Origin: Rosettibacter firmus
Lineage (GTDB): Bacteria; Bacteroidota; Ignavibacteria; Ignavibacteriales; Melioribacteraceae
DNA: 64,000 bases
Reading direction: 5' to 3'
NCBI RefSeq assembly: GCF_036860695.1
Contig: NZ_JAYKGJ010000002.1
Coordinates: 688,001 to 752,000, forward strand
The translations under genes and the position numbers were made by a program. A model generated the notes under the pieces. That model worked only from the letters and a program-made list of their open reading frames with translations. It ran no database searches and had not been told where the DNA came from. This document shows, in pieces, positions 1 to 64,000 of this stretch; within the stretch, counting starts at the first letter, position 1; every line of letters starts with the position of its first letter.

Positions 1-628
1 CAATTGCAGCTGGTTCAAATGAATTTATGTATTCAACAATATCATATAGATATTCACCACTGAGTATTTTTAGATCTTCATCAAAAAACAAACTTACAAC
101 AAAAGGAATTTTGTTTTTATAACAATGATTACAAATAATTTCAATCTCATCTTTATGGCTTTGAGTCTCATTCCAGATTATATCAACATTATTTTCCCAT
201 AAAATATCAATATGTGTTTTGTGATTATACTCTAATTCTTTGTACGAAATTGTTCTTTCTCTTTGATAGCAATCTTCTGCAGGAGCATTTGAACCAGCAA
301 TAATTATTTCTTTTTCACCTCGTGATTCAAAAGCAATTTCTATTGCCTTTTTAACAATATCATTTGTGTTAATATTCATATTTGATTTGTTAATTACATA
401 TGGATTTGTTCTAAATGTATTGGTTATTATAATTTCTGCTCCAGATTTTATGTATTCATAATGTATATTTTTAACTAAATCTGGATTGTTAATGTTAGAT
501 AATGCAGTCCACAGCAATGGATGACTTATAACACCTTTATCAATTAGCAGGCTTCCCATTGCACCATCAAGTATCAATGGTCTTTTCAATTGATTATGTA
601 ATTTTAATAAATTTAATCTCTCACTCAT
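1..628 (-). CDS. Homocysteine S-methyltransferase domain protein (C-terminus outside window)
   Basis: The frame opens with ATG at 628 and runs off the left edge, giving about 209 residues. Near residue 21 it has LDGAMGSLL, the opening motif of the homocysteine S-methyltransferase family (MetH N-terminal module, MmuM, BHMT). TNTFRTNP around residue 70 and SNAPAEDCYQ around 112 also fit this TIM barrel. The family moves a methyl group to homocysteine, using three Cys zinc ligands in the C-terminal half, which is not in the window. I therefore cannot say whether this is a stand-alone enzyme or the start of a MetH-type protein. The ATG overlaps the stop of the upstream glycosyltransferase by 4 bases (ATGA), so it is probably co-translated with that gene cluster. 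Confidence 0.8.
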   Translation of the reverse strand, partial: MSERLNLLKLHNQLKRPLILDGAMGSLLIDKGVISHPLLWTALSNINNPDLVKNIHYEYIKSGAEIIITNTFRTNPYVINKSNMNINTNDIVKKAIEIAFESRGEKEIIIAGSNAPAEDCYQRERTISYKELEYNHKTHIDILWENNVDIIWNETQSHKDEIEIICNHCYKNKIPFVVSLFFDEDLKILSGEYLYDIVEYINSFEPAAI

Positions 629-1755
629 TTTTTCAAACTATCAAAGTATTTAACTGTTTCATTTATTATTCTTTCTAAATCTATCATTTGAATACATTCA
701 AGATTGTAAGGACATTCTTTTTTCCAGCAGGGAGCACAAAATAAACCATCAGGATAGAGTTTAACACCTCTGTCATAAAGATCAATTTCTGTCCAGCAAC
801 TTAATCCAAACCAGGCTATAACATATTTTTTTAAAGCAATTGCCAAGTGCATACCAAAAGAATCGCCAGTTATGATAACTTGTGGTATACTTTCGTAACA
901 AGCACCTTTTCTTATACCTTCATTAGTAGGTGTATTTATTATTTCGTTTTTAAAGAAATCGCTTATGATTTTATTCCTTTCAGTATCTTCTGGACCACCA
1001 AGTAACATTATTTTAAATCTATTAAAAGAAAGGAATTTTTCTATTAATATTAAATGCTGTTCTATTGTCATTTTCTTATTAGGATAAAGCAGGGAGCATC
1101 CTGTATTAAAACCAATAACTTCATCAGTATCTTTAATACCAATATTTTTTTTATACTCATCAATAAATAATTTTTCTTCTTCAGTAAATTCAAAAACATA
1201 TTCATCACGATTGTATTCTAATTCAAATGTTTCTGCTAAAATTTGCTGACCTGTTTTTTGATTAATCTTAAACTTAAGATTATCATCAAGTCCAAGTTTA
1301 TAATTATATAAGGCACCATCATTTAAAGGTATTATTTGCATATTCTTATTAATACCAAAACCAAGTTTCTCTTTAGCTTTTAATTTCATTGTAAGAGCAC
1401 CAGCCTTAACCGATTTATCTGAATTCAAAACTAAATCGAATTCCATTTCTGTTAATATTGAAATGTTTTCATAGTCATATATAAATAATTTATCTATGTA
1501 TGGATTATTTTTCAGAATATCCGCTGAATTTTTTAGTGTTAACCAGTAAATGGTTGATTCAGGATATTTTCTTTTTATAGCCGGGAGTTGAGCAGTGGTC
1601 ATTAATACACTTCCCATTGCTTCTAAAGCAATTATGAGAATCTTTTTCCCGAATTTATTTTCATCTTTACAACCTTGCTCCAGGCAATTGTATCCTGGAT
1701 AACATGGTTTATAACCTGTAAAATTTTTGCAATCAGGTATATTTAATTTTTCCAT
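625..1755 (-). CDS. Glycosyltransferase family 9 (heptosyltransferase-like) protein 1
   Basis: 376 residues. After a Cys-rich leader (residues about 9-29, with five Cys) comes ILIIALEAMGSVLMTTAQLP, the GT9 opening beta-alpha unit; most GT9 enzymes have GD where this has GS. The second Rossmann half carries LLGGPEDTERN and GDSFGMHLAIALKK, the nucleotide-sugar binding part. A Cys cluster C-x2-C-x4-CPY-x3-C lies near residue 345. GT9 enzymes add heptose or other sugars to LPS core or surface glycans at the inner membrane. It is the third of three consecutive GT9 genes and overlaps the preceding one by 13 bases. The acceptor and donor sugar cannot be read from the sequence. Confidence 0.82.
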   Translation of the reverse strand: MEKLNIPDCKNFTGYKPCYPGYNCLEQGCKDENKFGKKILIIALEAMGSVLMTTAQLPAIKRKYPESTIYWLTLKNSADILKNNPYIDKLFIYDYENISILTEMEFDLVLNSDKSVKAGALTMKLKAKEKLGFGINKNMQIIPLNDGALYNYKLGLDDNLKFKINQKTGQQILAETFELEYNRDEYVFEFTEEEKLFIDEYKKNIGIKDTDEVIGFNTGCSLLYPNKKMTIEQHLILIEKFLSFNRFKIMLLGGPEDTERNKIISDFFKNEIINTPTNEGIRKGACYESIPQVIITGDSFGMHLAIALKKYVIAWFGLSCWTEIDLYDRGVKLYPDGLFCAPCWKKECPYNLECIQMIDLERIINETVKYFDSLKK

Positions 1756-2804
1756 AATAACTCTTCAATAAATGGTTTTAATTTATTTATAACAGATTCG
1801 TATTTAATATTATGTAGTGTAGGTTCTTCTGTAATTACACATTCAAATTTTGATTTATATGGATACCAGATCATTTCAGATGTCTTGTATTTAACATAAA
1901 GACCGAATACTGGGACTTTATATGCAGATGCCACATGGACAACCGAAGTATCTGGTGTAATTAATAAATTCAACTTGCTAATAAGAGCAGTAAAAATTTC
2001 AAATGAGTTATTATAAAATATAGGATATTTATCATCAGCAATTTCTTTTGCTTTAGTCACATCATTTGGAGAACATAATACTATCAGACCAGCATTTTTA
2101 TATATACTAAGATCTTTTAATAATCTTTTATAATTTTCAATTGACCAGAATCTGGAATCATTACCTGCAGAAATATTAATTCCAATTTTAAATACATTAT
2201 TTAATTTATTATTATTTATATAATTACAAATATTACTTAATGCATTTTCACTTACTTTATAATGAATATTTATTTCATCTTTATTGTAAGGCACATTTAG
2301 TATTTGAGAAAAACTCATTAATCTATCTACTATATGAGTTTTTGATTGTTGTTCAATTACATAATCATATAATTTATTATTCCATTTATTAAAACCAATC
2401 TTAAATTTTGCTTTTGAAAAAGCTAATATAAAACTCCCGGTTGTGGAAACATCATTGTGAAGATCGATGATAGCATCAGGTTTTATTGAATTTATAATTT
2501 TGATCAATTTCAAAAAATTTATCTCATTTTTATCATAAACTATTACTTCATCACATAATTCTTCTGAGTTAAAAATAAAGTGATTGTACTTGCTTGCCAC
2601 AACAAATATTTTATAATTCGTTTTTGATTTTATGTTATACAACAATGAGGTAGATACTAAAGCATCTCCAATTCTATTTAATCTAATAAAAAGTATTTTT
2701 GAGTTATCATTTAAAACAATTTTATCTGCTCTTTTTCTCTTTCTAATGAACAATAAAAATAGCCTCAGAATAAATCTTCGTAAAAATATTTCAATATGTT
2801 TCAA
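1743..2804 (-). CDS. Glycosyltransferase family 9 (heptosyltransferase-like) protein 2
   Basis: 353 residues. A basic, hydrophobic N-terminal segment (residues 6-25) precedes the GT9 motif ILFIRLNRIGDALVSTSLLY. The later half has INISAGNDSRFWS and TPDTSVVHVASAYKVPVFGLY, matching the donor-binding region of heptosyltransferases. Unlike its two neighbours it lacks the C-terminal Cys cluster. The start is TTG at 2804, 1 base after the stop of the upstream gene; there is no Met before the GT9 motif, so the TTG is accepted. The sugar specificity is unknown. The basic hydrophobic N-terminus may anchor it to the inner membrane. Confidence 0.8.
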   Translation of the reverse strand: MKHIEIFLRRFILRLFLLFIRKRKRADKIVLNDNSKILFIRLNRIGDALVSTSLLYNIKSKTNYKIFVVASKYNHFIFNSEELCDEVIVYDKNEINFLKLIKIINSIKPDAIIDLHNDVSTTGSFILAFSKAKFKIGFNKWNNKLYDYVIEQQSKTHIVDRLMSFSQILNVPYNKDEINIHYKVSENALSNICNYINNNKLNNVFKIGINISAGNDSRFWSIENYKRLLKDLSIYKNAGLIVLCSPNDVTKAKEIADDKYPIFYNNSFEIFTALISKLNLLITPDTSVVHVASAYKVPVFGLYVKYKTSEMIWYPYKSKFECVITEEPTLHNIKYESVINKLKPFIEELLWKN

Positions 2805-2805
2805 G

Positions 2806-3828
2806 TTATATCTCTATTTTATTTCTTTTTATAATGTTATTAATTTTATCTAAAACTAAATCTACATTAATATTTTTAAAGCATTCGTGTTCATATGGAC
2901 AAACTAACAAATTACATTTTATACAATCTAAATCATCTAAAATAATATATTCGTGATTATCACCAAAAGGTCCTTGATGTTCTGGATTTGTTGGACCATG
3001 TAAACTTAAAACTGGAGTTCCTACTGCCGTAGATATGTGCATTGGCCCACTATCATTTGCAATTAAAATACTACAATTTTTAATGAGAGCAGCCATCTCT
3101 CTTATTGTTGAGGGCGGAGCAAGTATAGATTTTTCTACTAAATTGTTTATTATGAGAGCATCATTTTTATCTTCGGGACCCCAGAGAATTAAAATACTGC
3201 AATTATATTTGTCTTTTAATGCATTAGCAAATTCAGCAAATTTTTCTGGATCACATTTCTTTGATTGCCATCCTCCAGATGGTGATATACCAATAACAAA
3301 TTTTCCTTTAAGATTTTGAGATTCAAAAAATTCATCAGCAAATTTTTGATCTTTGTCTGATATATAAAAATGTAAATTAGAAAATTTTGTAACAATACCA
3401 ATTCCTTCGAGTAATTTTAAATGCAATATCGCTGAATGATATTTTCCTCTTTCATTAGGACCAAATAAATTATATGCATATTTTCTGCCTCTATAAGGAA
3501 ATCCAACTCTATATTTTGCTCTGCTAAAAAATGTTATTAATGCTGTGGAAGGATTAGAAAAAAAATCAAATACAACATCATAGTTTTCTCTAAATATTTT
3601 ATATATCAATGTTAATCTTTCTAATAAATTATTTCTTGGAAATAAAATTACAGAATTTATCTGAGGGAGGCCTTCAAGTCCAGGTTTTCCCGCTGGATCT
3701 GTTAAGTAATCAATTTTTGCATCAGGAAAGTGTTGTTTCAAGTTATCAAGAATTATAGTTGAAAGAACTATATCGCCTATGCCCCTTAATTTTATAACGA
3801 GAATTTTTTTTATGCTTTTATCAATCAT
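2806..3828 (-). CDS. Glycosyltransferase family 9 (heptosyltransferase-like) protein 3
   Basis: About 340 residues from ATG at 3828. A longer frame reaches 3852 but would overlap the rqcH stop; the 3828 start leaves a 2-base gap and puts the GT9 motif ILVIKLRGIGDIVLSTIILD near the N-terminus as usual. NDSGPMHISTAVGTPVLSLHGPT is the classical heptosyltransferase donor-site segment. The C-terminal Cys cluster C-x2-C-x4-CPY-x3-C has the same spacing as in GT9 protein 1. Together the three genes look like a small LPS or surface-glycan assembly set. It is the best canonical match of the trio. Confidence 0.85.
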   Translation of the reverse strand: MIDKSIKKILVIKLRGIGDIVLSTIILDNLKQHFPDAKIDYLTDPAGKPGLEGLPQINSVILFPRNNLLERLTLIYKIFRENYDVVFDFFSNPSTALITFFSRAKYRVGFPYRGRKYAYNLFGPNERGKYHSAILHLKLLEGIGIVTKFSNLHFYISDKDQKFADEFFESQNLKGKFVIGISPSGGWQSKKCDPEKFAEFANALKDKYNCSILILWGPEDKNDALIINNLVEKSILAPPSTIREMAALIKNCSILIANDSGPMHISTAVGTPVLSLHGPTNPEHQGPFGDNHEYIILDDLDCIKCNLLVCPYEHECFKNINVDLVLDKINNIIKRNKIEI

Positions 3829-3830
3829 AA

Positions 3831-5426
3831 TTATTCTGTAATTAATACACAATTTGCCGGTATTTCAGGTTTTACAATTATAACATCTTCTTTTAATAAA
3901 GAAACCTGTCCAGGTTCCATTCCTTTTCTTTTAACTACATACTTCTTAAGAGTATAGCTTACCGGAGCTAAACCAGATGTTCGAGCTTTACTATAATAAG
4001 CAGCAATGGATGCTGATTTTTCTATAATTTTTTTAGGAATTGATTCCTTAGAATTTTCTACTCTTAATACAACATGAGAACCTTTAACAGAACGAGCATG
4101 AAACCAATAATCATTTGGTTTAGCAAACTTTAAAGTTAGTTCATCATTATTATAGCTATCTTTTCCAACAAACAAATGATATTTATTTTCAATTATGTAA
4201 TGTCGAAAATTAATTTTTGAGTTTTCACTTTTTTCAAGAGTCATTTGTTTTACTTTTAATTCTTTTTTCATTTTCAATAATTCTTCATCATCTAAATTAT
4301 TTTCTAACTTATTATGCATTTCTATTAATTCTTGATATTTATTCTTTAATTCTTCATAAAGATTCTGGAACTTCTCAAACTGTATTTTTTCATTTCTTGC
4401 TTTCTCAAAATAACTATCAATATTTTGATTAGGAGATAATTTTTCGTCTAACTCAATATGAACCTTATTATTCTCATTATCAATTAATTCAATTTCTTTC
4501 ATCCCTTTTTTCAAAAGAAAGATATTTGAAAGTAATAGATTTCCCAATTTAGAATAATATTCAGATTTTGAACCCTCATCAATTTTTGCTTTTATATTGT
4601 TTAGCTTGTTCGAAATTCTTTCTATTTCTTTGTTCAAAAATTTCTTTATTTCTAAGTAAAGTTCTTTTCTTTTTTTAAGTTTATTAAACTCAATTAAATA
4701 GTCATTCAAAGCATCATAATAACTCTTATAGTAAGCGAGTATATTGTAATTTTGAGGTAAATAGAATTTTGCAGGTTCAAATTTGACAATACCTTCGTTA
4801 GGAGAGATTGAAATTCTTATATCGTCATAAATAATTTCACTGAAAATATTTTTGATTGAATCACCATTACGAACTTTTAGCTCATTTATTATAGATTTAT
4901 CGATAAATTTATATTCGTTTAAAATTTGTTCGTCGGTTTTATTTTGAAGTTCTTGAAAGAATTTATTCGGTTCATTTATATACCTGGCATTTAATAATTC
5001 AAGGAGAATCTCATTCTCATCGAGTTTATCAATTTTTTTAAAGGGAATTAATTTTTTATTAGCATCTATTAAATAGAAATTGGTAAATGGCCCCTGCACT
5101 TTGAAAAACAGAGAGCAAGTAGAAAGTGAGAATTTGATAATTCTATCAGCATAAGCAATTTCTATATTATCTAACTTTGCAGGTAAAAATTCTTTAAAAA
5201 AATTCAAAACATTTTTTTTTGCTTTATGATGTTCATTTTTAATAATTAAATAAGGGAATTGTGGATTCGAAGAAACAACAATATGAAAATAATCTTTATC
5301 CTTTAGAGGAATAGATATAAATAATTTATCTTTTTCCTGTGTATAAATTTCTAATACTGTCTGGTTAATTATTAATGGTTGAATCTCATTAAAACCACGT
5401 AGTAAATACAAATAATTCTTGTACAT
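3831..5426 (-). CDS. rqcH: RqcH / NFACT-family ribosome quality control protein
   Basis: 531 residues with the NFACT layout: an NFACT-N domain (about 1-250), a long charged coiled coil (about 250-400) and an NFACT-R domain at the C-terminus. Asp94-Arg95 (YADRIIKF) matches the DR pair needed for tRNA-dependent tailing in RqcH. DYWFHARSVKGSHVVLRVEN is the NFACT-R core. In bacteria RqcH binds stalled 50S subunits carrying peptidyl-tRNA and recruits tRNA-Ala to add C-terminal alanine tails; older databases call it a fibronectin-binding protein. It leads the minus-strand cluster and diverges from the PASTA gene across a 194-base gap. The association with the downstream glycosyltransferases is probably only positional. 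Confidence 0.88.
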   Translation of the reverse strand: MYKNYLYLLRGFNEIQPLIINQTVLEIYTQEKDKLFISIPLKDKDYFHIVVSSNPQFPYLIIKNEHHKAKKNVLNFFKEFLPAKLDNIEIAYADRIIKFSLSTCSLFFKVQGPFTNFYLIDANKKLIPFKKIDKLDENEILLELLNARYINEPNKFFQELQNKTDEQILNEYKFIDKSIINELKVRNGDSIKNIFSEIIYDDIRISISPNEGIVKFEPAKFYLPQNYNILAYYKSYYDALNDYLIEFNKLKKRKELYLEIKKFLNKEIERISNKLNNIKAKIDEGSKSEYYSKLGNLLLSNIFLLKKGMKEIELIDNENNKVHIELDEKLSPNQNIDSYFEKARNEKIQFEKFQNLYEELKNKYQELIEMHNKLENNLDDEELLKMKKELKVKQMTLEKSENSKINFRHYIIENKYHLFVGKDSYNNDELTLKFAKPNDYWFHARSVKGSHVVLRVENSKESIPKKIIEKSASIAAYYSKARTSGLAPVSYTLKKYVVKRKGMEPGQVSLLKEDVIIVKPEIPANCVLITE

Positions 5427-5441
5427 TGATTAATTTTATAT

Positions 5442-5473
5442 ATTATATAACAATAAATATGCTTTTATGTTAA
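5442..5473 (-). promoter_or_regulatory. Possible promoter for rqcH
   Basis: On the minus strand a perfect TATAAT (5442-5447) lies 15 bases upstream of the rqcH ATG, with TTAACA (5468-5473) 20 bases further up. The long spacing is poor for a classical sigma-70 site but near the 19-21 bases described for Bacteroidota promoters. AT richness makes chance matches common. The transcript would have a leader of about 10 bases without a Shine-Dalgarno site. Confidence 0.25.
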
Positions 5474-5620
5474 GCTTCAAATTAACATTATTAGATAGAC
5501 GGCACTTTTTAATAAGTTTGTTACAAAGTAACTATACTAAAGTAGCAAAAATATATTTATTCAAATTATATTCACAATAAAGTTTATTATTTTTACTTAT
5601 AGAATAATTAATTTTTCGTC

Positions 5621-6349
5621 ATGAGAATAATTTCTAAAAATACCTTATTCAAATTATCCTTATATGGATTATCTTTTATAGTTACTATAATTATAATCAA
5701 TTCTATTATAATGCCTTATTATGTTAGCGGTGATGAGCTCAAAGTACCTAATGTAATAGGAATGCATAAAGATAAAGCTATAGAACTTTTAAGAGATTTA
5801 AATCTCAATCCCATTATAACTACTTCGAGATACGATGAAAAATATGATAAAGATTACGTCATATTTCAGAAGCCATTGCCAAATACTTATGTTAAAGAAA
5901 ATCGTAAAATATATTTAACAATTAGTGGGGGACTGCAAACTGTTAAAATGCCATTCTTAATAAATAAATCTGTAAGAGATGCTCAAATAACACTTCAAAA
6001 ATTAGGTCTTGTAATAGACTCGCTGGAAAATATTGTATCCGATTTTCCACCAAATACTATTGCAGAACAACAATATCCAGAAGGAATGGAATTACCTGTT
6101 GGTACTAAAGTAAGATTAAAAGTTAGTATAGGTCCACAAATAGGAAAGATTAAAGCTCCAAATCTAATAGGCAAATCGTTAATTGAAGCAGAAAAAATAC
6201 TTAAAAATTATTCTTTAAAAATTGGATTAAAAACATATATTTATTCAAAATCACTTTTACCTAATACAATAGTTGACCAGCAACCTTCAGAAAATACATT
6301 ACTAAATGTTGGTGATAGTATTAACGTTGTTGTAACACTAAATAAGTGA
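5621..6349 (+). CDS. PASTA-domain membrane protein (three PASTA repeats, no kinase)
   Basis: 242 residues. One membrane segment (about 11-32) is followed by three PASTA repeats at about 38-103, 106-171 and 175-241. Each has the typical start (VPNVIGM, MPFLINK, APNLIGK) and an internal QxP element (FQKPLP, EQQYP, DQQPS). PASTA modules bind muropeptides or the cell wall and normally sit on PrkC-type Ser/Thr kinases or PBPs. Here no kinase or transpeptidase domain is attached, so it is likely a periplasmic wall-binding or scaffold protein. It lies 6 bases upstream of rpe, a place where Firmicutes carry prkC-rsgA-rpe. No clear SD precedes the ATG. Confidence 0.85.
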   Translation: MRIISKNTLFKLSLYGLSFIVTIIIINSIIMPYYVSGDELKVPNVIGMHKDKAIELLRDLNLNPIITTSRYDEKYDKDYVIFQKPLPNTYVKENRKIYLTISGGLQTVKMPFLINKSVRDAQITLQKLGLVIDSLENIVSDFPPNTIAEQQYPEGMELPVGTKVRLKVSIGPQIGKIKAPNLIGKSLIEAEKILKNYSLKIGLKTYIYSKSLLPNTIVDQQPSENTLLNVGDSINVVVTLNK

Positions 6350-6355
6350 GTTACC

Positions 6356-7024
6356 ATGAAAAATATTAAACTATTGGCTCCTTCAATTCTTTCAGCAGAT
6401 TTTTCAAATCTCTCTCAACAAATAAGGTATGTTGAATTAGGTGGTGCAGATATAATTCATTGTGATGTTATGGATGGAAGATTTGTTCCAAATTTAACAT
6501 TTGGACCATTAATAATTAATGCTATCAAAAAAGTAACGAATCTTCCAATTGATGCTCATCTAATGGTTGAAAATCCAGAAAATATGATTGATAATTTCAT
6601 CGAAGCAGGGGTAAATTATTTAACGGTACATCAAGAAGCTACAGTTCATTTACATCGAACTATAAATTACATTAAAAGTAAAGGTGTTAAAGCAGGTGTA
6701 TCTATTAATCCAGCTACACCAGTAAATATGTTGAAAGAAATTCTGGAAGATGTGGATCTTGTTTTAATTATGTCTGTTAATCCTGGTTTTGGTGGACAAA
6801 AATTTATTCCAGGTAGCATTCGAAAAATAAAAGAGCTTTCTGAAATGCGAGAAGCAATGGGTTATAATTTTTTAATTGAAGTAGATGGAGGTATTACAAA
6901 GGAAAATATTAAAGAAATATCGGAAGCTGGTTGTAATGTTTTTGTTGTAGGCTGGTCAATTTTTGGCAATGACAATAAAACTGCTGTAACTACAGAGTTT
7001 AAAAATTTATTATTACAAAACTAA
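6356..7024 (+). CDS. rpe: Ribulose-phosphate 3-epimerase
   Basis: 222 residues, the normal length. It interconverts ribulose-5-phosphate and xylulose-5-phosphate in the pentose phosphate pathway. The metal ligands His35, Asp37 (HCDVMDG), His68 (DAHLMV) and Asp177 (EVDGGI) are all present, with Asp177 and Asp37 as acid/base pair. VNPGFGGQKF is the phosphate-binding loop. It starts 6 bases after the PASTA gene and folP follows within 8 bases, so the three are likely one transcript. Confidence 0.95.
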   Translation: MKNIKLLAPSILSADFSNLSQQIRYVELGGADIIHCDVMDGRFVPNLTFGPLIINAIKKVTNLPIDAHLMVENPENMIDNFIEAGVNYLTVHQEATVHLHRTINYIKSKGVKAGVSINPATPVNMLKEILEDVDLVLIMSVNPGFGGQKFIPGSIRKIKELSEMREAMGYNFLIEVDGGITKENIKEISEAGCNVFVVGWSIFGNDNKTAVTTEFKNLLLQN

Positions 7025-7031
7025 GATTATA

Positions 7032-8231
7032 TTGGAAGTGAAAAATAACTTAATAATACAATTCATCAATCTTCATCACGCTGATGTTTTTAAGAAATAT
7101 AGCTCCAGGTATAATATTTATCGTGAATTATATGAAAAAGATTTATTTGGATTAGAAATTAGAAATGTAGATTTTAAACTGGGACAACGAATTAAAAAAA
7201 TCATATTATCAAATAAAGAAATTTGTTATTTAGTACAAACAAAAGATCCACAGCTGGTTGATATATTATCACTGGGAACGTTATCAATCTTTAAAGAATT
7301 AGCAAAAGAAATAATTGCAATAGGGAACGAGGACATTGGATTTAAAATTAATAAAGTAATCCAAAACATAATTGATTATGACACCAGAAACATTCAAATC
7401 GGGAATAAAAATTTTGAGATGAACAAAGCTCATCTTGTTGGAATTCTTAATGTAACGCCTGATTCATTTTCAGATGGTGGTAAATATTATGAAAAAAATG
7501 CTGCTGTAGAACATGCACTAAAACTTCTGGAAGAGGGAGCTGAAATTATTGATATTGGAGGTGAATCCAGTAGACCAGGAGCAATGCCAATCAGTGAATC
7601 TGAAGAAGAAAAAAGAGTTCTTCCAGTAATAGAAGAAATTTTAAAAATAAAACCCGATGCAATTATTTCTGTTGATACAACAAAATCAAAAGTAGCAGAT
7701 TCAGCTTTATCAATTGGAGCTAAAATAATTAACGATATTAGCTCGTTCAATTTTGATCCGAATATGCTTGATATTGTAAAAAAACATAATGCCACTTATG
7801 TTTTAATGCATATGAAAGGTAATCCACAAACAATGCAAGATAATCCTTATTACGAAGATGTAGTTTCAGAGTTATACGAATTTTTTATTTGTAAAATTAA
7901 TGAGACTCAAAAAGGTGGAATAAAAAATATTTTAATTGATCCTGGTATTGGATTTGGTAAACGAGTACTGGATAATTATGAATTAATTAGAAGATTAAAT
8001 GAATTTAAGGGTTTGGGATTTCCAATTTATATAGGTTTATCCCGAAAATCTTTTTTAGGAAAAGCACTTAATTTAGGAATCGATGAGAGAGAAGAAGCAA
8101 CATTAATTGCTGAAACAATCGCTATTCAGAATGGAGCAAGATTTATTAGAACTCATAACGTAAAAAATGCCAGATATGCTTCGTTAATCAATCAATTTAT
8201 TGATAAACCTGAGTTATTAAATAATGTTTGA
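7032..8231 (+). CDS. folP: Dihydropteroate synthase with N-terminal extension
   Basis: 399 residues, against about 270-280 for a typical FolP. The C-terminal two thirds is the pterin-binding TIM barrel: GILNVTPDSFSDGG (about 138-151), IGGESSRPGA, ISVDTTKS, NDISSF and IDPGIGFGK. It condenses p-aminobenzoate with dihydropterin pyrophosphate in folate synthesis. Residues 1 to about 130 precede the barrel and have no motif I recognise. The start is TTG at 7032 (GTG at 7038 is also possible); no ATG opens the extension, so a shorter internal start is conceivable. It overlaps cdaA by 8 bases. Confidence 0.9.
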   Translation: MEVKNNLIIQFINLHHADVFKKYSSRYNIYRELYEKDLFGLEIRNVDFKLGQRIKKIILSNKEICYLVQTKDPQLVDILSLGTLSIFKELAKEIIAIGNEDIGFKINKVIQNIIDYDTRNIQIGNKNFEMNKAHLVGILNVTPDSFSDGGKYYEKNAAVEHALKLLEEGAEIIDIGGESSRPGAMPISESEEEKRVLPVIEEILKIKPDAIISVDTTKSKVADSALSIGAKIINDISSFNFDPNMLDIVKKHNATYVLMHMKGNPQTMQDNPYYEDVVSELYEFFICKINETQKGGIKNILIDPGIGFGKRVLDNYELIRRLNEFKGLGFPIYIGLSRKSFLGKALNLGIDEREEATLIAETIAIQNGARFIRTHNVKNARYASLINQFIDKPELLNNV

Positions 8232-9015
8232 GATTTTTAAGATTGGTTTTATATCGGTTAAGTTTACAGACATTTTAGATATAATTCTAATATCTTTCAT
8301 ATTTTTTAAATTATATAATACAATTAAAGGAACGATTGCTGCTCAAATTTTTTATGGATTACTAATTGTTTTATTTTTATCTTTTATTGCACAGGTTGCA
8401 AATTTCAAAGCTACAGGCTGGTTATTAAAATTAATTTCTGATATCTGGGTTATAGCATTTATTATACTATTTCAACCTGAAATAAGAAGATTATTAGTTC
8501 TTGTAGGTAGAAGTCCGCTTCTAAGATTTTTTATTAAAACAGATCAACATAACATTGCTGAAATTATTGCAGATACTGCTTTCGAATTAGCTCAAAATCA
8601 ACATGGTGCTTTAATTGTAATTGTTAAATCAGTAGGAATAAGAGGTATTGTAGAAACAGGTGAGATAATTAATTCACGAGTTACAAAAAATTTATTACGC
8701 TCAATATTTTATCCTCGCTCACCTTTGCATGATGGTGCAGTTATAATTAATAATGGAATTATTGAAGCTGCAAGATGTACATTACCTTTATCAAGTGTCA
8801 CACAAATTGATGGAATTCCATTAGGAATGAGACATCGGGCAGGACTTGGAATTTCAGAACAAGCAGATGTAATTTGTGTTATTGTATCAGAAGAAACAGC
8901 AAGTATTTCAATTGCAGAAAATGGAAAATTAATTAGAGGTTTATCAAAAGAGTCATTAAAAAATTACCTTTTAAAAAACTTCAGTCAAAGAAAACATAAA
9001 AGAGAAGTAAATTAA
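8224..9015 (+). CDS. cdaA: Diadenylate cyclase CdaA (c-di-AMP synthase)
   Basis: 263 residues. Three hydrophobic membrane segments fill about residues 8-85, followed by the DisA-N cyclase domain. The catalytic DGA (170-172, in SPLHDGAV) and RHR (203-205, in MRHRAG) motifs are intact. CdaA makes c-di-AMP from two ATP at the membrane; in other bacteria the product controls K+ and osmolyte uptake and cell wall homeostasis. The usual Firmicutes partner cdaR (YbbR) is not adjacent; instead cdaA follows folP with an 8-base overlap. Confidence 0.92.
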   Translation: MFEIFKIGFISVKFTDILDIILISFIFFKLYNTIKGTIAAQIFYGLLIVLFLSFIAQVANFKATGWLLKLISDIWVIAFIILFQPEIRRLLVLVGRSPLLRFFIKTDQHNIAEIIADTAFELAQNQHGALIVIVKSVGIRGIVETGEIINSRVTKNLLRSIFYPRSPLHDGAVIINNGIIEAARCTLPLSSVTQIDGIPLGMRHRAGLGISEQADVICVIVSEETASISIAENGKLIRGLSKESLKNYLLKNFSQRKHKREVN

Positions 9016-9055
9016 GTTGCAAATTGATGGAAATTATATTTTAAAATTAATAAAA

Positions 9056-9061
9056 GGAGGG
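9056..9061 (+). promoter_or_regulatory. Strong Shine-Dalgarno site for the UPF0173 gene
   Basis: AAAAGGAGGG lies 4-5 bases before the ATG at 9066. This is one of few strong SD sites in a window where many starts have none, and it fixes the start of this gene. Confidence 0.7.
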
Positions 9062-9065
9062 TCAT

Positions 9066-9743
9066 ATGAAATTAAAATATTTTTCTCATTCGGCTTTTCA
9101 AATAACTACAAATAATGGAATAAAAATATTAATTGACCCGTTCTTTGATGGCAATCCTACTTCTCCAGTTAAATCAGATGAAGTTTCAGCAAATTATATT
9201 ATTTTAACTCATGGTCATGGCGACCACATTGGTGATGCTTTCAAGATTGCTAAAAGAAGTAATTCTATGTTTATTTGCGTAAATGAATTAGCCAACTATT
9301 GTATAAGTAAAGGTTTTAATGCTCATAACATGCACATTGGTGGTTCATATAATTTTGAATTTGGTAGAGTTAAATTAACAATAGCACATCATGGTTCAAT
9401 GACATCCGATAACTATTATGCAGGTGAACCATCAGGTGTAATTCTATCTATTGACGGAAAAAATATTTATCATACTGGTGATACAGGATTATTTTATGAT
9501 ATGAAACTTATTGGAGAAATGACACCATTAGATTATATGCTGGTTCCTATTGGAGATAATTTTACAATGGGTATAACAGATGCAGTAAAAGCTGTTGAAT
9601 TAGCAAATCCCAAAATTGCAATACCAATGCATTATAATACATTCCCGGTAATTCAAGCAGATCCCTATGAGTTCAAAAACAAAATTGAACAAATGGGGAA
9701 ATCTTGTATAGTTATGGAATACGGACAGGAAATAGAATTATAA
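9066..9743 (+). CDS. UPF0173-family metal-dependent hydrolase (metallo-beta-lactamase fold)
   Basis: 225 residues, the family's normal length. The N-terminus [13 protein letters not shown] and the motif [10 protein letters not shown] (His49, His51, Asp53, His54) mark the UlaG-like branch of the metallo-beta-lactamase fold. Further metal ligands are likely His114 (AHHGS), the Asp in HTGDTGLF and the His in PMHYNTFP. The substrate is unknown; no signal peptide is visible, so it is probably cytoplasmic. It lies 8 bases before parA, but a functional link to chromosome partition is not implied by the sequence. Confidence 0.85.
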
Positions 9744-9751
9744 ATTTTATT

Positions 9752-10543
9752 ATGGCAAAAAAAATTGTTATAGCTAATCAAAAGGGTGGGGTAGGGAAGA
9801 CAACCACCGCAATAAATCTTTCTGCTTCAATTGCTGCAGCAGAATTTAAAACTCTTTTAATTGATATTGATCCCCAGGCAAATTCTACTTCAGGCATAGG
9901 TTCAGATAAATCTGATAAAACAATATATGAAGTTCTTGTTGGTATAAATACCATAGAAGAAAGTATTCTGAATACGTATATGCCTTTCCTTGATATTCTT
10001 CCTTCAACAATTAATTTAGTAGGTGCTGAAGTAGAACTTGTATCGGTTGAAAATAGAGAGTTCTTACTTAAAAATGCTATCAAATCAATTGAAGATAAAT
10101 ATGATTTTATTTTTATTGATTGTCCACCTTCACTTGGTTTATTAACTTTAAATGCCCTTGTAGCAGCTGATTCTGTTTTAATTCCTGTTCAATGTGAATA
10201 TTTTGCACTTGAAGGTTTAGGACAGCTTCTGAATACAATTAATATTGTGAAAAAAAATTTTAATGAAGATCTTACGATTGAAGGCGTTTTACTAACAATG
10301 TTCGACAAAAGACTTCGTCTTTCTCTACAAGTAGTTGAAGAAGTTAGAAAATACTTTGGTGCTAAAGTTTATAACACAATTATTCATCGTAATGTAAGAT
10401 TATCAGAATCACCAAGTTATGCAAAGCCAGTAATATTATATGATGCAAGCTCGGTTGGTGCACAAAATTATATTTCACTTGCTTCAGAAATATTAGAAAG
10501 AAATAATTTACAAATACGAAAAGAAAAGGAAGAAGAAATATGA
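9752..10543 (+). CDS. parA: Chromosome partitioning ATPase ParA (Soj)
   Basis: 263 residues from ATG at 9752. An upstream in-frame ATG at 9704 lies inside the previous gene and would add an atypical leader, so it was rejected. The deviant Walker A KGGVGKTT starts at residue 10; the Walker B-like FIDCPPSLG and the CEYFALEGL segment follow. ParA binds DNA as an ATP dimer and moves ParB-parS complexes. It overlaps parB by 4 bases (ATGA). The short N-terminus without a helix-turn-helix marks it as the chromosomal Soj type rather than a plasmid ParA. Confidence 0.95.
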
Positions 10544-11481
10544 AATCAGCTTTAGGAAGAGGACTTGATGCACTGATAAATCCACAAATTAAAGATAAAA
10601 TTGATGCACCCGTAGCAATTTCGAGTAAAGAATTACCGAAAGATGATGGTAAGTCTATCGACATTCTCATCAAAATACCTGTTGAGCAAATTAGTCCTAA
10701 TCCTTATCAACCACGCTCGGTATTTGAACCTTCTGCTTTAGAAGAGTTGAAAAAATCAATATTAGAAAATGGATTAATACAACCAATAACTGTAAGAAGA
10801 GCAGGGAAGGATAAATATGAATTAATTTCAGGTGAAAGAAGATTAAGAGCATGCAAAGAAATAGGTATTAAAGAAATTCCTGCTTACATAATTAAAGTTG
10901 ATACAAAAGAGGCTATGTTAGCCTTATCATTAATTGAAAATATACAGCGAGAAAAATTAAATCCAATCGAAGTGGCAAATGCATATAAAAGATTAATGGA
11001 AGAATGTAATCTCTCTCAAGAAGAAATTGCTAAGAGAGTAGGCAAAGATAGAACAACAATCACAAATTTTATACGTCTTCTAAAACTACCCGAGATAATT
11101 CAAAAAAGTTTAATAGAAAATAAAATTACTACTGGTCACGCAAGAGCTTTAATAAATTTACCCAGCGAAACTATCCAGCTCGAAATTCACGATAAAATTA
11201 TTAAAAAAAATCTCTCGGTACGTAAAGTAGAAGAATTAGTAAGAAAATACCTGGAATCAAAAAACGGTAAAGGCACTAAAAATTTAAGCACCATAAAAGA
11301 TAATTTAATGAATGCTTCACAAAAAAATTTAGAAGAACGCCTTCAAGGTATTCTTGGTACAAAAGTACATTGCAAAATAAATAATTCTGGTACTGGACAG
11401 ATTATTATTGAATTTTATTCTCATGATGAATTAGAAAGACTTTTCGAACTCTTTGAAATAATAAATGCGAATACTCATTAA
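10540..11481 (+). CDS. parB: Chromosome partitioning protein ParB (Spo0J)
   Basis: 313 residues. The N-terminus [13 protein letters not shown] is the typical ParA-contacting patch. NPYQPR (54-59) and GERRLRA (98-104) are the CTP-binding ParB/Srx motifs, and [20 protein letters not shown] is the helix-turn-helix for parS. The C-terminal dimerisation region ends at the stop. I did not see a parS site (TGTTTCACGTGAAACA or close variants) in the window, so the sites must lie elsewhere or diverge. Confidence 0.95.
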
Positions 11482-11962
11482 CATCCTTTTATTAATTGCT
11501 TTATCTAATAACTTTGCACAGGAAGTTATAAATTCTAAAGATACAACAGAAGTTGATACAATTAATTTTATAATGAAAAAGTCTCCTGCAGGTGCTGTGT
11601 TACGAAGTGCAATATTACCTGGTTTTGGACAATTTTATAATGAATCTTACTGGAAAATTCCAATAATTTGGGGAGCTTTAATATATCTGGGATACAACTG
11701 GGATAATCAAAATAAAGAGTATAAAAATTACAGAGATTTATACAATCAAAGTATTACTGCTTCGAATCCTAATGGAAATCTGAGATATAGAGATTTACGA
11801 GAATTTTATAGAGACCAGCGTGATTTAACAACTGTATTTATTGGTCTAACTTACTTATTAAATATTTTAGATGCATATGTTGATGCTCATTTTTATGATT
11901 TTGATGTATCTCCATCTTTAATGAAGAATCAAATAAATTTAAAAGTGAGGCTGAGTTTTTGA
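11465..11962 (+). CDS. DUF5683 membrane protein
   Basis: 165 residues. A signal peptide-like start (residues 1-19, ending NNFAQ) is followed by the DUF5683 hallmark SPAGAVLRSAILPGFGQFYN at about 37-56, then a hydrophobic stretch (IPIIWGALIYLGYNW) and a second one near FIGLTYLLNILDAYVDAH. The function of the family is unknown. In Bacteroidota it commonly follows parA-parB, as here. It overlaps the end of parB by 17 bases, so translation is likely coupled. Confidence 0.8.
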   Translation: MRILINILLLIALSNNFAQEVINSKDTTEVDTINFIMKKSPAGAVLRSAILPGFGQFYNESYWKIPIIWGALIYLGYNWDNQNKEYKNYRDLYNQSITASNPNGNLRYRDLREFYRDQRDLTTVFIGLTYLLNILDAYVDAHFYDFDVSPSLMKNQINLKVRLSF

Positions 11963-12663
11963 AAAATGTAATTTTATGCAGCAACTGTAACTACGAAAAT
12001 CCATTTTATGCATTAATTTGTAAGAATTGCAAAGCTTTTTTGAGAACCAAGATTCCTAATATAGATCTGTGGATAACAATTGGTAAGTTAATTGAATCCC
12101 CTAAATTAGCCTTCGAAAATATAATTCATGCTGAACATAAAAACTATTTATTAACTTTGATCTTTCTATCAGTTACAAAAATTTCAATTAATTTATTCAC
12201 ATTAAATAACATCATTAATTTCTGTGAAAGCAGTGCTTACTTAAAAGATATTTTATTTATCAGTTTATATGCTATAATGTTATTTATTATAATGACAACA
12301 TTAATAACACTTTCAAATAACTTTTTTAAACTCAAAAACAGATTTAAAGATAATATTGCTATTTACACTTTTTCTTTTATACCAATAATTTTTTCTTTAA
12401 TGATATTAACGCCTGTTGAATATGCAATATTTGGAAATTATTGGTTTACTTCGAATCCTTCGCCTTTGATTATAAAAAAAGTTCCAGCTTACATTTTATA
12501 TTTTATTGAAGCTATATTTATTTTATGGAGTTATCTATTATTCATTATCTCTTCATTTGTACAAACGAGAAATCTTATTTACTCTATTGTTATAGGAACT
12601 ATATCATTCACAACCATTACATTTTTACCAATCATTATTTATTGCAATAAATTTTTCATGTAA
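11959..12663 (+). CDS. Yip1-like membrane protein with N-terminal zinc ribbon
   Basis: 234 residues. An N-terminal Cys pair set (CSNCNYENP...CKNCKAFL, residues 7-26) looks like a zinc ribbon. After it come about five hydrophobic segments and the layout of the Yip1 domain family. The function is unknown; bacterial Yip1 proteins are uncharacterised membrane proteins. The start is TTG at 11959, overlapping the DUF5683 stop as TTGA. Its last 25 bases overlap the convergent ppx gene. The Yip1 assignment rests on topology and is moderate. Confidence 0.65.
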   Translation: MKNVILCSNCNYENPFYALICKNCKAFLRTKIPNIDLWITIGKLIESPKLAFENIIHAEHKNYLLTLIFLSVTKISINLFTLNNIINFCESSAYLKDILFISLYAIMLFIIMTTLITLSNNFFKLKNRFKDNIAIYTFSFIPIIFSLMILTPVEYAIFGNYWFTSNPSPLIIKKVPAYILYFIEAIFILWSYLLFIISSFVQTRNLIYSIVIGTISFTTITFLPIIIYCNKFFM

Positions 12664-13559
12664 TCAACTATTACACCATATCTTAATCCTTTGTTACTAA
12701 CCGTAATCTTTTCTAATTCTAATTTTTCCATTATAGTTTTTAGGATAATAGTACCGGTAAACAAAACATCTTCCCGGCCTTCGACTACTTGACCGTATTT
12801 TTCTTTTATTTGCATGCCAGACATACTTGCAAGAGTATCTGCTATGTTAGTAACATCATTATAGGTAAGTATAGAATTATCAACTAATTGTTCATTGTAA
12901 TTTTTAATATTTTGTTTGATGCAGGAAAGTGTAGTAGGAGTACCAGCTACTGCAATGGTAAATATTTTCTTGGGAATATTATCAAGAATTTTGAAAACTT
13001 CGTTAAGTTCATTTGTTAATTTTATAATTTCTGTCTCAGTAGGAATTTCATTTTTAATAAATTTTTCCGTTAGTGAAACCACACCTATCGGAAAACTTTT
13101 TTTAAATCTTATTTCATCATTTTGACCATAAATAATTTCTGTGCTTCCACCCCCAATATCGATTACAACTTTTTCTTTACTTGAATATTCATAAGTAGCT
13201 CCTAAATATGAAAGTTTTGCTTCTTCTTCACCATCAATAATATTAATCGTCCAATTATATTTTATTTTAATTAAGTCCAAAATTTCTTTTGCATTATTAG
13301 CAATTCTAAAAGCATTCGTAGCTACAATAAAAACTTTACTACAATTATATTGCTCGATAATTGATTTATACTCTTCAAGTACATTTAATAACTTATTTAT
13401 TTTTTCAGAAGAAATATTACCATTTTCAAGTAAACCTTGAGAAATTCTTGGTGCTCTATAATAATTTTGTATTGTTTCTAATTTAGCTTTTTCTAAATTA
13501 ATCCTTGCGATAAGTAATAATATTGTATTTGATCCAATATCTATAGAAGCAATAATCAT
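12639..13559 (-). CDS. ppx: Ppx/GppA exopolyphosphatase/guanosine pentaphosphatase
   Basis: 306 residues, matching the short form of the family with only the two actin-like ASKHA domains. IDIGSNTILLLI (residues 5-16) and VVIDIGGGSTEI (about 136-147) are the two phosphate-binding loops; NAFRIANN and EGREDVLF follow as in Ppx/GppA. The family hydrolyses polyphosphate or pppGpp; sequence alone does not decide which. It is a single minus-strand gene between two plus-strand clusters. Its start codon is only 40 bases from the next divergent gene. Confidence 0.88.
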   Translation of the reverse strand: MIIASIDIGSNTILLLIARINLEKAKLETIQNYYRAPRISQGLLENGNISSEKINKLLNVLEEYKSIIEQYNCSKVFIVATNAFRIANNAKEILDLIKIKYNWTINIIDGEEEAKLSYLGATYEYSSKEKVVIDIGGGSTEIIYGQNDEIRFKKSFPIGVVSLTEKFIKNEIPTETEIIKLTNELNEVFKILDNIPKKIFTIAVAGTPTTLSCIKQNIKNYNEQLVDNSILTYNDVTNIADTLASMSGMQIKEKYGQVVEGREDVLFTGTIILKTIMEKLELEKITVSNKGLRYGVIVDYMKNLLQ

Positions 13560-13599
13560 AATTTTTTCTTATTTTTTTTATTATAAAAATATAACTTTT

Positions 13600-14115
13600 A
13601 TGGAAAAACTAACCAATATTTCTAAAACAATACTTTTTATTACATTATTATTTTTAATATTCTGGCTTGGTGGATATGTTGCTCGTCATTTAGTAATATA
13701 TCAATTCTTCGAGCCGGAAAATCTTGAATTAAAACCACTCTTCCAAAATAATTCACTAAATGTAAACTTGTATCTCATTTTACCATTATTCGTTTTCAAT
13801 ATAATTAGTTATATCATTTTTTTAATTACATTTATTTTATTTCTTTTTATTTCAAAAATAAATTTGAAAAATGAAGGATGGTTATTAATAACAACTTTGA
13901 TAATCATAATTACTGCACCATTTGAAATTTATTTACTGGTCAAAGATTATCAAATCTCAAAGAGTATTTATTATAATCTTACCGATGCTGTTACAATTAT
14001 CAATTTTATTCGTGAAAGAATCACTTCTTTAAATGGTTTCTCTTTAATTGAAATTTTCTCTTATTGCGCAATTATCTTTCTACTGGTTTTCAAGCCATTA
14101 AGAAAAGTAAAATGA
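13600..14115 (+). CDS. Hypothetical four-helix membrane protein
   Basis: 171 residues that I do not recognise. Four strongly hydrophobic segments are visible at about 9-32, 55-80, 91-110 and 146-165. There is no signal peptide cleavage site and no catalytic motif. A short charged loop (about 111-140) lies between helices 3 and 4. It overlaps the following 90-residue soluble gene by 4 bases (ATGA), so the two are probably made together. The divergent gap to ppx is only 40 bases, so promoters must overlap there. Confidence 0.6.
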   Translation: MEKLTNISKTILFITLLFLIFWLGGYVARHLVIYQFFEPENLELKPLFQNNSLNVNLYLILPLFVFNIISYIIFLITFILFLFISKINLKNEGWLLITTLIIIITAPFEIYLLVKDYQISKSIYYNLTDAVTIINFIRERITSLNGFSLIEIFSYCAIIFLLVFKPLRKVK

Positions 14116-14384
14116 AAATAAAAGAAAAAGATTTAGAAAACATATTACAGGATTTGAAACAACTTGCAAATCAGATGGGAGCAAAAGTTCGGTTTGAGAG
14201 AGGAGACTTTAAAGGTGGATATTGCATAATTAGAGAAGATAAAATAATAGTAATAAATAAACTATCCACATTGCAAAAAAAAGTTCTAATACTATCATCA
14301 GCTCTTAAAGAACTTGGTATTGACGAAGTTTATCTTACTCCAAAATTAAGAGAAATAATTGAAGAATTAAGTGAGAGCTCATGA
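14112..14384 (+). CDS. Hypothetical small soluble protein (90 aa)
   Basis: 90 residues from ATG at 14112; a longer frame back to 14064 overlaps the previous gene in a less plausible way. It is charged, without a membrane segment. It reads as an N-terminal helix (residues 1-22), a basic beta segment (VRFERGDFKGGYCIIREDKIIV) and two C-terminal helices. I do not recognise the family. It overlaps both the membrane protein before it and aroQ after it by 4 bases, which argues for real, coupled translation. Confidence 0.6.
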   Translation: MKIKEKDLENILQDLKQLANQMGAKVRFERGDFKGGYCIIREDKIIVINKLSTLQKKVLILSSALKELGIDEVYLTPKLREIIEELSESS

Positions 14385-14815
14385 AAATACTTATAATTAA
14401 CGGTCCTAACTTAAATCTACTTAAATTAAGAAACCCTGATTATTATGGGGCTACGGATTTAAATTCAATCCAAGAAATTATAAAAAACAAATTTCCTGAT
14501 ATTGAGTTTGAATTCTTCCAATCATATGATGAGAGTTCAATAATTAAATCTATAAATGAGGCTACAAACAAATTTGATGGGCTAATAATTAATCCTGGAG
14601 GTTACTCTCATACGAGTGTAGCAATAAGAGATGCCCTGGAAATCTGTAAAATTCCTAAGGTTGAAGTTCATCTCTCAAATATTCAGGCACGAGAAAGTTT
14701 TAGAAATAAATCAATTACAGCTTCTGTTTGTGATGGCTATATAAGTGGATTCAAATCTTATAGTTACATATTAGGTGTTTATGCTTTAATAAACCTAATT
14801 AATATTAACAAATAA
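14381..14815 (+). CDS. aroQ: 3-dehydroquinate dehydratase, type II
   Basis: 144 residues, the normal size of the dodecameric type II enzyme. It converts 3-dehydroquinate to 3-dehydroshikimate in the shikimate pathway. INGPNLNLL opens the protein, Tyr21/Tyr22 sits on the flexible active loop, INPGGYSHTSVAIRDAL (about 70-86) supplies Asn71 and His77, VEVHLSN supplies His97, and SFRNKS supplies Arg108. The usual Q-S-N-H-E-G segment is divergent here (QSYDESS). It ends the coupled trio 13600-14815. Confidence 0.92.
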   Translation: MKILIINGPNLNLLKLRNPDYYGATDLNSIQEIIKNKFPDIEFEFFQSYDESSIIKSINEATNKFDGLIINPGGYSHTSVAIRDALEICKIPKVEVHLSNIQARESFRNKSITASVCDGYISGFKSYSYILGVYALINLININK

Positions 14816-14852
14816 AATGTTTAATATTGCTAATTATATAGAATTAATTTAT

Positions 14853-14878
14853 TTTACCTAAAGTAGTTATAAGGTAAA
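14853..14878 (+). promoter_or_regulatory. Inverted repeat over the merR leader (possible operator or SD hairpin)
   Basis: TTTACCT (14853-14859) and AGGTAAA (14872-14878) form a perfect 7-base inverted repeat with a 12-base spacer, ending 3 bases before the merR ATG. The right arm contains AAGGT, the only SD-like sequence. It could be an autoregulatory MerR operator or an RNA hairpin that hides the ribosome site. Confidence 0.4.
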
Positions 14879-14881
14879 TAC

Positions 14882-15253
14882 ATGAAAGACTTTGGTCTTA
14901 AAAAGTTATATTACTCAATAAGCGAGGTAAGTAAATTAACAGGTTTAGAACAATATATATTAAGATACTGGGAAACAGAATTTGAACAACTCAAACCCAG
15001 TAAAAACAGAGCAGGGAATAGAATATATACAAATAAGGACATTAAACTTATTTTAGAAATAAAAAAATTATTACGCGACGAAAAGTATACAATTGAAGGA
15101 GCTAAAAAAATATTAGCAGGAATGAATTTCAATACAGAGCAAGTCAACAAATCAGATGAAGAAAACACAAATAAATTAAAATCCGAAACTTCATTAAAGA
15201 AAGATTTAGAAGAGATAAAAGAAATATTAACATATATTTACAATAATCTATAA
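14882..15253 (+). CDS. MerR-family transcriptional regulator
   Basis: 123 residues. The winged helix-turn-helix (about 8-75) shows YYSISEVSKLTG, LRYWETEFEQLKP and NRIYTNKDIKLI, the standard MerR pattern. The short C-terminal part (about 80-123) is charged and likely a dimerisation helix; there are no Cys for metal sensing and no obvious ligand domain. This small type is common in Bacteroidota and related groups and its inducer is usually unknown. An inverted repeat covers its leader. The tRNA-Pro gene begins 1 base after its stop. Confidence 0.85.
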   Translation: MKDFGLKKLYYSISEVSKLTGLEQYILRYWETEFEQLKPSKNRAGNRIYTNKDIKLILEIKKLLRDEKYTIEGAKKILAGMNFNTEQVNKSDEENTNKLKSETSLKKDLEEIKEILTYIYNNL

Positions 15254-15254
15254 T

Positions 15255-15328
15255 CGGAACGTAGCGCAGCCCGGTAGCGCACTTGAATGGGGTTCAAGGG
15301 GTCGCGGGTTCAAATCCCGCCGTTCCGA
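15255..15328 (+). tRNA. tRNA-Pro (GGG)
   Basis: The full cloverleaf can be drawn. Acceptor stem CGGAACG/CGTTCCG (15255-15261 and 15321-15327), D arm GCGC/GCGC, anticodon stem CTTGA/TCAAG with loop ATGGGGT (15287-15293), T stem GCGGG/CCCGC with loop TTCAAAT, and discriminator A at 15328. The anticodon GGG (15289-15291) reads proline CCC and CCU codons. CCA is not encoded. It lies 1 base downstream of the merR stop, so it may be processed from a merR transcript. Confidence 0.95.
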
Positions 15329-15450
15329 CAATGAACTAATTAAAAAATAATTTTAAGAACATAACATTATTTTTATTCAAATAGATTTTTAAGTATCCTT
15401 TTTTATATTAAATACAACCTTTATATTTCACACCAAAAATTTTTTCTTTT

Positions 15451-16920
15451 ATGAACGATAAACCTAAATGTAATTGTGGAGTATTTGGTATCTTTGGCTG
15501 TAACGATGCAGCAATAAAAACTTATTATGGCTTACATGCATTACAACATAGAGGTCAGGAAGCCACTGGAATTGTTACATCAAACATTAAAGATAATGAA
15601 AAAAAGATTTTTAATATTTATAAGAACTTTGGTTTAGTCTCTGAAGTTTATAACAATCAGGAAATCTTCAAAAATATTTTAGTAGGAACATCCGCAATAG
15701 GACATAATAGATATTCAACTACCGGATCAGCCGACTCTGAAAAAAACATACAACCTTTTGTAGTAAATTATAAATCAGGTAATATTGCTATAGCTCATAA
15801 TGGTAATTTAACAAATGCAAAAAACCTGCGTAAACAATTAGTAAATGACGGAGCAATATTTCAAACTACAAGTGATACTGAAGTAATTCTCCATTTAATT
15901 GCACGAAGTAAATTAGATAACCAAATAGAACAAATAATCGAAGCTTTAAGAAAAGTAGAAGGTGCATACAGTATAGTTATTCTTACTGATGATAAATTAA
16001 TAGCAGCAAGAGATCCACACGGTTTCCGTCCTTTATCCATTGGTAAACTAAATAATTCTTATATTGTTGCTTCTGAAACCTGTGCCTTCGATATTTTATC
16101 AGCTGAATTTATTCGAGATGTAAATCCAAATGAACTTATTGTAATCGATAAAGATACTTTATCAAATGGAACTATTAAGTCATTCGATATTCATAATACA
16201 AAAAATAATATCCAACATTGTATATTTGAATATATTTACTTTTCAAGACCAGATAGCAAGATATTTGGTTCGAATGTAGATAAAATGAGAAGAAAATTAG
16301 GAAAAGTTCTTGCTGAAAAACATCCAGTGATAGATAAAGATGGAGATAAAGTAATTGTAATAAGTGTTCCTGATAGTTCAAATACTGCTGCAATTGGATA
16401 TCAAACTCAATTAGCCAAACAGGGAATTCCATCACGATTAGAAATTGGATTAATAAGAAGTCACTACATTGGTAGAACTTTTATTTTACCAGGTCAAAAA
16501 GCAAGAGAAATTGGTGTTAAAATAAAATTTAATACAGTAAAAGGAGTTCTTGAAAATAAAACAGTTGTCATAGTAGATGACTCAATCGTAAGAGGTACTA
16601 CATCAAAACAATTAGTTAAATTAATAAGAGAAGCTAAACCAAAAGAAATTCATTTAAGAATTTCTTCGCCACCTATAATTAGTCCGTGTTATTATGGAAT
16701 GGATTTCCCTTCAGCAAACGAGTTAATTGCTAATAAATTTAATAAAGACATTGAAAAAATAAGAGAGTATTTAGAAGTAGATAGTCTTGAATATTTAACA
16801 ATAGATGAAATGCTCGATGCAATGGTTGATCATAAAAAAGAAAATTTTTGTACTGCTTGCTTTTCAGGAAATTACCCCATCCCAGTTGAATTTGGACTTA
16901 AAAAAGAAGAGTATGATTAA
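15451..16920 (+). CDS. purF: Amidophosphoribosyltransferase
   Basis: 489 residues. It makes phosphoribosylamine from PRPP and glutamine, the first step of purine synthesis. An 8-residue propeptide precedes Cys9 (CGVFGIFG), the N-terminal nucleophile after cleavage. The glutaminase part has GHNRYSTTGS and AHNGNLTNA; the PRPP loop is VVIVDDSIVRGTTS. Cys in IQHCIF, SPCYYG and FCTAC match the four 4Fe-4S ligands of the Bacillus-type enzyme. It starts a tight cluster: pgsA begins with no gap (TAAATG). The ATG has no SD. Confidence 0.95.
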   Translation: MNDKPKCNCGVFGIFGCNDAAIKTYYGLHALQHRGQEATGIVTSNIKDNEKKIFNIYKNFGLVSEVYNNQEIFKNILVGTSAIGHNRYSTTGSADSEKNIQPFVVNYKSGNIAIAHNGNLTNAKNLRKQLVNDGAIFQTTSDTEVILHLIARSKLDNQIEQIIEALRKVEGAYSIVILTDDKLIAARDPHGFRPLSIGKLNNSYIVASETCAFDILSAEFIRDVNPNELIVIDKDTLSNGTIKSFDIHNTKNNIQHCIFEYIYFSRPDSKIFGSNVDKMRRKLGKVLAEKHPVIDKDGDKVIVISVPDSSNTAAIGYQTQLAKQGIPSRLEIGLIRSHYIGRTFILPGQKAREIGVKIKFNTVKGVLENKTVVIVDDSIVRGTTSKQLVKLIREAKPKEIHLRISSPPIISPCYYGMDFPSANELIANKFNKDIEKIREYLEVDSLEYLTIDEMLDAMVDHKKENFCTACFSGNYPIPVEFGLKKEEYD

Positions 16921-17499
16921 ATGAATTTATTCCCAAAATATTTTTTCGATAATGTTCTAAATCTACCAAATTTAATTAGTACTTTTAGACTTCTATTAAG
17001 TATACCATTGTTTATTTCTTTCCAATACCTGGATACAACTCCAAATATTCGCTATGCTATTCTACTTTTAATCTTAATTGCATTCTTTAGTGATTTTCTT
17101 GATGGCTACATTGCAAGAAAGAAAAATTTAGTTACCGAATTTGGCAAAATAATAGATCCATTAGCAGACAAAATATTTATTTTCATTTTAGTCTTTCAAT
17201 TATTTATGAAAGGAGAGATAGTAAGTATTTATTTCTGGATAATTTTTTTAAGAGATGTGATAATATTTATAGGTGGTATCTTTGTTAGTAAAAAATTAGG
17301 TAAAGTTTTACCATCAAATTTATTAGGAAAAATTACTGTTCTATCAATAGGAATATTTTTATTTATGACTGTACTTGGAGTAAGTAAAATTTTCTGGCTT
17401 TATAAAATATTCTTTTACCTTAGTATAACATTAAGCATATTATCAGTAATTGGTTATTCCTTAAGAGCTTATGAAGCAATTAAGCGAGTTGCAAAATGA
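16921..17499 (+). CDS. pgsA: CDP-diacylglycerol-glycerol-3-phosphate 3-phosphatidyltransferase
   Basis: 192 residues with several membrane helices. The CDP-alcohol phosphotransferase motif is complete from SDFLDGYIARK to GKIIDPLADK (about 58-82), with the D-x2-DG-x2-AR-x8-G-x3-D-x3-D spacing. It makes phosphatidylglycerophosphate in the inner membrane. The early position of NLPNLISTFRLLLSIPLF fits PgsA better than other family members. It directly abuts purF and overlaps ftsY by 4 bases. Confidence 0.88.
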   Translation: MNLFPKYFFDNVLNLPNLISTFRLLLSIPLFISFQYLDTTPNIRYAILLLILIAFFSDFLDGYIARKKNLVTEFGKIIDPLADKIFIFILVFQLFMKGEIVSIYFWIIFLRDVIIFIGGIFVSKKLGKVLPSNLLGKITVLSIGIFLFMTVLGVSKIFWLYKIFFYLSITLSILSVIGYSLRAYEAIKRVAK

Positions 17500-18419
17500 A
17501 ATTATTTAATAACATTAATTTTACAAAGCTAAAAGAGAGATTAACAAAAACAAGAAATAATATATTTAATAAAATTTCTGAAACTTTAACTAAACAAGCT
17601 AAAATTGATGAAACAACCTTAGAACAAATAGAAGAAATTTTAATCTCAAGCGATATTGGTACAGTAACAACAGAAAATATTATCAATCGTGCCAGAACTT
17701 TATTATTAAAAGAAAAAGACAGATCAATTGAAAAACTTAAAGATATCATTAAAAATGAGTTGATATCTATAGTTAATATTACTTATAAAAATTTTGATTT
17801 AGATAATTATAAACCTTTTGTAATTTTAGTAATAGGTGTAAATGGCTCAGGAAAAACTACAACAGTAGGTAAATTAGCTTATAATTTTAAAAAAGCCGAC
17901 TTAAAAGTTACAATTGGCTCAGCAGATACTTTTAGAGCAGCAGCAAATGATCAATTAGAAATTTGGGCTAATAGAGCAGGCGTCGATATTATTAATGTTA
18001 ATACAAAAGAACCTTCGGCTGTAGCTTACGATACCATAAAAGCAGCACAAAAAAATCTTTCAGATATTGTAATAATTGATACGGCTGGAAGATTACATAC
18101 ACAAAAAAATTTAATGGATGAATTGAATAAAATAAAAAGAGTAATAAATAACTTACTCCCTTATGCTCCAAATGAAATTTTTCTTGTTATTGATGGTACT
18201 AATGGCCAAAATGCTCTTTATCAGGTTAATGAATTTGAAAAATACACAAATATAACTGGTTTAATTGTCACTAAATTAGATGGTACAGCCAAAGGTGGTA
18301 TAATATTTAGAATTGCAGCTGAAAAAAAGATTCCAATTAGATATATTGGAGTAGGGGAAGGAATTGAAGATCTACAAACATTTTCTCCTATCGATTTTGT
18401 TGAAGCATTATTTGATTGA
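17496..18419 (+). CDS. ftsY: Signal recognition particle receptor FtsY
   Basis: 307 residues: an N domain helix bundle (about 1-100) and a G domain. GVNGSGKTTTVGKLA is the P-loop, DTAGRLHTQKNLMDEL the switch region, TKLDGTAKGG the guanine-specificity motif and YIGVGEGIEDLQTF the C-terminal signature that separates FtsY from Ffh. It lacks the long acidic A domain of enterobacterial FtsY, as in many non-proteobacteria. It docks SRP-ribosome complexes at the inner membrane. It overlaps pgsA by 4 bases. Confidence 0.95.
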   Translation: MKLFNNINFTKLKERLTKTRNNIFNKISETLTKQAKIDETTLEQIEEILISSDIGTVTTENIINRARTLLLKEKDRSIEKLKDIIKNELISIVNITYKNFDLDNYKPFVILVIGVNGSGKTTTVGKLAYNFKKADLKVTIGSADTFRAAANDQLEIWANRAGVDIINVNTKEPSAVAYDTIKAAQKNLSDIVIIDTAGRLHTQKNLMDELNKIKRVINNLLPYAPNEIFLVIDGTNGQNALYQVNEFEKYTNITGLIVTKLDGTAKGGIIFRIAAEKKIPIRYIGVGEGIEDLQTFSPIDFVEALFD

Positions 18420-18422
18420 AAT

Positions 18423-19343
18423 ATGAAAACAAATAGCTATTTATTTATTATAAATCCCGCTGCTGGAAATTGGAGAGGACTTAAAGTAGTTGACAAAATC
18501 AAAAAATATCTGGCAAGGAAAAAAATTTCACATCATATAGAAGTTTCACAATTTCCTGGACATATTCGTGAGCTTGTTAAAACACTCAGTAAGAATTTTA
18601 CTCATCTTATATCTGTAGGAGGAGATGGTACACTAAATGAACTTATCAATGGATTAGATGTTAATTCTTTTAATACAATTGGCTTGTTACCAATTGGTAC
18701 AGGAAATGATTTTGCAAGAAACTTAAACTTGTATAAAAATTTATACTCAGATCTTGATGTAATCTTTAATAGCAAAAAACATTATTCATTTGATATTGGA
18801 CAATCAATAATTCTCGAAGAAAAATCAAATGAAAAAAAATATTATCGATTCATTAATAGTTTAGGTATTGGATTTGATGCTTTAGTAGCTAAGATTAATC
18901 AAAGGTCAAAGCATTTAAATGGTTTATTTTCCTATCTTTATGCCATTTCCTTAGCATTAATTAAAAGAAAAGATTTTATTGCTGACATAACAGTTGATAA
19001 TACTCAATATATTTCTGGCAAAAAACTTTTAATTACAATTGGAAATGGCTTTACAACTGGTGGCGGATTCTATTTAACACCAGATGCAATTATAAACGAT
19101 AATAAACTTGATCTTTGCTTAATCGATTCAATATCAACATTGAAGTTATTAAGATCCCTGCCTAAAGCTTTATTTAATAAACTACATACAGTTAAAGAAG
19201 CACATTTACTAAAATTTATTGAAGCCAGAGTTCAAATGAAAGATTCAGTAATAGTTCATGCTGATGGTGAAATAGTAACCGAATCTGCAAAATCGGTTGA
19301 AATTACGATCTTAAAAAACGAATTAAAAATAATTTCTAATTAA
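18423..19343 (+). CDS. Diacylglycerol kinase-family lipid kinase (YegS/DgkB-like)
   Basis: 306 residues. INPAAGNWRG near residue 10 and SVGGDGTLNELINGL near 60-74 form the nucleotide-binding DAGK catalytic motif; PIGTGNDFARNL follows. The C-terminal beta domain has TIGNGFTTGGGFYLTPDA and VHADGE. The family phosphorylates diacylglycerol or related lipids at the membrane. Position next to pgsA fits phospholipid metabolism. The exact lipid substrate cannot be told. Confidence 0.85.
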   Translation: MKTNSYLFIINPAAGNWRGLKVVDKIKKYLARKKISHHIEVSQFPGHIRELVKTLSKNFTHLISVGGDGTLNELINGLDVNSFNTIGLLPIGTGNDFARNLNLYKNLYSDLDVIFNSKKHYSFDIGQSIILEEKSNEKKYYRFINSLGIGFDALVAKINQRSKHLNGLFSYLYAISLALIKRKDFIADITVDNTQYISGKKLLITIGNGFTTGGGFYLTPDAIINDNKLDLCLIDSISTLKLLRSLPKALFNKLHTVKEAHLLKFIEARVQMKDSVIVHADGEIVTESAKSVEITILKNELKIISN

Positions 19344-19345
19344 AT

Positions 19346-19552
19346 ATGTTTTTTAAAAAAATAAGACCCAGAGATTTCGAATACATTCCCAGATATTATG
19401 ATCCCGAAAAAGATCCTGAAGAACGCTTAAAACGTCGATTGGGATTTAATAGAAAAAGGAAATTCAAAAGAAAGGGAAGAAATCCAGTTTACTGGTTGGT
19501 AATATTTATAATTATTCTTTATTTCTACTTAAAATTAAAGGGATTAATTTAA
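19346..19552 (+). CDS. Small basic membrane protein (68 aa)
   Basis: 68 residues, starting 2 bases after the lipid kinase stop. RPRDFEYIPRYYDPEKDPEE near the N-terminus resembles a small protein I recall from Bacteroidota that is often mis-annotated as a riboflavin synthase subunit. A very basic stretch (about 31-45) follows, then one membrane helix (about 47-64). The function is unknown. The basic patch before the helix suggests the N-terminus stays in the cytoplasm. Confidence 0.6.
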   Translation: MFFKKIRPRDFEYIPRYYDPEKDPEERLKRRLGFNRKRKFKRKGRNPVYWLVIFIIILYFYLKLKGLI

Positions 19553-19572
19553 TTTCCAGTTTATCTTAGTTT

Positions 19573-19590
19573 ACATAATATACATTATGT
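19573..19590. terminator. Weak AT-rich hairpin between convergent genes
   Basis: ACATAAT (19573-19579) and ATTATGT (19584-19590) can pair around an ATAC loop, between the convergent ends of the 68-aa gene and ricT. The stem has one G-C pair per arm and no T run, so a terminator role is only suggested by its place. Confidence 0.2.
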
Positions 19591-19609
19591 GCTGAATTAT
19601 TATTTGCGA

Positions 19610-20449
19610 TTATTCATTAATTTCAAAAGATAAGCAACATTTTAATTTACCACATGGTCCACTCAATTTGCCCATATTTGATAATAAATTTTGTTCTGTT
19701 GCTAATTGTGTAGTGATCTTTTTGAAGCTACAAAGAAATGAAGAACAGCAAAATTCTCGACCACAAGTACCAACACCACCAATTTTTTTTGCTTCGTCTC
19801 TAACACCAATTTGTCTTAATTCGATTCTTGTTTTAAATTCAGCAGCTAAATCTTTTGCAAGTTCTCTAAAATCAACTCTGCCATCTGCAGTATAAAAGAA
19901 AAACAATTTTTTTCGATCAAACTGAAAATGTACACTAACTAATTTCATTTCCAATTTATGTTTTTCAATCAACTTTTTGAAAAATGGTACAGCTCTTTCT
20001 TCATCCTGAATATTTCTTCTTACTTTTTCAAAATCTTCATTAGTGCATTTTCTTATAACCTCAGGTAAGGATTCATCAAATAATCCCAAACAGTTTCTCT
20101 TTAATCTTACTAATTCACCAACTGATTTAACTTGGGCTATATCAAGACAATCATCTTCTCTTAGTATAATAAAATCTCCTGGATGTAATTCTTCTTTAAA
20201 ATCAGACGGGATTGTGCAAAAACTACTGCTCAATAATCCATTGCACCGAATTTCTATAATATTCCTAAAATCAATTGGAACGTAAGATTGTAGCTTATGA
20301 TGAGAATAAAAACAGCCACTTATATTGGAATTAAAATTATGTAGCTTTTTTACGATTAATGAATAGTAGCTGTTATAATTAGGCTTATCTTTAAAATTAA
20401 TCGATCTGTTTATATCTTTTTCAAGATCAGGTAAATTTATTTCAGACAC
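19610..20449 (-). CDS. ricT: RicT / PSP1-domain protein
   Basis: 279 residues. The C-terminal PSP1 region has the family's Cys pattern: GGVGTCGREFCCSSFLC (about 228-244) and SGPCGKLKCCLSFE at the end. In Bacillus subtilis RicT (YaaT) forms a complex with RicA and RicF that binds 4Fe-4S clusters and promotes RNase Y-dependent mRNA processing. The neighbour holB lies 3 bases upstream, the same order as in B. subtilis (holB-yaaT). No RicA or RicF gene is in the window. Residues 1-90 are less conserved. Confidence 0.85.
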   Translation of the reverse strand: MSEINLPDLEKDINRSINFKDKPNYNSYYSLIVKKLHNFNSNISGCFYSHHKLQSYVPIDFRNIIEIRCNGLLSSSFCTIPSDFKEELHPGDFIILREDDCLDIAQVKSVGELVRLKRNCLGLFDESLPEVIRKCTNEDFEKVRRNIQDEERAVPFFKKLIEKHKLEMKLVSVHFQFDRKKLFFFYTADGRVDFRELAKDLAAEFKTRIELRQIGVRDEAKKIGGVGTCGREFCCSSFLCSFKKITTQLATEQNLLSNMGKLSGPCGKLKCCLSFEINE

Positions 20450-20452
20450 TAA

Positions 20453-21568
20453 TTAATTCCTTATTGATAATGACGCTAACTCAAATATAAGATTAAGCGA
20501 TAATACATTCAAGTTAAGATTTTTATCACAATAGTTTTCTATTACATCTAATTTGTGATACAAATTTTCGACATCAGCATCATAGAATTTTGAATTAAAC
20601 TTTTCAATTGTTTCCTTGTAATCTACAAAGTAAAAATTATTATTATTGTATCTATGTTTTATTACATCATTTAACCATATTTTAATTAAACTAATAATTA
20701 CTTTTAATTCTTCGTTAGAATATTCTGACAATGATTCTAATAATTCATTGTAAGCTGTAGAAAATCTTTTCCCAATTGAATAACGAAGTACAGAAATAAT
20801 TTTCTCTAAAAGTAAATCTAAATTTCTCTCAAGTAAAATTAATGCTTTATAGACAGAACCATCAGAAAAATGAGCAACTTTTCTTGCAATATTTTCATTA
20901 ACATTAAAATAGTCTATTAATACTTTTGTAACCGCATGTTCGCTTAATGGATTAAAATTTACTATCCAGCATCGAGATTGAATGGTTGGCAATAATTTAT
21001 CAATATTTGAAGTTATCAAAAAAAAGATTATTCCTTTAGGAGGTTCTTCCAGACTTTTTAATAATGCATTTTGAGTTTGTTCATTCATTAAATCAGCATC
21101 AACTATAAATATAAATCTAAGTGGAGCATTCTGATATTCATAACCAATAAATTTTTTTATATCTCTTATACTATTAATTTTTATAGTGTTGGCATCTTCA
21201 ATAGATATTTTATAATAAGGATTTATAACTTTCTTATTGATTTCATTCTGAATTAATTCTATTTGTTCTTTACTTAATTTTTCGATTGATGAGTCTTCTG
21301 AAGTTTCACCTTTAGCGCGTGGTAGTGGAAAAATTAATTTAACAAAAGGTTCTTGCAAATTTTTTATGTTTCTTACTGCATTAATTTTAATATTGTCCGA
21401 AAAATCTGAATACAAAATTTGTGAGTATTGAAGAGCAGTAAAATATTTTCCAACACCTTCTGGACCATTAAAAATAAAGGCGTGTGGGACACGCCTTCTT
21501 TCATAAAAACTGGTTAATATTTCTTTGGCCTGCTCTTGTTCTAATACTTTATCCCAGTTATAGTTCAT
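20453..21568 (-). CDS. holB: DNA polymerase III delta' subunit (clamp loader AAA+ protein)
   Basis: 371 residues. Domains of a clamp loader subunit are visible: LEQEQAKEILTSFYERRRVPHAFIF, the P-loop place GPEGVGKY (35-42), NALLKSLEEPPKGIIFFLIT, and the SRC motif in IQSRCWIVNF. The P-loop has Lys-Tyr where an active ATPase has Lys-Thr/Ser, and there is no zinc finger; in its place is an insert with an acidic, charged stretch (about 85-125). This points to a non-ATPase delta' rather than tau/gamma (DnaX). It overlaps the DUF2795 gene by 4 bases and precedes ricT. Confidence 0.85.
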   Translation of the reverse strand: MNYNWDKVLEQEQAKEILTSFYERRRVPHAFIFNGPEGVGKYFTALQYSQILYSDFSDNIKINAVRNIKNLQEPFVKLIFPLPRAKGETSEDSSIEKLSKEQIELIQNEINKKVINPYYKISIEDANTIKINSIRDIKKFIGYEYQNAPLRFIFIVDADLMNEQTQNALLKSLEEPPKGIIFFLITSNIDKLLPTIQSRCWIVNFNPLSEHAVTKVLIDYFNVNENIARKVAHFSDGSVYKALILLERNLDLLLEKIISVLRYSIGKRFSTAYNELLESLSEYSNEELKVIISLIKIWLNDVIKHRYNNNNFYFVDYKETIEKFNSKFYDADVENLYHKLDVIENYCDKNLNLNVLSLNLIFELASLSIRN

Positions 21569-21795
21569 GATTTAATTTCGTCATCATCTGTGTAGAAGAA
21601 ATCTTCGTCACTGGGATAGTCAGGCCATATGTCTTCGATTGATTCGTATGGTTCATCAGAATCCTCCAGTTCCTGGAGGTTCTCAATTACTTCAATTGGA
21701 GCACCAATACGTTCTGCATAATCTATTAATTCTTCTTTTGTTGCAGGCCATGGAGCATCATCTAAATAAGAAGCTAACTCAACGGTCCAAATCAT
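21565..21795 (-). CDS. DUF2795 small acidic protein (76 aa)
   Basis: 76 residues. Residues about 5-45 (LASYLDDAPWPATKEELIDYAERIGAP) match DUF2795, a helical module of unknown function. The C-terminal 25 residues are very acidic and aromatic (IWPDYPSDEDFFYTDDDE). No membrane segment is present. It overlaps holB by 4 bases and lies 15 bases downstream of the M23 gene, so it is within that operon. A GGGGGA-type SD (GGGGGGATTAAGC just before the ATG) supports the start. The role cannot be inferred. Confidence 0.75.
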   Translation of the reverse strand: MIWTVELASYLDDAPWPATKEELIDYAERIGAPIEVIENLQELEDSDEPYESIEDIWPDYPSDEDFFYTDDDEIKS

Positions 21796-21810
21796 AGCTT
21801 AATCCCCCCT

Positions 21811-22737
21811 TTATTTTTTTACAATCTCAAATAGTTTTACATCTTCTAAGATAAAATTTAATGGATTAAGAGCTATACCATCATGTCGCACTTCATAGTG
21901 TAAATGTGGTCCTGTTGTTAGAAATCCAGAATTTCCAGTTTTAGCTATAAGGTCACCGCGACTAACTTTTTGTCCAGGTTTAACTTTCACGCTTGAAAGA
22001 TGAGCATAAAGTGTTCTATAACCAAATCCATGATCAATTTCCAGAGTTAATCCAAAACCACTTCTACTCCCTACAAAATCAACAGTTCCCGAACCTGGGG
22101 CATAAACATTTGTACCCACATCGGTAATTATATCTATTCCATTATGCATTCTTCTAATTTTTAAAATTGGATGTACTCTCATACCAAAATCATCGGCAAT
22201 TGTTCCCTCGCATGGCTTAATTGCAGGTATAGATTCATATAAAATTTCATTTTCTTTTAATTTTCTTGAAATCTCTTCGTAATTATTTTTTTCTTTATTA
22301 AATTTTAAGGAAATCTGATTAATATAAGAATCTAATTTATTTAAATATTCTGCAACTTTCCCTGGATTATTCGAATTCAAAGGCATAAAAATAGAGCCCC
22401 CAGTACCGTAAAATTCCTCATTATTTAAGATTGGTTCTAAGTTAACAGCTAATCTTAAATCATAGCTCAATTGAGAAAGTTCGGATATTCGTTTATCCAA
22501 ACTTTTATAGTTTTCAACCATTTGGTTGAGTTTTTCTTTAAGCTCTTTGTTTGTCTTTTTTAATGCTCTGATTTCAGAATCGGGATTTAAAAACTCATTA
22601 AATACAAAATAAGTTCCAAATAAGAAAAATGAAATCAGAACAGAAAAAAAGAATACAAGAAATACAAACTTTTTATAAAAGTTTTGTATTTCGACAAACT
22701 TGAGCTTTGATTTTGAAAAGTAGTAAAATTTTTTCAT
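21811..22737 (-). CDS. M23-family peptidoglycan endopeptidase with coiled coil
   Basis: 308 residues. A membrane segment (about 25-48) anchors a periplasmic coiled coil (about 55-100 and 140-170) and a C-terminal LytM/M23 domain. The zinc ligands are seen in RMHNGIDI (His, Asp) and GPHLHYEVR (HLH); YAHLSS supplies the catalytic His. All are intact, so an active glycyl/DD-endopeptidase or EnvC/NlpD-type activator is possible. A TTGACA-type promoter lies in the gap upstream. It is followed by DUF2795, holB and ricT. Confidence 0.9.
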   Translation of the reverse strand: MKKFYYFSKSKLKFVEIQNFYKKFVFLVFFFSVLISFFLFGTYFVFNEFLNPDSEIRALKKTNKELKEKLNQMVENYKSLDKRISELSQLSYDLRLAVNLEPILNNEEFYGTGGSIFMPLNSNNPGKVAEYLNKLDSYINQISLKFNKEKNNYEEISRKLKENEILYESIPAIKPCEGTIADDFGMRVHPILKIRRMHNGIDIITDVGTNVYAPGSGTVDFVGSRSGFGLTLEIDHGFGYRTLYAHLSSVKVKPGQKVSRGDLIAKTGNSGFLTTGPHLHYEVRHDGIALNPLNFILEDVKLFEIVKK

Positions 22738-22754
22738 ATCTAAACTGTGGTGCG

Positions 22755-22783
22755 AAAATAATAAATGAAAAATCCCATGTCAA
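22755..22783 (-). promoter_or_regulatory. Sigma-70-like promoter for the M23 peptidase gene
   Basis: On the minus strand a perfect TTGACA (22778-22783) is 17 bases from TATTTT (22755-22760), within the 63-base gap after hprK. TATTTTCG also comes within one base of the Bacteroidota -7 element TAnnTTTG. Initiation about 7 bases downstream would leave a leader of only about 10 bases with no SD. Confidence 0.55.
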
Positions 22784-22800
22784 GAAAATAGTTTTATTTA

Positions 22801-23811
22801 TTATTCAAAATCATGTTCAAAATATTCAACTGTTCTATCTAAATTTTCTCCTTTTTCTCTAATATGTTTAAGAATTTTTGAATTTAAAACTTTTGCAGCA
22901 TCATAACCATAATGTTTCAGTAGATAATTTATTGCAATAATCTCAGAGATAACAGTAATATTTTTACCGGGAACAATTGGTAATTTTATATAAGGTATTT
23001 CAACATCAAGAATTTTAACATATATATCATCAAGACCTGTTCTTGTATAATCTTCTTTTTCATTCCATATTTCGAGTTCTACCACAACCTCGAGTCGTTT
23101 TTGAAATCTAATTGCCCGAACACCAAACATACTTCTTACATCGATAATGCCAATACCACGCAATTCCATAAAATGTTTTACAAGTTCAGTTCCTGAACCC
23201 ATTAGAATCCCTTCCCCCTTTTTAGTTAGAATCACAACATCGTCTGCTACTAATCGATGACCTCTTTCAACTAAATCTAAAGCAACCTCACTTTTACCTA
23301 TTCCAGATTTCCCTGTAAAAAGAATACCAACTCCATACACATCCACAAAAGAACCATGAATTGTAATTCTTGGTGCAAATTGATCATCTAAGAAATCGCC
23401 TATCAAATAAATTAACTTTGTAGTAGAATAATCAGAACCAAAGATAGGTATTTTATATTGATTAGCTAATTCGAGCATTTCCGGGGAAGGTAAATTACTA
23501 TTTGTAATAATTACACACGGAATATTAAATCTAAAAATATTTTCAAGGGATTTTTTTCTTTCCTCAGGCTTAAGGTTATGCAAATAGCTCATTTCTGTAT
23601 TACCAAAAATTTGAATACGATTATAAGCAAAAAGATCTAGGAAACCTGCCAGAGGTAATCCCGGTCTATGAACATTCTGATCTTTAATTAGTCTATCAAA
23701 TCCAACCTCGTCATTTAGCAATCTTAATTTGAATCTTTCTTTTGTATTTTTATAAAAAAATTCGACGGATATACTTTCTTTCTTTATGATATTTCTATCA
23801 TCAAGTTTCAT
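22801..23811 (-). CDS. hprK: HPr kinase/phosphorylase
   Basis: 336 residues, slightly longer than the Bacillus enzyme. The N-terminal domain (1-140) ends with the conserved APRITIHGSFVDVYG (His152). The P-loop is GKSGIGKS (167-174), followed by LVADDVV, and the HprK signature ELRGIGIIDVRSMFG (216-230). It phosphorylates and dephosphorylates Ser46 of HPr. The HPr encoded at 59920-60186 keeps Ser46. hpf lies upstream with a 4-base overlap, as in many diderm genomes. Confidence 0.95.
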   Translation of the reverse strand: MKLDDRNIIKKESISVEFFYKNTKERFKLRLLNDEVGFDRLIKDQNVHRPGLPLAGFLDLFAYNRIQIFGNTEMSYLHNLKPEERKKSLENIFRFNIPCVIITNSNLPSPEMLELANQYKIPIFGSDYSTTKLIYLIGDFLDDQFAPRITIHGSFVDVYGVGILFTGKSGIGKSEVALDLVERGHRLVADDVVILTKKGEGILMGSGTELVKHFMELRGIGIIDVRSMFGVRAIRFQKRLEVVVELEIWNEKEDYTRTGLDDIYVKILDVEIPYIKLPIVPGKNITVISEIIAINYLLKHYGYDAAKVLNSKILKHIREKGENLDRTVEYFEHDFE

Positions 23812-24113
23812 GATCTTTTCCTGGCAATTCTTTTTGTTTTAACTTTTTCAAGCTGGCGAATTAATTTATCTACAGCACCACTTACAGATTTTTCAAAATC
23901 ATCGCTCGATTGAACTACAGAAATTGTTTTATGAGGTATTTGTAAAATAATCTCTGCTGTTTTTATACTATCTTCTGGTTTTGTATAACTAAGAATTACA
24001 TCTACGTCAAGAATTTGATCATTGAATTTTTCTAAGGATTTAATTTCATCCTTGATGAAATTTTTTAATGATTCCTTTGCACGAAATTTTCGAGATGTAA
24101 TTTTAATATTCAT
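23808..24113 (-). CDS. hpf: Ribosome hibernation promoting factor (short HPF/RaiA family)
   Basis: 101 residues, the short form without the C-terminal dimerisation domain. MNIKITSRKFRAKESLKNFI and the alternating pattern AEIILQIPHKTISVVQSSDDF fit the S30EA fold; the basic tail (KTKRIARKR) fits 30S binding. It blocks the decoding centre in stationary phase. It lies between xerC and hprK; hpf next to PTS regulators is a frequent arrangement. Translation is coupled to hprK by ATGA. Confidence 0.88.
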   Translation of the reverse strand: MNIKITSRKFRAKESLKNFIKDEIKSLEKFNDQILDVDVILSYTKPEDSIKTAEIILQIPHKTISVVQSSDDFEKSVSGAVDKLIRQLEKVKTKRIARKRS

Positions 24114-24116
24114 ATT

Positions 24117-25013
24117 TTACTCCTTTTGTGATTTTGGGTGAGCCTGTTTGTAAATTTTTTTAATTCTTTCTATGCTCACATGAGTATAAATTTGTGTTGT
24201 AGATAAATTTTCATGTCCAAGTATTTCTTTAACTGCCATTAAATCTGCACCCCTATCAAGCATATGTGTTGCTGCACTATGTCTTAATATGTGAGGACTT
24301 TTTTTTACAATTTCAGCATCTTTCAAAAAACTTTTAATTATTTTATAAACATAAAATCTATTTATTCTTCTGCCTTGTTTATCAATAAAAAGAGCACCTG
24401 ATTTTTCATTTCTTAATTTTAAATATTCCATCAAAATAGGCAACGATTTAGTACCCAAAGGAACAATTCTAACTTTTGAACCTTTCCCAAAAGCTTTGAC
24501 ATTCATTTTTTCTATATTTATATCTTCGATATTTAAGTTACATATTTCAGATACACGTAATGCGCATCCATATAGTAATTCAAATATAGCTTTATTTGTA
24601 ATTCTTTGCTCTGGATTTTTTACTTTTTCTTCAATTGATTTTAATATCTCTTCATAAAAATCAACACTTATTGTTTCGGGAAGTTTTCTTTGAACTTTAG
24701 GATTAGAAATATTTCTGATTGGATTGATTTGAATTAATTCATTTTTAATGGCATAGTCAAATAATTTTCTAAGTGCGGATAATTTTCTGGCAACAGAGCT
24801 CTTCGCAATATGCTTTTCGTTTAATGACATTAAATATAGTTTTAAATGTTTTTCTGTAATTTGATTAATATTTAGTAAGCTTTTATCGTTACAAAACTCA
24901 AGGAATTCATTGAGATCACGTTTGTATGCCAGTAGCGTATTAATTGAAACACGTCTTATTCCAGATAACTCCGTTAGTAAATTCTCGATTATTGTAGATA
25001 AATTATTTGTCAT
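24117..25013 (-). CDS. xerC: Tyrosine recombinase XerC/XerD
   Basis: 298 residues, the standard length. The N-terminal SAM-like domain (about 5-90) is followed by the catalytic domain with Arg153 (CALRVSE), Lys177, His241 and Arg244 (HILRHSAATH), His267 (GHENLS) and the nucleophile Tyr276 (QIYTHV). It resolves chromosome dimers at dif. There is no integrase-like arm domain and no att-type repeat nearby, so it is a housekeeping Xer. Whether it should be named XerC or XerD cannot be told; some members of this group have one Xer only. Confidence 0.88.
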   Translation of the reverse strand: MTNNLSTIIENLLTELSGIRRVSINTLLAYKRDLNEFLEFCNDKSLLNINQITEKHLKLYLMSLNEKHIAKSSVARKLSALRKLFDYAIKNELIQINPIRNISNPKVQRKLPETISVDFYEEILKSIEEKVKNPEQRITNKAIFELLYGCALRVSEICNLNIEDINIEKMNVKAFGKGSKVRIVPLGTKSLPILMEYLKLRNEKSGALFIDKQGRRINRFYVYKIIKSFLKDAEIVKKSPHILRHSAATHMLDRGADLMAVKEILGHENLSTTQIYTHVSIERIKKIYKQAHPKSQKE

Positions 25014-25028
25014 TATAGATAATAATAA

Positions 25029-27251
25029 TTAAATAAATTCTTCTTCTTCTGAGATTACATCAGTCTCAGATTTAGGAAGTTTCCATGTGGCATAATCACA
25101 ATCTGGATATCTACTACAGCTATAGAACAATTTTCCCTTTTTAGTTCTACGTGTAGTTAATTCTCCCTCTTTACATTTTGGACACTGAATTCCAGTTGTA
25201 ATTACTTTAGTATAATCACATTCTGGATATTTTTCGCATCCAATAAATCTACCAAATTTCCCTTCTCTAAAAACTGTTCTTGCACCACACTTGGGACATG
25301 TTTCACCGGTAAATTGTGGCTCATTGTTATTATCATTATTAAGTTCTTTTAAAGATTTTATATTTTTACATTCAGGATAATTTGTACATGCTAAAAATTT
25401 CCCATACCTTCCAATTTTTATTTCCATATCTGCACCACACTTATCACATTTTACTTTCTCCAGAGTACTTTCAACTTTGCTTAAAGTTTGAGAAAAAGGA
25501 ATATAAAAATCATTTAATACTTTAGTATAATCTATTTCCCCTTCTGCAATTGAATCTAATTCTTCTTCCATTTTTGCAGTAAATCCTACATCAAAAATAT
25601 TTGGAAAGTTTTTTATTAAAATAGCATTTACTTTTTTGCCCAAAGGTGTAGGAATCAATTTACGATCTACTTGTTCTACATAATTTCTATCAAGAATAGT
25701 ACTTACAATTAAAGCATAAGTGCTGGGTCTTCCTATTCCATTGCTTTCAAGTTCTTTGATTAATGAGCTTTCAGTATATCTTGGTGGTGGTTTAGTAAAA
25801 TGCTGATTAGAATTAATTTCTTCTAAATTAAGTGCTTGATTTATATATAAACCTAATGGTATTCTGCTGCCATTACCATTTTCTTCTGTTGTATCTTCGC
25901 TTTGTTCATCATAAATTTTTAAGAATCCATCAAATAAAATTGATGTACCAGATGCTCTGAATAAAAACTTATTTGCTTTTATATTGATAGTTGTTGTTTC
26001 AAGTCGAGCTGATTCCATCTGAGAAGCAATGAATCTTTTCCATATTAATTCATACAACTTAAATTGAGATTCATCAAGATAAGGTTTTACATATTCAGGA
26101 GTATATTTCATAGAAGTTGGACGAATAGCTTCGTGTGCATCCTGAACATTCTTCTTTTTTGATTCATATAATCTTGCTTTTTCTGGTAAATAATTTTCTC
26201 CAAAATTTTCTTTTATAAAATTTCTTGCTTCTGATAAAATCTCTTCACTTAATCTTGTAGAATCAGTTCTCATATAAGTAATCAAGCCAGTTAAACCTTC
26301 TTTCCCAATTTCAACACCTTCATATAATTGTTGAGCAATCATCATTGTTCTACGAGGACGAAATCGAAGTTGTTTTGATGCTTCGGCTTGCAATGTGCTT
26401 GTAATAAAAGGTGGATAAGGATTCTTTTTAATTTCCTTTTTAGTAATATCCGCTATAATAAATTGGTCAACATTCTTTATTTCATTTAGTATTTTTTCTG
26501 CTAATTCTTGATTTGTTATTGCAAAATTTTCTGATAAAAATTCATTCCATTCTTCTTCGGACATGTTTGGTTTTGGTGGAATTTTAATTTGCTTTCCATC
26601 AACTTCATACAACTTAGCTTTTATCTCTTCACCAGTTTCGGTTTTGAAGATTGCTGTAATTGACCAATATTCAGTAGGAATAAATTTTTCAATTTCTTCT
26701 TCGCGTTCACATATTAATCTTAATGCTACCGATTGTACTCTTCCGGCAGAGAGAGAATTATCTGCAGAATCAAGTACTGCTTTCCATAGAAATGGGCTTA
26801 CTTTATATCCAATAATTCTATCCATCACTCGTCTTGCTCTTTGCGAGCTAACAAGTTTAGTATCAATTTTTTGTGGATTTTGGAGAGCTTTTATTACAGC
26901 ATTTTTAGTAATTTCATTAAATAAAACACGATGAATTTTCTCTTTATTTTTTTCATCAAGAATATCAGCTACGTCCTGTGCAATTGCTTCTCCTTCTCTA
27001 TCAGGGTCTGTTGCAATAAATATTTTTTCAGATTTATCTGCAAGACTTTTTATTTTTTTGATGATATCACTTTTACCACGTATTGTGACTAAATTAGGCT
27101 TAAAATTATTTTCAATATCGATACCTAATTTTGTCTTTGGTAAATTTTTTATATGGCCTACTGTAGCTTCGACTATATACTTATTACCAACATATTTATT
27201 TATAGTTTTAGCCTTAGAAGGAGATTCAACAAGAATTAAATTTTTGCTCAT
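25029..27251 (-). CDS. topA: DNA topoisomerase I
   Basis: About 740 residues from ATG at 27251, preceded by GGTG at SD distance; ATG at 27263 and TTG at 27266 are alternatives. TOPRIM begins at LILVESPSKAKTI with DPDREGEA; the active Tyr is in TGLITYMRTDSTR; GRPSTYA follows. Three C-terminal Cys4 zinc ribbons (CDKCGADMEI, CPKCGARTVF, CPKCKEGELT) are complete. It relaxes negative supercoils. It follows DUF494 closely and precedes xerC, part of a long minus-strand housekeeping run. Confidence 0.95.
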   Translation of the reverse strand: MSKNLILVESPSKAKTINKYVGNKYIVEATVGHIKNLPKTKLGIDIENNFKPNLVTIRGKSDIIKKIKSLADKSEKIFIATDPDREGEAIAQDVADILDEKNKEKIHRVLFNEITKNAVIKALQNPQKIDTKLVSSQRARRVMDRIIGYKVSPFLWKAVLDSADNSLSAGRVQSVALRLICEREEEIEKFIPTEYWSITAIFKTETGEEIKAKLYEVDGKQIKIPPKPNMSEEEWNEFLSENFAITNQELAEKILNEIKNVDQFIIADITKKEIKKNPYPPFITSTLQAEASKQLRFRPRRTMMIAQQLYEGVEIGKEGLTGLITYMRTDSTRLSEEILSEARNFIKENFGENYLPEKARLYESKKKNVQDAHEAIRPTSMKYTPEYVKPYLDESQFKLYELIWKRFIASQMESARLETTTINIKANKFLFRASGTSILFDGFLKIYDEQSEDTTEENGNGSRIPLGLYINQALNLEEINSNQHFTKPPPRYTESSLIKELESNGIGRPSTYALIVSTILDRNYVEQVDRKLIPTPLGKKVNAILIKNFPNIFDVGFTAKMEEELDSIAEGEIDYTKVLNDFYIPFSQTLSKVESTLEKVKCDKCGADMEIKIGRYGKFLACTNYPECKNIKSLKELNNDNNNEPQFTGETCPKCGARTVFREGKFGRFIGCEKYPECDYTKVITTGIQCPKCKEGELTTRRTKKGKLFYSCSRYPDCDYATWKLPKSETDVISEEEEFI

Positions 27252-27262
27252 TATTTTCACCA

Positions 27263-27718
27263 TCAATTAACAGAATCAGAAGTATATAAAAGGACCCTAC
27301 TACCGGGGGGTACAATTAAATTATTATCTACAATTGAAAATAAAACCAACCAGTTAATATCATTTTTTGTTATTCTATTTTCTGGATATAAAGAGATTTG
27401 TTCTAAAATTTCTTCCATAGTATCAGTATTTATAAGTCCAATATTAAATAAATGTAAAAGGTAATTATAATTTTCTGGACCCAAGATTTCTTTTTCTTCT
27501 TCATTTAAAAAGCGAAAACTTTTGTTAGAACTTTCTTCATTTTCAAGTTTACTTTTTTCGAATGTAATTTTGTCAATCAATAAACTAAAAGCAATACTTA
27601 ATGTTTGCTGATCATATTTTTTATTCTTCATGAAATGTTGATTTAGCTCTTCAATAGAATAACCTTTTCCTATCCCTTCAAGAATTTTTGTTAAGATGTC
27701 AACAATTTTTGAATTCAT
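27263..27718 (-). CDS. DUF494 (Smg-like) protein
   Basis: 151 residues. KIVDILTKILEGI at the start and the C-terminal FRFLNEEEKEILGPENYNYL segment with ITKNDINWLVLFSI match the DUF494/Smg family, a small helical protein of unknown function that lies beside topA in proteobacteria as well. That topA neighbourhood is conserved here. No enzymatic motif is visible. It starts 1 base after the ybeY stop. Confidence 0.78.
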   Translation of the reverse strand: MNSKIVDILTKILEGIGKGYSIEELNQHFMKNKKYDQQTLSIAFSLLIDKITFEKSKLENEESSNKSFRFLNEEEKEILGPENYNYLLHLFNIGLINTDTMEEILEQISLYPENRITKNDINWLVLFSIVDNNLIVPPGSRVLLYTSDSVN

Positions 27719-27719
27719 A

Positions 27720-28160
27720 TTATTTTAATATATCTCCCAATTTTTTTGTCTTTTTAACAAGCGAATCTTCTTTCAGTTTCATTTTTTTTCTTTCTGCTGG
27801 AATTTTATCGTTATAACCAATTAAATGTAAAATACCGTGAATGACCAGTCTTTTTAATTCATCTTCGTAATTTACTCTATAAATTTTAGAATTTTCTTTT
27901 GCAATTTCATTACAAATAAATATCTCTCCATCTAAATTATTATTTTCTTCTGAATAATTAAATGCAATAACATCGGTATAATAGTTGTGGTTCAAATAAT
28001 TTTTATTTATTTCTAAAATAGTTTCGGGATTAACAAAATTTATTTCCAGATTATTAATAACAAAATTTAATTCCTGCTTCAAGTAATGTATTAATTTATG
28101 AATTGACTTTTTGTTTATACTAATTCCCTTCTGGTTATATACAAATAAATTCTTAATCAA
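27720..28160 (-). CDS. ybeY: Endoribonuclease YbeY (rRNA maturation)
   Basis: 146 residues. The metal motif is HGILHLIGYND with His108 and His112; the third position, His in E. coli, is Asp118 here. An Asp at this position is what I recall from Bacteroidota homologues. TDVIAFNYSEE upstream is the conserved partner segment. YbeY helps 16S rRNA 3' maturation and 70S quality control. It overlaps the S41 protease gene by 4 bases. Confidence 0.88.
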   Translation of the reverse strand: MIKNLFVYNQKGISINKKSIHKLIHYLKQELNFVINNLEINFVNPETILEINKNYLNHNYYTDVIAFNYSEENNNLDGEIFICNEIAKENSKIYRVNYEDELKRLVIHGILHLIGYNDKIPAERKKMKLKEDSLVKKTKKLGDILK

Positions 28161-29773
28161 TTATTTCCTGTATTTATTTGAAGAAATTTTATTGCATCTG
28201 GAAAATGTTGAATAGCTTTTTGAAACTGTCTATCAAATTGAAGCATTACTGCATACCATCCTTTATTCTTAAAAAGATCTCTTGCAACAAAAGCTTTTAA
28301 TCTAACTTTATTTAATTCTTTATCTTTTTCAAAATCTTTAAGTGAGAATTTTATTTTTTGCTTTTTTATAAAATTCAAGAAATTATGTAAGTCATATTCT
28401 GAAAAATTAAATTCTCTTATAAATTTATTTAAATCATTTTTATATTTATTTCTTAGCTTCTCACCATTCTTATCCATATAATCTCTTACAAACAAATAAT
28501 AAACATTATTTTTCCTTAATTCAATAGAAAATTCAGAATCTCTTACTGGTTCTACTATGTAATCAGGTGTAATTCCATTTCCACCAAAAACTTTTCGACC
28601 AATTCTTGTTTTATACACTTCTTTACTGGAATTTTCTTCAATTTTATGATTGAGATTATTCGAATCAGATTCGTCAAGCTGGTATAATTGTTTATAATAA
28701 TTTTTTTTATCTGAATAATTTCTTTGAATTACTCTTCCAGAAGGTGTATAATATTTTGCTATTGTAATTCTAACAGCTGATTTATCTGGAAGTAAAATCT
28801 GTCGTTGAACCAATCCTTTACCAAAAGTTCTTTCTCCCACTATTAAACCTCTATCCCAATCCTGAATTGCACCAGCAATAATTTCACTTGCCGAAGCAGA
28901 ACCTTTATTTACAAGAATAATAAGAGGAATTTTTTCATAAGGATATTCTTTTTCTGCTCGAAATTCTTCATTGAATTCTTTTATTCTTCCTTTTGTATAA
29001 ACAATAAGTTTTCTATCATCTATGAATAAATCTGCTATTTTATGTGCTTGCTCGAGGTAACCACCAGGATTATTTCTTAAATCGAGTACAAGTTTTTTCA
29101 TACCTTCAGAAGTTAACTTTTTCAAAGCATCCAGCATTTCATCAAATGATGTTTCAGAAAAACGATTGAGGCTTATATATCCAATATCATTATTATAGAT
29201 TAGATATGCATTGACAGAATAAATATTAATAGTATCTCGAACAATATTAAAATTAATTAGTTTATTAATTGATGGACGATATATTGTAACTTCTACTTTT
29301 GTTCCTTTTTTGCCTCGTAATAACTTAATAATTTGCTCATTCGAATATCCTATGCAACTTTTACCATTAATCTTAATAATTCTATCTCCTGATAAAATTC
29401 CAACTGCTTCACTTGGTCCACCAGTAATGGGAGAAACAACTACTACAGTATCTTTAATTATTTGAAACTCAATTCCAACACCTTCGAAATTACCTCTAAA
29501 TGCTTCTTCTTCGGTTAATTGTTCTTCAGGTGGAATATAAACAGTATGAGGATCTAAATTGCTAAACATTCCTTCAATTGCATCTTCAATCAGTTTTTCT
29601 CTTTTAAGCGTATCTATATAAAAGTTTTCTGTGTATTTCAGAATCCTTTCGAATTTACTTATTTGAGGATTTCTATAGCTCAACATATATCTATTTAATT
29701 GCAAGCCAATATAAATTCCTAACAATAAAGTAATAATTACAACTGGAATGTATTTAGTTATTCTATTTTTCAT
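28157..29773 (-). CDS. S41-family C-terminal processing peptidase
   Basis: 538 residues. An N-terminal membrane anchor (about 9-26) precedes a PDZ domain (about 88-170) and the S41 catalytic domain. LDLRNNPGGYLEQA is the substrate-groove loop; Ser294 (GSASASE) and Lys319 (ERTFGKG), 25 residues apart as in Prc, form the dyad. A C-terminal tail of about 150 residues, rich in Lys/Asp/Asn and mostly helical, extends past the protease; similar tails occur in Bacteroidota CTPs. It acts in the periplasm on protein C-termini. Confidence 0.92.
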   Translation of the reverse strand: MKNRITKYIPVVIITLLLGIYIGLQLNRYMLSYRNPQISKFERILKYTENFYIDTLKREKLIEDAIEGMFSNLDPHTVYIPPEEQLTEEEAFRGNFEGVGIEFQIIKDTVVVVSPITGGPSEAVGILSGDRIIKINGKSCIGYSNEQIIKLLRGKKGTKVEVTIYRPSINKLINFNIVRDTINIYSVNAYLIYNNDIGYISLNRFSETSFDEMLDALKKLTSEGMKKLVLDLRNNPGGYLEQAHKIADLFIDDRKLIVYTKGRIKEFNEEFRAEKEYPYEKIPLIILVNKGSASASEIIAGAIQDWDRGLIVGERTFGKGLVQRQILLPDKSAVRITIAKYYTPSGRVIQRNYSDKKNYYKQLYQLDESDSNNLNHKIEENSSKEVYKTRIGRKVFGGNGITPDYIVEPVRDSEFSIELRKNNVYYLFVRDYMDKNGEKLRNKYKNDLNKFIREFNFSEYDLHNFLNFIKKQKIKFSLKDFEKDKELNKVRLKAFVARDLFKNKGWYAVMLQFDRQFQKAIQHFPDAIKFLQINTGNN

Positions 29774-29777
29774 TTGT

Positions 29778-31286
29778 TCATTTTTCTGGTTTCATTTGAG
29801 GGAAAAGAATTACATCTCTTATTGAAGGTTGATTTGTAAGTAGCATAACAAGTCTATCTATGCCAATTCCCAAGCCTGCAGTTGGAGGCATTCCATATTC
29901 AAGTGCTCTTATAAAATCTTCATCAATTTGATGAGCTTCTTCGTCACCAGCTTCTCTCATTTTTGCCTGTTCTTCAAATCTTCTTCTTTGGTCAATAGGA
30001 TCATTTAATTCACTGAATGCATTACAAATTTCTCGTCCAAGTACAAATCCTTCAAATCTTTCAACCAATCCTTCTTTACTTCTATGTTTTTTTGCAAGTG
30101 GTGAAAGTTCGATAGGATAATCCATAACAAAAGTTGGTTGAATTAAATCTGATTGTACTGTTATTTCAAATAATTCATCTATTAATTTACCTTTACTTTC
30201 ACCACCTTTAATTTCTATACCTCTACTTTTTAATTCTTTGATTAAATCTTCAGATGTTGCAGTAAGTACATCAATTCCTGTATATTTTTTTAGTTCATCA
30301 ACCATAGATATTCTTTTCCACGGTGGATTAAAATTAATAATTTGACCTTCTATTTCGAATTCTGTTTTTCCAAAGACATTTTTACAAATTGTAGAAATCA
30401 TATTTTCAACAAATTCCATCATCCAGAAATAATCTTTATAAGCCACATATAATTCAAGCATAGTAAATTCAGGATTATGTGTTTTGTCCATTCCTTCGTT
30501 TCTAAAATCTTTTGATATTTCATAAACACCATCAAAGCCTCCAACAATTAGTCTTTTAAGATATAATTCATCGGCAATTCTTAAATAAAGATCAATATCA
30601 AGAGCATTATGATGTGTGATGAATGGTCTTGCAGTTGCACCACCATATAAAGGCTGAAGTACAGGAGTTTCAACTTCGAGAAGTTTATTGTTATCGAGAT
30701 ATTTTCTTATTTCTGTGATAATTTTTGCTCGTGTAATAAAAACATTTTTAACATCTGGATTTACAATTAAATCCACATATCTCTGGCGATATCTTAATTC
30801 TTTATCTGCAAATTGATCATAGATTATTTTATTTCCATTTTCATCAATTACTTCTTTAGCAATTGGAATTGGTCTTAATGATTTGGCAAGTAACTGATAT
30901 GATTTACAATGAACAGAAATTTCACCAGTTTTAGTTTTAAATACAAAACCTTCAACACCTATGATATCACCAATATCAAGGAGTTTAAAAATATCGTAAT
31001 TATCTCCCAGATCGTCTCGTTTTAAATAAATCTGAATTCTTCCTTCGTTATCCTGAATATGAGCAAATGTAGCTTTACCCATTCTTCGCAAAGTCATTAT
31101 TCTACCAGCTATTCGAACATCTTTGCCTTCATAAAGTTCATAATTATTTTTAATATTCATTGAATAATTATTAACATCATAACTATATGCATAAGGTAAA
31201 ATACCTTTTGAGATGAGTTCATTTAATTCTTCGTAACGTCTTTTAATTAGAGTATTATAATCCTGTTCGAAGTTGAAATTTTCCAA
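29778..31286 (-). CDS. lysS: Lysyl-tRNA synthetase, class II
   Basis: 502 residues. An OB-fold anticodon domain (about 50-170) with [21 protein letters not shown] precedes the class II core: motif 2 ([18 protein letters not shown]) and motif 3 ([12 protein letters not shown]) are intact. It charges tRNA-Lys. It sits 4 bases upstream of the S41 protease and 11 bases downstream of dacB. No T-box leader is seen in the short gap. Confidence 0.95.
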
Positions 31287-31297
31287 ATTACCTCCGT

Positions 31298-32788
31298 TTA
31301 ATTTCTTACGAAATTTGATAATTTATTACAAATGTTATCTTGAATATAATTTATTAAACTTGGCGGGGCGAGAAAATTATTAATCATAATAGAAAATGCA
31401 AGCAATTCGCCTGATATTGTTTTAACATAACCAGATAATGCTGAACTATTGAGATTAAATCCTGGTTTAGCTCGCACATTATTTTCACAAGTTGTTTTAT
31501 TCATTCTTTGAGACAAAGTACCATCCACTCCTGCAATTGGCAAAGAATCATATATATAGTTAAAAATATTAGATTTATAAATATAACTTAAGAGATTTAC
31601 AACCTGACGTGGTGTTATTAGATTCAACTGAGATAATCCAGAACCATCAACCATAACCAGGTTATCTGGATCGATGCCAATTTGTTTAAATAAATCTTTA
31701 CTTGCTTTAATTCCATTTTCGGTTGTACCATAACCATAAATTTCATAACCAATTGTTTTCAATATTTGTTCTGCATAAAAATTATTGCTGTTTTTATTCA
31801 ATTCTTTAATAATTGTTTTTAGTGGTACTGATTGATGAGTAAGCAATGGTATCAAATTCTGGTATATAATCATTCTTTCAGAATTACCAATACTTGTAAG
31901 TTTACCTGTAACAATAATTCCCTTCCTTTCGAGAACTTCTTTGAATACAGTAAGAAAGTACATTGTTGGATTAGATATTGAAATATTTTCAATGATTGGT
32001 TTAGAATTCTTTTTAATTTTTCCTGTAACGCTAATTAAATTAGTACCTCTTAATCTATTGCATTTTATTAACTGTTCTTCAGAATTGTCGACTGTAATAA
32101 CTCCACCAATAATGTTTACATACTGTGTATTTGGATTTAATTCTACTGATGCAGGAAAATTTTGTTGCCCAGGTTTTACTATAATTTCTATGCTATTGTC
32201 ATTAAAACATAAAGCTCCCGATGGAGCTGAAAACCAATAAGATTCATTATCAATTAACCAACCTTTTCCGAGACCACCATTTTCAAAACCAGAGTCATCT
32301 CCAATAATATCTCCATCAATTTTTAGAATTCCTTTAGCTAATAAACTATCAGCCCAATCTTCAAAAATTTTCACTTCACTTCCAGGATAATAACGATTTG
32401 AGATGGTTGGATCTCCAGTACCTTGAATAATTAAATCACCCTGGAGCACACCATTTTTTATAGTTCCATTAGCAAATAAATTTGTTTCATATACATAATC
32501 TGGACCCAGTAAGATAAGTGCAGCTACAGTAGTAAATAATTTAATATTTGATGCAGGTATAAAAAGTTTATCTGCGTTCTTTTTATAAATTACCTCACCA
32601 GTTTTTAATGAACGTACAAAAGCACCACAAAATGCATTAGATAAAGCTGGATCATTAAATGAATCTTCAAGTTGTTCTCTAAGTTCATTGAGTGTATAAT
32701 AATCTATTTTAGACTTTTTTTCCAGAGTATCCAGCTGTGCAAATGTATTTGTTGCTATCAATAAAAGAAGTATTAATTTATTTCCCAT
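31298..32788 (-). CDS. dacB: D-alanyl-D-alanine carboxypeptidase/endopeptidase (PBP4, S13 family)
   Basis: 496 residues with a signal peptide (about 1-17). SxxK is Ser80-Asn-Ile-Lys83, SxN is Ser334-Asn-Asn336, and DGSGLS (381-386) is conserved. The third motif, normally KTG, reads Lys441-Pro-Gly443 ([10 protein letters not shown]); I checked this on the bases. The large insertion domain of PBP4 lies between the first two motifs. It cleaves peptidoglycan peptides in the periplasm; the Thr-to-Pro change may alter activity. It overlaps rluB by 11 bases. Confidence 0.88.
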
Positions 32789-33491
32789 AGGTTTTATAAA
32801 CTTCCTGAATTTCTGTATAACTTAATTTTCTATAATAACCTTCTGGTAAATTTTTAATTGTAAAAGGTCCAAAGCGTATTCTTTCAAGACTTTCAACTCT
32901 GTATCCCAGTACTTCAAACATTCTTTTTACAAATCGATTTCTTCCTTCAACAGTTACAACAGATATTCTTTTAAAATTTCCCTTTTTGATAAAATTAATT
33001 TCTTCGAATTTACTTTTTCTTTTATCAAGAGTTATTCCTTTAAGAAGTTTCTCTTTATCTTTCATTTCTAAATCTCTATTTAGCAGCACATTATACTCAC
33101 GCGGGATTTGATTACTTGGATGAGTTAAAAAGTTTGCAAATTCACCATCATTAGTAAGAATTAAAACTCCAGTTGTATCGTAATCGAGTCGACCAACTGG
33201 AAAAATTTTATAATTTGTTTTTATTAAATCTGTAACTTTTTTTCTATTTTTTTCATCGCTAGTTGTAGTTATATAACCTTTAGGTTTATTTAATAAAAAA
33301 TATACTTTTTTTTCGGCTTTTAATTTTTCGCCATCAAGTGTAACAATATCTTTATCTGGATCAACTAAATATGAAAGTTGTGTTATAGTTACTCCATTAA
33401 CAGCAACTCTACCCTCGAGAATAAAATTTTCTGCTTTTCTTCTCGAAGTTATACCACATTCAGCAATAAATTTATTCAAACGGACTTTCAT
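32778..33491 (-). CDS. rluB: 23S rRNA pseudouridine synthase RluB/RsuA family
   Basis: 237 residues. An S4 RNA-binding domain (about 1-60; VRLNKFIAECGITSRRKAE) is followed by the pseudouridine synthase core with GRLDYDTTGVLILTNDGE holding the catalytic Asp and RNRFVKRMFEVLGY near the end. Position right after scpB matches the widespread scpA-scpB-rluB order, which favours RluB over RsuA. It overlaps scpB by 20 bases. Confidence 0.9.
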   Translation of the reverse strand: MKVRLNKFIAECGITSRRKAENFILEGRVAVNGVTITQLSYLVDPDKDIVTLDGEKLKAEKKVYFLLNKPKGYITTTSDEKNRKKVTDLIKTNYKIFPVGRLDYDTTGVLILTNDGEFANFLTHPSNQIPREYNVLLNRDLEMKDKEKLLKGITLDKRKSKFEEINFIKKGNFKRISVVTVEGRNRFVKRMFEVLGYRVESLERIRFGPFTIKNLPEGYYRKLSYTEIQEVYKTYGK

Positions 33492-34137
33492 TATCTACAT
33501 CACTTTCATTTTCGGAATTTGTTTCTTCTTCTAAGTTTTCTTCTACTTCATTCATCATAATTCTTCTTTTTTGTTCCTGAAAATCTTCATCTTTCATTAT
33601 TTCTTCTATTTCTCTCGGTTTTGGTAAATCAGAAATATTTCTTAAACCAAAATATTTTAGAAATTCATCTGTTGTAACATAAAGCAGTGGTCTTCCTATG
33701 GTATCTGCTCGTCCTTGAATTGTGATTAAATTTTTTTCAAGTAATGTATTAAGTGTATAATCTGAATTAACTCCTCTAATCAGCTCAATCTCTGGTTTAG
33801 TTATGGGTTGTTTATAAGCAATTATAGCTAATGTTTCAAGTGCTGCCTGGCTTAATCTTCTTTTACTTTTTTCGGTAGATAAATAGCCCACATATTTTGC
33901 ATGCTCTGGTCTTGTTGCATAAATATATCCATTAGCAATTTTTAGAATAACAAAAGCATTACCATTTTGTTTATATTTTTCGTTAAGATCATCAACAGTT
34001 TTTTCAATATCTTCTTCAGTTATCTCAATATCAGGCCCATCAATTTCTTTAATTGCATTGATAATTTCCTTTGAGGGTAAGGGATCATCAGCTGCAAAAA
34101 TTAGAGCTTCTATAACAGATATATATGTGTTATCCAT
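33472..34137 (-). CDS. scpB: Segregation and condensation protein B
   Basis: 221 residues. Two winged helix domains are seen: VIEALIFAADDPLPSKEI near the start and LSQAALETLAIIAYKQPITKPEIELIRGV in the middle, followed by GRPLLYVTTDEFLKYFGL. The C-terminal 50 residues are acidic and low complexity. With ScpA and Smc it forms the bacterial condensin. It overlaps scpA by 8 bases and rluB by 20. smc is not in the window. Confidence 0.93.
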   Translation of the reverse strand: MDNTYISVIEALIFAADDPLPSKEIINAIKEIDGPDIEITEEDIEKTVDDLNEKYKQNGNAFVILKIANGYIYATRPEHAKYVGYLSTEKSKRRLSQAALETLAIIAYKQPITKPEIELIRGVNSDYTLNTLLEKNLITIQGRADTIGRPLLYVTTDEFLKYFGLRNISDLPKPREIEEIMKDEDFQEQKRRIMMNEVEENLEEETNSENESDVDNESPFE

Positions 34138-34858
34138 TGTTCAATCTATAAATTATAAAATCATTAAAACTTGGTGATTCTCTTAATCCGATTTGGCCAG
34201 ATTTTACCATTTCAAGCATTGCAATAAATGTTACTATGATTCTAATTTTATTTCTTAATTCTTTTAAAATCTCAACAAATGATATCTGAGATTTTTCTTT
34301 CAATTTATTAGAAATATAAACCATCTGTTCATCAATAGTCACATTCCATTTTTGTATTTGATGAACAGGTTGTTCAACATTTTGCAGGAGTATTTTCTTA
34401 AAAGCTTTCATCAGGTCATAAATAGTAATATTTTTCAACAAAGTTTCGTAATTAGTAACAGCTTCTTTGTAATCATAATTAAAATTCCCTCTGAAATTAT
34501 AATTTCTCATATTAGCTTCCATATAACTGAGTTCTTCTGACATTTCTTTATATCTTTTATATTCAAGTAATGCTTTTACAAGATCTGCACGCGGGTCAAT
34601 CTCTTCTCCTTTTTCATCTATTTCTTTTGGAAGCAACATTTTCACTTTTATTTGCATTAGTGTAGCAGCCATTAAAATAAAATCGCCAGCAATTTCCAGG
34701 TCTAACTGTTCAAGCATACGAAGATATTCCATAAAATCCTTAGTTATCTTGGATATTGGAATATCATAAATATTTAGCTCGTCTCTCTTTATAAAAAATA
34801 AGAGAAGATCAAGCGGACCTTCGAATTGTGAAAGTTTAATTTTGTACACTTTATCCAA
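34130..34858 (-). CDS. scpA: Segregation and condensation protein A (kleisin)
   Basis: 242 residues. KLSQFEGPLDLLLFFIKRDELNIYDIPI is the N-terminal kleisin signature; ILMAATLMQIKVKMLLP follows. The C-terminal winged helix (FVEILKELRNKIRIIVTFIAMLEM) would bind the Smc head. It acts with ScpB and Smc in chromosome compaction. It overlaps trpS by 8 bases and scpB by 8. Confidence 0.93.
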   Translation of the reverse strand: MDKVYKIKLSQFEGPLDLLLFFIKRDELNIYDIPISKITKDFMEYLRMLEQLDLEIAGDFILMAATLMQIKVKMLLPKEIDEKGEEIDPRADLVKALLEYKRYKEMSEELSYMEANMRNYNFRGNFNYDYKEAVTNYETLLKNITIYDLMKAFKKILLQNVEQPVHQIQKWNVTIDEQMVYISNKLKEKSQISFVEILKELRNKIRIIVTFIAMLEMVKSGQIGLRESPSFNDFIIYRLNNG

Positions 34859-35831
34859 GTTTCATTTTTGAACGAACTTCTTCCATTGTTGCAGTTGCAA
34901 CAGCTTTTGCTTTTTTTTCTCCTTCAATCAAAACTTCTTTTACTATATCCAAGTTATTTTCGTAATATTTTCTTTTCTCAATAATTGGTTGTAAGAACGA
35001 ATTTATTTTTGAAGCACATTTAGCTTTACATTCAACACAACCAAGAGCTCCACTTCTGCAATTTTTTTCAATCTCGTTTACTTCTTCAGGATTAAATTTT
35101 TTATGATATGTAAATACAAGACATATTTCTGGTCTACCAGGATCGTTTTTTCTAATTTTTTGTGGATCTGTAACAGCTTTACGTAATTTTTGATTTACAA
35201 TTTCCGGTTCATCAGAAAGTAAAATAGTATTTCCTAAAGATTTACTCATCTTTGCATTGCCATCAAGTCCAGGAAGTCTTGCAAAATTTGTAAGAAGTGC
35301 TTCTGGTTCAGGAAAAACTTTGCCATATTGGTTATTAAATCTTCTCGCAATTTCTCTTGTTATTTCAACATGAGGAACCTGATCTTCTCCAACTGGAACT
35401 GCTTCTCCTTTATATAATAAAATATCTGCAGCTTGAAGTACAGGATAACCTAAATGGCCATAAATTATATTTTCAATATTTAGATCTCGTACCTGTTCTT
35501 TTAATGTAGGATTTCTCTCAAGTCTTGCTTTAGTAATCAACATCGAAAAAATAAGGAACAGCTCAGTATGTTCTTTAATTTGAGATTGTCTGAAAAAAGG
35601 AGATTTGTCTGGATCCAAACCGCAAGCTAACCAATCAATTACCATTTCTATTGTATTATTATAAATATCGTCTGTTGACAAATTTGTAGTTAGAACATGA
35701 TAATCTGCAATTAAATGATAACTATCATATTCATTTTGTAACTTAATCCAATTTTCAAGAGCACCTACATAATGACCAATATGAAGTTTTCCAGTAGGTC
35801 TCATTCCACTTAAAATTCTTTTTTTATTCAT
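34851..35831 (-). CDS. trpS: Tryptophanyl-tRNA synthetase with probable 4Fe-4S site
   Basis: 326 residues. GMRPTGKLHIGHYVG holds the HIGH motif and AKMSKSLGN the KMSKS motif; the rest is a class I Rossmann synthetase for tryptophan. In the anticodon-binding region Cys237, Cys258, Cys265 and Cys268 are arranged C-x20-C-x6-C-x2-C. The Thermotoga maritima enzyme binds a 4Fe-4S cluster with C-x22-C-x6-C-x2-C at nearly the same residue numbers. A fifth Cys is at 272. It leads the trpS-scpA-scpB-rluB-dacB run. Confidence 0.95.
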   Translation of the reverse strand: MNKKRILSGMRPTGKLHIGHYVGALENWIKLQNEYDSYHLIADYHVLTTNLSTDDIYNNTIEMVIDWLACGLDPDKSPFFRQSQIKEHTELFLIFSMLITKARLERNPTLKEQVRDLNIENIIYGHLGYPVLQAADILLYKGEAVPVGEDQVPHVEITREIARRFNNQYGKVFPEPEALLTNFARLPGLDGNAKMSKSLGNTILLSDEPEIVNQKLRKAVTDPQKIRKNDPGRPEICLVFTYHKKFNPEEVNEIEKNCRSGALGCVECKAKCASKINSFLQPIIEKRKYYENNLDIVKEVLIEGEKKAKAVATATMEEVRSKMKLG

Positions 35832-35893
35832 ACGATTATGGAATAATTTAATTAATGTGGTTACAAAAATAATGAAAAAATTTTTACTAATGC

Positions 35894-36379
35894 TTATTGA
35901 AAGAGATAAGGTTTCCAGGTTTCTTCTATTTTACCAACAGAAGCTTTAATAAACATTACATGGTTGGGAGCATATGGTTTAATACGGAGTTTCATTCCGG
36001 CTTCTTCCGGTGTTCTATCTCCTTTTTTATTATTGCAAGGAAGGCATGCTGCAACAAGATTTTCCCAGCTATCATCGCCACCTTTCGATTTCGGGATTAC
36101 ATGATCAATAGTTAAAGGTAAATCCCCTCTTCCACAATAGGCACATTTGTATCCATCACGCTTTAATATATTTTTTCTTGTTAGAATTATTTTTTTATAA
36201 GGGACTTTAACAAAATCATTCAATTTAATAACACTAGGCCATGGGAATGTCTTTGAGACCGTATGAATTTTTTTTTGATGATTATCGGCTATTAATTCGG
36301 CTTTCCCTAAAAGAATTAAAACAATTGCCTTTTTTACATTACATAATGTTAAAGGCTCGTAACTTTGATTAAGTAGCAA
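35894..36379 (-). CDS. HNH endonuclease family protein
   Basis: 161 residues as called from TTG at 36379. The HNH domain has KCAYCGRGDLPLTIDHVIPKSKGG and CLPCNNKKGDRTPEEAG, with both CxxC zinc pairs and the catalytic His. NQSYEPLTLCNVKKAIVLILLGKAE upstream is typical of a chromosomal HNH group found singly in many genomes; its role is unknown. The frame stays open 22 codons before the TTG (to a TAA), with GGAGG in that stretch but no ATG or GTG, so the start is unsure. It is not linked to any intron or phage gene. Confidence 0.8.
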   Translation of the reverse strand: MLLNQSYEPLTLCNVKKAIVLILLGKAELIADNHQKKIHTVSKTFPWPSVIKLNDFVKVPYKKIILTRKNILKRDGYKCAYCGRGDLPLTIDHVIPKSKGGDDSWENLVAACLPCNNKKGDRTPEEAGMKLRIKPYAPNHVMFIKASVGKIEETWKPYLFQ

Positions 36380-36522
36380 TACTCTGGCATTGAGTGAACC
36401 ATTTGAATTAAATTTCCGTTCGAAGACTTTCCTCCAATTTTATTTTTCGTGAAATTAATGATAATTTCCTTTTTATATATAACAAATATCGTAAAGTAAA
36501 ATAAATAATGAAAGAGAAAAAA

Positions 36523-37620
36523 CTATTTCCTTGCTATAATACCTCCGGCCAGTAAATAATTATCTTCATCATATAATACTAATGATTGTCCCGGCGTAAT
36601 TGCATTTTTAGGTTTTATAAATCTGATATGAATTTTTTTATCATCAGCATAAATTACTTCTGCAGGAGTAGCTTTGTCAGAATATCTAATTTTTCCAAAG
36701 ACTATTTCGCCTGCTTTTAATTCAGTTCTACTAACATAATTAATATCATTTGCAATAACATCCTTTTCGAGTATCTCTTCTTTATCACCAATTTCAATTA
36801 TATTCTGTTCTGCATCAATATTTTTAACAAATACAGGCTTTCCTAAAGCAACTCCCAATCCCCTTCTTTGTCCAATTGTATAAAAAGGAAAACCTTTATG
36901 CTTTCCAATAATTTTACCGTGGTATATAATATCACCTGATGAAATATTATTAATAATATCCGGAACTCTTTCGCGTAAGAATCTTTCGTAATTATTATCT
37001 GCGACAAAGCAAATTTCCTGACTATCTGGCTTTTTAGCTGTTTTTAATCCCAATTCTTCAGCAATCTTTCTTACTTCATCTTTCTTCATATTTCCAAGGG
37101 GAAAAATAGTTCTACTCAAACTTGTTTGAGTTAATCCCCAAAGTGCATAAGTTTGATCTTTAGGATTATCATCTGAATGTTTTAATCTATATCGATTATT
37201 AATTTCATCATAATCAAGAATTGCATAATGTCCAGTAGCCACATACTTAGCATCTAACGAATCTGCTTTTTTGAGTAGTTCTTCCCATTTTATTTTTCTA
37301 TTACAAATTACACATGGATTGGGTGTACGCCCGGATAGATACTCTTCAACAAAGTTGTCGATAACTGCATCTTCAAATGCTTTAGTAAAGTCTAAAGTAT
37401 AATGGGGAATGCCAAGTACATTTGCAACATTTTTAGCATCAAATATTGCATCAAGGGAACAACAACCAGATTCAAATTTTGGAGCTCCACCCACTTCCAT
37501 AAAGCCCCATGTCTTTAATGTTACTCCAATAACATCAAAGCCCTGTTTTTTTAGTAAAGCAGCAGCTACCGATGAATCAACGCCTCCACTCATTGCCACT
37601 ATGACTCTTCTTTCGTTCAA
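36523..37620 (-). CDS. mnmA: tRNA-specific 2-thiouridylase MnmA
   Basis: About 365 residues from TTG at 37620, chosen because AAAGGG lies 6 bases upstream and the protein then begins just before RRVIVAMSGGVDSSVAA, as in homologues. The longer frame also starts with TTG (37659) and adds a non-conserved leader. The PP-loop is SGGVDSS; catalytic Cys residues are in NPCVICNRKIKW and SQEICFVAD. It thiolates U34 of tRNA-Lys, Glu and Gln using sulfur relayed from IscS. A C-terminal beta-barrel ends the protein. Confidence 0.93.
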   Translation of the reverse strand: MNERRVIVAMSGGVDSSVAAALLKKQGFDVIGVTLKTWGFMEVGGAPKFESGCCSLDAIFDAKNVANVLGIPHYTLDFTKAFEDAVIDNFVEEYLSGRTPNPCVICNRKIKWEELLKKADSLDAKYVATGHYAILDYDEINNRYRLKHSDDNPKDQTYALWGLTQTSLSRTIFPLGNMKKDEVRKIAEELGLKTAKKPDSQEICFVADNNYERFLRERVPDIINNISSGDIIYHGKIIGKHKGFPFYTIGQRRGLGVALGKPVFVKNIDAEQNIIEIGDKEEILEKDVIANDINYVSRTELKAGEIVFGKIRYSDKATPAEVIYADDKKIHIRFIKPKNAITPGQSLVLYDEDNYLLAGGIIARK

Positions 37621-37719
37621 ATTCAACCCTTTCTTTTTTTGATGATTAAACAAACACAAATCAAAAATAGTTTATAAAGAAGTCAAGATAATTTAATGAA
37701 ATTTGTTAAGATTTCATTA

Positions 37720-38094
37720 TCAGGTTTTTAATGATAAGATTGCAACACAGGTAACATAATGATCAGAATGACTCATGGAAATATGAATTATTTTATCGTT
37801 GCCCAGGAAATCTTTCAATTTACCAAGAAGATTAACAGTTGGCATACCATTAACTAAATTGACAATTTCAATATCCTTCCAGCCAAAAGATTTATGATGG
37901 GAAGAAATTGCTTTCGTAATAGCTTCTTTTGCAGCGAATCGAGCTGCTAAATGTTGAAATTTATTTTTTTTATTTAATGAATACTCAAGTTCAGTTTTTG
38001 TAAATATTCTATTTAGAAAGTTATCGCCGTATTGTTCTACACTTTTTTTAATTCTTTCTATTTCAATTATATCTATCCCAATTCCCAGTATCAT
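37720..38094 (-). CDS. acpS: Holo-[acyl-carrier-protein] synthase
   Basis: 124 residues, normal size. GIGIDIIEIERIKKS carries the Mg-binding Asp8 and RFAAKEAITKA the conserved Glu; SMSHSDHYVTCVAIL ends the fold. It moves 4'-phosphopantetheine from CoA to the acyl carrier protein in fatty acid synthesis. It lies 14 bases after the MCE gene. The trimer-forming single-domain size excludes the larger Sfp-type enzymes. Confidence 0.93.
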   Translation of the reverse strand: MILGIGIDIIEIERIKKSVEQYGDNFLNRIFTKTELEYSLNKKNKFQHLAARFAAKEAITKAISSHHKSFGWKDIEIVNLVNGMPTVNLLGKLKDFLGNDKIIHISMSHSDHYVTCVAILSLKT

Positions 38095-38108
38095 TATCTA
38101 ACTACCAA

Positions 38109-39023
38109 TTAAAATAAATCTATTTTTGCATCAACCTTAATACCCTTTGATTTCAATTGTTCTAAAAGTAATTGAGTTAAGTCCTTAAGTTGTTTAATGG
38201 ATACTTTTAGATCATCAATAATTTCTTTGTCGTTTAATGCTCTACCTAAATTGTTTTCTGATTTATTAGTTTTATCCAGAAATTCATCAACACTTGAAAC
38301 TAATTTTTGTGATTTGTCTAATGTTTGCTTTAATAAGTTAATTGTTGCGGATAGTGAATCTTTGTTTATTACTATAAAATTATTTACAGACTTTGTGAGT
38401 TCAGTACTTTCATTTAATAATTCTTTAAATTTTTCGTTGTTATTATTGATTAATTCATTAAGATTATTTGTTAACTTATTAAGCTGTATTACAGAATTTT
38501 TTAGTTCACCACTAAATTCTGAATCTGTTAGTGTTTTATTCAAAGATGATAAAGTAATTTTAATTTCTTTTATTACATCTACAAGATCATATTCTACAGT
38601 TCCTAACACTGCCATAGCAGTTGATATATCACCTAAAAATTCTCCTTTTTGAATTTTACTATAATTAAGAACATTTTCGGAACTACCAGGATTGATTTCA
38701 ATTTTTTTGCCCCCCATTAAATCGAGCATCATAACATAAAATTTTGAATCATCTTTAAGTTCAGTATCTGAATCAAGATTTAAAGTTACTCTAACTTTTG
38801 AATCAGAAATTTTAATATCATCTACATAACCTTTTTTTACACCATTTACAGTAACAGGATCTCCAATTTCAAGACCAGCAACAGAATTAAATTCTACTGT
38901 TATTATTTTTCTATCTGCACCTAAAGTAATATTTTTTGCCCAGCTATAAATCCAGAAAAGTATTATCAACCCGATAAAAACTGTAATACCTACTTTAATT
39001 TCTGTCTTTTTTTGATCTCTCAT
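38109..39023 (-). CDS. MCE/MlaD-family lipid transport protein
   Basis: About 304 residues from ATG at 39023; a TTG at 39035 lies further inside the previous gene. A membrane anchor (about 13-30) is followed by one MCE domain (VEFNSVAGLEIGDPVTVNGVKKGYVDDI) and a long helical, heptad-like C-terminal part (about 140-300). MlaD proteins are the periplasmic substrate-binding ring of an ABC lipid transporter. The usual permease (MlaE) and ATPase (MlaF) genes are not adjacent. The gene overlaps the small membrane protein before it by 29 bases. Confidence 0.85.
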   Translation of the reverse strand: MRDQKKTEIKVGITVFIGLIILFWIYSWAKNITLGADRKIITVEFNSVAGLEIGDPVTVNGVKKGYVDDIKISDSKVRVTLNLDSDTELKDDSKFYVMMLDLMGGKKIEINPGSSENVLNYSKIQKGEFLGDISTAMAVLGTVEYDLVDVIKEIKITLSSLNKTLTDSEFSGELKNSVIQLNKLTNNLNELINNNNEKFKELLNESTELTKSVNNFIVINKDSLSATINLLKQTLDKSQKLVSSVDEFLDKTNKSENNLGRALNDKEIIDDLKVSIKQLKDLTQLLLEQLKSKGIKVDAKIDLF

Positions 39024-39372
39024 TTTTACTTGCAATTTTTTTTAGGTTATAAAATTCAAGAGAATCTATTTTGCCATCTTCAATAATAATTTTAATAAAA
39101 TCAATCATATTTTGAAATTGATACATTGCTATATCGAATTTTTGATTTTTTAGTTCATGTACCTTTTTATTAACAACATATTTCAAAGAATCACGATAAT
39201 TATTTTTCTCTAATTTTTCTAATTTCTCATTTAATTTATTTAATGTTATTTCCATTATTTTTTCTTTACCAAAATCTTCTAACTTATAGCTATATTTTCT
39301 GTATAAATATATTCCAGCAGCAATTAAAATAGTCAATAAAAATATGGTTACAAAAAAGCAGCCTTTTTTCAT
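38995..39372 (-). CDS. Hypothetical single-pass membrane protein (125 aa)
   Basis: 125 residues I do not recognise. A hydrophobic N-terminal helix (about 5-23) is followed by a charged, helix-rich region with many Lys and Glu. Its end lies inside the start of the MCE gene and its start overlaps the CBS-domain gene by 4 bases (ATGA), so it is co-translated with both. It may be a periplasmic or membrane-bound partner of the MCE protein; this is inference from position only. Confidence 0.6.
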   Translation of the reverse strand: MKKGCFFVTIFLLTILIAAGIYLYRKYSYKLEDFGKEKIMEITLNKLNEKLEKLEKNNYRDSLKYVVNKKVHELKNQKFDIAMYQFQNMIDFIKIIIEDGKIDSLEFYNLKKIASKNERSKKDRN

Positions 39373-40667
39373 GTATTATTTTTATTTGACTGTAAAAGTT
39401 TTTCTACAAGTACTTTTCTAATTCTTTTATTCGCGATTTCTTTAACAGTAAATTTATAGTTATTATAAACAAAATGAAAACCCTGTGTAGGAATAATTCC
39501 AGTTTGATTCAATATAAATCCACCGACAGTATCATAATCTTTAGCATCAGATGAGAAATTATCATTTAATAAGTCATTTAATTCATCAATAGATAATTTT
39601 CCGCTTAACAAATATTCATTATCAGAGAGTTTAATTATTTTTGATTCTTCTTTATCATATTCATCACGAATATCGCCAACAATTTCTTCAAGTATATCTT
39701 CAAGTGATATTAAACCTGAGGTACCACCGTATTCATCAACAACAATACCTAAATGAAGTTTCTTTTCCTGAAAATCGTGCAAGAGTTCATTAATATGTTT
39801 TGTCTCTGGAACAAAAAGAGCTTCTCGAGCTATTTTTTGTAGTGATAAAGTTTTTCTTAATTCTGGATTTTTCAAATAAGGCAATAAATCTTTAGCATAA
39901 ATTATTCCCCTGATATCATCAAGACTCTTACCATAAAGAGGTATTCTACTATGTCCAGATTCTGTAATTGTTTTCATCAGTTCTTCAAACGATGCTGTTA
40001 AAGGTACTGCAATAATATCCACACGAGGAGTCATTATTTCTCTTACGGTAACACTTCTAAATGATACAATACTTTGAATTAATTCCTGTTCGTCCTGCTC
40101 AATTGTACCTTTTTCCAGACTTAAATCTGCAAGTTCACTAATTTCGCTACTATGTAATGCTGTTTTTAATTTATTCGAATTAAGCTTTGATATGCCAACT
40201 TTTAAAGCATCTGAAAGTATTTTTGCCACAGGAAAAAATATTATACTTATCCAGTAAAGTGGAATAGAAACCATTTTTGCAAATTGAACTGGATATTTAT
40301 TTGCCCACGTTTTGGGAGTTATTTCACCAATGATAAGTATAAGTATTGTAAGTAAAACAATCTGGATACTTAATGTAATTTCTTTTGAAATATTATACGA
40401 ATTTGCAATATCGATAGCCATTAAAACAGATATAATAGAAGCCGCAGAATTAACTATAGTATTCCCTAATAAAATAGTAACAAGTAATCTGCGGGGGTTT
40501 TCAATTAAAAGATTAATATACCCTCCAATAAGCTTGTGCTCCTTTTTAATTTCCTGTACTCTTTTTTTGTCGATAGAAAAAAGAGCAACTTCGGAGCCTG
40601 AGAAAAAGGCAGATAATATTAAACATAAAATCAATACTATTACACGTATTATCGAATCAAAATCCAA
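39369..40667 (-). CDS. CNNM/CorC (hemolysin C)-family protein with CBS domains
   Basis: 432 residues. A DUF21/CNNM membrane domain (about 1-185, three to four helices) is followed by a pair of CBS domains (about 205-335; FRSVTVREIMTPRVDIIAVP, LHLGIVVDEYGGTSGLISLEDILEEIVGDI) and a CorC-HlyC domain at the C-terminus. The family is linked to Mg2+ or Na+ transport; the hemolysin name is historical. It lies 34 bases after ssb. Confidence 0.88.
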   Translation of the reverse strand: MDFDSIIRVIVLILCLILSAFFSGSEVALFSIDKKRVQEIKKEHKLIGGYINLLIENPRRLLVTILLGNTIVNSAASIISVLMAIDIANSYNISKEITLSIQIVLLTILILIIGEITPKTWANKYPVQFAKMVSIPLYWISIIFFPVAKILSDALKVGISKLNSNKLKTALHSSEISELADLSLEKGTIEQDEQELIQSIVSFRSVTVREIMTPRVDIIAVPLTASFEELMKTITESGHSRIPLYGKSLDDIRGIIYAKDLLPYLKNPELRKTLSLQKIAREALFVPETKHINELLHDFQEKKLHLGIVVDEYGGTSGLISLEDILEEIVGDIRDEYDKEESKIIKLSDNEYLLSGKLSIDELNDLLNDNFSSDAKDYDTVGGFILNQTGIIPTQGFHFVYNNYKFTVKEIANKRIRKVLVEKLLQSNKNNT

Positions 40668-40701
40668 ATTATAAACTATCCTATGTTATTAAACAGAACA
40701 A

Positions 40702-41157
40702 TTAAAAAGGTAAATCACCTTCTTCTGATCCTGAATTAGCTTCTAATCCAGAAATGTCATTATTTCTAATTTCTTTTTCAACAGGTTTTTCTACATCATT
40801 ATCAATTATATTTTCTGCATTCCCTTTTGTGTCAAGTGGAATTATTTGCTCGGCAATTATTTCAGTCACATATCTTTTTGAATTATCCTCTTTCGCCTGA
40901 TATTCTCTTTTACTTATTCTTCCTTCAATATAAAATTTTTTCCCTTTCTTTAGTGCTTCTTTATAAAAATCAGATAAATTGAAACACACAATTGTATGCC
41001 AAGTTGTTTCATTTACCCATTCGTTATTTTGATTCTTGTAACTTCTTGATGTTGCCAATGGGAATGTTGTTACAGCTACATTATTTGTAGTAAATCTTGT
41101 TTCAGCATCTGCTCCAAGATTTCCAATTAGCATTACTTTGTTTAATGAGAATGCCAA
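40702..41157 (-). CDS. ssb: Single-stranded DNA-binding protein
   Basis: 151 residues. The OB fold (about 1-105) has NKVMLIGNLGADAETRFT and WHTIVCFN; a short acidic linker ends in EEGDLPF, the C-terminal tip that recruits repair and replication partners. The start is TTG at 41157, with GGAG 7 bases upstream (41165-41168); the next Met would cut into the first strand. It is likely the first gene of the ssb-CNNM-MCE run. Confidence 0.95.
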   Translation of the reverse strand: MAFSLNKVMLIGNLGADAETRFTTNNVAVTTFPLATSRSYKNQNNEWVNETTWHTIVCFNLSDFYKEALKKGKKFYIEGRISKREYQAKEDNSKRYVTEIIAEQIIPLDTKGNAENIIDNDVEKPVEKEIRNNDISGLEANSGSEEGDLPF

Positions 41158-41329
41158 TTTACTTCTCCTTTATTTATTTCACCTTATGTAATAAATTTAT
41201 TATTAATCAATGAAATAACCAATATCAGCTATTTAAATTATTTTTAATTTTTTACAGTAAAAAATAGATTGATTAAAAGTAATTTATAAGGATTTTATAA
41301 TTCTATTTATGCATATCAAATATAAATAT

Positions 41330-41363
41330 AACTCTGTATCTCTAGAAAAAGAGATACAGAGTT
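41330..41363 (-). terminator. Rho-independent terminator downstream of fadL
   Basis: AACTCTGTATCTC (41330-41342) and GAGATACAGAGTT (41351-41363) form a perfect 13-base stem around an 8-base loop, 20 bases after the fadL stop. On the minus strand it is followed by an AT-rich stretch without a strong T run. It separates fadL from ssb. Confidence 0.75.
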
Positions 41364-41383
41364 TTAAGCTTAAGCATTAATTC

Positions 41384-42637
41384 TTATAATGTATAATGTA
41401 AATTTACACCAAATAGATGCGCTGTATTTGAGTATTTACCATTAAAACCAAACTTTGAATTTGATACATCTCTATTAGAAAAAAGCAGTAACAAATAAGA
41501 AATATCCAGATTTAAGTTTTCAGTCAATTTTGCTCCATAACCTATATTTAATCCTATTCTATCTGCATCTGGAAGAGTTGGTTCAACATATTCTGTGGGA
41601 ACTGGATTTCTATCGTAGAAAATTCCACCTCTTAATTTAAATGCAGATGTAACATCATATTCAAAACCTGTTCTAACAATAAATGTATTTTTATAGTTTC
41701 TTGGAACCGAAGAAACATTTTGAACTCCATTAACAGGATTTAAGTCCAAATCATAATTTTTGAATGTAACTTCGAGTTTATCATAACTTGACCAGTCTAT
41801 ATATTGAAAATCCGCAGTCCATGTAACATTATCATCAGCTTTATAAGCAATTCCCAAGGTTGCATTTTGTGGAGTTGTTAATGGAGCAGTAATATCTCCC
41901 GTTGGTAATGGTACATCACCAAGTTGTGGATGTTTAAAGGTAGCAGGAGAACTTTCTGCAGTACCACTAAGATCAAAACTTGCTTCACTTCTATAGCTTA
42001 AACCAATAGATAATTTTGGAAGAGGTTTATATAAAATGCCAGCTACAAAACCAAATGCAGTTCCATCCCCTTTCAAAGTTAGTGAAAAATCTCCTCCAAC
42101 AGGTGACGGTGATTTTCGATTAATTTTAACATCAGCCCATGCAAATATACCACCTACACTTAATGATAAATTATCCAATAATTGATATGCAACTACAGGA
42201 GTTACAAAGAATGATTTAAGTTGTGTATCAACAGCTAAATATTTTCCCACCCAATTTGATGGCCATGTTGTCCCTAAACCAAAAGGATTATTAACACCAA
42301 GTCCCACATGGAGTTTATCAGTAATTTGTTGAGTAACATAGAGATTAATTGGTGTAAACACATGACTTTTTTGTTCATATTCTAATTTTGTAGTTCCAGG
42401 TACAGTATAAGAACCAAGAGGAGCTATAAGAGTTGAACCCAAATAAAATTGTGTTCCTTTTAATTGAGTAATACCAGCTGGATTAAAGTATATGGCTGAT
42501 GGATCATTTGCTAGACCCGTAAATGCTCCACCCATTGCCATCGCACGTGCCCCATGCTCATTAAGTTGAAATCCACCAGCAAATAGGCTGGACGATAATA
42601 AGAAAACCAATAAAAAAAGTGGTAATATTTTTTTCAC
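41384..42637 (-). CDS. FadL/OmpP1-family outer membrane transport protein
   Basis: 417 residues with a signal peptide (about 1-20, ending SLFAG). GGFQLNEHGARAMAMGGAFTG and NDPSAIYFNPAGI form the N-terminal plug region of the FadL/TodX family; alternating beta strands fill the rest up to the last residue Leu. The family lets hydrophobic compounds (long-chain fatty acids, aromatics) cross the outer membrane. The start is GTG at 42637, fixed by a GAGGAGG site 4 bases upstream. It is monocistronic: promoter upstream and hairpin terminator downstream. Confidence 0.92.
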   Translation of the reverse strand: MKKILPLFLLVFLLSSSLFAGGFQLNEHGARAMAMGGAFTGLANDPSAIYFNPAGITQLKGTQFYLGSTLIAPLGSYTVPGTTKLEYEQKSHVFTPINLYVTQQITDKLHVGLGVNNPFGLGTTWPSNWVGKYLAVDTQLKSFFVTPVVAYQLLDNLSLSVGGIFAWADVKINRKSPSPVGGDFSLTLKGDGTAFGFVAGILYKPLPKLSIGLSYRSEASFDLSGTAESSPATFKHPQLGDVPLPTGDITAPLTTPQNATLGIAYKADDNVTWTADFQYIDWSSYDKLEVTFKNYDLDLNPVNGVQNVSSVPRNYKNTFIVRTGFEYDVTSAFKLRGGIFYDRNPVPTEYVEPTLPDADRIGLNIGYGAKLTENLNLDISYLLLLFSNRDVSNSKFGFNGKYSNTAHLFGVNLHYTL

Positions 42638-42641
42638 ACTT

Positions 42642-42648
42642 CCTCCTC
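42642..42648 (-). promoter_or_regulatory. Shine-Dalgarno site for fadL
   Basis: GAGGAGG lies 4 bases upstream of the GTG at 42637. It decides a GTG start for a protein with an intact signal peptide, and it is one of the strongest ribosome sites in the window. Confidence 0.7.
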
Positions 42649-42673
42649 TATGTTTGTTTATAAGACAATTGAT

Positions 42674-42701
42674 AATATAGCTAAATGATAAACAAAAGCA
42701 A
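42674..42701 (-). promoter_or_regulatory. Probable promoter for fadL
   Basis: In the 86-base gap between mutS2 and fadL the minus strand has TTGCTT (42696-42701), 16 bases, then TATATT (42674-42679). The 5' leader would be about 30 bases and contains the GAGGAGG site. The match is reasonable but unproven in AT-rich DNA. Confidence 0.4.
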
Positions 42702-42723
42702 AAAAAATAATTTTCACATATAA

Positions 42724-45069
42724 TTATTGAAATTCAACAATCGTAATACCATCGCCCCCATATTCTATATTTGCATAATAATAATTTTTAATCCCTCTAT
42801 AGTTTGAAAGGATATTTTTAACCAGTTGTTTTAAGGCACCTGTCCCCTTACCATGTAAAATTTCTACTTTTTCTAATCCAATCATATTTGCATTATCCAG
42901 AAATTTAATAATCTCCAATTCTGCTTCTTCAGCACGTTTACCCCTTATGTCTAATCGATAATTTATTTCATTAGTATCAACTTTAAAATTTCTAGTTTGG
43001 GGATAATCTATTTCAGATTTTTTTGCTGGAATTAGTTCAGAATATTTAGCTTTTATTTTGATAGAACCAATAGTTAAAACAGCTTTATCTTTATCTTTGT
43101 CCAATTCTTCAATTATTCCTACAGAAGTTGTTCCTTTTATAGAAGCATAATCACCTATTTTTAGTTCTGCTGGAATTTCTTTATTAATATTAGAAACAAA
43201 AACTTTCTTTACTTCTTTTTTTATTTCTTCTATTTCCTGCTTTTCTTTTTTAATTACCTCTTTATTTGCATTAGATTCACGAATATTTTTTATAGCATTT
43301 TCAACTTTTTTGTTTATACTATTCAATAAATCATCAGCTCTTTTTTTTGCTTCTGCCAGTATTTCTTTCTTTTGTTTTTCAAGCATATCAATTTTTTGTT
43401 GATATAAATTTGATAAACTTTTTAATCTCAGATTTTCCAATTCGAGTTTATGCAATTGCTCTCTTAAAGCTTGTGATTTTTTTTCAAGACTTATAAGAAA
43501 TTCCTCAATTTTTATTTTATCTGTATCTAAAAATTTTTTTGAAAGTTTTATAAATTCATCATCAAAGCCAATTCTATTTGCTACTTCAAAAGCATAACTC
43601 GAACCAGGTAAGCCCTGATTAAATACATAAGTTGGTTTAAGTTCTTTTGTATCAAATTCCATCGATGCATTCTGAAAATCTTCGAGCTGATTTGCATATA
43701 ATTTTAGCAGTCCATGATGAGTAGTTGCTAAAACAATTGCTCCTTTATCCCTAAGTGTAATTAATACACCAATTGCAATAGCAACTCCTTCAGTTGGATC
43801 TGTACCTGTACCAATTTCATCAAGTAAAACCAGTGTTCTTTTTGTTGTAGAATTAATTATGTTCTTTATATTTTTTAAATGAGAACTAAAAGTGCTTAAG
43901 TCATCTTCAATTGATTGTGCATCACCAATATCTACAAGAACTTTTTCAAAAAAATGAAAATTTGAATCTGGACTTGCAGGAATTGGGATTCCAGATTGTG
44001 CCATTAAAACCAGTATTCCTGTTGTTTTAAGTGCTACTGTTTTACCACCAGCATTTGGACCAGTAATCACAATAACTTTTTCTTTATCTATTTTAATGTT
44101 TAACGGAACAGTATTATTAATTCCAATCTTTTTTATTAATAATGGATGACGTCCATCAATAATTTGGAATGGTTTATTTTCATCAAAAGTTGGAAAAGAG
44201 CCAATAATTTCTATCGCATATTTTGCTCTTGCAAAAATTGAATCTAATTCAGCAATAGCATCAAGTGCTTTTAATAGTTCACTACTTTGAGCTCCAATTC
44301 TTTGTGTAAGATTTCTTAATATTTTTTCAATTTCACGTTTCTCTGCAAATTTTAGTGAGAGAATTTCGTTATTTAGTTCAAGTGTTTCTTCGGGTTCAAT
44401 ATAAACAGTTTGACCAGTTGATGATTCTGAATGAATAAAACCTTTTACATGTCGTTTATGTTCTGCTTTTACAGGTAATACTATTCTTCCATCTCTTTGT
44501 GTTATGTATTCTTCCTGAACAAGGTAAGATTCACTGAATTGTTTGAGAAGTTTATTAACTAATTTTTGTAAATGAAATTCCTTTTCTTTTATTTCTAAAC
44601 GAATTGATTTTAGTTCAGAAGATGCATCATCACGAATGTCTCCACTTTCAGTAAATATTCTACTTATTTGATGTTCAAATACTTTATCTACAAATAATGA
44701 ATTTCTGATTTCAGCTAATACATCTGAGTTTTCTTCTTTGGGTTTTAAATATTGATATAACTTTCTTGATACCTCAGCAATTTTTAATATCTCTAAAATT
44801 TGTTTTGACGTAAGTATAACACCTTCGATTCTACTTCTATATAATGTTTCTGTTAAATCTGGCAAATAATCAATTGGGGGGACATCATTAAGAATTAAAA
44901 TTTCTTTTGCTTTATTAACTCTTTCTCCCTCGATTAATATTTTATTAATATCATCTAATGGAATTAGCGATAGAACTTTCTTCTTTCCCTTCTCTGTAAT
45001 ACAATATTTTGAAATATAAGTTAATACTTTCGGGAATTCGAGTTTTTCTAATACTTCTGAATTAATCAT
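42724..45069 (-). CDS. mutS2: MutS2 family ATPase/endonuclease
   Basis: 781 residues: core and clamp helices (about 1-310), the ABC-type ATPase with TGPNAGGKTVALKTTG and LVLLDEIGTGTDPTEG, a long coiled coil (about 510-640), a KOW-like part and a C-terminal Smr domain (LDIRGKRAEEAE and LHGKGTGAL). It lacks the MutS mismatch-reading domain. MutS2 suppresses recombination or splits collided ribosomes, depending on the organism studied. It overlaps cvpA by 4 bases, a frequent pairing. Confidence 0.93.
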   Translation of the reverse strand: MINSEVLEKLEFPKVLTYISKYCITEKGKKKVLSLIPLDDINKILIEGERVNKAKEILILNDVPPIDYLPDLTETLYRSRIEGVILTSKQILEILKIAEVSRKLYQYLKPKEENSDVLAEIRNSLFVDKVFEHQISRIFTESGDIRDDASSELKSIRLEIKEKEFHLQKLVNKLLKQFSESYLVQEEYITQRDGRIVLPVKAEHKRHVKGFIHSESSTGQTVYIEPEETLELNNEILSLKFAEKREIEKILRNLTQRIGAQSSELLKALDAIAELDSIFARAKYAIEIIGSFPTFDENKPFQIIDGRHPLLIKKIGINNTVPLNIKIDKEKVIVITGPNAGGKTVALKTTGILVLMAQSGIPIPASPDSNFHFFEKVLVDIGDAQSIEDDLSTFSSHLKNIKNIINSTTKRTLVLLDEIGTGTDPTEGVAIAIGVLITLRDKGAIVLATTHHGLLKLYANQLEDFQNASMEFDTKELKPTYVFNQGLPGSSYAFEVANRIGFDDEFIKLSKKFLDTDKIKIEEFLISLEKKSQALREQLHKLELENLRLKSLSNLYQQKIDMLEKQKKEILAEAKKRADDLLNSINKKVENAIKNIRESNANKEVIKKEKQEIEEIKKEVKKVFVSNINKEIPAELKIGDYASIKGTTSVGIIEELDKDKDKAVLTIGSIKIKAKYSELIPAKKSEIDYPQTRNFKVDTNEINYRLDIRGKRAEEAELEIIKFLDNANMIGLEKVEILHGKGTGALKQLVKNILSNYRGIKNYYYANIEYGGDGITIVEFQ

Positions 45070-45617
45070 TTTATAATTAATGAATCTATAGGTGGTGTTT
45101 TAATTGTGTCTTTGTTTTCAATAAAATTTTTTATTACTTCTGAAGCTTCTGATTGCTTACCAATAAAAAAATCAATTGATTTAGGGATAATATTAGCTAC
45201 ATGTGAATATGTAAAAGATTCCTTTTTAGTTATGTCATCAGGAAAACCAAGAATATCTAAAACAATTAATAATCCACTTAAAAAAAATACAATTTGAACA
45301 ATACCAATTAAACCACCTAAAAATTGATTGAGAAATTTATTGAGTTTATCTACGGGATGAACTATTCGTTTTAAAATTGTTGTAATTAATATTACAATTA
45401 AAAAAATGAGTATACCAGAAAAGATATTTGAAAAATATTCATCTTCATTAAAGATAGGATTTAAATATTTCCCTAAAGTTTGGGAATATTCAAAAGATAA
45501 AAATACTGCTAAGATTAATCCAATTAATCCAATAATTTTTCTAATTAATCCATCTTTAAAACCAAGTATAAAACCTATTGCAATTATAATAAATATTAAA
45601 TAATCAACGTAATTCAA
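45066..45617 (-). CDS. cvpA: CvpA-family membrane protein
   Basis: 183 residues with four hydrophobic helices (about 4-20, 25-45, 65-85, 105-125) and a polar C-terminal tail. FIIIAIGFILGFKDGLIRKIIGLIG is typical of CvpA, named for colicin V production and often found beside mutS2. The exact role is unknown; it may be a small channel or scaffold. It overlaps yqeY and mutS2 by 4 bases on each side. Confidence 0.82.
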   Translation of the reverse strand: MNYVDYLIFIIIAIGFILGFKDGLIRKIIGLIGLILAVFLSFEYSQTLGKYLNPIFNEDEYFSNIFSGILIFLIVILITTILKRIVHPVDKLNKFLNQFLGGLIGIVQIVFFLSGLLIVLDILGFPDDITKKESFTYSHVANIIPKSIDFFIGKQSEASEVIKNFIENKDTIKTPPIDSLIIK

Positions 45618-46066
45618 TTGATACTCAGAAATTTTTCAACAATCTCTTTTATTACTTTACCGTCAGCTTTACCTTTCAGAGTTTTTGCAGCTAAAGGCAT
45701 TAAACGTGGGAAGTCACTTTTTTCTTTAGCATTTATTTCAGCAGCAATTTTTTTTACTTCTTCCAGTATTTCTTCATATGTAAGTTGTTTTGGTAAATAT
45801 TCTTCAATTATTTTTAATTCAGTTTCTTCTTTTTCTGCAAGATCGTTTCTGTTAGCACTACGATATTGTTCTATTGCTTCTTTCCTTTTTTTTGCAGCAG
45901 ATGTTAGAATTCGTATCTCTTCATCAGATGTAAGTTCTTTGCCAGAACCACTTTTTTCGAATTCAAGGATTAGTGCTCTTATGGAACGAATCGTTTCGAG
46001 GCGAGTTTTATCGCCAGTTTTCATTGCTTCTTTTAAATCATTATTTATTCTATCACGTAAATTCAT
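45614..46066 (-). CDS. yqeY: GatB/YqeY domain protein
   Basis: 150 residues. LRDRINNDLKEAMKTGDKTRLETIR at the N-terminus and FPRLMPLAAKTLKGKADGKVI near the C-terminus are the YqeY pattern, resembling the GatB tail domain of the tRNA-dependent amidotransferase. Its function is not established; a tRNA-related role is likely from the domain. A terminator ends only about 10 bases upstream of its ATG, with GAGG between. Confidence 0.85.
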   Translation of the reverse strand: MNLRDRINNDLKEAMKTGDKTRLETIRSIRALILEFEKSGSGKELTSDEEIRILTSAAKKRKEAIEQYRSANRNDLAEKEETELKIIEEYLPKQLTYEEILEEVKKIAAEINAKEKSDFPRLMPLAAKTLKGKADGKVIKEIVEKFLSIN

Positions 46067-46075
46067 AGCAACCTC

Positions 46076-46112
46076 AAAAAAAAAGGCAGGCTATTAAATG
46101 AACAACCTGCCT
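46076..46112 (-). terminator. Rho-independent terminator after the exbB-exbD-exbD operon
   Basis: On the minus strand AGGCAGG (46106-46112) pairs with CCTGCCT (46084-46090), followed by a run of nine T (46076-46084, sharing one base with the stem). It lies 22 bases after the last exbD and 10 bases before the yqeY start. Confidence 0.85.
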
Positions 46113-46133
46113 CAGTGTTTTAGAAATATATAA

Positions 46134-46547
46134 TTAAATTTTCAGCATAGCTGAATAATTTATTCTTAAGCAAGAAGCCTTTCTTAATTCTTGCTGAATA
46201 TCCGTGACAATACCCATATCAGAATTTTTATCTATTCTTAAAGAAACGATAACGTTTGGTAATGCAACTCTTTTTGCATACATAATTTTCTGGATTTCTT
46301 CAAGTTTTGTAATACTATCATTCAACTGTATTCTACCGTCGTTACCAACCCATATATAAGAGATTAATCTTTTATTTTCGATTTTTTCTATTGCTTTTGC
46401 TTCTGGTAATTTAAATTTTACCAAAACATCAACTTCTCGTAATGTTGTAGTAACCATAAAGAACAACAGTAACATAAATACAATGTCTGGTAATGAAGCA
46501 GTTGGTATTTGCTGTTTAACTGCAGCTCTCTTTTTCTGAAATTTCAT
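46134..46547 (-). CDS. exbD: ExbD/TolR-family protein, second paralogue
   Basis: 137 residues. One N-terminal membrane helix holds the functional Asp21 (SLPDIVFMLLLFFMV); the periplasmic domain follows (WVGNDGRIQLND). With ExbB it converts the proton gradient to mechanical work for TonB or Tol systems. It is the last gene of a three-gene operon, 15 bases after the first exbD. Which partner (TonB, TolA, gliding or other) it drives is not shown in the window. Confidence 0.88.
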   Translation of the reverse strand: MKFQKKRAAVKQQIPTASLPDIVFMLLLFFMVTTTLREVDVLVKFKLPEAKAIEKIENKRLISYIWVGNDGRIQLNDSITKLEEIQKIMYAKRVALPNVIVSLRIDKNSDMGIVTDIQQELRKASCLRINYSAMLKI

Positions 46548-46562
46548 TTATCAACCTCAAAA

Positions 46563-47108
46563 TTATTTTTTTACGATTTCTGGTTCTGCAATACTTATAG
46601 TTATAGGAATCTTTTCCTTAATTTCTTTCATTTCTTCACTTCGCTCATCAATATCAATCAAACGTTTTCCAAATCTTTTTCGAGCATATTCTTCTCTTAC
46701 TTGAAAATATGCTTCCTTTATTTGATCAAGAGCTTGAATATACAAATTATAATTTGTTTTTCTATCCGTCTTTATAGATACTACCAGCTTTTTGTTAGCG
46801 GGTAAATCAATTTTACTTTCGATTCTTGGTTTTAATATTTTAGAAATTTGAGGTATTGCAATAACTTCATTATTAAGGAGAACATCACCATTTTCATTGA
46901 TTAATACAGCTGCAAGTCTATCTTTTGAAATTGGAACTAATTCCTGTTGACCTGGCGGAATATACTCTGGTAACACAAGTCCAATGCCAGTATCAACATC
47001 AATTACTGTAGAAGCAAGAAAGAATAAAAGTAATAAGAATGAAATATCTGCCATTGAACTTGTTGGGATTTCCGCTTCTGGTAGTTTTCGTTTTCTTAGT
47101 TTTACCAT
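46563..47108 (-). CDS. exbD: ExbD/TolR-family protein, first paralogue
   Basis: 181 residues, longer than usual by about 40 at the C-terminus. The membrane helix has the conserved Asp (SMADISFLLLLFFLA) and the periplasmic part has LINENGDVLLNNEVI. The charged, helical C-terminal extension (about 130-181) is not found in the second paralogue. It lies 20 bases downstream of exbB. Confidence 0.88.
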   Translation of the reverse strand: MVKLRKRKLPEAEIPTSSMADISFLLLLFFLASTVIDVDTGIGLVLPEYIPPGQQELVPISKDRLAAVLINENGDVLLNNEVIAIPQISKILKPRIESKIDLPANKKLVVSIKTDRKTNYNLYIQALDQIKEAYFQVREEYARKRFGKRLIDIDERSEEMKEIKEKIPITISIAEPEIVKK

Positions 47109-47128
47109 TTTTTAGATACTCAGATTTA

Positions 47129-47824
47129 TTATGACTTATTTTTAGTTTTCAATTCATAAAGTGCATCAATCAATTCGATTGAACTTTCTTCCATATCAGC
47201 TACTAACTTATCAATTCTTGAAACAAAATAATTATAGAATATCTGAAGAGTCATAGCAACAACAAGACCAAATAGAGTGGTCAAAAGTGCAACAGAAATA
47301 CCACCTGCAACAATACTTGGAGAAATTTGGGCAGCTTCTTTAATAGCATCAAATGCTTGAATCATACCTTGAACAGTTCCAGTAAAACCAAGTAATGGAG
47401 CTAGAGAAATAAAAGTAGAAATCCAGATTAAACCTTTTTCGAGGAAGCCCATTTCAATTGCACCATAAGCCATAATGGCTTTTTCTGCTGCGTCCAAACC
47501 TTCATTTGCACGTAAAAGACCTGCATGAAACACCGAAGCTATAGATCCCCTTGTATTTTCACATAATTTTATTGCTTCTTCTACACCACCATTTTTTAGA
47601 GCATCTTTAACCTGAACAATAAACTTCTTTGTATTAATTGTTGCTCTTGATAAAGTCCATAAGCGTTCAAGTGCAAAACCTAAACCTAAAACCAAACAGC
47701 CTAAAATAGGCCACATAAAAAATCCACCTTCTATGAATTTTTGTTGTAAATATCCAACCAAGCTTTGTTCTTGAACCTGGGCTAAAATTGTCATCATAGT
47801 TTCTGTGATAAATGAAAGTTGCAT
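47129..47824 (-). CDS. exbB: MotA/TolQ/ExbB proton channel protein
   Basis: 231 residues from ATG at 47824. A TTG at 47839 also opens the frame, but GGAGG lies between the two, 8 bases before the ATG, so the ATG is right. Three membrane helices are seen (about 33-55, 128-150, 170-195); GLIWISTFISLAPLLGFTGTVQGMI and IVAGGISVALLTTLFGLVVAM are the family signature. It forms the pentameric proton channel with the two ExbD proteins. A long N-terminal part before helix 1 is normal for this type. Confidence 0.92.
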   Translation of the reverse strand: MQLSFITETMMTILAQVQEQSLVGYLQQKFIEGGFFMWPILGCLVLGLGFALERLWTLSRATINTKKFIVQVKDALKNGGVEEAIKLCENTRGSIASVFHAGLLRANEGLDAAEKAIMAYGAIEMGFLEKGLIWISTFISLAPLLGFTGTVQGMIQAFDAIKEAAQISPSIVAGGISVALLTTLFGLVVAMTLQIFYNYFVSRIDKLVADMEESSIELIDALYELKTKNKS

Positions 47825-47832
47825 TAGGTAAA

Positions 47833-47837
47833 CCTCC
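47833..47837 (-). promoter_or_regulatory. Shine-Dalgarno site for exbB
   Basis: GGAGG lies 8 bases upstream of ATG 47824 and inside the reading frame of the upstream TTG, which rules that TTG out as the start. Confidence 0.7.
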
Positions 47838-47885
47838 AATTATGTTAATTAATAAAAAAAATAATTTTCAAAAATTGTGTGGCTA

Positions 47886-47914
47886 ACATTAAATAAATGA
47901 GCCAAAAAAGTCAA
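47886..47914 (-). promoter_or_regulatory. Probable promoter for the exbB-exbD-exbD operon
   Basis: TTGACT (47909-47914), a 17-base spacer and TAATGT (47886-47891) on the minus strand, in the 120-base gap between the SDR gene and exbB. The -35 is near consensus and the spacing optimal; the -10 is weaker. With the terminator at 46076-46112 it frames a three-gene transcription unit. Confidence 0.5.
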
Positions 47915-47944
47915 TAAATTAATTTATCAACAACACAAAATTAA

Positions 47945-48628
47945 TCAATTTTCTATGAATTCAAAAAAGGAAATTATATTTCCTGTTAAAATTTTCCATT
48001 CATCAAAAATTTTCTGAACAACTTCACATATTTTTAATGCAGGAATCAATTTTGATTTATCTTTCATCCACTCTCTATTTTCTGGTGTATCGATTATGTA
48101 TGGGGCTACAGCATTTGCACTCATATTTATTTCTTTCCCTTCAATCGATAAGCTTTTGACTAAATAATTTAATGCACTTTTAGATACTCCATAAGCTGCA
48201 ATATTAGGCTCATTATAAAATGCCGAATATGCACTTGTAAAACAAATTGAACCACCTTTTGCTTCTTTCACAAGTTTTACAAAATATTTTGCAATAAAAA
48301 ACGATGAATTAAGATTTATATCAAGTAAGCTTTTCCATTCTTCATAAGGTGTATCTTCAATCCTTTTTCCACCATAGTATGTTCCAATGGTATTAAATAA
48401 AAACAATAAGGAATTGTTATTAATATTTATCTTTGAAAAGGCATCGGCTACATTTTTTTCTATACTCAAATCTTCTACAAAAATAATATTAACATTTTCA
48501 GCAGGAGAGATATCAAGTGGTTTTCTGGTAAAGAAGTAATATTTATTATAATCTTGATTTAAAAAATATGAAATAGCTGTTTTACCAAGATGGCCCGAAG
48601 AACCAAACAATAAAAGTATTTTTTCCAT
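47945..48628 (-). CDS. Short-chain dehydrogenase/reductase family protein
   Basis: 227 residues. GSSGHLGK near residue 9 is the Rossmann nucleotide loop; FTSAYSAF (catalytic Ser) and AAYGVSKSALNYL (Tyr-x3-Lys) complete the SDR triad, so it should be active. The substrate is unknown. It follows the phosphoesterase gene by 2 bases. The N-terminal pattern resembles the classical SDR group using NAD(P). Confidence 0.85.
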   Translation of the reverse strand: MEKILLLFGSSGHLGKTAISYFLNQDYNKYYFFTRKPLDISPAENVNIIFVEDLSIEKNVADAFSKININNNSLLFLFNTIGTYYGGKRIEDTPYEEWKSLLDINLNSSFFIAKYFVKLVKEAKGGSICFTSAYSAFYNEPNIAAYGVSKSALNYLVKSLSIEGKEINMSANAVAPYIIDTPENREWMKDKSKLIPALKICEVVQKIFDEWKILTGNIISFFEFIEN

Positions 48629-48630
48629 TA

Positions 48631-49680
48631 CTATTTCCTTTCTTCAAAAAATTTAAATTTAGCAGATACAGGAAAATGATCACTGAATCCACCTATGTAT
48701 CTATTACCTGAATAAGTAGGTATTGGAGCTCCAATTTTATTCCCTCCTTTTTGTACCATATACTCAGGTTGAATTATTTCAAAACTATCACATAAATAAT
48801 CTAAATCTTTTTTATCTATTAATGATGATGAAATTATTATTTGATCAAGCATATTCCAGTCACTACCATACATATATGTTCCTTTTCCAGACTCATACAT
48901 TTTATAAGCTACATTAAACAATTCGTTAGAAGTAATATTCTCTTCATTGCAATCAACTTTTTTTGCATTTAATATATCGCTAATTGATGTATTTTCTGGT
49001 TCATCATTAAAATCTCCAAGAATTATAATGTTTGTATTTTTATCCTTCAAAAACAATGAATCAACTTTTTCTCTTAAAGTTTTTGCTGCTATAATTCTAT
49101 TTGGCTCACTTTTAATCTGTCCTCCCAATCTTGATGGCCAGTGATTAACAAAAATATGGAGATTTTTATCTTTAGCCTTGTGATTAAGTACAACATAAAG
49201 TATGTGTCTGGTTTTTTGTTTTTCGGGTAAATTAACCTTAATTGTATCTGCAAAAACAATATTAAAAATGTCTCTATCATAAATCAAAGTAACATCTATT
49301 CCCCTATTGTCTGGTGACTCTCTATAAACAAGTACATAATTTCTAAAGTTTAATTTGTAAAGAAGTCTTTTTACTACATTAATATTCTCAACTTCCTGTA
49401 AAGCTAAAATGTCTGGTCCACATCCATCATTCATATAATTAATTACTCGCATTAGATTAGTAAGTTTGGTTTCAAGTTTATCATCAGTCCATTGTTTTTT
49501 ACTTTCTGGTAAAAATTCTGAATCATTTTTGAAAGGATCATCTTCTGTATCAAATAAATTTTCAACATTCCATGTTGCAATAAAAATTTCATTGTTTTCT
49601 AAATGACTTTGACAGCTTAGAGTAAAAGGCAGAAGCAAAATCAAGATAAATGATTGACCGAAAATTTTTATTTTTTTCAT
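48631..49680 (-). CDS. Secreted endonuclease/exonuclease/phosphatase-family lipoprotein
   Basis: 349 residues. A signal peptide ends in the lipobox-like LPFTLSC (Cys about 23), so it is probably a lipoprotein. The EEP fold motifs are present: TWNVENLFDTEDDPF, LALQEVEN, VNHWPSRLGG, ILGDFNDEPEN and the final SDHFPVSAKF. The family includes DNases, sphingomyelinases and phosphatases; the substrate cannot be told here. It is divergent from polA across an 85-base gap. Confidence 0.85.
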   Translation of the reverse strand: MKKIKIFGQSFILILLLPFTLSCQSHLENNEIFIATWNVENLFDTEDDPFKNDSEFLPESKKQWTDDKLETKLTNLMRVINYMNDGCGPDILALQEVENINVVKRLLYKLNFRNYVLVYRESPDNRGIDVTLIYDRDIFNIVFADTIKVNLPEKQKTRHILYVVLNHKAKDKNLHIFVNHWPSRLGGQIKSEPNRIIAAKTLREKVDSLFLKDKNTNIIILGDFNDEPENTSISDILNAKKVDCNEENITSNELFNVAYKMYESGKGTYMYGSDWNMLDQIIISSSLIDKKDLDYLCDSFEIIQPEYMVQKGGNKIGAPIPTYSGNRYIGGFSDHFPVSAKFKFFEERK

Positions 49681-49765
49681 ATTGTATTGTGTGGTTATTA
49701 TTAAACTTAATTTTTATTTTTAATTAAGAATATAAAAAAATAATTAAGTCATTAAAAGAAATAAC

Positions 49766-52555
49766 ATGAAAGAAAATAAAAAGAAATTTGTAATAATTGA
49801 TGCAATGGCTTTAGCGTATAAAGGCTATTATGCTTTTATATCGAGACCACTAATGACATCCAAAGGAGAACCAACTTCGGCAGTTTATGGTTTTGTGAGT
49901 CAACTATTAAAAATTATTGAAGATACAAAACCAGATTATATAGCAGTAGCATTCGATTCGAAAGAAAAAACATTCAGACATGAAAAGTATGAGAACTATA
50001 AATCTTCACGCGAAGAAATGCCTGAAGATATGATTCAACAATTAAATAGAATTAAAGAAATTATCGAAGCTTTTAGAATTCCGATTTATATACTTCCTGG
50101 TTACGAAGCTGATGACTTAATTGGTACTGCTGTAAAAAAAGCAGCAAAGGAAGGGTTTTTGTGTTATGCAATTACACCTGATAAAGATTTTATTCAATTA
50201 GTTTCTGAAAATATTAAACTTATTAAACCTGGAAAAACCACTGATGAAATCATTACAATAGATGAAGAAAAAGTTCGTGAAGAATACGGATTTGAACCAA
50301 AGCAAATGATTGACTTTTTAGCTTTAGTTGGTGATTCATCAGATGATATACCAGGAGTAGCAGGTATTGGACCAAAAACTGCTTTACCTTTGATTCAGAA
50401 ATTTAAAACTCTTGAAAATATATATAAGAATCTTGATAAAATAGATAAGCAAAGTATAGCAAACAAATTAATTGAAAGTAAAGAAAATGCTTTTTTATCA
50501 AAAGAATTAGCAACTATAAATACTAACGTACCATTCGAAATTAATTTTGAAGAAGCAAAATTTCAAAAACCTGATCTGGAAAAACTACTCAAAATATTTG
50601 GTGAACTCGAATTCAAAACTTTTGTTTCAAGAATCAAGAAAATATTTTCTGATGAAGTAAGCGAGATTCAAACTATACCAGCTGAAATAAAACCATCTAC
50701 GAACGAAAATATTCAAGTCTACGATAAAACAAAAGTTAAATATCATTTAATTACTTCTGAAGATGATGCTAAGAAGCTTGCAAACACACTCTCTTCTTCC
50801 GATTTATTTGTATTTGATACTGAAACAGATTCATTAAATACATTTGAAGCAAATTTAGCAGGTTGTTCATTTGCTACTAAACCAAAAGAAGCATGGTTTG
50901 TTGCCATTAATCCTCATAAAGAAACTGGTGGCTTATTCTATGCTAATTTATCTGAGCGATTACCAGTTGATCGATTCATAAAAATTTTCAAACCAATTTT
51001 TGAAAACAAAAAAATCAAAAAAGTTTGTCAAAATGGGAAGTATGACATTGGTATTTTAAGAAAATATGGTATTAATGTAGAAAATTTTTATTTTGACACA
51101 ATGCTCGCCAGCTATGTAATAGATCCAGACCAAAAACATGGTATGGATGAATTGTCCGAAAAATATCTAAACTATAAACCAATCCCGTTGCTCGAATTAA
51201 TTGGTTCTAAAAAAACACCAGAAAAAATTTTTGAAGTTGAAGCTGAAAGATTAGCTGAGTATTCCTGTGAAGATGCAGATATAACATTCAGACTTTACAA
51301 AATACTTGATGAAATTCTTAAGAAAGAAGGACTGGATAAAGTTGCATATGAAATTGAATTTCCACTTGTTCCCGTTCTCGAAGATATGGAAAGAACTGGT
51401 GTTAAAATCGATACAAAAATTTTACAGGATTTCAGTAAAGATTTACAAATTCTACTTGATAATTATTCAAATGAAATTTATAGATTGGCAGGTGAAAAAT
51501 TTAATATCAATTCTACACAACAATTACAAAAAATATTATTTGAAAAACTGAAACTGCCAGAAACAAGTAAAACCAAAACAGGTTTTTCAACAGATGCACG
51601 AGCTCTTGAATCCTTAAAAGGAACTCATCCCATTATTGATATCATAATGGATTATAGACAGGTTTCTAAATTAAAATCAACTTATACAGATGCATTACCA
51701 GATTTAATTAATCCACAAACAGGTAGAATTCATACAACTTATAATCAAACTGCTGCATCAACAGGTAGATTGTCGAGCAATGATCCGAATCTTCAAAATA
51801 TTCCAATAAGATCAGAATTAGGGAAAGAAATTCGTAGAGCTTTTATTCCTCACGATAAAAATTTTGTTATCCTTAGTGCAGATTATAGCCAGATAGAATT
51901 AAGAATAATGGCAAGTATCTGTGGCGATGAAACATTAATCAGTGCATTTAAAAATGGTGAAGACATTCATCGAAGAACTGCTGCACTTGTTTTTAAAGTC
52001 AATCCAGAAGAAGTGACACCAGATATGAGACGAAAAGCAAAAGAAGTAAATTTTGGAATTTTATATGGACTCGGTCCTTTTGGATTAAAAACTCGTCTCG
52101 GAATTTCACAATCTCATGCTAAAGAAATTTTTGAGAATTACTTTAATTCCTTCAAAAAAGTAAAACAATTTATGGAAGATTCGATTAGAAAAGCACAGCA
52201 AAAAGGTTATGCAGAAACTTTAATGGGAAGAAGAAGATATCTAAGAAATATTAATAGTAAAAATAAAGTTGTACGACAATTTGAAGAACGTGTTGCGATT
52301 AATATGCCAGTTCAGGGAACAGCTGCAGATATGATAAAACTTGCTATGATTAAAATATATAATGAACTAAAGAAAAGAAAAGCACAAACAAAAATGATTT
52401 TACAAGTTCATGACGAATTGGTTTTCGATGCTCATAAAAACGAAGTTGATGAACTAAAATTTGTTATAAAAGATTTAATGGAAAATGCTCTACCTTTAAA
52501 TATACCAGTAGTTGTTGATATTGGAATTGGTGATAACTGGCTGGATGCTCACTAA
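49766..52555 (+). CDS. polA: DNA polymerase I
   Basis: 929 residues with all three activities. The 5'-3' exonuclease domain (about 1-290) has FVIIDAMALAYKGYYAF, GYEADDLIGT and GDSSDDIPGVAGIGPKTA. The 3'-5' domain (about 325-515) keeps FDTETDSL, CQNGKYDIGIL and the later Asp in SCEDADITFRL, so proofreading should be active, unlike Taq. The polymerase has SADYSQIELRIMA, the O-helix RRKAKEVNFGILYGLG and QVHDELVFDAH. It is a single plus-strand gene; its stop is 3 bases from the end of the convergent gene. Confidence 0.97.
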   Translation: MKENKKKFVIIDAMALAYKGYYAFISRPLMTSKGEPTSAVYGFVSQLLKIIEDTKPDYIAVAFDSKEKTFRHEKYENYKSSREEMPEDMIQQLNRIKEIIEAFRIPIYILPGYEADDLIGTAVKKAAKEGFLCYAITPDKDFIQLVSENIKLIKPGKTTDEIITIDEEKVREEYGFEPKQMIDFLALVGDSSDDIPGVAGIGPKTALPLIQKFKTLENIYKNLDKIDKQSIANKLIESKENAFLSKELATINTNVPFEINFEEAKFQKPDLEKLLKIFGELEFKTFVSRIKKIFSDEVSEIQTIPAEIKPSTNENIQVYDKTKVKYHLITSEDDAKKLANTLSSSDLFVFDTETDSLNTFEANLAGCSFATKPKEAWFVAINPHKETGGLFYANLSERLPVDRFIKIFKPIFENKKIKKVCQNGKYDIGILRKYGINVENFYFDTMLASYVIDPDQKHGMDELSEKYLNYKPIPLLELIGSKKTPEKIFEVEAERLAEYSCEDADITFRLYKILDEILKKEGLDKVAYEIEFPLVPVLEDMERTGVKIDTKILQDFSKDLQILLDNYSNEIYRLAGEKFNINSTQQLQKILFEKLKLPETSKTKTGFSTDARALESLKGTHPIIDIIMDYRQVSKLKSTYTDALPDLINPQTGRIHTTYNQTAASTGRLSSNDPNLQNIPIRSELGKEIRRAFIPHDKNFVILSADYSQIELRIMASICGDETLISAFKNGEDIHRRTAALVFKVNPEEVTPDMRRKAKEVNFGILYGLGPFGLKTRLGISQSHAKEIFENYFNSFKKVKQFMEDSIRKAQQKGYAETLMGRRRYLRNINSKNKVVRQFEERVAINMPVQGTAADMIKLAMIKIYNELKKRKAQTKMILQVHDELVFDAHKNEVDELKFVIKDLMENALPLNIPVVVDIGIGDNWLDAH

Positions 52556-52558
52556 AAT

Positions 52559-53158
52559 TTATTCGATAAGAAATTTATAAATAAGGTAACCAAAATTTAT
52601 TTGCATTAAACCAAATGCAATACCACTATAAAGGTCTAAACGATTTACATTATTTAAAATATCCCTATCACCGCTTTTTAAGTATTCATCATATTTTCCA
52701 TCGGCTGAAATCTTAAAGTACGCAGCAAAAACTCCAAAAACTGCCGTACTTCCAATTAATACTTTGAACCATTTTGATTTTGATATTTCCTCTTTATAAA
52801 GGTTATTATAAATATTTTTTGTTAAGTCATTATCAGCAAATATTTGATTATGATTTTCAATATTAATTTTATCATCACTTAATTGATAAAATAAATTATA
52901 CACTCTGTTACAATCTTCAATGTTTAGCGTATCATAAACTTCTTTTCCATTCCATCTGTTAATAAACTTTTTAATATAAACTTCATGTACACCTGACTCT
53001 AATTCTGTTTTTATACTGCCATTTCCTAAAAACAAATTATCAACAAATATATATGAACTGCTATCATTCGTATTTATCCAGACAAGACTTTTACAACTTT
53101 GTGATTGAATATAATTAGCTATTAAAAAAAGTATTAAGATTACTTTATAAAATTTCAT
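52559..53158 (-). CDS. Secreted PEGA-like protein
   Basis: 199 residues. A signal peptide (about 1-19) is followed by a short beta domain resembling PEGA (SSYIFVDNLFLGNGSIKTELESGVHEVYI, about 34-62 in pieces), a charged middle part and two hydrophobic stretches near the C-terminus (about 130-148 and 174-196). PEGA domains occur in surface proteins of diderms and their role is unclear. It lies 1 base after the PQQ-propeller gene and ends the operon. Confidence 0.6.
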   Translation of the reverse strand: MKFYKVILILFLIANYIQSQSCKSLVWINTNDSSSYIFVDNLFLGNGSIKTELESGVHEVYIKKFINRWNGKEVYDTLNIEDCNRVYNLFYQLSDDKINIENHNQIFADNDLTKNIYNNLYKEEISKSKWFKVLIGSTAVFGVFAAYFKISADGKYDEYLKSGDRDILNNVNRLDLYSGIAFGLMQINFGYLIYKFLIE

Positions 53159-53159
53159 A

Positions 53160-54320
53160 TTAATTTTTATTAAATGTTTTATATGCTAAAATGCGTCTAT
53201 CAATTCCAAAGAATAAAATTCCATCAAAATATACTGGTGTTAGTTTTAATCTTGCTTCATAATTTATTGTTTTAAGTATTCTCCCATCAAATGGATTAAT
53301 AAAATATATCTTTCTATTGTAATCTGGTTGAATTAAAAAATTTTTTAATAATAATGGAGTTGTATTGATTATCCCATTTGTATTTATACTCCAGTTCAAT
53401 TTACCATCAACTTTTTTAATAGAATAAATTTTACCTGAAAGGTTACCGACAAAAATATTTTCGTTATTAAAGACTGGAACAGAAGTAATTTTAGTTTTTG
53501 TATTAAACTTCCATACAATCTTTTTATTAACCATATCGAAGTTATATAACGTACCAGAATAATCAGAAAAATAAATGTATTTATTATCTATTGTTATATT
53601 TCCTATAATATAATCAGAGATTTTTTGTCTGTGTAATATTTTTCCATTAGTTGCAGAAACAAAGAACAAAATTCCTCTATCATTACCAAAAACTATAATT
53701 TCTCCATTTGATGCTGGTGAAGAGTGAGTGGTTACTTTTGTATCACATTGCCAGATTTTTTCTCCTCCAAAATTAAACTTTAATACTTCACCATTATCAG
53801 TAATTACAATAATACCATCATTTAATTTCAACATTTCGTTTGAAATACTTCCATTTATTTTTTCTTCACTGATTGTTTTTCCATCAGTTAAGTCTTTCAT
53901 AATAAATAATGAATATTTTTCTTTCTTAACATTAACAATAAAATAAATTCTTAATTTGTTTATAATTGGTGCTACAGGAATTTCGCCTGAATATTTATAA
54001 TATCCGAATGATTTACCAGAGTAAGTATCAAAGCCATAAATCCTTCCCGATAAATCACCAATAAACACAAACTTCTTATTAACTATCAGTGAAGTATTGG
54101 AATGACTTCCATTGGTTTGTGCTTCCCATAATAATTGTAAAGAGTCCGTAATCTCAGCATCTTCATAAAAATCTCTCTGTGGAACTTTTCCAAACATTTC
54201 AATTCCCTGTTCAACAGGGAAATAATTTTTTATTATTAAATCTTGAGTACACGAAAAAGTTAGTAAGAGCCCCAAGATAAATATTTTCTTAAGTCGAAAT
54301 ATTTTTTTCAAAAATCCCAT
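53160..54320 (-). CDS. PQQ-type beta-propeller lipoprotein
   Basis: 386 residues. A signal peptide with LLTFSC (Cys about 24) suggests a lipoprotein. Repeating units such as GDLSGRIYGFDTYSGKSFG, GNDRGILFFVSATNGKIL, SDYSGTLYNFDMVNKKIVW and GNLSGKIYSIKKVDGKLNW are PQQ-like propeller blades; about seven can be seen. It resembles BamB in architecture, although the BamB identity is not shown. It overlaps the upstream protease-barrel gene by 13 bases. Confidence 0.78.
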   Translation of the reverse strand: MGFLKKIFRLKKIFILGLLLTFSCTQDLIIKNYFPVEQGIEMFGKVPQRDFYEDAEITDSLQLLWEAQTNGSHSNTSLIVNKKFVFIGDLSGRIYGFDTYSGKSFGYYKYSGEIPVAPIINKLRIYFIVNVKKEKYSLFIMKDLTDGKTISEEKINGSISNEMLKLNDGIIVITDNGEVLKFNFGGEKIWQCDTKVTTHSSPASNGEIIVFGNDRGILFFVSATNGKILHRQKISDYIIGNITIDNKYIYFSDYSGTLYNFDMVNKKIVWKFNTKTKITSVPVFNNENIFVGNLSGKIYSIKKVDGKLNWSINTNGIINTTPLLLKNFLIQPDYNRKIYFINPFDGRILKTINYEARLKLTPVYFDGILFFGIDRRILAYKTFNKN

Positions 54321-57133
54321 CCAAAGAAAAATTGATAAAATAATTTTGGTTGAAATCTGCTAAAATTATTTTCAATTTTTTTCCCGATATCATAACGAAG
54401 AGTTATAGCATTAAATAAATTTATACGGAATCCGAAGCCAATGCTACCAAGAGTTTCTTTGTAAGATTTATCCCAAGCAGAACCAGCATCAAAATAAACA
54501 GCACCTCTAACATTAAAAATACTTAAACCAAATAATGGAAAATTGACCTGAATTTTATCTATAAGCGGAAATCGTAATTCAAAAGATGAGAGCCATAGCT
54601 TTTGCCCTCTGATTGACCATCTTGGCCATCCACGTAAATCCCAGCTACCTCCTGCAAAATATCTTCTGGCTTGTTTTCCCTGATTAATAAAAAATGCAAA
54701 TCTGGTAGCAAATGAACTTCTTAATCCCAATCTAAAATATTTTCTATAATCAAAAATAAATGAGTAATAATTAACATTGCTGTACTTAACATCGGATGTA
54801 TAACCGAGTAAAATTCTAAATCGAGAACCATCTATAGGACCAGTTTGTGACCATATTGAATTATCATGCACAAATGAAAGTGAATTTGACACCAACAAAG
54901 ATTTTCTTGGTAAAATATTTCCAAATATTTCTTTATCTGAATTTGCAATACTTACATCAGCTTCAATTCTTTGAAAACTTGAGAAGGGATAATGTAATTC
55001 AAAATATCCACCAAAAACTCTTTCATAAAAAAATTCATCTGATTCTGTGATATCATATCTTCTTCCCGCATAATGAAATACTCCAAAACCATAATTAGTT
55101 CTTTTTTTCAAACTTATTTTACTAATAGCCACATTAAAATTTTTTAATATTTCGCTTTGTACTTCTGCCGTGTTATAAATGTAAAACAGATATCTATCGT
55201 CTCCCATTAAATCACTTAAAGAAAATAATGCACCTCCACGAGAACCATAGATTGGATCTGTAGACAATTGTCCTACAGCATAATCAAGTGTATATTCAGT
55301 TTCATATTTCAAACGTTCATCTGTAGCAGGAACAACAATTTCTTTAGCAAGCCATAAATTTCTTGATTTGAGTAAATCGAAATTAACAGAAGAGTAATTG
55401 TTTTCATTTTCACTTAAAACCAGATAATAAAATTGAAATGAATATTTTTCAAAAGCAGAAGTAACTAAGCTACTGTCGTTAATAAATGTAAAACTATAAA
55501 CACTTGTTAAAAATTTTGTAACCTGCTCAATTTTATTAGAATTATTACTGTTATATTTTAATTTCCAGATGTTATAAGTGCCATCATAATCGCAATTAAA
55601 AAATAGTTCAGAATAATCTGGTGTAAACTGTGGTGAAGAGATATTGGCATTCACATAAGTTAAGTAATAAATTGAATTGTCATTCAAATTATATTCAAAC
55701 AAGTTATATTTTTGCTGATATTCCCCTGCAGTACGATCAGAAGCAAAAATTATTTTTGTGTTGTCTTTATTAAAAACAGGATCAATATCCGAGTAATAAT
55801 CATTGGTAATTCTTGTTAATTTATTTTCAATAAAATTATAAATGTAAATATCTGTAAAGCCTTTTCTATCTGCAGCTGTAAACAATAATAATTTCCCATC
55901 ACTCGAAAAACTTGGCGAACGAATTGTAATTAAATTATTAAATCTGAGTGTTTCAATAATTTTTTTCTCTTTAATTGAATAAATATGAATAACATCGTTA
56001 TATAGTGATTTAGTAACAAAAGCTAATTTACCATCTTTAGACACATCAAGTGTTTTGTCAAGTAGATGAAATGCTTCGAATTCTGGTTGCTTTTCTCCTT
56101 CGATTAATACTTCTGGTTTTTCTGGCTCTGAATTATCTGGATTAAATTTCATTTTAAATACAGAAGAATAACCATTGCGATTACCAATAAAATAAATTTC
56201 TTTTACACCATTATTATCAAAAAACTTTGGTTCAAAATTGTATCCTTCATTTGTTAACTTTTTTGATTTTATGAAATGAGGAAAATTATCTTTAAACAAA
56301 GGGAAATATTTCTGTTGAAGTGAATAGTACCATTTATTTCCTATTTCCTGAATAGATTCGCCTAAGGTAAATTCGAGATTATCTTTGAATGAATTAAATC
56401 TCCAGAAGTTATCGAGTAACTGAATTATTTTTTCTTCTCCGTAATTCTTAGAAACGAATTCAAGAAAATTCTGTCCTTCTTTATAAATTAAATAACCACT
56501 TGCCGCATCAAGTTCATGAAGGGGTACAAAATAATTGTTTAGAACAAAATCTCTCATAACCATTTCAGCTTGAGTATCCCATTCATAAGACCAGTACTCT
56601 GCCAGACCTTCAACAAACCAGAGTGGTGGCATTCTTTCTGTATCAATTCTGTGATCTCTCAAAACATTAAATATTTTGTTTGTCATAAATACATGAACAA
56701 GTTCGTGACGTATTACATGTTTGAAACTTTCCAGTGAACCGAGATAAGGGATTACAACTCTTCCTTTCATAAACTCAAAAAAGCCACCAACTCCTTCAGG
56801 AATAAAACCAGGTGTGATGTTTGTCTGTTGAAAATGAATATGAGTATTATAAAAGATGAGAGGAATTTTAGTTGTTACATAGTGATTAAATTTTACTTTG
56901 AATTCTTCGAATGCTTCTTCTGCGTAATATGCTCCTATTTTAGCAAGTTGTTCGAAGTCGTCATAATAATAAATATTAAAGTGCTCAGTTCTGAGCACTT
57001 TCCAATCAAATTTTTCATATTGAACTTTATTTCTACCGAAGAAGTAAAATTGAGCAAAATTTACATGAGGAATTAATAAAATCAGAAATAAAAATTTTCG
57101 GATTTTATTTAATAACCTCAAAATAAAATTCAA
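54308..57133 (-). CDS. Peptidase MA-like / TolB-propeller / D15-type beta-barrel fusion protein
   Basis: 941 residues. A signal peptide (about 10-27) leads into a gluzincin-type metallopeptidase: HELVH (143-147), with Glu175 or Glu179 in FVEGLAEYW as third ligand. A TolB/WD40-like propeller follows (about 285-590; SDGKLLLFTAADRKGFTDIY, FNKDNTKIIFASDRTAG). The last 320 residues look like an outer membrane barrel of the D15/BamA type and end in Phe, the usual OMP signature. The start is TTG at 57133, overlapping the upstream stop as TTGA, with AAAGGA 6 bases before. Substrate and role are unknown. Confidence 0.8.
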   Translation of the reverse strand: MNFILRLLNKIRKFLFLILLIPHVNFAQFYFFGRNKVQYEKFDWKVLRTEHFNIYYYDDFEQLAKIGAYYAEEAFEEFKVKFNHYVTTKIPLIFYNTHIHFQQTNITPGFIPEGVGGFFEFMKGRVVIPYLGSLESFKHVIRHELVHVFMTNKIFNVLRDHRIDTERMPPLWFVEGLAEYWSYEWDTQAEMVMRDFVLNNYFVPLHELDAASGYLIYKEGQNFLEFVSKNYGEEKIIQLLDNFWRFNSFKDNLEFTLGESIQEIGNKWYYSLQQKYFPLFKDNFPHFIKSKKLTNEGYNFEPKFFDNNGVKEIYFIGNRNGYSSVFKMKFNPDNSEPEKPEVLIEGEKQPEFEAFHLLDKTLDVSKDGKLAFVTKSLYNDVIHIYSIKEKKIIETLRFNNLITIRSPSFSSDGKLLLFTAADRKGFTDIYIYNFIENKLTRITNDYYSDIDPVFNKDNTKIIFASDRTAGEYQQKYNLFEYNLNDNSIYYLTYVNANISSPQFTPDYSELFFNCDYDGTYNIWKLKYNSNNSNKIEQVTKFLTSVYSFTFINDSSLVTSAFEKYSFQFYYLVLSENENNYSSVNFDLLKSRNLWLAKEIVVPATDERLKYETEYTLDYAVGQLSTDPIYGSRGGALFSLSDLMGDDRYLFYIYNTAEVQSEILKNFNVAISKISLKKRTNYGFGVFHYAGRRYDITESDEFFYERVFGGYFELHYPFSSFQRIEADVSIANSDKEIFGNILPRKSLLVSNSLSFVHDNSIWSQTGPIDGSRFRILLGYTSDVKYSNVNYYSFIFDYRKYFRLGLRSSFATRFAFFINQGKQARRYFAGGSWDLRGWPRWSIRGQKLWLSSFELRFPLIDKIQVNFPLFGLSIFNVRGAVYFDAGSAWDKSYKETLGSIGFGFRINLFNAITLRYDIGKKIENNFSRFQPKLFYQFFFGWDF

Positions 57134-58161
57134 AGACGTTCCTTTAGATAATTGATATTATCAATTGTTGTTGGATCATATCCACGAATAACAGCATAGT
57201 AGTAGGTAGTCCAATCACCAAAATAAATTAAATCGATCAATCTTAATTTATAAGTTGGTTCAGTACTTTTAAGATCAATAATATCGCAACCAGTTTTTTT
57301 AATTACTTCAGAAGTAATTTCAAGTCTTTTTTTCACTTGAGGATGATAATCATCATCCCAGATATTAATAAGTTTTATGTTCATTTGTTGAGGATTATAT
57401 CCTTCCCATCCCATAATTTCGTTATGATCAAGTTCAGGGAAATAAGAAAAGAAAGCATGATGTTTTGAATTTTCGTTAAATTGACCTTTAAATCGAGTTC
57501 CTACAACTGATGTATAATCGGCAACAGAATAAATTAAAGGCACATAACCAACAAGATTTTCGGCAAGACTCAGAGCATCATTCTGTTCTTTAGCATATTC
57601 TTCCCCTTTTCTCTTCAATAGGTCAATTGCCTGTTTAACATTTTCATTTTGTTCTGGAATAAGTTTTAGAGTATTAAAAACATTTACAACTGCAAAGAAA
57701 TTAATCCATAGTGCAAATCTTGGTTGATATCCTTTAAGAAGTTTGACAAGTGGAATATTATTTTTATTAGCAACTTCTTCCATTTTACCACCAGTTGTAA
57801 CACAAACAATCTGACAATTATTTTCTATTGCTTGATTAAGTGCTGATAATGTTTCTTCAGTATTCCCTGAATAAGAAGAAGCAATAACAAGAGTATTTTC
57901 GTCTGCAAATAATGGAAGTTCGTAATTTCTATTTACGAAATATGGATACTTTAATTCAGTTCTAAAATAATTTTGAATTAATTCACCACCAATTGCAGAA
58001 CCACCAAGTCCAGTCAAAATAATATTTTTAATTTTTGAAGTATCAATAGAAGATAAATCAAGTTTAAGATTCCATGAGTATTCGATTTGAGAATATGAAT
58101 CTTTTAAGACCTGGAATTGATTTGAAGCATCGTGTTTTTTGATCATTTCTGTAATATTCAT
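57130..58161 (-). CDS. Bifunctional phosphoglucose/phosphomannose isomerase
   Basis: 343 residues from ATG at 58161 with GAGG upstream; a TTG at 58173 was rejected. ILTGLGGSAIGGELI and ASSYSGNTEETLSAL are the SIS domain motifs, and the C-terminal half matches the bifunctional PGI/PMI group first described in archaea and found in Bacteroidota/Chlorobi. It interconverts glucose-6-P or mannose-6-P with fructose-6-P. It lies between ptsI and the protease-barrel gene, with overlaps or small gaps on each side. Confidence 0.85.
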   Translation of the reverse strand: MNITEMIKKHDASNQFQVLKDSYSQIEYSWNLKLDLSSIDTSKIKNIILTGLGGSAIGGELIQNYFRTELKYPYFVNRNYELPLFADENTLVIASSYSGNTEETLSALNQAIENNCQIVCVTTGGKMEEVANKNNIPLVKLLKGYQPRFALWINFFAVVNVFNTLKLIPEQNENVKQAIDLLKRKGEEYAKEQNDALSLAENLVGYVPLIYSVADYTSVVGTRFKGQFNENSKHHAFFSYFPELDHNEIMGWEGYNPQQMNIKLINIWDDDYHPQVKKRLEITSEVIKKTGCDIIDLKSTEPTYKLRLIDLIYFGDWTTYYYAVIRGYDPTTIDNINYLKERL

Positions 58162-58169
58162 TTTATACC

Positions 58170-59918
58170 TCAATAAAAGTTTTTAATTTTATCTTGAATT
58201 TTCTTATTAAAAAATTCGTGGAGTGTATCATTAATTTCATTTTCAGATTTAAGTTGTAAACATTTATCGGCTAATTTTTTCATATCATCATATTTTAAGC
58301 TTCTGATAATTTTTTTATGAAAAGGGATACCAGCTGCAGAAAGACTCAGTGAATCTAAACCAAGTCCAATTAATAAAGGTACTGCAACAGGATCTGCAGC
58401 CATTTCACCACACATGCTTACAAGCTTACCTGCTTTTTTTGTTTCTGAAATTATATGATGAAGAGTTCTAATTACAGCAGGATGAAATTCTTGATATTGA
58501 CCAGATACTATATCATTTCCTCTATCAACTGCAAGCAAATACTGGATTAAATCATTAGTTCCAATACTCAAAAAATCTACTTCGTTAGCAAATTCTCTTG
58601 TAAGTACAGCAGCAGAAGGTACTTCAATCATTATCCCAATAGGTATGTGTTTATCAAAAGTTTTCCCTTCTTTATGAAGTTCATTTTTACAATCTTCTAT
58701 AATTTTTTTTGATTGAATTACTTCTTGAAGAGATGAAATCATTGGAAGCATAAACCAGATATTTTTATGTGAACTTGCACGAAGCACTGCACGAATTTGA
58801 GTTTTAAACAATGTTGGATTATCGAGCAACAAACGGATACCTCTCCATCCCAGCATGGGATTTGGTTCATGTAAATCTACAGGCAAAACTTTATCGCCAC
58901 CAATATCGAAAGCTCTTATAATGACAATTTTAGGATATATTTGTTCAGCAATTTTTTTATAAACTTCATATTGTTTATCTTCATCAGGAAATACTTCATA
59001 TTCTTCGAATAATTGTTCTGTTCTTACAAGACCTATTCCATTAGCACAATTATGGAGTATAAAAGTCATTTCTTCAGATAGATCGAGATTTGCAAATAAA
59101 CTGATTTCTTTTCCATCTAAAGTTTCTGCAGGGAGATCTCGTAATTTCATTAATTCTTCGTCATATTCACACAATTTTGCAATTTTCTTTTCATATTCAT
59201 TTAATAACTTATCATCTGGATTAATGAATACCTGTCCATGAAAACCATCAACAATTAAAAGATCGCCATCTTTAATTCTACTTGTTGCTTCGTGTAATCC
59301 AACAACAGCAGGTATGTTTAATGAACGAGCTATGATTGCAGCATGAGAAGTCAATCCACCAAAATCTGTCACATATCCTTTAACGTTCACACGAGAAAAT
59401 AAAACAGTATCTGAAGGCGATAAATTAGAAGTTACAACAATTACATCACTTGTTATTCTTGATTTCCATTTCTTCTTTTTAAGATTTCGAATAATTCTGT
59501 TTTTTATATCTTCAATATCGTGCGACCGTTCTTTCATGTAAGGTTCATTTGATTCACTCATTATTCGTATGTATTTAGAGATTTCATCTTCAACAATATA
59601 TTCTGGATTTTTTCGTTCTTTTCTTATTCTATCTTTTATAGTATTAATTAAAATTGGATCATCAAGAATCATGATCTGAGCTTCAAAAATTGCTGCTCGT
59701 TTATCACCAAGTTTATCTACAGCAAGATTAAATATTTTTCTTAATTCTTTTTTAGATTGTTCAAGTGCATTATCAAGATTCTGGATTGCTTCTTCAACAT
59801 TATCAACATTATCATGAGATACGGCTTCCTTCTCTTTAGCAAAAATAAATGCTCTGGCAATTGCAATACCAGGGGCTGCTGCAATTCCTTTCAAAATATT
59901 TTCCTGTTTATCAATCAT
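58170..59918 (-). CDS. ptsI: Phosphoenolpyruvate-protein phosphotransferase (enzyme I)
   Basis: 582 residues from ATG at 59918, 1 base after the ptsH stop. The HPr-binding and phospho-His domain has GGLTSHAAIIARS with His192; the PEP-binding barrel has RTEQLFEEY, MLGWRGIRLLL, FLSIGTNDLIQYLLAVDR and the catalytic Cys in VSMCGEMAADP. It moves phosphate from PEP to HPr. No EIIA/B/C gene is in the window. Confidence 0.95.
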   Translation of the reverse strand: MIDKQENILKGIAAAPGIAIARAFIFAKEKEAVSHDNVDNVEEAIQNLDNALEQSKKELRKIFNLAVDKLGDKRAAIFEAQIMILDDPILINTIKDRIRKERKNPEYIVEDEISKYIRIMSESNEPYMKERSHDIEDIKNRIIRNLKKKKWKSRITSDVIVVTSNLSPSDTVLFSRVNVKGYVTDFGGLTSHAAIIARSLNIPAVVGLHEATSRIKDGDLLIVDGFHGQVFINPDDKLLNEYEKKIAKLCEYDEELMKLRDLPAETLDGKEISLFANLDLSEEMTFILHNCANGIGLVRTEQLFEEYEVFPDEDKQYEVYKKIAEQIYPKIVIIRAFDIGGDKVLPVDLHEPNPMLGWRGIRLLLDNPTLFKTQIRAVLRASSHKNIWFMLPMISSLQEVIQSKKIIEDCKNELHKEGKTFDKHIPIGIMIEVPSAAVLTREFANEVDFLSIGTNDLIQYLLAVDRGNDIVSGQYQEFHPAVIRTLHHIISETKKAGKLVSMCGEMAADPVAVPLLIGLGLDSLSLSAAGIPFHKKIIRSLKYDDMKKLADKCLQLKSENEINDTLHEFFNKKIQDKIKNFY

Positions 59919-59919
59919 T

Positions 59920-60186
59920 TTATAACTCGTCAAATCCTCTATTGAAAAAATCTACAATTTCGGCTGCTGCCTGTTCTTCATCTTCACCATCAAATATTAA
60001 AGTAATTTCAGAACCTTTTTCGGCAGCAAGAGTCATAACTCCAATAATACTTTTACCATTAATTTGCATTCCATCTTTAAGCAAATAAAAATCACTTTTA
60101 TATTTTGATGCAAGTTTTACAATGTTAGCTGCTGGACGTGTATGTAATCCAGCATTATTTATTATTTTAACTTTTTTTTCAATCAT
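59920..60186 (-). CDS. ptsH: Phosphocarrier protein HPr
   Basis: 88 residues. His15 (NAGLHTRPAA) is the phosphate acceptor from enzyme I and Ser46 (NGKSIIGVM) is the HprK site; both are present. The stop-start overlap TAATG with the upstream prenyl synthase suggests coupled translation. The pair His15/Ser46 together with hprK at 22801 points to a regulatory phosphorelay. The following ptsI supports the PTS assignment over the NPr-type paralogue. Confidence 0.95.
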   Translation of the reverse strand: MIEKKVKIINNAGLHTRPAANIVKLASKYKSDFYLLKDGMQINGKSIIGVMTLAAEKGSEITLIFDGEDEEQAAAEIVDFFNRGFDEL

Positions 60187-61184
60187 TACTTACTTCTACC
60201 TATTAGTGAATATGCCAGCCAGTATAATAAGTCACTTCCTTCTTTATCAGGAAGTTTAGATAAATTTTTTAATGCCTGATTAGTATAATTAATAATTTCT
60301 TTTTTTGCATCTTCTAAAATATTGTATTTCTCATAAATCATTTTATATAATTTTACTTCATCAGGTTTAATTCCTCTATTTTTCATTACATCAATTAATT
60401 TCTTTTTATCTGAGCCTTTTGATTTTTCAAGTGCTTTCAGAAATAAATAAGTTTTTTTCCCTTCAATTAAGTCACTACCAATTCTTTTTCCAAATTTTTT
60501 TTCTTCGCCTATAATATCAAGAAGATCATCCTGAATTTGAAATGCCATTCCAAGATTTTTTCCATAATTTTCTAAAATTTTAATATATAAATTTTCTGCA
60601 TTACAAATTTTTGCTCCAATCGAACAACACATTTGGGCTAAAGCAGCAGTTTTCTTAAAAATCATTTTTTTGTAATCATCAATTGATACATTATCTCTTA
60701 ACTCAAATTCTTTATCAAGACTTTGACCTTCGCATACTTCAATTATTCCTCTTGTAAAAGTTGATACAATTTCTTTAGTATTATTTTTACAATCTTTAAG
60801 TAAACTTTCATAAGCCAATGCAATCAGATTATCACCAGTTAAAATTGCTGTACTAATATCAAATTTTTTATGCAAAGATAATCTTCCTCGACGAATATCA
60901 GAATTATCCATAATATCATCGTGTACAAGTGTAAAATTGTGAAATAATTCTACAGCAATCGAAGCATTATATACATCATTAAAACTTCCTCCAGTAGCTT
61001 TTGCAGAAAGTAAAACTAATAAAGGTCTAATACGTTTACCACCACCTGTTATTGCGTAGTTACAAGGTTCATACAAAGAACGGGGTTCTCTTTTGATAAG
61101 TAACTTGTTTAATCTTTTTTCAATTTTATTTAATTCTTTCTGATAAATTTTTTGAAAAGTTTCTTTTGAAATAATTGTTTTCAA
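60186..61184 (-). CDS. Polyprenyl diphosphate synthase family protein
   Basis: 332 residues. GGGKRIRPLLVLLSA, the first Asp-rich motif LVHDDIMDNSDIRRG and the second FQIQDDLLDI are intact, so it is an active trans-prenyl elongating enzyme. Chain length (farnesyl, geranylgeranyl or octaprenyl) cannot be told; the region before the first Asp motif has small residues (AVELFHNFT), which suits a long product. It overlaps fni by 4 bases. Confidence 0.88.
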   Translation of the reverse strand: MKTIISKETFQKIYQKELNKIEKRLNKLLIKREPRSLYEPCNYAITGGGKRIRPLLVLLSAKATGGSFNDVYNASIAVELFHNFTLVHDDIMDNSDIRRGRLSLHKKFDISTAILTGDNLIALAYESLLKDCKNNTKEIVSTFTRGIIEVCEGQSLDKEFELRDNVSIDDYKKMIFKKTAALAQMCCSIGAKICNAENLYIKILENYGKNLGMAFQIQDDLLDIIGEEKKFGKRIGSDLIEGKKTYLFLKALEKSKGSDKKKLIDVMKNRGIKPDEVKLYKMIYEKYNILEDAKKEIINYTNQALKNLSKLPDKEGSDLLYWLAYSLIGRSK

Positions 61185-62215
61185 AATAGTTCCGATTTTT
61201 TTATTAGCTTAACTTTTTTAAGTTGTTTTATATTTTGAGCACCAGTTAAATACATAACTGTTTTTAATTCATTAATCCACAAATTTATTAATTCTAAAGT
61301 AATATCTACACTTTTTACAATTGATTTTAATATCAATCGTGCAATTCCAACTATATCTGCACCAAGAGCAATAGATTTTGCAATTTCAAGTCCATTAGAT
61401 ATTCCACCTGATGATATTAACAAGAAATTATAATTTTTCCTGAGTTCGTTTACAGTTCTAACACAATATGAAGTAGGTAATCCCCAATCTCTAAAAATAC
61501 TTGATTCATTATTTCTTAATAACTCGACGGCTGCCCAGTTTGTACCACCCGCCCCTGCAACATCAATACCTTTTACCCCAATATCCAATAACTTCTTTGC
61601 TACAGTTTTACTTATTCCACATCCAACTTCTTTAACAATAATTGGAATATTGCTAATCTTTACAACTTGCTCTATGTTTTTTAGAAGACCTTTAAAATTA
61701 ATTTCACCTTCTTTTTGCAAAATTTCTTGAAGAGGATTTAAATGAATAACCATTGCATCTGCTTCAATAATTTCTATTAAAAATTTTATTTCATCTTTCA
61801 AATTTTTTGAGTTCGCAATCTGTGCAGCTCCGAGATTACCAAATAATGGAGCATTACCACAATATTTCCTCATTATCTTATAAGTTGATAAATACTTTTT
61901 GTTTTCCAATGCCTGTCTTTGACTTCCAACTCCCAGAGGTATATTTAATTTGTTTGCAACAATAGCTAATCTTTCATTAATCTTTTCTGATTCTTTTGAA
62001 CCTCCTGTCATCGATGAAATAAGTATAGGATAAGAAATATCTTTTGAAAAAAATTTTGTTCTTAAATCGATTTTGTCAAACTCTACTTCTGTAATAGCAT
62101 AATGTTCAAATTCGTAATTCTCAAAACCATTTGCTTTTGATTTAAAAGTTACATCTTCATTTAGACAAAGATTTATATGATCTTTTTTTCTTTTAGCAGT
62201 TTTTGAATCAGACAT
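61181..62215 (-). CDS. fni: Isopentenyl-diphosphate delta-isomerase, type 2 (FMN)
   Basis: 344 residues from ATG at 62215, 9 bases after GAGA; ATG at 62224 and TTG at 62230 are alternatives. RKKDHINLCLNE near the N-terminus, SSMTGGSKESEKINERLA, GNLGAAQI, GAGGTNWAAVE and SSGGISNGLEIAKSIALGAD are Fni signatures for FMN and substrate binding. It interconverts IPP and DMAPP and so feeds the prenyl synthase encoded directly downstream. Confidence 0.92.
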   Translation of the reverse strand: MSDSKTAKRKKDHINLCLNEDVTFKSKANGFENYEFEHYAITEVEFDKIDLRTKFFSKDISYPILISSMTGGSKESEKINERLAIVANKLNIPLGVGSQRQALENKKYLSTYKIMRKYCGNAPLFGNLGAAQIANSKNLKDEIKFLIEIIEADAMVIHLNPLQEILQKEGEINFKGLLKNIEQVVKISNIPIIVKEVGCGISKTVAKKLLDIGVKGIDVAGAGGTNWAAVELLRNNESSIFRDWGLPTSYCVRTVNELRKNYNFLLISSGGISNGLEIAKSIALGADIVGIARLILKSIVKSVDITLELINLWINELKTVMYLTGAQNIKQLKKVKLIKKSELF

Positions 62216-62249
62216 TAAAAACATTCTCAAATTTGATATGAAAAATAAG

Positions 62250-62269
62250 AAAATCTTAGATTAGATTTT
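62250..62269 (-). terminator. Possible weak terminator before fni
   Basis: AAAATCT (62250-62256) and AGATTTT (62263-62269) can pair around a 6-base loop, 12 bases after the stop of the secreted protein gene. The stem is AT-rich with one C-G pair, so it is weak evidence. Confidence 0.2.
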
Positions 62270-62280
62270 TTAACAGTCTT

Positions 62281-63120
62281 TTAATCAGGTTTGCGATTGA
62301 TTTCCATCTGAACAATATAATCACCCATAAACTTTTGTTTGGATTTCTTTAAATCAATTAAAGAAATCTGAATATATCTTTCAATATTATTTTCTGATTC
62401 AGATAACATAATTCCTTTAATTTTGTAATCATCAACAGATTGCCAGTCTTTGCTTTGTAGTTTCCAGTTTCCATCCAAACAATTTCTAACCTTAGCAATA
62501 ATATCTTTAAAAATTTTTTCGGCATCTTTAATACTATTTCCTTCATAAAATTTTGAAACATACGAACCATCATTCTCATCTATAAATGTATCTGAAGAGC
62601 CATCGAGCTTTATAAATTCACTTTTTGAATTTACAGGTGCTTCAAGTAGAAAAAAATATGCATTAGCGTGTGCTAAAATAAATTTCAATTTAGTACAAAA
62701 ATCTGCATCAGGTGGTAATGAAACAGAATTAGCTGAAGCAATTGATAATTGCAGTGAATATTTCCCTGTAGCTGCTGAATCTCCCACAACATACAAAATC
62801 CACTCCCCACTTTCTGGAATTGATGTAGTGATTGTAGCTACATTTGTTTTTCCCGAGAATCCTTCTTTGAAGACACTTCCCTTTGGATTTACAAAAAATA
62901 TTTTTGGAGAAAAAACATCTGAGTAAACAATAACATTTATTGCTTCCCCCTGATATAATTCTAATTCATAACCATCGTATCTACCAAAATTTTGTCTGTA
63001 ATTATCCTTTGCATTTAATGAGCCTTCTATCTTGCTATATTCAACTTCAAATTGTCCATAAACAAGTGTATATAAACCAAAGAATATAAAAAAATATAAA
63101 TACTTTCTGGACATTTTCAT
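62281..63120 (-). CDS. Secreted protein with PPC-like beta-sandwich domain
   Basis: 279 residues. A signal peptide (about 4-22, ending VYG) is followed by a beta domain (about 28-130) with YDGYELELYQGEAINVIVYS and GEWILYVVGDSAATGKYSLQLS, similar to bacterial pre-peptidase C-terminal (PPC) modules. Residues 140-279 form a second domain with two Cys (about 141 and 216) and no motif I know. PPC modules usually sit beside proteases, but no protease domain is here. The function is unknown. Confidence 0.6.
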   Translation of the reverse strand: MKMSRKYLYFFIFFGLYTLVYGQFEVEYSKIEGSLNAKDNYRQNFGRYDGYELELYQGEAINVIVYSDVFSPKIFFVNPKGSVFKEGFSGKTNVATITTSIPESGEWILYVVGDSAATGKYSLQLSIASANSVSLPPDADFCTKLKFILAHANAYFFLLEAPVNSKSEFIKLDGSSDTFIDENDGSYVSKFYEGNSIKDAEKIFKDIIAKVRNCLDGNWKLQSKDWQSVDDYKIKGIMLSESENNIERYIQISLIDLKKSKQKFMGDYIVQMEINRKPD

Positions 63121-63127
63121 ATTTAAC

Positions 63128-63901
63128 CTATTGTTTGTTATTAACCTTTTTTAGTAATGCTTCGCACCCAAAAGAAATGATCTCTCTAAATAACACAATA
63201 TCAGGAAGTTTTATAACAGGAATACCATACCGAATATTATATATAGGTCTAAAAAAGTATAAATCTTTTATTACTTCTTCAAAGCCAAACTCAGAAGATA
63301 ATCTCTCAAAATATTTTATAGTACATCCTGTTGAAAAATGAAGTTTAATTTCATCAATATAATTTTTATTCTCACGTAGAATATCAGCAAGTGGTTTCAA
63401 AATAAATTTTGGAAGGAGATGTAAATATGGAATGATTTTCAAAAAACTTTTTCCAATCTGTTGATGACCAGCAAAAGGAGAAAATTTAGGAGGAAAACTC
63501 ACAAACAAATATCCGTTCTCTTTCAATAAATAATTTAAATTATAAAATGCATTCTTTTTATTTTTTAGATGTTCAATTACTTCTCTCATTATAATCAAAT
63601 CAAAGCCAGAAGAAAACTCAGAATGTGCAGATAATTTTTTTGTCAAATCTGGATCTGTAATATCACCAACATAAATTTTTAAATCGGGATTTTTTTGATG
63701 AGCTATTGCTACTCTCTTTTCATCTATTTCCAATCCTACTGCAAAAATACCCAGAGATGAAAATTCTTCAAGCAAGCCCCCTTCGGCACAACCAATCTCT
63801 AAAACCCTTAACTTTTCAAAGTGAGGTATATATTTTTTAAAATAAGGGATTAAATATTTTTCAGTAAATTCTTTTTGTTCGTAATAATGTTTTTCTGCCA
63901 T
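63128..63901 (-). CDS. Class I SAM-dependent methyltransferase
   Basis: 257 residues. VLEIGCAEGGLLEEFSSLGIFAVGLEID holds the SAM-binding motif I and the acidic residue after strand 2; IIMREVIEHLKNKKNAFYNL resembles UbiG/methyltransferase-11 motif II. The C-terminal half has PFAGHQQIGKSFLKIIPYLH, as in sugar or lipid methyltransferases of surface glycan clusters. The acceptor is unknown. It is 7 bases upstream of the secreted protein gene. Confidence 0.82.
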   Translation of the reverse strand: MAEKHYYEQKEFTEKYLIPYFKKYIPHFEKLRVLEIGCAEGGLLEEFSSLGIFAVGLEIDEKRVAIAHQKNPDLKIYVGDITDPDLTKKLSAHSEFSSGFDLIIMREVIEHLKNKKNAFYNLNYLLKENGYLFVSFPPKFSPFAGHQQIGKSFLKIIPYLHLLPKFILKPLADILRENKNYIDEIKLHFSTGCTIKYFERLSSEFGFEEVIKDLYFFRPIYNIRYGIPVIKLPDIVLFREIISFGCEALLKKVNNKQ

Positions 63902-64000
63902 TAATTATTTATAAATTTCTGTTTCAAAAATTAAGAAAAGTTTACTTGCTCACAAAAGTGAGTAAAAAAAATTTAAAAATGAAATTTGGAGATAGCAAAA

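What the first reader, a model, noticed from the sequence alone, without database searches (positions are those of the whole stretch)
54308..57133. One protein joining a metallopeptidase, a TolB-like propeller and an outer membrane barrel
The 941-residue protein has a complete HELVH plus Glu gluzincin site near residues 143-179, propeller repeats in the middle and a D15/BamA-like barrel ending in Phe. Family knowledge says these parts usually act in separate proteins. The gene after it encodes a PQQ-propeller lipoprotein (BamB-like architecture) with a 13-base overlap, then a PEGA-like secreted protein. Inference: a dedicated outer membrane processing or export machine.
Basis: partly seen in the sequence, partly recalled or inferred. 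Interest (0 to 1): 0.65.

Follow-up and report, generated by a model that had tools for sequence, protein, structure and literature searches.

The report
Outer-membrane barrel fused to a protease
This gene encodes an outer-membrane barrel protein that carries its own metal-dependent protease and a propeller docking domain, and it travels through one bacterial phylum with the same two partner genes, so the three probably work together on proteins at the outer membrane.

Summary
The 941-residue protein (window 57133-54308, minus strand; a Melioribacteraceae-like Ignavibacteria genome) has a signal peptide, a gluzincin metallopeptidase domain (about 41-285), a TolB-like propeller (310-577) and a 16-stranded Omp85 barrel (614-939). 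It has no POTRA domain. Sequence profiles, an AlphaFold model and fold searches agree. The zinc site (HExxH...WFxEGxA) is intact in all 75 Ignavibacteria loci examined and in 21 phylum-wide relatives down to 37% identity.

The new result is the module. A PQQ-propeller lipoprotein gene follows in 62 of 62 Ignavibacteria loci and 28 of 30 phylum-wide loci, usually with a PEGA-like protein next. Across 296 genomes, core and lipoprotein agree in 292 (68 both, 224 neither). In two genomes where the partners have left the core's neighbourhood, they sit together.

The architecture is not unique. The same genome has two divergent paralogues of this layout, and propeller-Omp85 fusions were published in 2014, without mention of a peptidase. 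I read the module as a periplasm-facing assembly, processing or quality-control machine at the outer membrane. Composition and linkage are shown; the complex and its function are inferred. Verdict: a real, widely conserved new variant of the Omp85 family.

The parts
54308..57133 (-). Core gene: 941-aa signal peptide + gluzincin peptidase + TolB-like propeller + 16-strand Omp85 barrel; TTG start overlapping the upstream isomerase stop (TTGA), AAAGGAA upstream
57050..57133 (-). Signal peptide (residues 1-27/28, ...NFA|QF; Gln28 invariant or nearly so in orthologues); no lipobox Cys
   Evidence: cleavage site read by eye
56264..57013 (-). Gluzincin metallopeptidase domain (residues 41-290 modelled alone)
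   Evidence: top rows are M9 collagenases, M30 lugdulysin and M1-type peptidases, Z up to 15.8; Peptidase_MA_2
56693..56707 (-). HELVH zinc motif, residues 143-147
56594..56620 (-). WFVEGLAEY (residues 172-180) with the third zinc ligand Glu (Glu175 by analogy with the M1 NExxA motif)
   Evidence: ligand assignment from family knowledge
55403..56206 (-). TolB-like beta-propeller, residues 310-577
   Evidence: Z 25.7, 242 residues, 2.3 A to E. coli TolB
54317..55294 (-). Omp85 barrel, 16 strands, residues 614-939
   Evidence: Z 23.8, 306 residues, 22% identity to D. radiodurans BamA
54620..54649 (-). L6 motif region GSWDLRGWPR (residues 829-838) between strands 11 and 12, equivalent of the Omp85 VRGF/Y motif; Arg834 invariant in A1 and A2
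   Evidence: equivalence from family knowledge
53160..54320 (-). Partner 1: 386-aa PQQ-propeller lipoprotein (BamB-like); its start overlaps the core stop by 13 bases
52559..53158 (-). Partner 2: 199-aa secreted PEGA-like protein with hydrophobic C-terminal segment(s); 1 base after partner 1

Best explanation
The core is a POTRA-less Omp85 protein. Its barrel sits in the outer membrane, and its N-terminal metallopeptidase and TolB-like propeller face the periplasm, where POTRA domains would be in BamA. It works with a PQQ-propeller lipoprotein and a PEGA-like membrane-attached protein as a three-part envelope machine. Most likely, unfolded or immature outer-membrane or exported proteins dock on the propellers, and the peptidase trims or removes clients next to the barrel, as BepA does on the BAM complex but with protease and Omp85 barrel in one chain. 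Shown: domain make-up, conserved active-site motif, operon order, co-occurrence. Inferred: periplasmic topology, physical complex, protease activity, client type. Whether the barrel itself inserts clients is left open.
For: Model and fold matches for all three domains. Zinc motif present in all 75 Ignavibacteria loci examined and in 21 phylum-wide relatives down to 37% identity. Arg834 and Asp882 invariant in both alignments. Lipoprotein gene directly downstream in 62/62 and 28/30 loci. Co-occurrence: 11/11 core-positive genomes have a lipoprotein match of 283 bits or more; the 11 core-negative genomes reach at most 122 bits, partial. Phylum: 68 both, 3 core only, 1 lipoprotein only, 224 neither. 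PEGA-like: 64/7/2/223. In G307 and G223 the two partners sit together away from the core. SprA and LpxC are near-universal in the same 22 genomes and do not track the core. A POTRA-bearing BamA is present elsewhere, so the core is an additional Omp85. Precedents: PlpD's enzyme domain stays periplasmic (PMC11116518); BepA acts on BAM (PMC8423444).
Against: No experiment. Domain orientation in the model is uncertain (pTM 0.69). The peptidase fold is nearest M9/M30/M1, and no M48 match was found, so the BepA comparison is by role only. Several near-complete genomes in the same family lack the module, so it is dispensable in the lineage. The Fisher value ignores phylogeny. Only Bacteroidota-phylum genomes were sampled.
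Confidence: 0.5

Rival explanations
1. The barrel is mainly an anchor and the protein is a membrane-tethered periplasmic peptidase digesting peptides or specific substrates; the propellers only choose substrates.
For: No POTRA domain (no Pfam match, and only a 37-residue linker between propeller and barrel). PlpD is a precedent of an enzyme-Omp85 that differs from the assembly and translocation members. BamA and other POTRA-bearing Omp85s are already present.
Against: L6 motif and other barrel residues are among the most conserved positions; a plain anchor might not need them so strictly. It does not explain the fixed lipoprotein and PEGA-like partners.
Confidence: 0.3
2. The barrel exports or displays: it moves the peptidase-propeller part, or a partner, to the cell surface, as in two-partner or other type V secretion.
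For: The Omp85/TpsB superfamily includes FhaC-type exporters; surface peptidases would suit heterotrophs (general knowledge).
Against: The partner is a predicted lipoprotein, not a TpsA-like substrate. The nearest studied case, PlpD, was shown not to be secreted. A T9SS marker (SprA) is present in all 22 genomes checked, with and without the core.
Confidence: 0.1
3. A specialised insertase or envelope-lipid factor in which the metallopeptidase fold is only a substrate-binding part.
For: BamB-like partner and TolB-like propeller suit an assembly platform; Heinz and Lithgow compared WD40-Omp85 proteins to a BamA-BamB fusion (PMC4104836).
Against: The catalytic set His143, Glu144, His147, Glu175 is invariant, which a dead enzyme would not be expected to keep. 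LpxC presence does not track the module.
Confidence: 0.1

Closest known systems
WD40-Omp85 subfamily (Heinz and Lithgow 2014, PMC4104836)
   Same: Omp85 barrel preceded by a TolB-like propeller instead of POTRA domains; the paper notes expanded Omp85 diversity in Bacteroidetes/Chlorobi and Ignavibacteria.
   Different: The main text describes only the propeller; 'peptidase' does not occur in it. No partner genes are described. Their 'Metallo' class carries PF00149, a metallophosphoesterase domain by family knowledge, not this peptidase.
PlpD / patatin-Omp85 (type Vd)
   Same: A hydrolase fused N-terminally to an Omp85 barrel in one chain.
   Different: Patatin-like lipase, not peptidase; one POTRA domain, no propeller.
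BepA (M48 metallopeptidase) on the BAM complex
   Same: Periplasmic zinc metallopeptidase working beside an Omp85 barrel; a role analogy only.
   Different: Separate protein of family M48; the domain here folds like M9/M30/M1 peptidases.
BamB
   Same: The downstream gene encodes a PQQ-like propeller lipoprotein, as BamB is.
   Different: Scores 87.6 bits against the BamB equivalog cut-off of 285.2; linked to a POTRA-less core, not to bamA.
TolB of Tol-Pal
   Same: The propeller superposes on TolB at Z 25.7, 2.3 A over 242 residues.
   Different: Scores 79.6 bits against the TolB equivalog cut-off of 343; embedded in an Omp85 protein.

Membership tests
Omp85 superfamily | 16-stranded C-terminal barrel | tested here: met
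   Model with 16 strands, residues 614-939; Z 23.8 to D. radiodurans BamA
Omp85 superfamily | PF01103 score over the curated cut-off | tested here: met
   40.5 bits against 24; 16 of 21 relatives match
Omp85 superfamily | L6 RGF/Y-type motif and C-terminal aromatic residue | tested here: met
   LRGW with Arg834 invariant, Phe941 invariant; motif between strands 11 and 12
Omp85 superfamily | At least one POTRA domain before the barrel (feature of most members) | tested here: not met
   No POTRA match; 37-residue linker between propeller and barrel. The published WD40 and noNterm subfamilies also depart from the POTRA-bearing layout (PMC4104836)
WD40-Omp85 subfamily (PMC4104836) | N-terminal TolB-like propeller plus Omp85 barrel | tested here: met
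WD40-Omp85 subfamily (PMC4104836) | Sequence cluster membership in the published tables | not testable with these tools
Gluzincin (clan MA(E)) metallopeptidases | HExxH plus downstream Glu ligand | tested here: met
   Invariant in A1 and A2; all 75 Ignavibacteria loci checked
Gluzincin (clan MA(E)) metallopeptidases | Gluzincin fold | tested here: met
   The 50 VIA rows shown are M9, M30 and M1-type gluzincins, Z 12.3-15.8; Foldseek E-values alone are weak, best 6.7e-3
Gluzincin (clan MA(E)) metallopeptidases | Zinc-dependent proteolysis | not testable with these tools
   Needs purified protein
Peptidase_MA_2 (PF13485) | Score over the curated cut-off | tested here: not met
   29.1 bits against 32.4 in the window protein; all 21 aligned relatives match, best E 1.1e-10; 1084-aa paralogue 54.4 bits
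TolB | TIGR02800 equivalog score | tested here: not met
   79.6 against 343 bits: TolB-like propeller, not TolB
BamB (for the downstream gene) | TIGR03300 equivalog score | tested here: not met
   87.6 against 285.2 bits: BamB-like propeller lipoprotein, not BamB
BepA (M48) | M48 family sequence match | tested here: not met
   No M48 match in Pfam or NCBIfam
BamA (main insertase) | Multiple POTRA domains | tested here: not met
   None in this protein; the genome's BamA is elsewhere with 5 POTRA stretches

The most novel reading that the evidence does not exclude
A previously undescribed, strictly co-inherited three-protein outer-membrane machine in part of the Bacteroidota phylum, in which one polypeptide is both an active Omp85 assembly barrel and its own quality-control or processing protease, served by a BamB-like lipoprotein and a PEGA-like protein that may reach from the inner membrane.
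Probability: 0.4. Interest if true: 0.72.

Novelty: new variant of a known kind. Interest (0 to 1): 0.55.

Why it matters
Outer-membrane assembly and proteolytic quality control are carried by separate proteins in the model bacteria. A lineage that has fused a protease to an Omp85 barrel, and inherited the fusion with two fixed partners, offers a natural test of whether a POTRA-less Omp85 barrel can assemble or process clients. It also points to envelope machinery in Ignavibacteria and related classes that has not been studied by experiment, as far as the searched library shows.

Tried and rejected
T9SS link: SprA is in all 22 genomes with and without the core, so its presence does not explain the pattern. 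LPS link: LpxC in 21 of 22, not discriminating. Synteny from a generally conserved neighbourhood: the upstream isomerase, PTS enzyme I-like and prenyl-synthase genes are often also kept, but are not seen in loci such as L053, L055-L057 and L061, where core and lipoprotein genes remain adjacent. The 1084-aa paralogue and its eight relatives examined do not carry the partner genes, so linkage is specific to the 941-aa type. The lipoprotein gene is missing next to the core in G307 and G223, but was found elsewhere beside the PEGA-like gene. Plasmid search gave only weak relatives, one annotated 'basic secretory protein-like protein'. Literature searches for a peptidase-Omp85 fusion found nothing beyond PMC4104836; most subscription papers are not held. 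The whole-model fold search was filled by propeller and barrel, so the peptidase was modelled alone. M48 (BepA) does not appear among the fold rows shown for the peptidase domain; kinship to it was considered and not supported. Distribution outside the phylum could not be tested: the single genome-contig scan kept only the best 80 loci.
Full report
OBSERVATION. The ORF at 54308-57133 on the minus strand is real: 941 residues, TTG start preceded by AAAGGAA and overlapping the stop of the upstream phosphosugar isomerase gene. Profile searches find PD40 propeller repeats (33.1 bits), Peptidase_MA_2 (29.1 bits, just under the curated cut-off of 32.4) and Omp85 (40.5 bits, over the cut-off of 24). 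Of 21 aligned sequences every one matches Peptidase_MA_2, 19 match PD40 and 16 match Omp85. The window lies in a 3.24 Mb genome whose nearest named relatives at this gene are Melioribacteraceae / Ignavibacteriales MAGs.

ANATOMY. An AlphaFold model from a 75-sequence alignment has mean pLDDT 83.7 and pTM 0.69. Residues 310-577 superpose on E. coli TolB (Z 25.7, 2.3 A, 242 residues); residues 615-941 superpose on BamA of Deinococcus radiodurans (Z 23.8, 3.8 A, 306 residues, 22% identity). The barrel has 16 strands, and the LRGW motif lies in the loop between strands 11 and 12, where Omp85 proteins carry VRGF/Y (the position is family knowledge). Arg834 and Asp882 are invariant in the 21 phylum-wide and 75 Ignavibacteria sequences. 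There is no POTRA match, and only about 37 residues separate propeller and barrel. The peptidase domain, modelled alone (mean pLDDT 82.2), matches only gluzincins among the 50 rows shown: M9 collagenases and M30 lugdulysin at Z up to 15.8, then M1-type peptidases; Foldseek alone was weak (best E 6.7e-3). His143, Glu144, His147 and Glu175 are invariant in both alignments. All 75 loci examined from named genomes keep HExxH...EGxA. Within the peptidase, IPxGVGGFFEFxKGRVV is nearly invariant although the model gives part of it (102-124) pLDDT under 50; it is a candidate partner- or substrate-binding loop (inference).

NEIGHBOURS. The next gene (13-base overlap) encodes a PQQ-like propeller with a signal sequence and a Cys that is invariant in 18 homologues, consistent with a lipoprotein. 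The third gene, one base further on, has an N-terminal signal and a hydrophobic C-terminal segment or hairpin (by a simple hydropathy rule 33 of 56 relatives show two segments, 23 one); several longer relatives carry a PEGA domain over the cut-off. In the window copy the profile's positions 126-170 have no match.

CO-INHERITANCE. In 62 of 62 Ignavibacteria loci with enough sequence the lipoprotein gene follows directly, and in 56 the PEGA-like gene too. In 30 loci across the phylum, with core identity down to about 37%, 28 keep the lipoprotein gene adjacent. In a set of 22 genomes, all 11 with the core have a lipoprotein orthologue of 283 bits or more, and none of the 11 without the core has more than a partial 122-bit match. 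In G307 and G223 the lipoprotein and PEGA-like genes sit together at another site. Over 296 phylum genomes: 68 with both core and lipoprotein, 3 with core only (G058, G063, G145; a weaker match is adjacent in each), 1 with lipoprotein only (G312, which also has the PEGA-like gene), 224 with neither; Fisher p about 4e-62, not corrected for phylogeny. The presence sets were read from the printed tables: near-full-length core matches, and lipoprotein matches over 200 bits. PEGA-like: 64/7/2/223. One search scored only two candidates per genome, so the core count is a lower bound. The lipoprotein profile was built from core-adjacent copies, so diverged copies elsewhere could be missed. SprA and LpxC are present in nearly all of the 22 genomes and show that ordinary envelope genes do not follow this pattern.

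CONTEXT. The genome has a POTRA-bearing BamA, two further POTRA-bearing Omp85 proteins and a patatin-Omp85, so the core is not the main insertase. Two further proteins of the same peptidase-propeller-barrel layout are present: 1084 aa (33% identical in a three-way alignment) and 1023 aa (24%). The 1084-aa type is widespread in the phylum sample and lacks the partner genes in the nine loci examined.

MECHANISM. Shown: composition, conserved site, operon order, co-inheritance. From established knowledge: N-terminal parts of Omp85 proteins face the periplasm; PlpD's enzyme domain was shown to stay there (PMC11116518); BepA edits clients on BAM (PMC8423444). Inferred: a periplasm-facing complex that docks clients on two propellers and trims or removes them by the metallopeptidase beside a barrel that may also assist insertion. 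I put 0.5 on this reading, 0.3 on an anchored peptidase with a passive barrel, 0.1 each on display/export and on an insertase with a non-catalytic peptidase fold.

COMPARISON AND NOVELTY. The nearest published kind is the WD40-Omp85 subfamily (PMC4104836), described as propeller plus barrel and likened to a BamA-BamB fusion; the word peptidase is absent from its main text, and its 'Metallo' class is PF00149, which is a different domain. The 2025 paper on the Flavobacterium johnsoniae BAM complex (PMC12611786) mentions neither propeller nor peptidase. I therefore rate the finding a new variant of a known kind: Omp85 membership is met on barrel, profile and motif; the POTRA feature of most members is tested and not met; and the three-gene module is not described in the library searched.

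Noticed in passing
L070:9256-12507 (own genome C1:597255-600506): 1084-aa paralogue with the same peptidase-propeller-barrel layout, widespread in the phylum sample, without the PQQ and PEGA partners; an RNase R-like gene and a large DUF748 gene lie upstream in this genome.
   Followed up: partly
L160:2666-5734 and L163:3902-7066: A third type (1023 and 1055 aa, HEFTH site, propeller, barrel-like C-terminus) sits beside a large secreted protein of about 1006-1010 aa with a C-terminal end that looks like a T9SS sorting domain, in both genomes looked at.
   Followed up: partly
window 56762-56830 (residues 102-124): Part of the nearly invariant IPxGVGGFFEFxKGRVV stretch in the peptidase domain is predicted with pLDDT under 50 despite its conservation; shared with the 1084-aa paralogue but not the 1023-aa one.
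   Followed up: no
L166:6704-8636 (genome G312): PQQ lipoprotein and PEGA-like genes side by side without a detected core gene: the only such genome of 296.
   Followed up: partly
L161 and L162 (genomes G307, G223): The two partner genes sit together at a site away from the core gene.
   Followed up: yes
L003:1495-3924: The own genome also encodes a patatin-Omp85 (PlpD-like) protein.
   Followed up: no
window 54308-54320: The conserved C-terminus FFFGWDF-stop of the core overlaps the start of the lipoprotein gene (ATGGGATTTTTGA reads MGFL in the other frame); an MGFL-type start appears in many orthologues.
   Followed up: partly
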